A stretch of 31,779 nt of DNA, from the IMG/VR virus record IMGVR_UViG_3300006654_000153, positions 1-31,779 of that record. One strand, written 5' to 3'. This stretch comes from a virus. A program made the position numbers and the translations under genes. The notes under the pieces were generated by a model. That model saw only the letters and a list, made by a program, of their open reading frames with translations. It searched no databases and was not told where the DNA came from. This document shows, piece after piece, positions 1-31,779 of this stretch. Numbering within the stretch: the first letter of the stretch is position 1; each line of letters starts with the position of its first letter.

Positions 1-7
1 TTTTCAT
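1..7 (-). CDS. Start of a further minus-strand gene, cut by the window edge
   Basis: Only ATG-AAA and one more base are inside the window. I call it a gene start because the ATG is preceded on the minus strand by AACTATACGACA, the same leader found before other genes of this cluster, and because the upstream gene stops just before it. Nothing can be said about the product. Confidence 0.45.
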
Positions 8-18
8 TGTCGTATAGT
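8..18 (-). promoter_or_regulatory. Repeated early-gene leader, copy next to the window edge
   Basis: On the minus strand this reads AACTATACGACA directly before ATG. It shares the TATACGAC core with the leaders at 684-696, 928-952 and 2400-2416. The stop codon of the upstream gene touches its 5' end, so it fills the whole intergenic gap. Confidence 0.55.
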
Positions 19-261
19 TTATGTTAGTATTATAAAATCACCGGCGGAAATCTTCGAGAGGTCTCCTTTTATCTTGTCGTATAGCCAGTCTTTCACCTCT
101 AGGTATAGCCAATCACCTAGATCGTCTTTAACTGTCTTAGAAGCGCTTATTTGGCTCTTAGGGATGGGGACAAACTCTCCTCCATACCCACTAGTGAGTA
201 TCACAATAGCCTTTTCGGTCTCTTGGTAGACTCTCTTGGTCTTTACTTTGAACTTTGCCAT
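19..261 (-). CDS. Small hypothetical protein (80 aa)
   Basis: An 80-residue, lysine-rich soluble protein with no signal peptide or membrane segment. The N-terminus (MAKFKVKTKRVYQE) is basic. The middle holds a short hydrophobic strand (AIVILTSGYGG), and the C-terminal half alternates aromatic and charged residues (DWLYLEVKDWLYDKIK), suggesting a small alpha/beta fold. It starts two bases after the stop of the 48-aa gene upstream, so translation is probably coupled. It lacks the repeated leader seen at most starts in this cluster. I do not recognise the family. Confidence 0.75.
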   Translation of the reverse strand: MAKFKVKTKRVYQETEKAIVILTSGYGGEFVPIPKSQISASKTVKDDLGDWLYLEVKDWLYDKIKGDLSKISAGDFIILT

Positions 262-263
262 GG

Positions 264-410
264 TTATTCTGGTTCATATGAGAAGAAGAACAGAGAGCCG
301 CCTTTATCGGCTATACCGTCTAATTCTATTCTTGTGTCTTGCTCCCAAACCAAAGCGCCGAGCGAATTAATTTGAAAGGCTCCCGGCGTGTGTGTGTCGT
401 CTGTTTTCAT
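264..410 (-). CDS. Small hypothetical protein (48 aa)
   Basis: A 48-residue frame starting MKTDDTHTPGAFQINSL and ending FFFSYEPE, closed by TAA two bases before the next gene. Support comes from its tight fit between two neighbours (three bases after the preceding stop, two before the next start) and from a start preceded by ACTAGACA, a degenerate copy of the cluster's leader. The composition is acidic with a hydrophobic end. Function is unknown. The main doubt is its short length. Confidence 0.6.
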   Translation of the reverse strand: MKTDDTHTPGAFQINSLGALVWEQDTRIELDGIADKGGSLFFFSYEPE

Positions 411-413
411 TGT

Positions 414-683
414 CTAGTATATTACTGTTTGGTGCACTCTTATTTTGGTAGTCATCAACCCATCGATCAAGACAACCATATCAACGTTTCCGCGAACCAT
501 GGATAATATTATATCCCTAGGTATTCCGACATCGTGACGGGATACTCCGAAATGGTCTCCGATGGCTTTTCTAGCCTTGTCCCTTAACTCGGCATCTATA
601 CCTCTGGCTGATAGCATTGTACCTATCATAGGGTTGTCGCTGTTCTCTGTTTCCATTAGTGTAATGGCTATAGTATTTTTCAT
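414..683 (-). CDS. Hypothetical protein (89 aa)
   Basis: The start is placed at the internal ATG at 683-681 (MKNTIAITLMETENSDN) and not at a possible upstream ATG at 734, because the 683 start is preceded by AACACTATACGACC, the repeated leader, and because the longer form would overlap the previous gene and add an implausible His/Arg-rich head. The protein is a mixed alpha/beta sequence with a hydrophobic, valine-rich C-terminal part (NVDMVVLIDGLMTTKIRVHQ). No catalytic motif is visible and no function is assigned. Confidence 0.75.
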   Translation of the reverse strand: MKNTIAITLMETENSDNPMIGTMLSARGIDAELRDKARKAIGDHFGVSRHDVGIPRDIILSMVRGNVDMVVLIDGLMTTKIRVHQTVIY

Positions 684-696
684 GGTCGTATAGTGT
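684..696 (-). promoter_or_regulatory. Repeated early-gene leader
   Basis: Minus-strand sequence AACACTATACGACC directly before the ATG at 683. It matches the copy at 928-952 through the 13-base core AACACTATACGAC and begins right after the TAA of the upstream gene. Confidence 0.65.
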
Positions 697-927
697 TTAG
701 TTAAATGCGTATGCCGTGCCCTTGTCGGTCTCAATTACCTCGTCGGCGCTCTCCATTGCTTGTGTACTTTCTTCGTCAAGGTAGTAGAGTTCGGCGTTGG
801 TATAGTGAAAAATACAATGATACTCGATCGACTTAAAGACGTTGTCTCTTTCGTGTATCAATTCATCTGAAGATAGAGAGCCGTCTGCGCCCTGTAGTAT
901 GTCGTTTGTTCTTTCTGCTGTAGTCAT
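697..927 (-). CDS. Hypothetical acidic protein (76 aa)
   Basis: A 76-residue acidic protein beginning MTTAERTNDILQGADGSLSS and ending TDKGTAYAFN. The central part (SIEYHCIFHYTNAELYYLDEE) is rich in aromatic residues and contains His, Cys and Tyr, but no recognised metal-binding pattern. The start is well supported because it directly follows the best copy of the repeated leader. It is cotranscribed with the similar small genes on either side. The function is unknown; accessory early phage proteins often look like this. Confidence 0.75.
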   Translation of the reverse strand: MTTAERTNDILQGADGSLSSDELIHERDNVFKSIEYHCIFHYTNAELYYLDEESTQAMESADEVIETDKGTAYAFN

Positions 928-952
928 GTCGTATAGTGTTAAAGTTTGAATA
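928..952 (-). promoter_or_regulatory. Repeated early-gene leader, long copy
   Basis: On the minus strand: a TATTCAAACTTTAACAC half followed by TATACGAC and ATG. It is nearly identical over about 25 bases to the copy at 1634-1660, the longest conserved pair. The TAA of the upstream gene (953-955) lies immediately before it. Confidence 0.7.
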
Positions 953-1633
953 TTAGTATTGTAAGGCCATGCAATAAGGCGTGCACTCTTTGCCGTCTAA
1001 CTCGAAACACTTTGTTTCTTCGTTGTATTTACCGCCCTCGTTCTCCATTTCGTAGAACGTTTCAAACGGGTTGCCGTCTGGTTCGTTTGGGTTGTCGAAT
1101 TGCACCTGCATACCTAGAAAGAAATAATCCGGTTCTTCCATCTTGTACACTCTGCCGTTAGAGTGCCCGCCTCTCGCATCCGCTCCGTTGTGAGACTGTA
1201 GGATGCAATACGTATCACCATTGATTTCGAAGGTCACCCCCTGCAGGTCTTGTGAGAGGTCATTGTCCCAGTTGTAAGTATAGAACCACTCTTTACTACA
1301 TAGGTGGCCGTCAAACTCAGCGCCGAAATACTCTATCAGAAAGTCCTCAATTTCCCCTTGATCATTGTAGCACAAGGCTAGATCCGGGTGGTTGAGTTTA
1401 AATAAGTTCTCGATGTCGTGGCATGTGCTATCATAGAGCAGTTGTGAGGCCATGAAAGAGGCAATTGGTATAGTTACCCCGTATTCGTCAATAGAGACGC
1501 CCTCGTCAAAGCTAATGCCGTTCTTTTGGTTTTGTTGCCACGCTCTACCATCGTCTCCACCTGAGTCTAGGAAGTGTTTCCCGGTGTTTTCTAGTAGCTG
1601 TGATTGTATAATTTTTTTCGTTTCGGTGTCCAT
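953..1633 (-). CDS. Conserved phage protein of unknown function (226 aa)
   Basis: The largest gene of the left cluster. The N-terminal segment around residues 13-38 (LLENTGKHFLDSGG then GRAWQQNQ) resembles a motif I have seen in many phage-encoded proteins of unknown function; I have no search to confirm it. The remainder is acidic and rich in aromatic residues, with several Cys (including the C-terminal ECTPYCMALQY) and Gly-His-Asn patches (SHNGADARGGHSNGR). There is no signal peptide or membrane segment. The start follows a long copy of the repeated leader. I infer a conserved early phage protein and do not assign an activity. Confidence 0.85.
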   Translation of the reverse strand: MDTETKKIIQSQLLENTGKHFLDSGGDDGRAWQQNQKNGISFDEGVSIDEYGVTIPIASFMASQLLYDSTCHDIENLFKLNHPDLALCYNDQGEIEDFLIEYFGAEFDGHLCSKEWFYTYNWDNDLSQDLQGVTFEINGDTYCILQSHNGADARGGHSNGRVYKMEEPDYFFLGMQVQFDNPNEPDGNPFETFYEMENEGGKYNEETKCFELDGKECTPYCMALQY

Positions 1634-1660
1634 TGTCGTATGTGTTAAAGTTTGAATATT
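1634..1660 (-). promoter_or_regulatory. Repeated early-gene leader, long copy
   Basis: Minus-strand AATATTCAAACTTTAACAC then ATACGACA and ATG. Compared with 928-952 it has one T fewer in the core and one A more before the start. The upstream gene's stop lies 15 bases before it, so here the motif stands free of coding sequence, which argues it is conserved for itself. Confidence 0.7.
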
Positions 1661-1675
1661 TAAGGGCGGTAAGGC

Positions 1676-2068
1676 TTACACGTCCTGTAGTTCGTCATTC
1701 ATTTCATTAAAGAATGTACTAATTTGTTCCTCTAGGTCTTGAAAGTTCTCTCTAGCATAGTGAGAAGCATGTAAGGAGGCTAACAACTCGCTGTTAATGT
1801 TTTCAGTGGTGCAACCCATTTCTGCAGCTAGCTCCGTGCTTTCACTTAGAGAGGCGTCATTTTCTAGTAGGTACTCCATCGCCTTTGAATAGTAGATTAT
1901 GTCTATATTAAATGCGCCGCTCTCCTCTAGTTGGTCGCCGATGCTGTTGAATGCGTCTTCAAAATCAATTTCATCCGTATCTATATGGTAGACCATATCA
2001 ATATCAGTGCTTAGAGATTTTAGAAAAGTGTTTATTTTGTTCTGTTGTTCTTCGTTTAGTTCGTTCAT
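1676..2068 (-). CDS. Strongly acidic helical protein (130 aa)
   Basis: A 130-residue protein with a large excess of Asp and Glu and few basic residues, predicted mostly helical. Segments such as DIIYYSKAMEYLLENDASL, followed by SESTELAAEMG and ENINSELLASLHAS, recall a family of short hypothetical proteins common in Bacteroidota and their phages; this is recollection, not a search result. The very acidic character would also suit a DNA-mimic or anti-host protein, but nothing in the sequence proves that. Its start is preceded by a divergent leader (AACACTCTAAACCCTACAAC). Confidence 0.8.
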   Translation of the reverse strand: MNELNEEQQNKINTFLKSLSTDIDMVYHIDTDEIDFEDAFNSIGDQLEESGAFNIDIIYYSKAMEYLLENDASLSESTELAAEMGCTTENINSELLASLHASHYARENFQDLEEQISTFFNEMNDELQDV

Positions 2069-2078
2069 GTTGTAGGGT

Positions 2079-2297
2079 TTAGAGTGTTATTTTAAATTGG
2101 TTGGAATAGTCGTTAGTTTCCACGCGCTCGAAATAGCCTTTATCAATAAGGGCGTTAAACGAACCATCAAAGCTCTTTACATGCTCTAGGCATAGGCTTT
2201 TCAGTGTGTCGTACTTAATAGGGTTGTTAGGCCCTGTATATTGCTTGCACACCTCTAAAAGTGTTTCCTGCGTAGGCGTTAGCTTTCTTTTTCGCAT
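2079..2297 (-). CDS. Small winged-helix-like protein (72 aa)
   Basis: A 72-residue basic protein: MRKRKLTPTQETLLEVCKQY, then a segment ending SFNALIDKGYFERVETND, then SNQFKITL. The layout (basic tail, helix, second helix, helix of the form NALIDKGYFERV, then a beta hairpin) is what a winged helix-turn-helix looks like; 'LIDKGYFERV' is the usual recognition-helix-to-wing transition. DNA binding is therefore inferred. It ends in KITL, as does its 32-aa neighbour, and both ends share the DNA AAAATAACACTCTAA, suggesting a local duplication of the intergenic unit. Confidence 0.7.
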   Translation of the reverse strand: MRKRKLTPTQETLLEVCKQYTGPNNPIKYDTLKSLCLEHVKSFDGSFNALIDKGYFERVETNDYSNQFKITL

Positions 2298-2300
2298 GTT

Positions 2301-2399
2301 TTAGAGTGTTATTTTTTCAATGTCTGTTTTCGATATTCTTACGCCTATCAATAGGCCAATAGCGCCGCCTAGGGCTGCAAAGATAATTAGGTCAATCAT
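2301..2399 (-). CDS. Very small single-span membrane protein (32 aa)
   Basis: A 33-codon frame encoding MIDLIIFAALGGAIGLLIGV followed by a charged tail (RISKTDIEKITL). Residues 3-20 form one hydrophobic span with a glycine-zipper pattern (G11, G12, G15, G19), so a small inner-membrane peptide is predicted. The positive residue just after the span suggests the C-terminus faces the cytoplasm. The start is preceded by AAACTTATACGAC, a copy of the repeated leader, and the stop lies three bases before the next ATG, which together support it as a real gene. Confidence 0.65.
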   Translation of the reverse strand: MIDLIIFAALGGAIGLLIGVRISKTDIEKITL

Positions 2400-2416
2400 G
2401 TCGTATAAGTTTGATT
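2400..2416 (-). promoter_or_regulatory. Repeated early-gene leader, first copy of the cluster
   Basis: Minus-strand AATCAAACTTATACGAC directly before ATG. It keeps the CAAACTT and ATACGAC parts of the long copies but has a shorter middle. As it precedes the first gene of the minus-strand cluster it may also be part of the cluster's promoter region. Confidence 0.6.
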
Positions 2417-2572
2417 AGTTAGTATAAGGTACTCACCGTTTATGCAGACTTGTAACTGCCTTGGGTCGGTTTACCTTGTCCCCTATTAAACTTGCGCGGG
2501 GAAACTACGCGCCACCTATCACTGTCCCCATAATGTGGTAAGGGTTACTACCCTAGACTATAAGTGATCGGC

Positions 2573-2607
2573 CTATACCAAGACACCTTCGCCCATGCCT
2601 TGTATAG
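2573..2607. other. Inverted repeat / RNA hairpin candidate
   Basis: CTATACCAAG at 2573-2582 pairs with CTTGTATAG at 2599-2607 (nine base pairs and one bulged C) around a 16-base loop. It is not followed by a T-run on either strand, so a simple intrinsic terminator is unlikely. Confidence 0.5.
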
Positions 2608-3015
2608 TTGGAACCTCCTAATTTTCTAACCCTGTTGGTTTGTGCGCTTCTAACGTCACTGGAGATATTACGTTCAAACGTTGTGATCTTGTGCACGCAC
2701 ACCGATCTTTAAAATCGAGCGGCGGAATGGCTTAGTTAAGCATCAAAACTATGTAAAGAACTAGTAAGCGTAATCATAATCAATCCTAGTGTGCCTGTAT
2801 ACCAACCCTGCGGCTGTTGTCTGTCTTAGGTAACCTATCAAGTAACGTAGAGCCTATATAAGGGTACACATGTGATAGTGTCTGTGTGTATGAGATATAT
2901 ATTGTTTGTCCCTTTCACATTGCTAACCTACTGCAAATATTCCATATAACCACAACAATTGATTACCGAAAGCATGTGATTCAGGGGATACCCTTAGAAA
3001 GGCCTAATGGTTCAC

Positions 3016-3072
3016 CCTTAGTTAGACTAAGGATGCAGCGTACTGCCTGCATAAACCCCCTTATATACAAGG
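3016..3072. other. Three back-to-back hairpin candidates
   Basis: CCTTAG (3016-3021) pairs with CTAAGG (3027-3032) over a 5-base loop. Immediately next, ATGCAG (3033-3038) pairs with CTGCAT (3047-3052) over 8 bases. A short CCTT/AAGG stem follows at 3059-3072. Their contiguous arrangement without coding sequence suggests a structured RNA or protein-binding array. Confidence 0.5.
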
Positions 3073-3166
3073 ACATTGTTGCCCTGTTGTGAGTACTGTA
3101 TAATTGCCACCATGCAAGAATACACGTGTTGTCCTGGTCCAGGCCCTGAAGCCCCTATACTGTCCT

Positions 3167-3180
3167 ATAATAATTATTAT
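3167..3180. other. Perfect 14-bp A+T palindrome
   Basis: ATAATAATTATTAT is its own reverse complement and is enclosed by CCTAT (3164-3168) and ATAGG (3186-3190). An easily melted site of this kind could be part of an origin or a repressor site. Confidence 0.45.
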
Positions 3181-3217
3181 GTTAAATAGGATCTGATGGC
3201 CTAGCTACTCCCCTACT

Positions 3218-3319
3218 CCACCAAGGAAAGCAAAACAAAGACACACACCACAGAAATAAGAGAGCACGCACGCCCACACACACAGACAGCAGCCCACACA
3301 CAGAGCGACACAGACCCCC
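3218..3319. other. 102-nt tract with a single T (A/C/G-only composition)
   Basis: From 3218 to 3319 the plus strand has only one T (3257). It is dominated by CA and GA steps such as ACACACACCACAG and CCCACACACACAGACAGC. Such a tract cannot form A-U pairs with itself and would stay single-stranded in a plus-strand transcript; as DNA it has extreme strand asymmetry. Confidence 0.6.
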
Positions 3320-3382
3320 TCGATGCTTTGAGACCTATGAACCGATACCCGCGTCTCTGTAGGCTTGTAACAGTTCGGTTTT

Positions 3383-3412
3383 CCTTTCGAAAGGGGGGAG
3401 GGTAGGGTAAGG
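3383..3412. other. Perfect 12-bp palindrome fused to a G-run cluster
   Basis: CCTTTCGAAAGG (3383-3394) is a perfect palindrome. Its last two bases begin a G-rich stretch to 3412 (six G, A, GGG, TA, GGG, TAA, GG) with enough G-runs to permit a G-quadruplex on the plus strand. Confidence 0.5.
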
Positions 3413-3621
3413 TAGATATACTATCCCACCCATACGAATCGTTTTTCAAACTCCCCTACAGCATACCCATGGCTATAAGTAGCTTATTCCTATAGGATCT
3501 AGAATAAAACACCCCGGGGGTAGGGTCGATGGTACCTGGTGTATAAAAAAACATGGTTTTAGGTAAGGGTATACACTGAAAGTGTGTGGTCTAGTACATG
3601 GTTGTGCGAGGGTAAGTGTTC

Positions 3622-3648
3622 ATATTCCCGGAATATTAGCTATATTCG
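3622..3648 (+). promoter_or_regulatory. Dyad operator candidate at the promoter of the 3665-5785 operon
   Basis: ATATTCC (3622-3628) and GGAATAT (3630-3636) form a perfect 7-bp dyad with one central base. Five bases later TATATTCG (3641-3648) resembles the Bacteroidota -7 box TAnnTTTG with one mismatch, 17 bases before the ATG. The dyad thus lies between the presumed -33 and -7 positions, the classic place for a repressor site. No good -33 TTTG is visible. Confidence 0.5.
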
Positions 3649-3664
3649 CTTAAAAACAGATGAT

Positions 3665-4027
3665 ATGCCGAAGGTTCCTATAACAGAAGAAACTAAAAAG
3701 ATGCTGCTTGAGCGTGAGACTGAGTATGTACTTCGGATGTGCGAAGCAGCAATAACTAAAAAACAGAACAAGATGAAAGTAACAGTAGAAGAGAAGAAAG
3801 AAAGCCCGGAGAATATATTCTTCGTGGGTAATGTATTAACTAGAATACCTGTAGTAGGGGAGGAGCATCTAAATTATCCAATATTGCTAACCGGTCTAGC
3901 TGATGGCTTTCTAAGGTTTCAGGGCTTGATTATGGTTGATGGTTCTGTTCGTCAGATGAATCTCCCTGCCTCCGATGAGATCTACAAACAGTTCCACGGT
4001 ACTATAACATTGGAGGTAGGATCATGA
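3665..4027 (+). CDS. Hypothetical protein (120 aa), first gene of a six-gene operon
   Basis: The start is set at MPKVPITEETKKMLLERE (3665) and not the in-frame ATG at 3584, because the longer form would extend through the dyad and -7 box and has an unlikely Cys/Trp/Tyr-rich head. The protein has a charged helical N-terminal half (about residues 8-50) and a beta-rich C-terminal half (NIFFVGNVLTRIPVVGEE, LRFQGLIMVDGSVRQMN). The stop overlaps the next start (ATGA). No family is recognised. A role in early infection is inferred only from the operon. Confidence 0.75.
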   Translation: MPKVPITEETKKMLLERETEYVLRMCEAAITKKQNKMKVTVEEKKESPENIFFVGNVLTRIPVVGEEHLNYPILLTGLADGFLRFQGLIMVDGSVRQMNLPASDEIYKQFHGTITLEVGS

Positions 4028-4425
4028 AGTTAGTTAGTACGACAGATTTTGTTTTGAATCAAGATCACTTAGTTCAGACGGCTCAGAAAGATCACGGGTC
4101 TGCTTACGGGGCGATATTCAAATATGCCGAGTTCCTCAAACAGCCTTTAGAGTTGTGGATGTTTGTTCCTTGTGGGGAGGATGGCTTGCCGTTAACGAGA
4201 GTAGAGTTGATGTACGACCAAGTAAAAGCTCAGGCTGGATACTCAAAAGCGATAGATAAGCGGGAGAAGGCAAAGAAAGCTGAGGAGAGGGTTTTGTTTC
4301 AAGACTGGGGAAATTGGTTTGACAACAACGCAAGTTTACTTCTTGATGTCTGCCTAGACATGGACTCTCTGGTCCTGTATGAGGTCACCCTCACCCCTAA
4401 CGCTATTAAACAACTAGGACTATGA
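4024..4425 (+). CDS. Hypothetical protein (133 aa)
   Basis: A mixed alpha/beta protein starting MKLVSTTDFVLNQDHLVQ. The middle contains LELWMFVPCGEDGLPL, then a basic helix of Lys/Glu/Arg (about residues 74-92, KAIDKREKAKKAEER). The C-terminal part (WGNWFDNNASLLLDVCLDM, VLYEVTLTPNAI) looks like a strand-helix unit. It overlaps both neighbours by four bases (ATGA), so translation is coupled. No catalytic or membrane signature is seen and function is unknown. Confidence 0.75.
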   Translation: MKLVSTTDFVLNQDHLVQTAQKDHGSAYGAIFKYAEFLKQPLELWMFVPCGEDGLPLTRVELMYDQVKAQAGYSKAIDKREKAKKAEERVLFQDWGNWFDNNASLLLDVCLDMDSLVLYEVTLTPNAIKQLGL

Positions 4426-4673
4426 GGTACGCAACGAAAATAGACATAATCGATGCTATGCAGTTGGTTCCTGATAATGCTGATGAGTTGGTGATATTTT
4501 GCGATGGGAACATAAAGTCTAACCCTATGGTCGGCGTTCTGGTTAATACTGTTCACGGCTGGATGGCTGTCAGGAGAAAGGACTATGTTGTTAAAGATAT
4601 GTCCGGCCGGCTGATTGTCTTGCCTGAGAATGAGTTTAACATGATATACGAACCTATAAACCCAAAGAAATGA
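4422..4673 (+). CDS. Small phage protein of the 'GDxIvk-G' type (83 aa)
   Basis: The pattern 'ELVIFCDGNI ... GVLVNTVHGWMAVRRKDYVVKDMSGRLIVLPENEFNMIYEPI' (quoted in pieces) resembles a very common class of small phage proteins with consensus 'G...TL.G...v..GDyIvkg..GE..p..p..F...Y'. The Asp-Tyr-Val-Val-Lys (about 60-64) and the terminal F-x3-Y-E-P are the recognisable parts. The biochemical role of that class is not established to my knowledge. It is coupled to its neighbours by ATGA overlaps. Confidence 0.75.
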   Translation: MRYATKIDIIDAMQLVPDNADELVIFCDGNIKSNPMVGVLVNTVHGWMAVRRKDYVVKDMSGRLIVLPENEFNMIYEPINPKK

Positions 4674-5065
4674 AATCATCATATCAAAGATTAAAGGATC
4701 AGATTGCGGAGTTAAATGAAGAGAACTCCGCGTTATATGCGGATATTAGGGTGTTGGTTAAGGATCCCGATAGTCACGAGGCTTCTTTACTAAAAGTAAA
4801 GTATGAGTTTTACTACTCGACTGAAGACATGCTGTGGTATGGAAGCCATCCTATGGTTACTTCTGAGGGCTCTACTACTGTAAAGGTAAGCGGAAGCCTA
4901 GGGAAGTCTGGGGGTGGGATAGGTCCTATGATGAAAGCTGCTTTAGAGGCTGGAGGTAGGCCTCGTATTGCTCCTGCTACTTCTAGATTGCCTGAATGGT
5001 GGACGGATGCCATGAATGATATTGAAGATATTAATGACAATAAAAACGAAGAAGATGAAGAGTAA
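4670..5065 (+). CDS. Hypothetical coiled-coil protein (131 aa)
   Basis: Residues 1-32 (MKSSYQRLKDQIAELNEENS onward) form a short heptad-pattern coiled coil. The middle is Gly/Ser-rich (GSLGKSGGGIGPMMKAALEAG), and the end is a strongly acidic tail (NDIEDINDNKNEEDEE). It probably oligomerises through the N-terminal helix. The start overlaps the previous stop by four bases; the 3' end overlaps the next gene by 11 bases. No function assigned. Confidence 0.75.
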   Translation: MKSSYQRLKDQIAELNEENSALYADIRVLVKDPDSHEASLLKVKYEFYYSTEDMLWYGSHPMVTSEGSTTVKVSGSLGKSGGGIGPMMKAALEAGGRPRIAPATSRLPEWWTDAMNDIEDINDNKNEEDEE

Positions 5066-5588
5066 CTACTACACGCCAAACATAGAAGAGTTCCATGTGG
5101 GGTTTGAGTATGAACAAAACTGGCCTGATACATTCAACGGCATAGAGGACGTTCATAACCATGGGTTAAAGAAGTCGGACGTTAGGGAGCCGCTAAGTAA
5201 GCGGTCTTCTCACAGGTACGAGCGGGACAACTGGAGCTCCCTGTGTTTTGATGGGGATTATTACCTTCCCTCAGAAGAAGATCTGTCCATGATAAGAGTG
5301 AAATGTTTAGACGAAGAAGGGATAGAAGATTACCTAAACAAGGTTGAGCAGAAAACAGGCAAGAAATGGAAAAGAGGCAGGCAAGCTGTAAAGGGCGATG
5401 CCCCTGCAACAAGCCCTTGGATAGAGTTCATTTTCGAAGATGCCTCGTCTATGATCTTCAATGAGTACCTCCAGAAGGTGCTGGTAGAGAAGACCGGTAC
5501 GCACGGGAGAGGAAGTCACATAGTGTTTAATGGCGCTGTTAAAAACAAATCAGAATTAAAAAGAATACTAAAACAGGTAGGCATATGA
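5055..5588 (+). CDS. Conserved hypothetical protein (177 aa)
   Basis: The start is set at MKSNYYTPNIEEFHVGFEYE (5055) and not at an upstream ATG (5016) that would extend much further into the preceding gene. The N-terminal phrase YYTPNIEEFHVGFEYE is one I associate with small proteins from Bacteroidota phages; I recall no known activity. The body is charged, with a basic patch near the middle (KKWKRGRQAVKG) and a C-terminal helix (NKSELKRILKQVGI). There is no membrane segment. The last four bases overlap the helix-turn-helix gene. Confidence 0.75.
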   Translation: MKSNYYTPNIEEFHVGFEYEQNWPDTFNGIEDVHNHGLKKSDVREPLSKRSSHRYERDNWSSLCFDGDYYLPSEEDLSMIRVKCLDEEGIEDYLNKVEQKTGKKWKRGRQAVKGDAPATSPWIEFIFEDASSMIFNEYLQKVLVEKTGTHGRGSHIVFNGAVKNKSELKRILKQVGI

Positions 5589-5785
5589 CCCACCTAGAAA
5601 TAATGAAGAAGATCATGAAGACCCAGAAGCTATCTAAATCAGAGACAGCCCGCAGAATGGGGGTCTCTAGGACACAGATATATGCTTATCTGGACGAGGA
5701 TAGCGGTGTAGAGCCTAGGTATGGGGCTATAGAGAGTCTAGTGGAGCAGAGTGGATTCGAGCTAAGGATTCTACTCACTTGCTAG
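5585..5785 (+). CDS. Small helix-turn-helix DNA-binding protein (66 aa)
   Basis: A Cro/XRE-like helix-turn-helix is evident at residues 16-37: LSKSETARRMGVSRTQIYAY, where the Ala-x3-Gly-Val-Ser turn and the TQIYAYL recognition helix fit the fold. At 66 residues the protein is little more than a DNA-binding domain and would act as a dimer. It closes the operon that begins behind the dyad at 3622-3636, so autoregulation at that site is plausible but not shown. It overlaps the previous gene by ATGA. The 52 bases after it contain no clear terminator. Confidence 0.8.
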   Translation: MTHLEIMKKIMKTQKLSKSETARRMGVSRTQIYAYLDEDSGVEPRYGAIESLVEQSGFELRILLTC

Positions 5786-5837
5786 AAAAAGTGTATCTTG
5801 GGCTTCGATAACGCTAATACTAACCAAAAAGCATTTC

Positions 5838-6959
5838 ATGGCAACACATAGTAGAGTGAGACTCAACGAAGAGGAGTATCGTCTTATACAGGAGTATAGG
5901 ATGAACAAATCCCAGAAGAGGCGGGGGGATAGTAACTTCGATGTTAGGCTATCGCCTATAGAACTGGAGCATGTAAAGATGTTTCGAGAAAAGCACTCGG
6001 CCCTGGTTAAGGAATGCGAGGAGAAAGGTATAGAGGTAGAGGACGTAAAACACTACTGGTATAAGTCCGAAGGGTTCTCTTTGTTTGTTAAAGGTAACCA
6101 AGGAGTAACTTACAAAGAGGTAAGGCAGGAGATCGTTGATTCGATGTGTGAACATGCTTATGAGTACAAGAAGATTGATTATAAGCCTTGTGCTGATCCT
6201 CACGCTTTGGTTATAGACCCTGCTGATATCCATATAGGGAAGATCTGTAGCTCTTTTCAGATAGGTAAGGAGTACAACTCTCAGATCGCTATTAAGCGCG
6301 TTAAAGAGGGTGTTAGAGGCTTATTAGCTGAAGCATCACACAAACAGATAGATAAGATCATATTTATCACTGGGAACGACATTCTGCATGTAGACAACAA
6401 CAAGAGTACTACTACTAACGGCACTCATCAGCATATGGACTCTATGTGGTTCGATGCTTTTATGATGGCCAAGAGATTGCTTGTAGAGGTATTGGAGGAG
6501 TGCATGAGTGTAGCTCCGGTAGAGGTAGTGTACAATCCATCTAACCATGACTATGTGTCAGGCTTTATGTTATTGGATAGTATCTCTTCCTGGTTCCACA
6601 AGTGCGAGGATGTGATCTTCCATAATGATATGGCTCATCGTAAGTATGTGCAGTATGGTAAGAACCTTATCGGGACTACTCATGGTGATGGAGCTAAAGA
6701 GATTGATCTTCCTAGGCTTATGGCTGAGGAGGCTTCTGAGTTCTGGCATGAATGCCTTCATAGGTACATCTATACTCACCACGTACACCACAAGCATATG
6801 AAGGGCCATGGTAGTGTGCACATAGAGTCTATGTCTAGTCCTAGTGAAGCTGATTCATGGCATCATATAAAGGGATACGAGCACGCTCCTAGACAGATAG
6901 AAGCATTCCTTCATCATCCGAAAAAGGGACGTACAGCGACCTTTACTCACACTTTTTAA
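5838..6959 (+). CDS. Calcineurin-like metallophosphatase (373 aa)
   Basis: All five metallophosphatase signatures appear in order: D130-x-H132 (DPADIHIGK), G179-N-D181 (ITGNDILH), N236-H-D238 (NPSNHDY), H282-x-D284 (THGDGAK) and H315-x-H317 (YTHHVHHKH). The second and third are the usual GD and GNHD motifs with small changes. The family includes DNA nucleases of the SbcD/Mre11 type as well as phosphoesterases; the substrate cannot be read from sequence. The N-terminal 115 residues are an extra, charged helical region. The protein is soluble. It sits 52 bases after the operon and could be its seventh member. A role in DNA processing or recombination is inferred. Confidence 0.85.
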   Translation: MATHSRVRLNEEEYRLIQEYRMNKSQKRRGDSNFDVRLSPIELEHVKMFREKHSALVKECEEKGIEVEDVKHYWYKSEGFSLFVKGNQGVTYKEVRQEIVDSMCEHAYEYKKIDYKPCADPHALVIDPADIHIGKICSSFQIGKEYNSQIAIKRVKEGVRGLLAEASHKQIDKIIFITGNDILHVDNNKSTTTNGTHQHMDSMWFDAFMMAKRLLVEVLEECMSVAPVEVVYNPSNHDYVSGFMLLDSISSWFHKCEDVIFHNDMAHRKYVQYGKNLIGTTHGDGAKEIDLPRLMAEEASEFWHECLHRYIYTHHVHHKHMKGHGSVHIESMSSPSEADSWHHIKGYEHAPRQIEAFLHHPKKGRTATFTHTF

Positions 6960-6983
6960 TAGCGTATAATTTCGCTACCTTTG
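6954..6983 (+). promoter_or_regulatory. Bacteroidota-type promoter for the 46-aa gene
   Basis: TACCTTTG (6976-6983) matches the -7 box TAnnTTTG exactly. At the expected distance (18 bases) is TTTT (6954-6957), one base from TTTG. The expected transcript start coincides with the first ATG at 6989, so the message may be leaderless or start at the second ATG (6998). Confidence 0.6.
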
Positions 6984-6988
6984 AGAGC

Positions 6989-7129
6989 ATGTATGTAATG
7001 TATGTGTTCTACAGGTGGCTCCCTTATGATCAAGAAAGAGACGAGGGAAGCCTATTTGATGTCTTGCTTATGCAAGAGGATATGATGTACGACTACGATG
7101 TAGCTGTACTGGAGTACTGGTTAAACTGA
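6989..7129 (+). CDS. Small acidic protein (46 aa) behind its own promoter
   Basis: Reads MYVMYVFYRWLPYDQERDEG then SLFDVLLMQEDMMYDYDVAV and ends LEYWLN. It is acidic, rich in Tyr and Met, and has no signal or clear membrane span. Evidence for a real gene is the promoter box six bases upstream of the start and the open frame that fills the gap after 6959. It overlaps the 3' end of the opposing gene (7093-7305) by 37 bases. An alternative start at 6998 gives 43 residues. Function unknown. Confidence 0.5.
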   Translation: MYVMYVFYRWLPYDQERDEGSLFDVLLMQEDMMYDYDVAVLEYWLN

Positions 7130-7305
7130 TCCTCTTCAAAATCGAGAGTCTCGACAGAGATGTCCGTAATCTGGTCCAGGGTCACTCTAAACAGCCTATC
7201 TAAGGTTCTGTCACGCGATATAAGCGCATATCCATCCCTTTGCTTGATAACAGCTACGTAGGCGTCTACTCTGTTGTATGTGGTTCTAAGTACAGTTGTC
7301 TTCAT
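7093..7305 (-). CDS. Small hypothetical protein (70 aa)
   Basis: A 70-residue protein with a beta-rich first half: MKTTVLRTTYNRVDAYVAVI, KQRDGYALISRDRTLDRLFR, then an acidic C-terminus (LDFEEDQFNQYSSTATS). It follows the 76-aa gene by two bases, so it is the last gene of a minus-strand operon that is tightly packed from 8882 down. Its 3' end meets the opposing 46-aa gene tail to tail. The function is unknown. Confidence 0.7.
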   Translation of the reverse strand: MKTTVLRTTYNRVDAYVAVIKQRDGYALISRDRTLDRLFRVTLDQITDISVETLDFEEDQFNQYSSTATS

Positions 7306-7307
7306 GT

Positions 7308-7538
7308 CTAAAACATTTTGTTGTTTCCGTAAATGATCTTCTCTATGCAGTTAACCGGTAAGCACCTCCATTTGTGTACAGATGCTGTGTATACTGTAAG
7401 GATCCTCTCCGCCTCTAGCTTTTCAAACTCGATCACGTTGTGAGCCTCCAGTAGTATGTCCGGATCTATAGCGAACCCCCTAGACTTGTCTGTAGTCTTG
7501 GATAGGTACCAGCTAAGCATGGCGCTTTCTATTTTCAT
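7308..7538 (-). CDS. Small hypothetical protein (76 aa)
   Basis: A 76-residue protein starting MKIESAMLSWYLSKTTDKSR. The middle contains a likely helix (EAHNVIEFEKLEAERIL) and the end is basic and hydrophobic (VNCIEKIIYGNNKMF). It overlaps the stop of the preceding 51-aa gene by four bases (ATGA). No motif or family is recognised. The position in a coupled operon with other tiny genes suggests an accessory role. Confidence 0.7.
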   Translation of the reverse strand: MKIESAMLSWYLSKTTDKSRGFAIDPDILLEAHNVIEFEKLEAERILTVYTASVHKWRCLPVNCIEKIIYGNNKMF

Positions 7539-7690
7539 GTCCCTTTGAATATTAGGATCGTGTAGATGATGCTCATATCTTCTACAGTGGTGTTCATACC
7601 CCTAAATGGCATCCATCCTTCTTCAGAAGCCTTGTTTAGCTTCTCTAGCAGCTTTTTCTTACTGACCTCTTCTATTATATCAAACTTCAT
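7535..7690 (-). CDS. Small hypothetical protein (51 aa)
   Basis: A 51-codon frame encoding MKFDIIEEVSKKKLLEKLNK then ASEEGWMPFRGMNTTVEDMS and IIYTILIFKGT. It has an amphipathic N-terminal helix, a short Gly-Trp-Met-Pro turn, and a hydrophobic C-terminal strand, a layout typical of tiny alpha/beta phage proteins with 'L..L..aseeGW.p.g' in the middle. It overlaps the previous gene by 11 bases and the next by four, which makes it the natural filler of the operon. Confidence 0.65.
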   Translation of the reverse strand: MKFDIIEEVSKKKLLEKLNKASEEGWMPFRGMNTTVEDMSIIYTILIFKGT

Positions 7691-7871
7691 CTTCACCTTT
7701 CAATAGTTTCATTATTTCGTCTAAACTGTACGAGTCTTTGCCTTCTAGGAGCTCAGCAGCCACTACCAGAGCAGCCTTAAGCATCTTGATTCGCATCTCT
7801 GCCCGTTCTAGGTTCGCTTCCGCTACAATCAGCCTATCGGCCAGGTTGCGTGTTCCATGATCTTCTATCAT
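7680..7871 (-). CDS. Small coiled-coil protein (63 aa)
   Basis: The start is set at MIEDHGTRNLADRLIVAEAN (7871), where ATG overlaps the TGA of the upstream gene, and not at an upstream ATG (7925) that would lie deep in that gene. Nearly the whole protein is one amphipathic helix (NLADRLIVAEANLERAEMRI, KMLKAALVVAAELLEG), so it should form a coiled coil. The C-terminus is acidic. A structural or regulatory role is possible; none is assigned. Confidence 0.7.
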   Translation of the reverse strand: MIEDHGTRNLADRLIVAEANLERAEMRIKMLKAALVVAAELLEGKDSYSLDEIMKLLKGEDEV

Positions 7872-8425
7872 AGCTTCTGTATTTTGATTCCTTCCTGTAC
7901 GCCGAGTACCGGCCAGTCGAACCATGTTAAAAAGTCAATACGGTGTGTGTACCGTAAGTTCATGCAGTCATGGACTATCCATACTCCACTATACCACTCC
8001 ATGGGGCAAGATACGTTAATCGTGTCTCCATAGTGGTAGTCACCTCCTTTAAACCACAACATGTCCTGTGAGAGAGCACACCACCGAAGATCTTTAGTCT
8101 TCAGCAGTGTTGTGTCTATCCATGCTCCGTCAGCTGTGTTGTAAGGAGTGGCGTCGCACTGTGCGGTCACCGGTTGATATTTTGTTCCCCGTAGGGATGG
8201 ATTCTTCTCGAAAGGCGGTAGGCTTTCTACCGATTTGGGGGTCAATAGGGGGGCTTCAGTTAGATACGACGGGGGGTTAGGCTCGTGCACTAGTGTAGTG
8301 TCTACTACTGGAAATACCTGTGTGTATGTTATCCTTAGCAGTTGTGTATATGTTATCCCTATCAGTATAAATGCTAATGATCCCATCAATACCGCCTTTC
8401 CTATTCTCTGTTCTCTATTCTTCAT
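7868..8425 (-). CDS. Membrane-anchored 3D/double-psi beta-barrel protein (185 aa)
   Basis: Residues 1-9 are charged and 11-29 form a single membrane span (AVLMGSLAFILIGITYTQ), followed by a Pro-rich linker (about 45-85) and a folded C-terminal domain. That domain reads TPYNTADG, then DTTLLKTKDLRWCALSQDML, YGDTINVSC, GVWIVHDCMNLRYTHRIDFL. The pattern 'CALS...YGD.I.V...G.wvv.D.MN.Ry..rID' is that of 3D-domain/RlpA-like double-psi barrels, with D153 and D164 at the usual acidic positions. Such domains occur in peptidoglycan-acting proteins, so an envelope-facing lytic or accessory role is inferred. The ITYTQ segment is duplicated in frame at residues 24-28 and 32-36. Confidence 0.7.
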   Translation of the reverse strand: MKNREQRIGKAVLMGSLAFILIGITYTQLLRITYTQVFPVVDTTLVHEPNPPSYLTEAPLLTPKSVESLPPFEKNPSLRGTKYQPVTAQCDATPYNTADGAWIDTTLLKTKDLRWCALSQDMLWFKGGDYHYGDTINVSCPMEWYSGVWIVHDCMNLRYTHRIDFLTWFDWPVLGVQEGIKIQKL

Positions 8426-8882
8426 CTTCCTTGACTGTTTCTATCTGTTTCATTGATTCTGTGAACTTCTTCTCTGTTAGTTCGGCTAGTCCTGGCTGGT
8501 TCATGTACTGCTTAACGCTTACGGGCACTCCTGAGCACCTTAGGACCATTATAGCTTCATACATGTCGATGATCTCGAATATATGCTTCTCTCCGTTTGG
8601 CTTAAGTAGTACCCATGTCTTGCCTGATGCTCTCGATAGGTTGAAGTCTGCCAAGGTGTAGATGCGTGTGGTTACGTCATCACTACTACCTTCATCTACT
8701 GTTTCTTCGAAGCCCAGGTATTCGGGGATGAATATGTCTCCCTTCAAATGTTCTCCTTGCATCACTGACTCCTTTATCAGGGCCAGGACTTCTTCTCTAA
8801 GTTCTTTTCCCCAGCGGGTCAGCTCTTTTATCTGATCTTCTTGTTCTCTAATCTTAATCTTCTTCTTTCCAAAATATAGCAT
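8415..8882 (-). CDS. Hypothetical coiled-coil protein (155 aa)
   Basis: Residues 6-40 form a strongly charged coiled coil (KKKIKIREQEDQIKELTRWG, then KELREEVLALIKES). A second, more globular part follows (RIYTLADFNLSRASGKTWVL, LKPNGEKHIFEIIDMYEAI), and the protein ends with an acidic helix (ESMKQIETVKEDEE). It may be a small oligomeric factor. Its last 11 bases overlap the start of the 3D-domain gene, so the two are coupled. The start is preceded by AAACACAACAGA, another A/C-rich leader. The function is unknown. Confidence 0.75.
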   Translation of the reverse strand: MLYFGKKKIKIREQEDQIKELTRWGKELREEVLALIKESVMQGEHLKGDIFIPEYLGFEETVDEGSSDDVTTRIYTLADFNLSRASGKTWVLLKPNGEKHIFEIIDMYEAIMVLRCSGVPVSVKQYMNQPGLAELTEKKFTESMKQIETVKEDEE

Positions 8883-8962
8883 TCTGTTGTGTTTTAGTTG
8901 TGTTTAAATCAGGGCGGTAAAATACTGAAAGAACATACCTCCCTACTAGTTTAATACTTACT

Positions 8963-9748
8963 TCATGCAATAGTCATAGATATATAGTCAGTTCCGCGTT
9001 GGTAGATGTTTCTTTCACATGAATTATAGAAGCGGTAACCTGAATAGTTAAACTTCTGCATGTTATTGAAAACTTTACGATCTACGTTGGGGCGAATAAG
9101 TCTAAGGTGCGTCTCGGCTTCAATTAAGCCCATCTGAAGCATTAACTGCTTAACATTGGCACCTGAGGTCGTTCCTCTACCTAGAAGCCTCCCAAACCCG
9201 TTACATGACATTACCGTTTTTCCCAGAGACCCATTTAGATTGTTAGGGACATAGCTCAGCTTGCGGACATTCTTGTCCTTGCTGTGTATAGCTCTTCCCT
9301 TCTCACCTGAATGATCTCTATGTGATCTCAACTGCATCATGAAACGCTGACGCTCTAGGTTAGCTTCAAGAAGCTTGGACCCTAGTAGTGCAATCAGTTG
9401 TTTGATAGTAACCTGACGTGTTGTGGTAAATGTGCATGTATTTGCGAATCTATGAAGAGGCAAATTCTGCTGCTTGTAAATGTCTTGTAGTCGTATGAAG
9501 ATGATGTCGTTTCCGTCTCTCTTAGCCCAGCCCAGGTCCAGGAGTTTGCTTATCTGTGTACGGATGTTCTTTTCAGACAGCCCTGTCTCGCGCGATAGGT
9601 GTGCACGGTTGCCGTTGTTTAGTCTGGAGGAAGTGTATTGGTATTTGAACTTAAGGTAGTATGCGTAGGTTCTTAAGAGGTCTTTGCGGACCAACTTACG
9701 CAGTAGTAATTCATGCGTCTTGATGATATGGGAGCAAGCAGAGCTCAT
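8963..9748 (-). CDS. DNA-binding-like protein with winged-helix segments (261 aa)
   Basis: Two regions look like winged helix-turn-helix domains. Residues 36-86 hold AHLSRETGLSEKNIRTQISK, then LLDLGWAKRDGNDIIFI, a textbook helix-turn-helix plus wing. Residues 178-218 hold MSCNGFGRLLGRGTTSGANV then KQLMLQMGLIEAE, a likely second copy. The protein is strongly basic throughout, which suits nucleic-acid binding. It could be a replication initiator or a transcription factor; the sequence does not distinguish them. An 80-base gap follows before the next gene and its own leader is highly structured (9758-9818), so it may be separately controlled. Confidence 0.7.
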   Translation of the reverse strand: MSSACSHIIKTHELLLRKLVRKDLLRTYAYYLKFKYQYTSSRLNNGNRAHLSRETGLSEKNIRTQISKLLDLGWAKRDGNDIIFIRLQDIYKQQNLPLHRFANTCTFTTTRQVTIKQLIALLGSKLLEANLERQRFMMQLRSHRDHSGEKGRAIHSKDKNVRKLSYVPNNLNGSLGKTVMSCNGFGRLLGRGTTSGANVKQLMLQMGLIEAETHLRLIRPNVDRKVFNNMQKFNYSGYRFYNSCERNIYQRGTDYISMTIA

Positions 9749-9757
9749 TGTGTGTGT

Positions 9758-9818
9758 TTAGCAGCAAGTGCCCCTCGGGTGTCTGGGAGACTCCCTCAGG
9801 GCGATGATACTCTGCTAA
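9758..9818 (-). promoter_or_regulatory. Nested stem structure in the leader of the winged-helix gene
   Basis: TTAGCAG (9758-9764) and CTGCTAA (9812-9818) pair perfectly. Inside, GCCCCT (9770-9775) can pair with AGGGC (9798-9802), and inside that GGGAG-A-CTCCC (9785-9795) is a perfect hairpin. The 61-base element begins nine bases from the ATG at 9748, so it would lie in the 5' leader of the minus-strand message. Confidence 0.6.
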
Positions 9819-9822
9819 TAAC

Positions 9823-9845
9823 ACGAATCTACTAATTAAATTCGT
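9823..9845 (-). terminator. Weak hairpin after the second DPVN paralogue
   Basis: ACGAAT (9823-9828) pairs with ATTCGT (9840-9845) around 11 A/T-rich bases, starting ten bases after the stop of the gene ending at 9856. There is no T-run, so it may end transcripts weakly, protect a 3' end, or be a binding site. Confidence 0.3.
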
Positions 9846-9855
9846 AACTGGCAAA

Positions 9856-10116
9856 TTATACTGCAGTAGAGGCCAAAGCGATGACAGCTGTATAGGCTGC
9901 ATCACGAGCTGTATCGTCAGCAAACTTCCAAGTAACAGACTTAGGGTTGTTGCCGTGATCAAGCATAGAGAATACTAGGTAAGAAAATTCCTTAACACCA
10001 GTCGCCTGATCGTTAGAGATTTTCGTCATAGTAGCAATAGCTTCTACGTTTACCGGATCAGCGTCTCCGTTGATAGTGGTAGTGGTGTGAATTAATGGTT
10101 TTACAAGTGCACTCAT
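9856..10116 (-). CDS. Small tandem paralogue B, 'DPVN' protein (86 aa)
   Basis: An 86-residue soluble protein: MSALVKPLIHTTTTINGDAD, PVNVEAIATMTK, then a strand (EFSYLVFSMLDH) and a C-terminal part VTWKFADDTARDAAYTAVI. It aligns along its length with the neighbouring 86-aa protein: shared DPVN, the buried F-x5-F region, V/T-W-K and R-D-x2-Y-x-A-x-V. Both are small beta-rich proteins and clearly arose by duplication. Function unknown; small paired genes next to the terminase block could be virion decoration or accessory factors. Confidence 0.75.
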   Translation of the reverse strand: MSALVKPLIHTTTTINGDADPVNVEAIATMTKISNDQATGVKEFSYLVFSMLDHGNNPKSVTWKFADDTARDAAYTAVIALASTAV

Positions 10117-10138
10117 GGTTTTTGTTTTTGGTTATTGA

Positions 10139-10399
10139 TTATTTTTCTAGTTTAACTCCGTACTTAGACACAAGAGCTTCGTATTCGCAGTCTCGATTTT
10201 CTTCGTTGTTGTACTTCCAGGCAGTCTCTCTAGGAGACACACTGTTTTCATCCCTAACGAATAGGATCTGATACTTGCCTACATCGCTCTGTTTTTGATC
10301 AGGGCTCTTGTGCTTCAAGAAGGTAAAAGTCCTGCTTAGGTTGACAGGGTCCGGAGTCCCTATGGCTAGCATAGAGATCGTAAAAATGTTTTCGTTCAT
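10139..10399 (-). CDS. Small tandem paralogue A, 'DPVN' protein (86 aa)
   Basis: Starts MNENIFTISMLAIGTPDPVN and ends EYEALVSKYGVKLEK. The shared pattern with the next gene (DPVN; then a charged stretch; SPRETAWKYNNEENRDCEYEA) marks it as a paralogue, though the two have diverged strongly, with this copy more charged and containing one Cys. The start is preceded by AACACTTACGAAC, close to the leader of the left-hand cluster, and a -7-like box (TATCTTTA on the minus strand) lies 22 bases upstream. It is the first gene of the minus-strand block. No function is assigned. Confidence 0.75.
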   Translation of the reverse strand: MNENIFTISMLAIGTPDPVNLSRTFTFLKHKSPDQKQSDVGKYQILFVRDENSVSPRETAWKYNNEENRDCEYEALVSKYGVKLEK

Positions 10400-10413
10400 G
10401 TTCGTAAGTGTTT
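10400..10413 (-). promoter_or_regulatory. Distant copy of the early-gene leader
   Basis: Minus-strand AACACTTACGAAC directly before the ATG at 10399. It differs from the AACACTATACGAC core by a few bases. As a -7-like box lies further upstream, here the motif would fall in the 5' leader of the message. Confidence 0.45.
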
Positions 10414-10421
10414 TGGAGCCA

Positions 10422-10429
10422 TAAAGATA
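10422..10429 (-). promoter_or_regulatory. Candidate -7 box for the minus-strand block ending at 7093
   Basis: Read on the minus strand the sequence is TATCTTTA, one mismatch from TAnnTTTG. It lies 22 bases upstream of the start at 10399, and overlaps back to back with the divergent plus-strand promoter at 10437-10466. Confidence 0.4.
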
Positions 10430-10436
10430 GGTAAAT

Positions 10437-10466
10437 TTTGTGGTATAGAGAAAAGCAATACCTTTG
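10437..10466 (+). promoter_or_regulatory. Bacteroidota-type promoter of the late block
   Basis: TTTG (10437-10440), 18 bases, then TACCTTTG (10459-10466). This is an exact match to the TTTG-N(17-23)-TAnnTTTG form used by the primary sigma factor of Bacteroidota. The predicted transcript start is about 15 bases before the ATG at 10487. Confidence 0.75.
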
Positions 10467-10486
10467 CTTAAACTAAATCAGATAAG

Positions 10487-10996
10487 ATGAAAGCAAACGA
10501 AACGATCCAAGCACTGGAGAAATTCAGAAAAGAAGCACACCAGATCAAACTAGCCCTAACAGGCGTGATCATGGACAAGAAAGACGAACACAAGGAAGAC
10601 ATGGAGAAAGCGACCATGGTCCTAGTGAACTCACTAGGAAGGGTTATCGACGGAATCCGAAAGCAGACAGGGTTCAACAGCACAACGGTTAAGTACACAA
10701 ACGACACCTCTTTGTCTCCACCTATAGTATTTGGCATCAGCCAGTCTAAAGAGACAGCGTGTTCAATGCTTATAACGATGTCCCACAGCATTATGCAGAA
10801 CCTTAGACACATCGAAGGAACTAGCTCTGGAAACATCATCGACGAGACCAACAACAAGAAGATTGAGAGAAACAAATCGTTCGGAATGAACATGGCGAAA
10901 GCTATTGCAGCATCGGAACACATCTACGAGATGACCTCCTCTCAACATAAAAAAGTACACGACGCTAGAGTTAAAAAAGCAAAAGCAAAGGCCTAA
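10487..10996 (+). CDS. All-helical protein before terminase (169 aa), possible small terminase
   Basis: A 169-residue, lysine-rich and largely helical protein: MKANETIQALEKFRKEAHQI, a middle (MLITMSHSIMQNLRHIEG) and a basic tail (KKVHDARVKKAKAKA). It has no membrane segment. Its position, just upstream of the terminase large subunit and behind a strong promoter, is where small terminase subunits are usual, and its size and basic, helical nature would fit. No helix-turn-helix is evident, so this is inference from context. A terminator separates it from terminase. It could equally be another late regulatory or DNA-binding protein. Confidence 0.7.
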   Translation: MKANETIQALEKFRKEAHQIKLALTGVIMDKKDEHKEDMEKATMVLVNSLGRVIDGIRKQTGFNSTTVKYTNDTSLSPPIVFGISQSKETACSMLITMSHSIMQNLRHIEGTSSGNIIDETNNKKIERNKSFGMNMAKAIAASEHIYEMTSSQHKKVHDARVKKAKAKA

Positions 10997-11052
10997 TGGG
11001 TTAAAATTGCCTAACTTAGCATCAGTGAATAGATAATTCATATCGAAAGGAG

Positions 11053-11088
11053 AAGGGGCTAGCAAAGCAATGCGTTAGCTCCTTTTTT
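11053..11088 (+). terminator. Intrinsic terminator between the 169-aa gene and terminase
   Basis: AAGGGGCTAGC (11053-11063) pairs with GTTAGCTCCTT (11074-11084), eleven pairs including two G-T, around a 10-base loop, followed by TTTT. The T-run ends 14 bases before the terminase ATG, so terminase expression needs read-through or a start in this short gap. Confidence 0.8.
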
Positions 11089-11102
11089 CGTATATTACCA
11101 CC

Positions 11103-13427
11103 ATGGCTGACCAGAAGAAGAAGACCATAAATAACAAGATAGTAACAGAGAACAAGCTAGACTATCTAGAGGACTTGTACCACAGCAAGATCCCTTTGAG
11201 CGAAAAGCAGCTCGACCTCTTAAAGAAAAGCGGGAGGATAGACGTAATCCCTTCCCCAAAGAAACCAAAGCGCCAGGCATTAGAGACGGACGACCTCTCT
11301 AAAGGCGACAACCAACAACTTGCTGATCAATATGTAGACGTAGTAGAAGAGAACGAGGAATACAACCCGGACTCAGACGTTATAATCTTAGAATCAGACA
11401 GTTACGACAGGCTATCTGATAGCTCTCTATTCAAGTATTCAGGCGGCATGGAGATCGACAGGAGCGATTGGATGCCAGACTCTGTGATACACCACAAGGA
11501 AGATTTCGTCCGATGGGTAGACTCTATAAACAACGGATTCCAGAGAATGGTAGAGTACAAGCCATTCCAGCTGTACTGCCAGCAAACCACAGACTGGTTA
11601 GCAGACGGAGAGACCATACACGACCAGGACACCTACGAAGACAAGAAGGAGTTCGCCTTCAGAGAGATAGGCCGGTGTCGTCAAAACACATTATACTTCA
11701 TGGACAAGTACCTCCAACTAAAGGAGGGGGATATGGGTACCGGATCGATGAAGTACCTATCAAAACCAGTGCACAAGGTGATTGCATTCATGTTTGACTG
11801 CGGGTACTCTACCATGACGGGTAAACCTAGACAGATCGCGGCAACATCTACATATGGGGGTTGCGCGTTAGCTAAGATATGCTTCAACAGGAACTTCTTC
11901 CTTAAGTTCATAACCATGGATAAGGAATCGGGTATTGAGATCTTTGAAGACAAGATCAAGTACCCGTTTAGTGAGCTGCCTAACTGGATGAAGCCAGAGG
12001 TAAGTAACGACAGAGAGAATCAGTTCAGGCTCAGCAAGAAGTCTGAAAAGAAAGGAACCAAGAAGGGGGTCAACTCCAAGATATCTGTAGTGGCACCATC
12101 TGTGGCTGCTATTAACGGTGGATCACCTCAGCTAGTGATGATCGATGAGGCTGGTTACATCAGTATGCTCGGTAAGATGATCAAGGAGGCTAGACCTACT
12201 ATATTCTGGCAAAACCCTGAAACAAAGCTACTTGAGACAAAGCGTCAGATCATTATCTGGGGCACAGGTGGTGAAATGGATAAAGGCGGTAAGGCTTACG
12301 AGGAAGAGTACTACGCAGCGCTAGAAGCATGGAAGGATCGTAACTTCGAGTACGGAATCATACCGATATTCTTCGATTGGACTACTAGGCCTGGTATAAC
12401 AAAGGATCACTACAATAACGAGAAGCGTAACTACACTATCGACGGCCCTGGAAGGGATGAGCGAATGGTTCAGTTCAGACAGCATTACCCTACCATACTA
12501 GAGGACATGTTCCTTACGTCTTCTAAGCTACTTGTATCTATCGACTGGATAAACACCAACCTGGAGCGTATACAGACGATGGACGCCGACCTTAAGCCTA
12601 AGAAGGGGTACTTCGAGCCGATATACGACACCTCTCAGCCTGCAGACGAGAATAGTGATGTGGATTTTAAGATAACAGGGGCTACATTTATACCGGTAGA
12701 CGACGCTGACCCTCGGGCTTCGGTGACAATATTCATGGACCCTAAGCACGGGTGGGAGAACAGGTATTTCCAAGGAACGGATCCTGTGGCTTCGGATAAC
12801 GGGTTCTCAAAAATGGCATCAGCTATATTTGACTCCCACTACAAGACCATAGCAGCTGTAGTCAACTACAGAGAGTCTAATCACAAGCACACGTTCCTCC
12901 AGAACATGCTGTTGGGACTCTACTACTCAAAACCAGGAACCATGGCCGTAAAGGAGCTCGTAGAGAGCAACATAGGCCTGGCTTATATTGACTACAAGGA
13001 CAACAAGGGGTTCTACGACTCGTTAGTGTATAGAACGGAGCTTCCCGAGTACATGCAAGGAGGAAACAGTGCAGAAGGAATAGACAACAGGGGTGCTAGA
13101 ACAAGGATGATCATAAACAAGATGTTCGAGTTCCTGGATGCGTTCGGAGATAGGATGTGGATCGACATTGCCTTCAAGCAGCTTCGGACTTTCGTGTGCA
13201 AGGTAACTAACAATGGCACAGAAACATGGGGCACCATAGACACCAAGAAATACGATGATGATGTCTTGTTTGCCATTGTTTTTGCCTATATTTGTAGCTT
13301 ATGTTACGAACACACTCCTCCCAAAGAGCGGGAGTCCGAGCTAAAATCCTTCAATGTATCGAGGGTACTAAGCAGGGATAACGACGGTGGCTTGTACTAT
13401 AGAGAGAAAAAAGAACGCACCAGATAA
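11103..13427 (+). CDS. terL: Terminase large subunit (774 aa)
   Basis: The DNA-packaging motor, which cuts and pumps DNA into the procapsid at the portal. The ATPase part carries an adenine/P-loop region TGKPRQIAATST (about 239-250), a clear Walker B VMIDEAG (345-351) and a coupling segment IIIWGTGGEM (383-392). The nuclease part shows IFMDPKHG (543-550), GTD560 and a YDDDVLFA motif at 717-724, consistent with an RNase H-like acidic triad with a middle Glu near 618-621. The Walker A is a variant of the RQxGxS/T type in which the Gly is Ala. At 774 residues it is long because of a roughly 130-residue acidic N-terminal extension. Its stop overlaps the next start (TAATG). Confidence 0.95.
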   Translation: MADQKKKTINNKIVTENKLDYLEDLYHSKIPLSEKQLDLLKKSGRIDVIPSPKKPKRQALETDDLSKGDNQQLADQYVDVVEENEEYNPDSDVIILESDSYDRLSDSSLFKYSGGMEIDRSDWMPDSVIHHKEDFVRWVDSINNGFQRMVEYKPFQLYCQQTTDWLADGETIHDQDTYEDKKEFAFREIGRCRQNTLYFMDKYLQLKEGDMGTGSMKYLSKPVHKVIAFMFDCGYSTMTGKPRQIAATSTYGGCALAKICFNRNFFLKFITMDKESGIEIFEDKIKYPFSELPNWMKPEVSNDRENQFRLSKKSEKKGTKKGVNSKISVVAPSVAAINGGSPQLVMIDEAGYISMLGKMIKEARPTIFWQNPETKLLETKRQIIIWGTGGEMDKGGKAYEEEYYAALEAWKDRNFEYGIIPIFFDWTTRPGITKDHYNNEKRNYTIDGPGRDERMVQFRQHYPTILEDMFLTSSKLLVSIDWINTNLERIQTMDADLKPKKGYFEPIYDTSQPADENSDVDFKITGATFIPVDDADPRASVTIFMDPKHGWENRYFQGTDPVASDNGFSKMASAIFDSHYKTIAAVVNYRESNHKHTFLQNMLLGLYYSKPGTMAVKELVESNIGLAYIDYKDNKGFYDSLVYRTELPEYMQGGNSAEGIDNRGARTRMIINKMFEFLDAFGDRMWIDIAFKQLRTFVCKVTNNGTETWGTIDTKKYDDDVLFAIVFAYICSLCYEHTPPKERESELKSFNVSRVLSRDNDGGLYYREKKERTR

Positions 13428-14050
13428 TGGCAGAATCAGAAGACAATAGAAAGTATTCTCTCTTTTACCCAACCTCTAAAAACAGTCTGCTTTCAGACTA
13501 CCCAGAACTAAAGAAGAATAAGGTATTTCAGGAGCTAAACAAATCCCAGCTTCTTTTCGTGTGGTTCTACGCTAACGAATCAAGCCCCTTCTTTAAGATA
13601 GAAGACAGGAGAGAGAGAGTAAAGGAGAGCATAAAAAACTCATTTAACGCCGGAGACAAGAGGAATAAACTCAGAAGCTCCGACCATGAGAAGTTCCTGA
13701 ACGGGAATTTCGGAAAGAATATTGACAACGGTATTCAGGAGATGCTTAAGTATAAGCAATCTGTAAGAACACTGGCGAAGAAGATGGTTGAAACCACCTT
13801 GAAGAACTATTTGGCGATCATAGACGTAGACGTAACAGATGAAACGTTTAATGACAAAGACGGCGAAATGGACTTCTCGAAAAAGAAAGCATATGTAGAC
13901 GCATCGGCGACTATAATAAAGAACCTTGATGGTCTTATAGAGAAAGCTGAACAAGGATTTGGAATCGTAGAAACAGCCGAAGATGTGGGTGCTGGAAAAG
14001 ACAACGACGACGACAACAGCTTCGCAGACCAATTTCATGAAGAAAAATAG
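13427..14050 (+). CDS. Hypothetical head-block protein (207 aa)
   Basis: A charged, helical protein between terminase and portal. It starts MAESEDNRKYSLFYPTSKNS, has a central helical stretch around ELNKSQLLFVWFYANESS, another near MLKYKQSVRTLAKKMVETTL, and an acidic tail (GAGKDNDDDNSFADQFHEEK). It has no membrane segment or catalytic motif. Translation is coupled to terminase by the TAATG overlap, and the portal gene follows after five bases, so a packaging or capsid-assembly role is likely from context alone. A similar gene between terminase and portal is frequent in crAss-like phages, as far as I recall. Confidence 0.8.
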   Translation: MAESEDNRKYSLFYPTSKNSLLSDYPELKKNKVFQELNKSQLLFVWFYANESSPFFKIEDRRERVKESIKNSFNAGDKRNKLRSSDHEKFLNGNFGKNIDNGIQEMLKYKQSVRTLAKKMVETTLKNYLAIIDVDVTDETFNDKDGEMDFSKKKAYVDASATIIKNLDGLIEKAEQGFGIVETAEDVGAGKDNDDDNSFADQFHEEK

Positions 14051-14055
14051 TAAAT

Positions 14056-16317
14056 ATGTCACACCTGTTCTCAGCCCAGCCTAACAAACCAAATAGGTTA
14101 GATAGTTCAAAGTATCCAAACAAGGACACTAACAAGGACTATCATGTAGATTACGCTATGTGGGCTGTAACCAACGCTCACAACCACCAGCACTCAGAGT
14201 GGCTCAACAGGATTCGCAACAACAAGAGATTCTACAAGGGAGACCAGTGGGAAACGAGAGAGGATAAGGAAGCGTTCTTGAAAGACAGCTCAGGTCAGAC
14301 AACAAACAGAATTAAGATCGTGCACAACCTCATCCGCCCTATGGTGGAGCAGTTTAGAGGTAATGCAATAAGACTATCGATCAACGCTACAGCCAAGAGC
14401 GTATCTCCTAGGTCCATCTCCAGAAAAGACAAGCAACTCGAGGAGTTGTTGTTTAAGACAGAGGTAGCTAACGAGTTTCCAGGGATCGGCGCGATAATCA
14501 GAGACAACTCCAAAGAGATTGGTGAAGACGAAGCGGAAACGACTACGATCTTCAATAACCTATACGTTGACATGTACCTGCGGGACATGAACAACTTGCT
14601 TAAGTACGTAGCCAAGCTTAACGACTTTAAAGAGATGCAACCTATGATGGCTATCCATCTCAGCCTCACCGGCTTGATATGTGTAGAAGCATTTGAGCAC
14701 GGCGGACATCAGAGATACAAGGTTATGGAGCCGGAAGACTTCTGGTGGGACAGAGACGCTAGAAGGTATGACCTAACAGATGCGAACTACATGGGCACTG
14801 TTGAGCCTATGGATCCATCAGCTATATTCGAGATGTGGCAGAACATCCCTATGGCTGACAGAACATCTATAGAGAACTACGTGTCATCTCAAACGTCAGG
14901 ATCAGAGAATCGATACGAGCACAATAGCAGAAGCTTCAACTCGACAAAGCTACCTGTATATAAGGCTTACTGGAGAGACATTGATCACTTCCAGTATGGA
15001 TGGGTTATGACTGACCTAAACATCCCTCAGCTGGTTAAGATCAATCACACTGAGCCTGGCCAAGAAGAGCCTAAGTGGACAAAGAAGGATCTTATCGATC
15101 CGCCAAACACCCCTATGAGTAGATCTCTATTCAAAGGCAAGTCCAAGGTGAGAAACCTGTATGTAGACGTATTAAGATATTGTGTATTCATCCCGGGAGA
15201 TGTAGTAGCGGCTGGATCAAATAAAAACGAAGACAAAGTTGCTGACATCGCACTCGAGTTCGGAACACACGCATACCAGGAGACTGACTACTTAGACTTA
15301 TCTAACGTCAAGTTCCCGTTTAAGTGCGCTGTATGGGGTTATATCGACGGAGAGGTGTTTAGCCCTGTTGATGACGCTATAAACCCTCAGAGGTTCATAA
15401 ACCGCGTCCTATCTGTTACTGAGTCTCAGATAAACAATGCTGGAGGATCTAACGTCATTATAGATGAAGACACTATCGCTGGACAGGACAAAGGTGAGAT
15501 CTACAGAGACATTAAGCAGGGTAATCCTGTTTCTATACGTACAAAAGGTAGAGGTGTACCAAACTCGGTAGGCTTCTATGATGCTACTTCCAAGAAGGGC
15601 ACGTATGACATGTTCCAGTTGATTCCTATCATGAAAGGTCTCATTCAGGACACTACCGGTATAAACGAGGGACTTAAAGGTGAATCCACCGGCCCGGATC
15701 AGTTGGTCGGGGTGACTCAGCTTCTAATCCAGAAAGGATCCTTGATGCAGGAAGCGTTCTACGATGCTATAGCTAAGGTGCATGTTCAGATGTATCAGCA
15801 CACAGCCACAGTAGGTAAGAGAATGTACATCGATAACGAGATGGAGCTTTCTTTAGCTGTAGGAGACATAGGCGCGGAAGTTATTAAGCTTTCAAAGGAT
15901 TGCAAGAACGAAGACTTTAGAGTGTTCATAGAGAGAGACAATAACTCTGAAGCTATGCAGACGCAAGCGGATCAGTTACTTGGATTCTTCTTAGAGAACC
16001 AAATCATCGATCAGGTAACGTTCACAGACTTGTACGGAAGATCAACTCCGGACGAAGTTATGTTCGAACTACGCCAGAGAATGAGACAAAAAATGGAAGC
16101 CGATCGTAGAGCAGCCAAGCAGCAGAATCAAGAGCAGCAGCAAGCAGCTCAGCAAGAACAGCAGATGATGGCCCAGGCACAACAGCAGGAAGCTCAATCC
16201 AAACAAGAAGCTTTCCAGATGGACGCAAACAACAAGGAGCACGACCTAAATAAGATCATAACACAAGGAGCAGTAGACTCAGCTAGAGACGAAGAGAATA
16301 GAGAGGCTCCTGAATAA
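14056..16317 (+). CDS. Portal protein (753 aa)
   Basis: Forms the dodecameric ring at the capsid vertex through which DNA enters and leaves. The N-terminal part has the usual portal pattern: NRIRNNKRFYKGDQWETRED, then NRIKIVHNLIRPMVEQFRGN (around residues 84-105), then a core with DPEDFWWDRDARR and TDANYMG. The C-terminal 60-70 residues are Gln/Ala-rich (KQQNQEQQQAAQQEQQMMAQ), a low-complexity tail common in portals of this group. Length 753 agrees with portals of crAss-like and P22-like phages. It lies between the terminase pair and the scaffold gene, as expected. Confidence is high for function, lower for sub-family. Confidence 0.88.
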   Translation: MSHLFSAQPNKPNRLDSSKYPNKDTNKDYHVDYAMWAVTNAHNHQHSEWLNRIRNNKRFYKGDQWETREDKEAFLKDSSGQTTNRIKIVHNLIRPMVEQFRGNAIRLSINATAKSVSPRSISRKDKQLEELLFKTEVANEFPGIGAIIRDNSKEIGEDEAETTTIFNNLYVDMYLRDMNNLLKYVAKLNDFKEMQPMMAIHLSLTGLICVEAFEHGGHQRYKVMEPEDFWWDRDARRYDLTDANYMGTVEPMDPSAIFEMWQNIPMADRTSIENYVSSQTSGSENRYEHNSRSFNSTKLPVYKAYWRDIDHFQYGWVMTDLNIPQLVKINHTEPGQEEPKWTKKDLIDPPNTPMSRSLFKGKSKVRNLYVDVLRYCVFIPGDVVAAGSNKNEDKVADIALEFGTHAYQETDYLDLSNVKFPFKCAVWGYIDGEVFSPVDDAINPQRFINRVLSVTESQINNAGGSNVIIDEDTIAGQDKGEIYRDIKQGNPVSIRTKGRGVPNSVGFYDATSKKGTYDMFQLIPIMKGLIQDTTGINEGLKGESTGPDQLVGVTQLLIQKGSLMQEAFYDAIAKVHVQMYQHTATVGKRMYIDNEMELSLAVGDIGAEVIKLSKDCKNEDFRVFIERDNNSEAMQTQADQLLGFFLENQIIDQVTFTDLYGRSTPDEVMFELRQRMRQKMEADRRAAKQQNQEQQQAAQQEQQMMAQAQQQEAQSKQEAFQMDANNKEHDLNKIITQGAVDSARDEENREAPE

Positions 16318-16341
16318 TGTAGCATTGAACAGAATTTTCAT

Positions 16342-16349
16342 TATATTTG
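16342..16349 (+). promoter_or_regulatory. -7 box for the scaffold-capsid pair
   Basis: TATATTTG is an exact match to TAnnTTTG, 24 bases upstream of the ATG at 16374. The expected -33 TTTG is not present at 18-19 bases (a TTG lies closer, at 16325-16327), so this is a partial match. The 56-base gap is the longest within the head block. Confidence 0.5.
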
Positions 16350-16373
16350 CATATCAGATAATCAGAACATAAG

Positions 16374-17675
16374 ATGGAAGAATCACCGAGCACACCAAGT
16401 AACCAGAACCAACCGGAGCCTAGCGCAGCAGACCAAATAGCGCATGACGTAGCGTCAAACTCAGCTCTACAAGCAATCTCTTCTCTCCCCGGAGCGGAAG
16501 GATTAATGGAGAGCATTACAGAAGGAAGAGTAGCAGAAACTACAGGAGTAGAGCCAGCAGCAGCCCCGGCACCAACTCCAGACGTAGCCCCAGAAAACGA
16601 GCCACAACCAGTTGCGGAAACCCCAGAAATAGAACCGGCTACACCAGAACAGGCACCACCAGCAGAACAAGCGGTACCAGAATCACTACCAACAAGCTCG
16701 AGTGAACCGACACCAGAACCTTCGGCGATAGATAGTCCTATCTTCGGCGGAAAGAAAATTGAGCCAGGAGCTCAACAACAAATTGACCTAACATCTCTAG
16801 GAGACTTGAGTAATGTAAACGGTTTTTTAAAGGACAATTTTGGAGTCTCAGACTTAAATGATTTAGGATCTCAGATTTCAGGGTACAAGGATAAAGCGAG
16901 TCAGTACGACGAAGTACTAGGGCAAAAGAGCCAATACGACGAACTGTTCACCAACATGCCCAAAGCTCTTTACGACGCCACGATTGCGTGGAAGCAAGGA
17001 GGAGACTGGAAGAAGATGGTCACAGAGTCCTCAGGCATGGACTTCACTAAGGATGTTGCAGCCCAGAGTGATAAAGACCTCCTGAAGATGGCGGGGAAAG
17101 ACTTCACAGAAGAGCAGTGGGATGAGTATGGAGACACAGACGGCGATCCGCTCATAAAGATGGCGGTAAACGCATCTATTGACCTAGCCAAGGGTCAGTA
17201 CACTATGAAGCAGCAAGCGCTAACCCAAGAAACTCAAAGGTTAACGCATAACGCAGAATCTCACGTCGCATCAGTTAACGATTCGATAAAGAGTTCAATA
17301 GAGCATTTGTCAACAGCTATAGAAGGTGTTGACGATCAGTATGTTAGGAAGATAGAAAAAGATATGCAGGGCGGAGTAAACAGCCAAGCTATCTTCGATG
17401 TCTTTTACAACGCAGACGGCACGTTCAAGAAAGATGCTGCAGTTAGATTAGTCTACGCAAGAGACGGAGAGAGTCTAGCTAACCAGTATAAAGCGAGAAC
17501 GGCAGTTGATATTGAAAACAAAGTAACAGAACAGATGCTCCAGAGAGGGTCTCAAGTTCCTACAACTGGAACAGGAGCATCAACAGTAGAAGGAACTCAG
17601 AACGAAAGACAGACAGAAATAGAAGGACACATTCAGGCGCTCACAGGTTGGGCCGAGAGTAAAAAAACCTTTTAA
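16374..17675 (+). CDS. Capsid scaffold-like protein (433 aa)
   Basis: Directly precedes the capsid gene, the usual place of a scaffold. Residues 1-120 are low-complexity and acidic, rich in Pro, Glu and Ala (for example EPAAAPAPTPDVAPENEPQP). The remainder is helical and charged, with tyrosine/glutamine repeats (KDKASQYDEVLGQKSQYDEL), a central segment (AMKQQALTQE region) and a final stretch (TEIEGHIQALTGWAESKKTF). This composition and length fit scaffolding proteins, which shape the procapsid and then leave. No protease motif is seen. Its partial -7 box suggests separate expression. Function is inferred from position and composition. Confidence 0.7.
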   Translation: MEESPSTPSNQNQPEPSAADQIAHDVASNSALQAISSLPGAEGLMESITEGRVAETTGVEPAAAPAPTPDVAPENEPQPVAETPEIEPATPEQAPPAEQAVPESLPTSSSEPTPEPSAIDSPIFGGKKIEPGAQQQIDLTSLGDLSNVNGFLKDNFGVSDLNDLGSQISGYKDKASQYDEVLGQKSQYDELFTNMPKALYDATIAWKQGGDWKKMVTESSGMDFTKDVAAQSDKDLLKMAGKDFTEEQWDEYGDTDGDPLIKMAVNASIDLAKGQYTMKQQALTQETQRLTHNAESHVASVNDSIKSSIEHLSTAIEGVDDQYVRKIEKDMQGGVNSQAIFDVFYNADGTFKKDAAVRLVYARDGESLANQYKARTAVDIENKVTEQMLQRGSQVPTTGTGASTVEGTQNERQTEIEGHIQALTGWAESKKTF

Positions 17676-17685
17676 ATAATCTATT

Positions 17686-18957
17686 ATGAGTAACCAAGCT
17701 TACACGCCGGGTTTAGGTAACCTTCCTTTTGGGAACCAGAACACGAACCCGCAAGCCTCCTTTTATGGAGTCGAATCTCAGTTCTCTCCATCGGAGGCGA
17801 ACCTGATTGAAAAGGCGATCAAGAGCGTTATTTTTGACGCTGCGCCAGCACAATACACTTCTTTGAAATTGCTTTTCGCTAAGCCGTTTGAAGATGTGAA
17901 CCTCGATGAATTCGAGTATCTAGAAAAAACCTTCGGACGTAGCCCGATTGAATCTGCAGCCATTGTAGGCGCAGCAGCAGCAGCTCCTGGTGCAAACCAG
18001 ACGCAAGTTATCGCTGTTACAGCAGCTTCTCTTAATGCTATGACGATTGACCTTGTTATCGTGTATCCTGATGGATCGCACGGTGTAATCACTGCTATTG
18101 GTGGTGGTAACATGACTGTGAACTCTTTGACTAACGCGGGTCTTCCTGCTGTTGTTGTTGGGGATGTATTCTCAATCCAAGGAACAATCCGTGCTGATGG
18201 TATGGATTCATTCTCTAACTATGAACGTCTAGAAACGATCACTCGTTACAACTACGTTCAATTCTTCTTGAGAGCGCACAGATGGGCTCGTCGTGAACTC
18301 CAAAAGCATGTGAATGCTGGAACCACTAACTACCTCAATGAGGACAAGCAAGAAAAACTCACACAGCTTAGAATTGACATGTTCAACTCTTTCTGGAATG
18401 GTGAGCGTGGAGAATACGCTATCGCAAACGGTCATGTAGCTAAAGCTATGGGTGGTATCTACCCAACTATGATCGCAGCCGGTTCAGCATCAGCTAACCC
18501 AACTCTTGCGGGTCTTCAAGCAGCTTTCGAGACGCTTGCATTCTCTACAAACCACAAGAAAGAGGGAGCGACACGTTTCATTTACGGAACGGATGAGATT
18601 CTTAACGAATTCTCTAAAGTGTACAAGCAACCAGGTCTTCGCTATGAGCCGAATGATATGATTGCAAAACTCAACCTCAAACGTATTGAGCTTGGAACAA
18701 TGAACTTCGTTCTTGTACCTTGTGAGCTATGGAGAGAAGAGTCTTGCTTCCCGTCAGATTGGGCGCGAAGAGTAATTGTCTTGGATCAAGAAACAGTTAA
18801 ACCTAAGAAAATGAAGGGTCTCCCATCATTCGAAATGGGCCAGACAGACGACCTCGGCAAGGGAAGCTTCCGAGATTACGTTGACTTCTGGGTAGCTGGA
18901 CAGTTGAGCATCGAGTTTAACAACCCGATTGCATCATTCATCTTGGACATCCAATAG
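17686..18957 (+). CDS. Major capsid protein, HK97-fold type (423 aa)
   Basis: Forms the icosahedral shell. The sequence has a flexible N-terminus (MSNQAYTPGLGNLPFGNQNT), a helical segment (SEANLIEKAIKSVIFDAAPA) like the spine region, a Gly/Ala-rich insertion near residues 90-165, and a C-terminal part with RRVIVLDQETVKPKKM and SFRDYVDFWVAGQLSIEFNN, compatible with the P-domain core of HK97-fold proteins. It follows the scaffold by 10 bases and ends in a strong terminator. Codon use is distinct: CGT, CTT and GGT are frequent, unlike the AGA/CTA/GGA-rich neighbours, as expected for a highly expressed gene. It is shorter than the roughly 490-500 residues I recall for crAss-like capsid proteins. 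Confidence 0.85.
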   Translation: MSNQAYTPGLGNLPFGNQNTNPQASFYGVESQFSPSEANLIEKAIKSVIFDAAPAQYTSLKLLFAKPFEDVNLDEFEYLEKTFGRSPIESAAIVGAAAAAPGANQTQVIAVTAASLNAMTIDLVIVYPDGSHGVITAIGGGNMTVNSLTNAGLPAVVVGDVFSIQGTIRADGMDSFSNYERLETITRYNYVQFFLRAHRWARRELQKHVNAGTTNYLNEDKQEKLTQLRIDMFNSFWNGERGEYAIANGHVAKAMGGIYPTMIAAGSASANPTLAGLQAAFETLAFSTNHKKEGATRFIYGTDEILNEFSKVYKQPGLRYEPNDMIAKLNLKRIELGTMNFVLVPCELWREESCFPSDWARRVIVLDQETVKPKKMKGLPSFEMGQTDDLGKGSFRDYVDFWVAGQLSIEFNNPIASFILDIQ

Positions 18958-18965
18958 AAAAACAT

Positions 18966-18992
18966 GGGTAGGGCTTCGGCTCTACCCTTTTT
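18966..18992 (+). terminator. Strong intrinsic terminator after the capsid gene
   Basis: GGGTAGGGC (18966-18974), a TTCG tetraloop, GCTCTACCC (18979-18987), then TTTTT. Nine pairs with one G-T and the extra-stable UUCG loop. It starts eight bases after the capsid stop and should cut transcription before the next gene. Confidence 0.92.
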
Positions 18993-19013
18993 ATCATAAA
19001 CAACGAAAACCAA

Positions 19014-19808
19014 ATGTCAGTAAGAACAGACGATCAAGAGCCTGACGGCAACGAGAAGAAAAAAGAAGAAAACGAAATCCAGAACCTACCTAGTCTCGAA
19101 GAGCTACAAGCGTACATCGATGACCTAGTAAAGAAGAAGCTGGATGACATGCCAAAGCAAGCAGCCTCATCCGAAGGCTCCTCTGACATAAAAGAGTTGG
19201 TTGCAGGACTTAAAGAGAAATCAGATTCTGAAAAGTACGGAGCTCAAAGCGGCTACGTAGATGTAACAGACATCGATAAGGATGACTTTTTAGAACCAGG
19301 GAAAGAAGAGAACTTCTATGCCCATAAGACGGGATACGTTGTTGTTGATGACAAAAGGAATGGACTTCCGGTTCAGACACCTTTTAAAAACGTAATTGTA
19401 TTTAAGTACCAAGCCACCAGAAAGCTAGGGACAGGTAAGGACGTTCAGCTGTTTAGCTATGCGAACTACGTATGTAAGAGTAGAAAAGAAGCCCAGTGGC
19501 TTAGAGATCACTCTATGTACGGAACCATGTTCTTCTCTAGAGCAGATACAGCTCTTAATGTAGACGGAAGAAAAGCGATCAAGCTAGCCAAGTTTATGAC
19601 AAACATGGCAAACCTAGATCAGTATGCATTATTCAACATGGCTAAGCAGCATGGTGTTGAGCCAGGGACAGATGTGCAGGAACTAAGAGCAAGATTAGCA
19701 AACAAATTTGCTGAGAAAGCTATGGACGAGGAAAAAGCTGCCAGCAGTGCAGTCTTAATGGAAACGAGAAAAGCAGAAGAGCTTATGGGATTCAGTCCGC
19801 CAAACTAA
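19014..19808 (+). CDS. Hypothetical virion-region protein (264 aa)
   Basis: Residues 1-75 are a charged, coiled-coil-like region (EKKKEENEIQNLPSLEELQA). The middle is globular and beta-rich (AHKTGYVVVDDKRNGLPVQT, PFKNVIVFKYQATRK) and the end is helical (LRARLANKFAEKAMDEEKAA). It has no catalytic motif. It follows the capsid terminator after 21 bases, so it is the first gene of the tail and connector block and must be transcribed by read-through or a start just upstream. It could be a capsid-vertex, head-completion or auxiliary capsid protein; position alone does not decide. Confidence 0.7.
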   Translation: MSVRTDDQEPDGNEKKKEENEIQNLPSLEELQAYIDDLVKKKLDDMPKQAASSEGSSDIKELVAGLKEKSDSEKYGAQSGYVDVTDIDKDDFLEPGKEENFYAHKTGYVVVDDKRNGLPVQTPFKNVIVFKYQATRKLGTGKDVQLFSYANYVCKSRKEAQWLRDHSMYGTMFFSRADTALNVDGRKAIKLAKFMTNMANLDQYALFNMAKQHGVEPGTDVQELRARLANKFAEKAMDEEKAASSAVLMETRKAEELMGFSPPN

Positions 19809-19824
19809 AAACAAAAACTAAAAA

Positions 19825-20571
19825 ATGATAAGTGTCCAGACAGTTGTAGATAGGATGAATGCCACACTGGATTCTGAGGGATCTGATCGCTATTTGTTTG
19901 ATCAGGACTTCAAGCCAGCTATCAACTCATCAGTTGAGTGGTTAGTAGCAGTCTTCACTAAGACCTTCGCTGACAGTAAATTGTCGGAAGAAGATCTCAA
20001 AGAGCTTATCGTTGTAAGATTATGGCAAGCGAATATCTTTTCTAGAGTCCATTTTGACCCATCTTCAACAGGAGATGATCTGTGGTCCATTTTAAGAGTA
20101 TCTCCAGAGCCAGAGGTTTATCCTCAAATAACACCCCCACCACTAGTCACTCCTGGAACATCATCCGTATACAGGGGTGACTTAGTGTTTGTTAAAAGCA
20201 GACACGCAGCCAGAAGACTCACTCTAGAGCAGTGGAACGAGAATGTGGACAACATATTCGAGGCCGGCAACGAAACACTCTTAAACGGCTTTAAAAGCTA
20301 CGCATACGCCACAGACATCACTTACAATACAGCAGTAGGTGGAGAGATAGAAATCAGACCATCTGTGGCTGAAGACTTTGTAGCTATCACGTACCTCAAG
20401 TACCCTGAAGATGTTACACTGATCTCGGATCAGATACTCCTGCCTAAGTCGTTGACTAACTTAGTTTACGAGAAGGCTTTGAATTTCATATCTTATAAGC
20501 AAGGCGATCAAACTAATCTCTACACAGTAACAGCTAGAGATGTTCAGATACTAACAAACCTAATGATGTAA
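19825..20571 (+). CDS. Connector/ring-type protein (248 aa)
   Basis: The N-terminal phrase VVDRMNATLDSEGSDRYLFD, then QDFKPAINSSVEWLVAVF, and the C-terminal stretch (PKSLTNLVYEKALNFISYKQ, GDQTNLYTVTARDVQILTNL) form a helix-rich shell around a beta-rich middle. This is typical, in my recollection, of head-to-tail connector proteins in Bacteroidota podoviruses. It is soluble with no enzymatic motif. Its stop shares bases with the next start (TAATG), so the two proteins are probably made in equal amounts, as for stacked rings of a short tail. The exact ring identity is not determined. Confidence 0.7.
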   Translation: MISVQTVVDRMNATLDSEGSDRYLFDQDFKPAINSSVEWLVAVFTKTFADSKLSEEDLKELIVVRLWQANIFSRVHFDPSSTGDDLWSILRVSPEPEVYPQITPPPLVTPGTSSVYRGDLVFVKSRHAARRLTLEQWNENVDNIFEAGNETLLNGFKSYAYATDITYNTAVGGEIEIRPSVAEDFVAITYLKYPEDVTLISDQILLPKSLTNLVYEKALNFISYKQGDQTNLYTVTARDVQILTNLMM

Positions 20572-21308
20572 TGGCGGGGATATTACTAAGACATATTGTA
20601 GATGACATAGCCAAAGATTTCAAGCAAGTCTTTGATGATAAGATCATTCAGAAATCTCAGTTCGCATACTGGGTACTACTTATTGGAAATCGCTTAAGGG
20701 CTCAGCATATCTCAAAGAGAGATTCTGGCGCATTCCTAAGCACCTTTATTGTTCCTGTTAACGTCCACACGGTGAACAATAATCCGAATGAGATAAAATC
20801 TAGGAAGCATATCATACTTCCGAAGTGCATTTACGACTATGATGAGGACAAGGGGATTGAATACATGTCTTACTACGTGGAGGAGAGGATTGAGGGTTGT
20901 CGCCCTCCGTTTACGAATCAGACGTTTACACGCACGACACCTAAGGCGTCGGAGAGATTGTATTTCAGCAAGTACGAGACACCTAACCCTAAGAACCCGT
21001 ACTTCTATCGCGTTAGCGACCACTTATATCTCCTCGGGATAGAGTGCGTGGATGTGAAAAACATTGAGATAGGAATCTACTCTACCTTGGACCCTGTTAC
21101 TGAGATCGACCTAGATGCTCCTTTTGATTTCCCAGAAGAGCTTCTCATCCAACTTAAGAGACAAGTGCTTGATCTAGGTAGATTCGTATTACTCGTTCCG
21201 GAAGAAAGAGTGAACGACGGAAACGACAACATTGAAGGAGCTAAGGTTCCTACGAACAAGATAACAAGTGTAAATGAATTGAGTCAAGACACTCCTAACA
21301 ACAAATAA
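20571..21308 (+). CDS. Tail/connector protein (245 aa)
   Basis: Starts MAGILLRHIVDDIAKDFKQV, a helical head typical of connector proteins, followed by a beta-rich middle (GIEYMSYYVEERIEGCRPPF) and a helical end (PEELLIQLKRQVLDLGRFVL). It has no membrane segment. It is translationally coupled to the preceding gene by TAATG and directly abutted by the next (21309), within the ring-protein group. By position and size it could be a ring or hub protein of a short tail. A stretch near 20840-21020 has visibly different codons (CGC, ACG, CGT), perhaps a recombinant segment. Confidence 0.65.
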   Translation: MAGILLRHIVDDIAKDFKQVFDDKIIQKSQFAYWVLLIGNRLRAQHISKRDSGAFLSTFIVPVNVHTVNNNPNEIKSRKHIILPKCIYDYDEDKGIEYMSYYVEERIEGCRPPFTNQTFTRTTPKASERLYFSKYETPNPKNPYFYRVSDHLYLLGIECVDVKNIEIGIYSTLDPVTEIDLDAPFDFPEELLIQLKRQVLDLGRFVLLVPEERVNDGNDNIEGAKVPTNKITSVNELSQDTPNNK

Positions 21309-22118
21309 ATGAATTTCACAAGACAAAGCTTCGTAACTAGTAACGAGATCCTTGCTGACGTTCTTAAGGTTGTTGGCGACGTAGAGCTCAGATTCAACTC
21401 AAAGGGATACTATGTATCTCAGATACAACAAGCCTTAGAGGAGCTGTCGTTTGACACGTTCTTCGACGAAAGAAACGAATCGTTCGACATCTCTTCAAAC
21501 CTAAGGGTCGAACTACCTAAAGGGGCGTTCAACATTAAGCAGGTGTATTTGTTTAGAGGAGATGACTGCAACTTCGGATCACAGTCTCAGATCGTGTATC
21601 ACAAGAGAAACTTCATCAACGACGGATCAGGAAACAACTATGTCGCTCGAGACAAGTACAACAACGATGATCCTTTTTACAGAAGCAGAAACCACAGTGT
21701 GCACGATGCGGGACACCACTCTAGTCAGCACAACAACAACGGGCACGGGATCAACAATCTTTTCTTTTACGGAATACAGCAAGGCGTAGTGATGTTAAGC
21801 GATTCATGTCGTAAATTTGAGAAGGTGATGATTGTGTTTAACGGAATGGGAGCAGACATAGGCGACATGCCAGTTATCCCTAACTTCTTCCGTCAGGCCG
21901 TAAAGGACTTTGTGTCAAGAGCAGCTTTAGATTCTATCATATCAGCATCTATAGGCACGCCGTTGTTTAATCAGTGGCAAGCAGTGCAGAACACCATATC
22001 TGTCCGCCTAGAGAAGCCTTACGACGGCAGCTGGGCTAAAGCTGAGCATCGACTAAAGGTGCTTGACAATAAGCATAGAGAAGACTTGAAAGAATATTTA
22101 TCCTCAATGGATTACTAA
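21309..22118 (+). CDS. Tail/connector ring protein (269 aa) with a His/Asn-rich loop
   Basis: The head (SFVTSNEILADVLKVVGDVE) is a helix typical of short-tail adaptor proteins. A beta-rich region follows, and the end is helical (SWAKAEHRLKVLDNKHREDL). Residues 122-147 form an unusual loop rich in His, Asn and Ser (YRSRNHSVHDAGHHSSQHNN), holding His 129, 132, 136, 137, 141 and 146. This could bind metal or be a flexible surface insertion. The start follows the previous stop with no gap and the stop overlaps the next start (TAATG). A ring or adaptor role is inferred from position. Confidence 0.65.
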   Translation: MNFTRQSFVTSNEILADVLKVVGDVELRFNSKGYYVSQIQQALEELSFDTFFDERNESFDISSNLRVELPKGAFNIKQVYLFRGDDCNFGSQSQIVYHKRNFINDGSGNNYVARDKYNNDDPFYRSRNHSVHDAGHHSSQHNNNGHGINNLFFYGIQQGVVMLSDSCRKFEKVMIVFNGMGADIGDMPVIPNFFRQAVKDFVSRAALDSIISASIGTPLFNQWQAVQNTISVRLEKPYDGSWAKAEHRLKVLDNKHREDLKEYLSSMDY

Positions 22119-25100
22119 TGAAGCAAGAAAACCATCCAAAAGACTCAAAGACTAACTGGAAGGGCGCAAATGTAAACATCGATCCGGAATTATCTGGAGC
22201 AGACGACGATGGAGAATACTATGACGCTCACAACGGTCGTGTATCATCTACTAGAGGAAACAAGCGTTCCTTAGAAAAGATCCGTGGGGAAGAGGTTAAG
22301 TTCGTCCCTAACGCGAACACTCCTGGAGACTGGTATTGCATAGGCGATGCTAGTGTTAATGGTAAGATCATTGAGTTCCATGTTGATCAGACAAACTCTC
22401 AAGATCCTTTAATCCGTATCGATGGAGTCATCGTAGGTCAGTCATCGGCTATGCCTTGGCTCAGAGAGTTCCCATTACAGTTGGATAGAAACGAGAACTG
22501 CTTAGGCGGGGAGATCTTTATAACAGATTTCAACACCCCTCCTATGATCTTAAACGTTGATGATATGCTTGACTCGCTGATCAACGATCCTAACAAATAC
22601 TTCTCGGACTTCAACCCAGCCCTTTACACGATCAATCTAAATGCTCCGTTAGACATACCTGTATTTATGGAGTTAGTCTCTCTAGGGGGCGGAGGAGGCC
22701 TCCCAGTAGGTCAGTACCAGTATTCTCTCAGGTTCGTAAACGACGAGGGAGACAGAACTAACTGGGGTCCATTAACACCACCTATCCCTGTAGTTCAAGG
22801 TTTAAGCGCATCTAGTAGCGAATATCCTAACACTAAAACATACGGAGACGACGCGAACATCACGGCACCAAAAAGCTTTGGCGTGAAGCTTAGATTCAGA
22901 ATCACCAACCTGGTAAACTACGATTCAGTAGAGATTAGACGTATAGACTACAATGTGGAGGCGGGAATAAACTTCGTACCACAAGGAATCATTATCGCTA
23001 GGCTAGCCATTTCAGACGGTGAAATCTCGATTCGCGAATTCATTGATCCGGTACAGTCAAACATAGAAGACACGTTAGCTGACAATGAAGAAACCAGTCA
23101 GTTGTTCTTCATTGACAAGGCTAAAGGCATTAGGTACCACGACAAGAAAGTTGTTCTAATGAACGTAGAGACAGCCTCTAAAGAGTCTGCTGCGGGGTTC
23201 ATAGACTTCAACGGAAAGAAGATATTCCCTATTGTCCAGGCTATAGGGAAGGCTGGTCACAACGATCCTGTAAACCACGCTTACTACCGATCGTACATGG
23301 GGGGTGAGAGATTTAGTTTCGCAGCCACTCTTTATGATGGCTTAGGAGGTAGAGGGTTTGCGTTCGACGATCCAGCCCTTAAGAACTTCGAAATGCCTAA
23401 TAGACGCGACGAGCTAGATGCTGATTCACAGCAGCTGTCTTATTTCGGATCAGCTACAGCGGCAAACGTTCAGAGCTCAGTCACAAAGACTAATGAGATC
23501 TTTGACTTGGAAGACGCTAAAGACAAGACAGAACAGTGCACGTTCAAGAACATTATGAACGACGACGGGTTCCTCATCAACTTTCAGGCAGGTAAGCCCA
23601 GGTCAGCAGTAAATAGCTTAGGGTGCCCTGATCCGGACGTAGGAAGCTTCGTGCAAGGGTCTGAAATCGGATACCACCCGTATAAGCCAACGGACGCTAA
23701 CGATTCCACTGATGATCATAACTACAAGGTTAACGTTAAGGTAGACAAAGGATCTGGGGACGTAGATTACAACCCTGATGCATTCGCTCCAAACTATTAC
23801 TCTCATGGTGTAGCTGTTTCTGGATTAGGAAACCTTCCTCCATGGGCTAAGTCGTTCTCTATAAACAGATCTGAAGCGGCCGGAAGAGTCGTTTGTCAAG
23901 GCATAGGAATGTATTCTTTAAATGAAGGAGACTTCAATCTCATAGGGAATGCATCTACAGCGAACAAAGACGCAGACAAATTCTGGTTCTTCTCTCCGGA
24001 CATCAAAGCTGGATTAGTAAACCAAGGGATACTAGACGATATCCAGAACAACCCTCAGAACTACAGCGTACAACTTGTATCACCTCTAGGGTTCTTCTCT
24101 GAGATGTATAGCTTCGAAAACAACACAGCCTTCCCTGACAGGGATAGACTCGTTGATATGATTACATACGCCCGTGTGCTACACGATGAAGGACAAGTAA
24201 ACCCAGGAGAGCTTGCTGGTATGGGCATCCCAGATGGTGGAGACCGTCACGTAGCATACAACAAGTATAGAAACACATCAGACGCAGCTGGAGGTGGAGC
24301 ATTCGCTGTACCTGCTGGCGGAAACAAACTCATCGGAGTAAACGGACTCACTTCAATCACAGAAGGAAGGGGAACGTACTTCCAGCTAGACCTATCCGAA
24401 AGCATATACAATACTCAGTTCACAGGAGGCACAGGCAGCAACGACTTTGAAGATACTGGCCTTCAGTCTTTTACAGAGCCTATGTATATCGTCAACATCG
24501 TTCAGGATGGTAGAAACGTGATCGACAGAAACATTGATCAGTATTATGGAACAGGCCACTATCAAAAAGTGGAAAGCATCATCGGACAAGGAGATGGCTC
24601 AGCAAACCAATCATTTGAACTAGTAGACGAGAGATGGGAAGATTGTATCCCCGACTTAAGCTCTACTGGTCCTTTAGCTACTGACGAGACGTTTGTATAC
24701 ATAGAGAAGCCAAACGGCTTGGTTGATGTATTTATGGATGTTACATTCTTAACACCAGTACAAGCAACTGTTATATTAACAAACATTGCAAACAACGGAT
24801 TTCACCTAGCTACTACAGGTGCTCAGGTTGTTGGCGTGTACACTCATACAAACACAGCGAACAAAACCTTTACGATCGAGTTTAACATCCCGAACTTCTA
24901 CCCTCAATCAGATGAGAAGGTACTTGTTAGATACGACAACAGAAGACCTCTCAGAGTATTCGGCGGAGACACCACTGTAGGAGAAACTATCTTTGCTCCG
25001 ATCGACAGAGAAGCTGATGGCGACGCTAACGAAAGAAACACTCAGTTCACTATGAACATTGGGTTTCCTTTCCGTAAGTATGAAATGAACCCTCGCCACT

Positions 25101-26617
25101 ATGTCATCGCCAGAACAACTGGAGCCAATAAGATACAGGACGCCGTTACAGGCAGCCTAGGATTTATTAGACAGATGTGTATCATGTTTGCGTGCGAGAG
25201 CCGTATAGCCACTCATTACGCCCACAACAACACATTATCTAATCAGTACTTCCCTCTTACTCACTACGTCATGAGACCAAACAGGTTTGACGACTCCAGC
25301 TTCGCAGACAGCGACCCTGCAGCTATAGCGAGCGACAACAATATGTTCGAAGAGTACTTCGAGGACTATCCTGATGAATATTCTATATGGAAATTTGGAG
25401 GACTTAGATTTCTCCAAGAGACCAATGTGGATTACTCTGTTCCAGGACCGATAGAATTCTTCAGCAAGCCAGACTTTGGTTTCGAAGAGCAGAATAAGTT
25501 CTGTACAGCTGTAGTGTGGAGTTTATCCAGGGCTATAAACCAACAGGACTCACCCGGGCTCAAGACATTCCTTTCTAGTAATAGATTCGATATTGATGAC
25601 GATAACGGTGAGATCAAAAAAGCGTGGGATTCTAGAATGGGCGGAAAAGGTGAGAACCTATACGCTATCTGTGCTTCAGGTATATGCTTGCTTCTAACCA
25701 AGAAAGCTATCCTGTCGAACATCAACGCTAACGACTTAACTGTAACAGCTACAGATGCGTTCATAAACGCTCAATACTGGATAGATCACGCCATCGGGTC
25801 AAACGATGAGATGTGGAGAGGTATGGGCGACGCATCCCTGGACCAGGTAACTGAAAGAGGGCGCGTAAAAGGAGAAGGGCTATATATCCCTAATGCTCAC
25901 TCTGTGTATCTATTGACTAATAACCAGGTCAAAGACCTTACAAAGGACACATACTTTAACAGGATAAACCCTGTTCTTCAGAGGATTAGACCTGGATATC
26001 AGGATCATGTAACCGGAGGATTCGACGAGAACCACAACGAGTACTGGATACAACTTGATCCTAAAACAAATCAAATCAACCAAGTGTCAGGAGTAAAGAC
26101 TCCTTCGTTGATAGATAGCCACTTATTCGCTTTCGCTCAAGACACCAATAGATTGGTCGGAACGTTCGGATATAACTATGACCAGTATATTTTCGTAGAC
26201 AATGAAATGTATGGCATAAGAGATCTAGAAACATTCACTCTAGACAAGGGCTTTGTCATGAACGGAAAGAGCATAGAGTTCTACATGATACAGAACTACT
26301 CACCTTCACCAGCAATAGAGAAGGAGCTCATATGGCTTGAAGCTATGACAGGCATAAGAGGCGAAGCAAAACCAAGTAGAGTAGAGATACTCGACGAGAA
26401 TGGAAGCATATTATGCGCCATGGATCCTTCACTACAAGGATCAAGGTACTTGAAGCAGTATGATGGATGGGGTCAGTTTGTCCCTAGAATGGATGCAGTA
26501 GTCTCTCCTACGAGAGACAGAGTACAGCGCAGGTTGTTCTTCTGCAAATATATCCATACCTTTGATGAAGACTTCAAGATTATAGATACAGTAATTCAAT
26601 TTAAACCGATCAAGTAA
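22118..26617 (+). CDS. Very large tail-region protein, stabilisation/muzzle-like (1499 aa)
   Basis: The largest complete gene. The N-terminus (NWKGANVNIDPELSGADDDG then EYYDAHNGRV, about 9-44) resembles the start of tail-stabilisation proteins of short-tailed phages of Bacteroidota. The rest is largely beta-rich with no membrane segment and no catalytic motif I can recognise; glycine-rich and aromatic patches recur. In crAss-like phages a protein of about this length, encoded after the ring proteins, forms the distal part of the tail (called muzzle or stabilisation protein). The assignment is by size, order and the N-terminal motif. It is coupled at both ends by TAATG overlaps. It could instead be a tail spike or receptor-binding protein. 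Confidence 0.65.
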   Translation: MKQENHPKDSKTNWKGANVNIDPELSGADDDGEYYDAHNGRVSSTRGNKRSLEKIRGEEVKFVPNANTPGDWYCIGDASVNGKIIEFHVDQTNSQDPLIRIDGVIVGQSSAMPWLREFPLQLDRNENCLGGEIFITDFNTPPMILNVDDMLDSLINDPNKYFSDFNPALYTINLNAPLDIPVFMELVSLGGGGGLPVGQYQYSLRFVNDEGDRTNWGPLTPPIPVVQGLSASSSEYPNTKTYGDDANITAPKSFGVKLRFRITNLVNYDSVEIRRIDYNVEAGINFVPQGIIIARLAISDGEISIREFIDPVQSNIEDTLADNEETSQLFFIDKAKGIRYHDKKVVLMNVETASKESAAGFIDFNGKKIFPIVQAIGKAGHNDPVNHAYYRSYMGGERFSFAATLYDGLGGRGFAFDDPALKNFEMPNRRDELDADSQQLSYFGSATAANVQSSVTKTNEIFDLEDAKDKTEQCTFKNIMNDDGFLINFQAGKPRSAVNSLGCPDPDVGSFVQGSEIGYHPYKPTDANDSTDDHNYKVNVKVDKGSGDVDYNPDAFAPNYYSHGVAVSGLGNLPPWAKSFSINRSEAAGRVVCQGIGMYSLNEGDFNLIGNASTANKDADKFWFFSPDIKAGLVNQGILDDIQNNPQNYSVQLVSPLGFFSEMYSFENNTAFPDRDRLVDMITYARVLHDEGQVNPGELAGMGIPDGGDRHVAYNKYRNTSDAAGGGAFAVPAGGNKLIGVNGLTSITEGRGTYFQLDLSESIYNTQFTGGTGSNDFEDTGLQSFTEPMYIVNIVQDGRNVIDRNIDQYYGTGHYQKVESIIGQGDGSANQSFELVDERWEDCIPDLSSTGPLATDETFVYIEKPNGLVDVFMDVTFLTPVQATVILTNIANNGFHLATTGAQVVGVYTHTNTANKTFTIEFNIPNFYPQSDEKVLVRYDNRRPLRVFGGDTTVGETIFAPIDREADGDANERNTQFTMNIGFPFRKYEMNPRHYVIARTTGANKIQDAVTGSLGFIRQMCIMFACESRIATHYAHNNTLSNQYFPLTHYVMRPNRFDDSSFADSDPAAIASDNNMFEEYFEDYPDEYSIWKFGGLRFLQETNVDYSVPGPIEFFSKPDFGFEEQNKFCTAVVWSLSRAINQQDSPGLKTFLSSNRFDIDDDNGEIKKAWDSRMGGKGENLYAICASGICLLLTKKAILSNINANDLTVTATDAFINAQYWIDHAIGSNDEMWRGMGDASLDQVTERGRVKGEGLYIPNAHSVYLLTNNQVKDLTKDTYFNRINPVLQRIRPGYQDHVTGGFDENHNEYWIQLDPKTNQINQVSGVKTPSLIDSHLFAFAQDTNRLVGTFGYNYDQYIFVDNEMYGIRDLETFTLDKGFVMNGKSIEFYMIQNYSPSPAIEKELIWLEAMTGIRGEAKPSRVEILDENGSILCAMDPSLQGSRYLKQYDGWGQFVPRMDAVVSPTRDRVQRRLFFCKYIHTFDEDFKIIDTVIQFKPIK

Positions 26618-27456
26618 TGGCAGCATCAGATACTGGAAGATTATTAGGCGGAACACTAGGCTCAGCCGCTGGATCCGTAATACCTGGAGTTGGAACCGCT
26701 ATTGGCGGAGCTGTAGGTCAGGGAATCGGCGGAGCACTAGGCGGTATGGCGGACAAGAGAAAAGCAGCAGGGCTAGAGCCTTCAGCTGTAGATCCGTTTG
26801 AATTACAGAGAATGGCTGAGCTAGACCAGACTCGTAGATCTATTTCTACAGGATCAGACGTAGGCACCCAGTCTAGAATAAACGAGGTAAGAAACTTAGG
26901 AGCATCCACTCAGAACGCTTTATCCAAAGTAACTGGAGGAGATGTAGGTGGTACGATGTCAGCTTTGCTTAGAGCACAGCGAGGCACTCAGACAGGAATC
27001 AACCAAGCTATATCAGAAGGGCAGAAAAGACTTCCGTTCTTCGAGAACCTCACCCAGCAGCTGGGAACCAGAATCTCTCAAAGGAAATTAGAACTAGGAT
27101 TGCTGGGAGCTAACCAAGCTAGAGCCGAGGGTTCTCAAGGTATTACTGACGCAACCCAAACACTTAATGCTCTAGGAGCAACTCAAGGATCTCTTCCAGG
27201 AGGCAAAAGAGACTTATTAGGTGATCTATTGTCAGGAGCAGGAGAAGCAGTCGGAGGCCTACTAGGCGGAGGAGACTCAAACAATACAAGCATCCCTTCT
27301 CCCGGAGTTCCCCCAGGAGCAACTCCAGGCATAGCTCCACCGATTGACCCTGTAAACAGGGGTGGCGGTACACTAGAAGCGACTTCGGGAATCATCGGAG
27401 CAGCTAACAGAGCTATTCCTCAGATCCCTCAAATTCCTCTAGGTTTAACAAGATAG
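26617..27456 (+). CDS. Glycine-zipper protein, putative ejection protein (279 aa)
   Basis: Residues 9-45 contain a classic glycine-zipper membrane-active stretch: LLGGTLGSAAGSVIPGVGTA, then IGGAVGQGIGGALGGMAD. A helical middle follows (RRSISTGSDVGTQSR; NALSKVTGGDVGGTMSALLR), and the C-terminal third is again Gly/Pro-rich (GAGEAVGGLLGGGDSN). Such proteins are packaged inside the virion and inserted into the host envelope during DNA ejection in many podoviruses. Position, between the large tail protein and other putative internal proteins, agrees. The function is inferred; no experimental support is implied. The gene follows with TAATG overlap. Confidence 0.65.
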   Translation: MAASDTGRLLGGTLGSAAGSVIPGVGTAIGGAVGQGIGGALGGMADKRKAAGLEPSAVDPFELQRMAELDQTRRSISTGSDVGTQSRINEVRNLGASTQNALSKVTGGDVGGTMSALLRAQRGTQTGINQAISEGQKRLPFFENLTQQLGTRISQRKLELGLLGANQARAEGSQGITDATQTLNALGATQGSLPGGKRDLLGDLLSGAGEAVGGLLGGGDSNNTSIPSPGVPPGATPGIAPPIDPVNRGGGTLEATSGIIGAANRAIPQIPQIPLGLTR

Positions 27457-27461
27457 ACGAC

Positions 27462-28994
27462 ATGGCATTAGAAGACGAAGTACAAGACCCTAATCAGGAG
27501 CTTAACATACCAGAGAACAATCCAGACATTAGCTCAGAGATCGACAGAGCCACATTCCTCGATCCTGAAGACGAAGGAGCCTCTCCTGAGGATCTAGCAT
27601 CAGTAGAAAGACTTATTGCCGGACAGACGCCCTCAGGCCTATTAGGCGACCCGGGCACATCATCTTTATTCCCAGGATTGAATCAGCCTATTCAAGTAGG
27701 ACAGCAATCAGGCTCTATTATCGGAAGCCAGCCTATCTTCGTTTCTCGAGGAGGCCCAGCACCTGTAGGTGTGATCGCTGGTAGACAGAAAGCATTAGAG
27801 GATGCAGCTCAAAAGAAGGCAGCAGCTCAAAAGCCATTTGACATCAGGAAGGGACCTATAGTAGAAGACGCTAGATTCCAGAAGACTCTAAATACATTAT
27901 TCGAAAGCAATAGAGAGACATACGTTCAAAAAGCAAAGGATCAATACGGAGAGAACTGGCAGACAGCCTTAATGTCTCAAGAGACTAAATTAGGCAGAGA
28001 GTTTGTTGACGCCATGAGTGGGCTAGACGTTCTAGCTAGAGAAGGCGATCAAATAGTAGCTCTATTCGCAGAAGTGGACGAGGCTAAGAAAAGCGGAGAC
28101 CTGATACTAGCAGACGAAACCCTTGAGCTTTTTAATGAATTTGAAACGCTGTCCGGGGATCTGGAAGGCGGAGATATTACTAAACTTGTAAACTTAAAGG
28201 ATAGACTAAATCTTCTAAAGGGTTCAATTTCACTAGACAAGCACTTAAATAAGAATTCTTTCATTACAAAAATGCAAGGAAGACTAGTTGAGAAAGCCGG
28301 CGTAAAAGACTATGGTGAATACCTTCGGATAACAGAATCCGGAACATTAAGTTTTAAAGACGACATTGCTGTAATGGCAAAAGGTCTCAAGAGAGACGAA
28401 TTCAAGTCTAGTCCTATGACTGAAGCGCAAATAGCTGAGCGACTAGGAGCTGTTATGGGAGGAAAGAAAACAAAATCAATCAAGGTCTCTCAAAAGAAAA
28501 AAGGATCAGGAGGCGGGTTCGATGTATCTCCAGACAAGTTGTCCGTATCTGATGGCGACAGAAAAATCAAATTAACCTCTACAGAAGAGGGGGTAGAAGG
28601 ATCTGAAGTTACATCAACCCTACACGTCCCGCTAGGGACTCCGGAAAAGGCAAACAAAACCTTCAACCTAGTAGGGGCGGAATTAGTTGACGTTGAAAGC
28701 GGGGAGACATCTGTCATGGAAGGCACGTTAAACATGCAGCCGGTAGGACTAGATATAATCACTCTTAAGGACGGATCAAAGAAGCAAGTGGTGACGGTAA
28801 AGGTCTTTACGAAGGTTCCAATAAAACAGTTTGGACAGGAGACTGGTAAATTCAAAACTGTTGAAGAGACAAAGATGCTGGACTACAACAAGTCTAAAGA
28901 CAGATTGAAAACAGAGATACCGAACGCTACTGAGTTTTTTGACGAGCAGTCAAAAGGGAAACTAGAATCAGGCGGAGCAGCAGATAACCTTTAG
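27462..28994 (+). CDS. Hypothetical internal virion protein (510 aa)
   Basis: The first 115 residues are acidic and then Gly/Pro/Ser-rich (QTPSGLLGDPGTSSLFPGLN). Next comes a Lys/Ala helical section (KALEDAAQKKAAAQKPFDIR), a helical core (LDVLAREGDQIVALFAEVDE), a basic linker (KKTKSIKVSQKKKGSGGG) and a C-terminal beta-rich domain (KLTSTEEGVEGSEVTSTLHV). There is no membrane segment. It begins five bases after the glycine-zipper gene and precedes the giant open frame, so a co-packaged internal protein is the best guess. No enzyme motif is seen. Confidence 0.6.
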   Translation: MALEDEVQDPNQELNIPENNPDISSEIDRATFLDPEDEGASPEDLASVERLIAGQTPSGLLGDPGTSSLFPGLNQPIQVGQQSGSIIGSQPIFVSRGGPAPVGVIAGRQKALEDAAQKKAAAQKPFDIRKGPIVEDARFQKTLNTLFESNRETYVQKAKDQYGENWQTALMSQETKLGREFVDAMSGLDVLAREGDQIVALFAEVDEAKKSGDLILADETLELFNEFETLSGDLEGGDITKLVNLKDRLNLLKGSISLDKHLNKNSFITKMQGRLVEKAGVKDYGEYLRITESGTLSFKDDIAVMAKGLKRDEFKSSPMTEAQIAERLGAVMGGKKTKSIKVSQKKKGSGGGFDVSPDKLSVSDGDRKIKLTSTEEGVEGSEVTSTLHVPLGTPEKANKTFNLVGAELVDVESGETSVMEGTLNMQPVGLDIITLKDGSKKQVVTVKVFTKVPIKQFGQETGKFKTVEETKMLDYNKSKDRLKTEIPNATEFFDEQSKGKLESGGAADNL

Positions 28995-29004
28995 AATTTA
29001 GAAG

Positions 29005-31779
29005 ATGCACGATAAAGCAAAGAAACTACACACCCTACTACAAAGCAAGGGATTATACACTAAGTCATTCGAAGACTTCCAGGGTCAATTCAACAACCCT
29101 GAAAGCATAGGCAAGCTACATGGCTTAGCCGAGAAAGAAGGCATCTATACAAAAGGAGCTGAAGCTTTCTCTAGCCAGTTCTTCCCAGCCCCCCAGGAAG
29201 TAACTGAAACTCCAAAAAAAAAAGATCCTTCAGTGGTTACCCCTCAGACTACAGGGTTTCCAACGTCTACTGGTGCGGAATTGGATGCTTTTACATCAGA
29301 TTCGGTAAGTACTACTTCGGACTTAAGCGGATCGACTGATGTCGCTCCTCCAGTAAAAAGCAACCCTGATGTAGATAAGTTGTTCGGAGAAGCTCCAGAA
29401 GGCTCGTTAATAGCGGCCGCAAAGAATACAACCCCTGAAGAAGCAGAAGAAGCTAGAGCAAATCTACAGCCCGGAGACCTCGTTAGGCAAACGGAGAAAG
29501 AAAGGCTTAATCTAGCAATAAGCAACCGCAACCCTGATGTAGGTAAGTGGATGAGAAGGTTTGAGAAGCCAAAACTCCCAGAAGACATAGGCACAGAGAA
29601 GTTGTTCGGAGAAGCTCCAGAAGGCTCTCTAAGAGCGGCAATAAAAGATCCTTCCCCTAAAGAAGTCGAGGAAGCTAAAGCAAATCTACAGCCAGGAGAC
29701 TTGGTTAGACAAACCAAGGAAGAGAAGATTAAGTTAGAGATTGCTCTAAGAAAAGAAAAAGCTGACCAGCCCGTAAGAGACATGGACGGGAAGATAATCC
29801 CATTCGCCAAAAGAGGCATGTCCTTAGCTGAAGAACACAAAGACATCCCATTCTACTTAACTAATTCAGGCAAGACCCTATCTGACTCCGAGTCTATGGG
29901 TGCTGGAGACATTCCTGCTCGAACGGGGGATGCGGTAATAACTGGAAACGAACTTAAGGGGAACTTGGATCAGATGATCAATAGTTTCGACTTACAGGAC
30001 ATTACCCCTGAGCAAAGAGATATTTACGACGCAACTATAAACACAATAGACGCTGCAGGCGGAGATGGCTTCGCAGAGGTATCTTCCGCTAGAAAGACTT
30101 CTGAGAGAGAAATGAAGAAGGCTATTTTCAATAATATAGCTAAAATGTCTACGTCTGAGTTCTACGAACAGGCATTTGAGGACATCATGAACCAATATCC
30201 GGGAGGGGCAGAATCCTTTATCGATCAAATGAGCACAGGAAAAGGGGTAGCCTCTACTTTCTGGAGAGGCAAGCAACTCCTTCATGCTGATCTTAATAAA
30301 TCTAAAAGAGATAAAGGGATAAACAAAGGGCAGTACGTTGTAGGAAATGGCCCTAGCGGAATGGACATGATAACCCTTAAGGCTGTATCTGATTACGTAA
30401 ACTACCAGATAAGCACAGGACAGAAGAGTCAAGAAGATTTTGACGGACTCATCGGGTCTCCTAGATTCAAGGCCCAGGTAGCTATCGATCTCGGAGACAG
30501 AAAGAAGGACGAAGAGAAGACAGAATTCTCTAACATAGAGAGAATGAACTTCCTAACCAGTGCTTACAGGCATCAGGCTGATCTATTAAGCCTAAGAAGA
30601 GAGGAAGAGTTAACGAAGCTGGAAGGCCAGTTCGTAAAGGATCCTGTCGAAAAAGGGCCAGAAGTAGATTCTGAAGGCCGGAAAATAAGATATAGAACAG
30701 TAAGAATAGGTCCTAGCGCCGTTGAGCTAATAAACCAGAAGTACGCAAAGTACTCAGTGGTTCTAGCTAACCACGCCCAAGGAGCTCAGATAAGAGGCTT
30801 CGAAGGAGCTATGGAGGAGATGTCCGAGATCTTAAAAAAGCAGGGTGAAGAAGAAATAAAGAGAAAAGCATCACAAACCATCACTGACAACGAGTACAAT
30901 AGTTACGTTAACGACGAGATGAGCACAGGTGACGAGATTAGCTACTGGGTAAGATCAAACCTAGGAGAGCCACTAACCAAGTCAGCCGGCAATGTAGCCG
31001 GAGGATTTATGTCCCTGGGTAGAAATTTAGGACTGGAGTCTGGGCTTGTAGGAGAGAATCTCCCAGAGGTAGCCGAGTTCTCTAGAAAGTTCTCTTCAAC
31101 AGCTGACAAGTATCTAAACGGGGAGCTGTTCAATACTCCTACAGCGCTTCAAAACGTAATCAATGAAGATGGATCAACAAACTGGTCTGCAGTATTCCAC
31201 AAGACAATGTATGCAGGAGCTGATTTCGCAGCTCTCATGATCCCTACAACAGCTCTAGCCAAGAGTAGCAAGATAGCTAACCTAGTAGGCAAAGGAAACA
31301 AGTCGTTTAACGCATCCCTTGTGGCTGTGTCTTACGTTCAGAACCACAACAGGAACTATCAATCAGCGATCGATGCGGGACTAACTAAGGAGCAGGCTGT
31401 AGACTACTCAAGAAGCGCAACAATCACTCAATCATTCCTGGAGCTTGTAGCTCCTAACAAGTTGATTACTGGTAGGTTAAACCCTACAGACTATTTGTCG
31501 AAGAATGTAATCAAGAGAATGAAGAATGGAGTCACTAAGCCATTAGCATTCACTGAAACAATTAAGGCCTATCTAAAAGAAATTGGCGCCGAGAATGCTC
31601 AAGAGATAATGCAAGGAATGGCAGAAGCCTTCCAGAACAAGATTACAAACGAATCTCTAGGGATTGAAGCGTTTGATCAGACGTTCGACTCGGACGAAGC
31701 ATATGAGACAGCTCTTGTAACGACTCTACTAACAGGTGTCCTAGGCTTGAGAGGGTTCTCTGGATCGTCAAGAGCCAGA
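29005..31779 (+). CDS. Giant internal virion protein, incomplete at the right edge (at least 925 aa)
   Basis: An uninterrupted frame from ATG at 29005 to the last base (925 codons, no stop). It begins with two repeats of a short helical unit ending GLYTKSFEDFQGQF and GIYTKGAEAFSSQF (residues 17-30 and 47-60), then a Ser/Thr/Pro linker, two copies of a 48-residue unit at residues 125-172 and 199-246, a long charged helical body, and hydrophobic segments near 732-746 (GADFAALMIPTTALA) and near the window edge (TALVTTLLTGVLGL). This layout fits very large virion proteins injected with the DNA in crAss-like and other podoviruses, some of which carry an RNA polymerase further downstream. No polymerase motif is inside the window. 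Confidence 0.8.
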   Translation, partial: MHDKAKKLHTLLQSKGLYTKSFEDFQGQFNNPESIGKLHGLAEKEGIYTKGAEAFSSQFFPAPQEVTETPKKKDPSVVTPQTTGFPTSTGAELDAFTSDSVSTTSDLSGSTDVAPPVKSNPDVDKLFGEAPEGSLIAAAKNTTPEEAEEARANLQPGDLVRQTEKERLNLAISNRNPDVGKWMRRFEKPKLPEDIGTEKLFGEAPEGSLRAAIKDPSPKEVEEAKANLQPGDLVRQTKEEKIKLEIALRKEKADQPVRDMDGKIIPFAKRGMSLAEEHKDIPFYLTNSGKTLSDSESMGAGDIPARTGDAVITGNELKGNLDQMINSFDLQDITPEQRDIYDATINTIDAAGGDGFAEVSSARKTSEREMKKAIFNNIAKMSTSEFYEQAFEDIMNQYPGGAESFIDQMSTGKGVASTFWRGKQLLHADLNKSKRDKGINKGQYVVGNGPSGMDMITLKAVSDYVNYQISTGQKSQEDFDGLIGSPRFKAQVAIDLGDRKKDEEKTEFSNIERMNFLTSAYRHQADLLSLRREEELTKLEGQFVKDPVEKGPEVDSEGRKIRYRTVRIGPSAVELINQKYAKYSVVLANHAQGAQIRGFEGAMEEMSEILKKQGEEEIKRKASQTITDNEYNSYVNDEMSTGDEISYWVRSNLGEPLTKSAGNVAGGFMSLGRNLGLESGLVGENLPEVAEFSRKFSSTADKYLNGELFNTPTALQNVINEDGSTNWSAVFHKTMYAGADFAALMIPTTALAKSSKIANLVGKGNKSFNASLVAVSYVQNHNRNYQSAIDAGLTKEQAVDYSRSATITQSFLELVAPNKLITGRLNPTDYLSKNVIKRMKNGVTKPLAFTETIKAYLKEIGAENAQEIMQGMAEAFQNKITNESLGIEAFDQTFDSDEAYETALVTTLLTGVLGLRGFSGSSRAR
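29377..29520 (+). repeat. Internal 48-codon repeat, copy 1
   Basis: Encodes KLFGEAPEGSLIAAAKNTTP, EEAEEARANLQPGDLVRQTE, KERLNLAI. It aligns without gaps to copy 2 at 29599-29742, with identity strongest in KLFGEAPEGSL and ANLQPGDLVRQT. Confidence 0.85.
29599..29742 (+). repeat. Internal 48-codon repeat, copy 2
   Basis: Encodes KLFGEAPEGSLRAAIKDPSP, KEVEEAKANLQPGDLVRQTK, EEKIKLEI. Copy 1 lies 222 bases upstream. The DNA is also recognisably similar (AAGTTGTTCGGAGAAGCTCC in both), so the duplication is not ancient. Confidence 0.85.

Follow-up and report, generated by a model that had tools for sequence, protein, structure and literature searches.

A repeated start-abutting leader and a predicted twister ribozyme in a small-gene cluster of a Flavobacteriaceae phage

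Introduction

How Bacteroidota ribosomes find start codons without Shine-Dalgarno (SD) pairing and what role twister ribozymes have in phages are both open in biology. The window analysed here, a viral contig of 31,779 nucleotides, touches both questions in one 2.5-kb operon piece, where a ribozyme whose cut site can be predicted is combined with a leader that recurs at constant spacing to the start codons. Why should nearly the same sequence abut the ATG of several unrelated genes? The initial annotation of the window proposed three meanings: a promoter for a phage-carried RNA polymerase (RNAP), a translation enhancer in an SD-free host, or the target of a phage regulator.

Left gene cluster and leader copies

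The left cluster was found on the minus strand. Its first gene (2301–2399) encodes a small probable membrane protein of 32 aa, followed by genes of 72 aa (2079–2297, no family), 130 aa (1676–2068, no clear family) and 226 aa (953–1633). The 226-aa product belongs to PHROG 11344, of unknown function, and has distant homologues in actinobacterial phages. The next genes encode 76 aa (697–927), 89 aa (414–683), 48 aa (264–410) and 80 aa (19–261), the last with a weak homologue (37%) in the nearest relative, G098. The successive gaps were 3, 10, 42, 25, 13, 3, 2 and 11 nt, and no paralogy was found among the left-cluster genes. A noncoding stretch of about 1.2 kb (2478–3664) separates this cluster from a divergent one.

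The leader consensus was TAACACTATACGAC, followed by ATG. The clear copies, all on the minus strand, were TAAACTATACGACA (8–22) before ATG 5–7, TAAACACTATACGACC (684–699) before ATG 681–683, the 25-nt TATTCAAACTTTAACACTATACGAC (928–952), which occupies the entire gap before ATG 925–927, the 25-nt TATTCAAACTTTAACACATACGACA (1634–1658) before ATG 1631–1633, and CAAACTTATACGAC (2400–2413) before ATG 2397–2399, with the ribozyme described below on one side and the first gene on the other. Read directly from the minus strand, the spacing to the ATG was fixed at 0 or 1 base, as first annotated. The two longest copies were also nearly alike, with 19 exact bases AATATTCAAACTTTAACAC and ATACGAC common to the leaders before 925 and 1631.

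The weaker forms listed in the initial annotation were borne out in part. A weak leader, TATACTAGACA (411–421, minus), is present before ATG 408–410. The variants before ATG 2066–2068 (AAAATAACACTCTAAACCCTACAAC, 2069–2093, minus) and ATG 2295–2297 (AAAATAACACTCTAAAAC, 2298–2315, minus) were found instead to have a different 16-base repeat in common, AAAATAACACTCTAAA; both run into the end of the upstream gene, and the repeat doubles as coding sequence for the C-terminus of the preceding genes (...KITL-stop). The distant copy proposed at 10400–10413 (AACACTTACGAAC) is weak and matches only with an indel; taken singly, neither it nor the form at 408–410 is convincing. The start at 259–261 has no leader copy. 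TATACGAC was found once within a gene, at 76–83 (minus). The upstream stop codon falls inside the leader at 5–7 (TAA of the gene at 19–261), 408–410 (TAG), 681–683 (TAA), 2066–2068 and 2295–2297.

Mismatch-tolerant k-mer counts are uninformative for A-rich leaders, and anchored exact words were used instead. ATACGAC ends 0–1 base before the ATG (anchored at −1/−2) in five of the nine left-cluster leaders, whereas the best 7-mer was shared by at most three starts in 20,000 random nine-start sets drawn from 266 other ORF starts. The near-identical leader at the five clear starts is thereby confirmed as a real observation. AACACTATACGACATG, allowing up to 3 mismatches, matched four times against 0.36 expected, and four was reached in none of 100 shuffles. 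A weight matrix scored its five training copies at 15.4–18.8 and the next best site of the contig at 12.4, the meaningful value being this drop to the sixth site. Sites above 12.4 were restricted to the left cluster, with the structural genes lying at 11103–31779; the scans covered the contig up to its end at 31,779, the rest of the phage genome being missing. As to whether the motif is scattered without relation to gene starts, which the initial annotation had raised, the outcome within the contig favours its reading.

Twister ribozyme

A compact type-P1 twister ribozyme, AAGGUAAACCGACCCAAGGCAGUUACAAGUCUGCAUAAACGGUGAGUACCUU, which had escaped the initial annotation, was found on the minus strand at 2477–2426, ending 26 nt upstream of the first ATG of the cluster. 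The assignment has strong support from Rfam RF03160, a phage twister model and covariation, and self-cleavage is predicted at U|A, between 2473 and 2472. RF03160 matched over the window with 40.2 bits (E 1.2e-5), below the gathering score of 67.2; the window copy has no counterpart to the P3 hairpin of that model. For a phage twister model that left out both the window and its close group, the score was 58.5 bits (E 5e-18). In the alignment of 40 phage copies, 98.4% of cells were paired and two-sided changes occurred in 12 of the 16 pairs; compensatory changes back the helices P1, P2 and P4 and the pseudoknots T1 and T2. The sequence of the window itself pairs throughout, and 24 columns are invariant, including UAA, CAAG, UAAA and GAG around the cleavage site.

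If the ribozyme is transcribed, its promoter has to lie within the noncoding region 2478–3664. The first leader (2400–2413) would then belong to the mRNA, since it lies between ribozyme and ATG. Neither the left cluster nor the stretch immediately upstream of it contained a match to the host-type flavobacterial promoter (TTG-N18–21-TAnnTTTG; −33/−7 boxes), and no flavobacterial or sigma-70 promoters occurred above chance at the leaders.

Host and translation context

The bin was that of a Flavobacteriaceae, and the same-family genome G004 bears a Zobellia-type 16S rRNA. In Flavobacterium johnsoniae, initiation proceeds without SD and is tuned by the leader, which is rich in A, unstructured and occupied by A at −3 and −6 (PMC6847099). 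The leaders of the window lie in weakly structured, G-poor RNA and no anti-SD pairing was found for them, which fits this mode of initiation. Pairing of the leaders with 16S rRNA of family members was rejected, as the duplexes were no better than those of shuffled leaders. In the clear copies at 925 and 2397, two of the five, the favoured A is replaced by G at −3 and by T at −6; an optimal Kozak-like context alone therefore does not account for the motif. Among the three meanings first proposed, a translation element in an SD-free host fits best with the Flavobacteriaceae bin and the lack of anti-SD pairing; an enhancing role is putative.

Relatives and motif searches

The nearest relative, G098 (62.9 kb), has a terminase 65% identical and keeps the structural genes. 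The left-cluster genes are nearly all missing from it, which marks the region as hypervariable. No comparable copy of the leader motif was found in the relatives G098 to G102. Searches of genome contigs by portal, 226-aa gene and terminase gave no closer phage relatives than G098 and a few fragments, and profile searches assigned it to no named family. In 395 genomes of the host phylum, motif matches were about as frequent as those of a reversed-pattern control, with no enrichment. Matches across viral contigs were mostly background (8 of 46 at starts vs about 10%). Single matches at real starts were seen in L025, L028, L031, L034, L068 and L073, and a pair in L056/L061. The motif contains both halves of the T7 promoter (CACTATA and ATACGAC) in swapped order, which was judged a coincidence.

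Twisters and sister leaders in other viral contigs

At least 99 similar twisters were found in viral contigs, often just ahead of gene starts and some in series. Among the matches listed, the closest twisters were 23–46 nt ahead of runs of 50–130-aa genes, whose starts bear another repeated start-abutting leader, CTAAACAACTAGAAAYT-ATG. Of 100 unique places with the 18-mer AAACAACTAGAAAYTATG, 76 were at gene starts (12% background), and in 35 its TAG closes an upstream frame open for at least 30 codons. Most contigs with several sister-leader copies contained no twister in the part fetched; the link between ribozyme and leader is therefore not obligatory. In each of the phages Cellulophaga phi10:1 and phi19:1, only a few sister-type leaders were found.

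Discussion

The analysis shows the repeat, its position, the tight packing of the genes and the ribozyme sequence and structure. From these we infer, at slightly better than even chances, that the leader signals translation starts at the RNA level, within an operon mRNA that owes its 5' end to ribozyme cleavage. The left cluster would be one tightly packed small-gene operon of a Flavobacteriaceae phage, with transcription as one unit starting in the noncoding DNA to the right of 2478. Twister cleavage in general leaves a 5'-hydroxyl; here, the twister in the 5' leader would cut the message between 2473 and 2472 and give it such a defined 5' end. In most genes, TAACACTATACGAC-ATG would mark initiation or re-initiation just behind the stop codon of the preceding gene, and it may also serve one phage factor as a handle tuning all these genes jointly. 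A repeated leader together with a twister at the head of the row points to control of mRNA and translation, not to a promoter for each gene. The anchoring to within one base of the ATG, the restriction to the cluster, the unrelated genes and their packing support this mechanism, as does the recurrence in other phages of a twister followed by small genes with a start leader. Several findings count against it: G098 lacks the motif, one operon gene has no leader, A at −3 and −6 is broken in two clear copies, most multi-copy sister-leader contigs have no twister in the fetched part, and the two Cellulophaga phages have few sister-type leaders.

As an alternative, the leader may be a shared boundary along which small accessory genes are swapped as cassettes, closeness to the ATG then reflecting gene boundaries; hypervariability and the identical 19-nt and 16-nt stretches at neighbouring junctions ahead of unrelated genes suggest this. 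The register, however, is kept to one base relative to the ATG and not to the stop codon, and copies of 7–13 nt are short for homologous recombination; we consider such a linker unlikely, and it would not exclude an RNA role. The same identical neighbours, resembling recent copies, and the usual A-richness could also mean that an SD-free phage copied one good leader locally, with no specific function of the sequence. This is very improbable, as ATACGAC is retained in five leaders despite differing upstream parts and an independent phage group has the same pattern with another sequence.

The leader as RNA target of a regulator is a possible reading. As one regulator's site at start codons, it could be bound by an RNA-binding repressor like RegA of T4, a small RNA or a stoperator-like DNA-binding protein. 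One non-SD sequence ahead of many unrelated genes in one operon, varying between phages as expected for a co-evolving binder and site, suits such a role. But no candidate binder was identified, the full complement of the motif is absent from the noncoding region, and stoperators have no fixed relation to start codons; we regard a regulator site as unlikely too. Less probable still is a promoter element for a phage-specific RNAP or sigma-like factor, giving a leaderless message from each gene. RNAPs are known from crAss-like phages, the portal weakly matches crAss001 gp20, and the leader is phage-specific and fixed in position. Neither the window nor G098 yielded an RNAP family, a match to an RNAP in the PDB or an active site of the DFDGD type, although the missing part of the genome could encode an RNAP. 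The gaps of 2–42 nt, among them 3–13 nt, the stop codons within the motif and the first leader copy downstream of the ribozyme also speak against the promoter first proposed, and leaderless mRNAs made up only 5.5% in one mapped flavobacterium (PMC9723704).

More tentatively, many phages may mature operon messages by twisters lying just ahead of where the ribosome lands. Some of those in SD-free hosts may add a standard, phage-specific start leader that a phage factor of their own recognises, so that ribozyme and leader would make up an RNA control module of two parts; we consider this wider proposal doubtful. With roughly 100 candidate twisters in viral contigs, a function in the processing of phage mRNA is open to direct testing.

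Comparison with known systems

An association of twister genes with certain phage genes has been described (PMC4604425, citing Roth 2014 and Weinberg 2015). The copy of the window resembles type-P1 twisters (RF03160) in P1, P2, P4, both pseudoknots and the invariant core UAA...CAAG.C...UAAA.G..GAG, and differs in being compact, without P3, and in sitting within the 5' leader of an operon of small phage genes. The compact type-P1 twister heading this operon is new here. Promoters of phage RNAPs (crAss-like phages, Thermus phage P23-45) are likewise phage-specific motifs before probably co-expressed genes, whereas the motif of the window abuts the ATG and overlaps stop codons, and no RNAP accompanies it in the window or G098. 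The Flavobacterium johnsoniae context (PMC6847099) is similarly SD-free, A-rich and unstructured, but it is a general composition preference, whereas the leader is a repeated 13-mer that breaks A−3/A−6 in two of its five clear copies.

The Start Associated Sequences (SAS) of cluster K mycobacteriophages, GGGATAGGAGCCC, contain an SD core and typically lie 3–7 nt from the start (Pope et al. 2011, PMC3203893). Both SAS and the leader are short asymmetric repeats in one orientation directly upstream of the starts of several unrelated non-structural genes; both are phage-specific and rare in the host, with upstream stop codons within some copies. The leader differs in having no SD, a distance of 0–1 nt from the ATG, the consensus TAACACTATACGAC in place of GGGATAGGAGCCC, fewer copies, no inverted-repeat extension and an operon headed by a twister. 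Conservation across related phages, as expected of SAS, was not seen for the leader, with no comparable copy in G098 to G102. By this comparison, the leader probably works like the cluster K SAS, minus the Shine-Dalgarno core.

Start-Abutting Leader in the Left Cluster

The motif ATACGAC was present 0–1 base before five of the nine start codons of the left cluster (minus strand; ATG at 5–7, 681–683, 925–927, 1631–1633, and 2397–2399), within longer similar leaders, as the initial annotation had described. Nine other ORF starts were drawn at random 20,000 times from the window and from G098 (the nearest relative found), and in no draw was a 7-mer at those positions common to more than three starts. 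A weight matrix built from the five copies scored these same copies, its training set, at 15.4–18.8 and the rest of the contig at 12.4 or lower. Within the contig, the relation to gene starts was upheld and the motif was limited to the left cluster; it was not a feature of the host. Of the proposed weaker copies, those at 408 (minus strand) and 10400 remained weak, and those at 2066 and 2295 were found to form a second repeat of 16 exact bases (minus strand), which overlapped the coding end of the preceding genes. The sequence TATACGAC occurred once inside the coding region of the cluster (76–83, minus strand), with no ATG after it. In the unrelated phage contig L056, two adjacent genes (starts 844 and 1283, plus strand) were led by TTAACACATTACGACT-ATG and AAAAACTATACGACA-ATG, which closely resemble the window leader. 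The cluster also encodes a 226-aa protein of PHROG 11344 (953–1633, minus strand), whose distant homologues lie close to the ends of Gordonia and Mycobacterium phage genomes.

Twister Ribozyme Upstream of the Left Cluster

A compact type-P1 twister ribozyme, which the initial annotation had not mentioned, was predicted at 2426–2477 on the minus strand (Rfam scan, E 1.2e-5 over the window), with 26 nt between its end and the first gene of the left operon. Its score was below the Rfam gathering score because the P3 hairpin was absent. Compared with the Rfam consensus, both pseudoknots were altered on both sides with pairing kept (T1, CCC:GGG to UAC:GUA; T2, GC:GC to AC:GU). A model from 24 copies, excluding the window element and its closest group, recovered it at 58.5 bits (E 5e-18) as the sole match in the contig. 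No second copy was found in the host bin, and a search of 298 genomes of the family matched one other genome, weakly.

At least 127 core-pattern matches were found in viral contigs, and at least 99 passed the tests for helices P1, P2, and P4 and pseudoknot T1. In 40 ungapped copies, standard pairs made up 98.4% of the pair cells, whereas shuffling gave 71% and sliding no more than 44%; 12 of the 16 pairs were changed on both sides. Among the matches listed, a same-strand start lay within 60 nt downstream of 44% of the phage twisters, compared with 10% of random positions. L138 (6272–7361) and L217 (5029–5919) each had three twisters in series among small genes, an arrangement that would suit the cutting of a polycistronic message into segments. 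The association of twister genes with phage genes is already known (PMC4604425); no description of twisters placed ahead of the start codons in small-gene operons was found in the literature searched, which covered papers other than the primary twister reports.

Host and Relatives of the Phage

The window was the complete contig G000:C9 (31,779 bp) within a 3.7-Mb bin. The 16S of G004, a genome of the same family, matched Zobellia exactly over 50 bases, and the bin was therefore placed in Flavobacteriaceae; the binning of the phage contig does not in itself prove the host. The large terminase (11103–13427) and a P22-type portal (14056–16317; Pfam E 5e-23, weak match to crAss001 gp20) were present, and the structural module was syntenic with relatives. 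The relative G098, a 62.9-kb IMG/VR contig, shared 65% in the terminase and 83% in a 423-aa structural protein. It also contained a permuted tmRNA match (about 55279–55433, equal to L047:280–434, minus strand; RF04321, 46.5 bits, just below the gathering score of 47), adjoining two tRNA genes.

Leader Repeats in Other Phages

The closest twisters by sequence, among the matches listed (L154, L166, L171, L179, L190, L207, and L210), stood at the head of long runs of small co-directional genes, followed in L154 by an exonuclease, a DnaB-type helicase, and GroEL. Starts in those runs had their own repeated leader abutting the ATG, CTAAACAACTAGAAAYT, found four times in L190 before genes without clear paralogy. 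This sister type of start-abutting leader, AAACAACTAGAAAYT-ATG, was present at L190:12063–12877 and in L261, L279, L281, and L298, with at most four copies per contig. A scan of viral contigs for the 18-mer AAACAACTAGAAAYTATG gave 100 unique sites. Gene starts accounted for 76 of these, compared with a 12% background, and at 35 sites its TAG closed an upstream frame whose open length was at least 30 codons. Cellulophaga phage phi10:1 was among the contigs with matches, with isolated copies only. Start-abutting leader repeats are thus recurrent among such phages, their sequences differing between lineages. The ribozyme accompanied such leaders in some phages, not all.

Promoter or RNA-Level Element

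The leader had been proposed as a promoter for a phage-carried RNA polymerase, a reading against which the tight gene spacing, the stops inside leaders, and the failure to find a polymerase all argue. Searches of the window, about half of the phage genome as judged by G098, and of the whole G098 contig revealed neither an RNA polymerase nor its active-site motif, and flavobacterial promoter boxes were not found at the leaders. A separate promoter at each gene is unlikely: the intergenic gaps are 2–42 nt, and the leader often contains the stop codon of the preceding gene. In Flavobacterium psychrophilum, leaderless messages are 5.5% of mapped mRNAs (PMC9723704).

The first leader sits between the ribozyme and the ATG; if the ribozyme acts on that message, this leader must be RNA, a point in favour of an RNA-level role. 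Most probably, a single message would originate in the noncoding region of 1.2 kb. Cleavage by the ribozyme would fall 73 nt ahead of the first ATG, with ribosomes starting or re-starting at the leaders. The noncoding region (2478–3664), without clear genes between divergent clusters, contained CA-rich low-complexity sequence near 3230–3320, and G098 has a similar gap (59653–61208). The leader sequence may raise initiation, couple termination to initiation, or be read by a phage factor. Two of the five clear copies depart from the A-3/A-6 rule of Flavobacterium initiation (PMC6847099), and a simple Kozak-like effect therefore does not explain everything.

In its working, the leader would resemble the Start Associated Sequences of cluster K mycobacteriophages (PMC3203893). 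However, it does not belong to them, as it has another sequence, no SD core, and no conservation in relatives. The predicted ribozyme is a new member of the known twister class, in an informative location.
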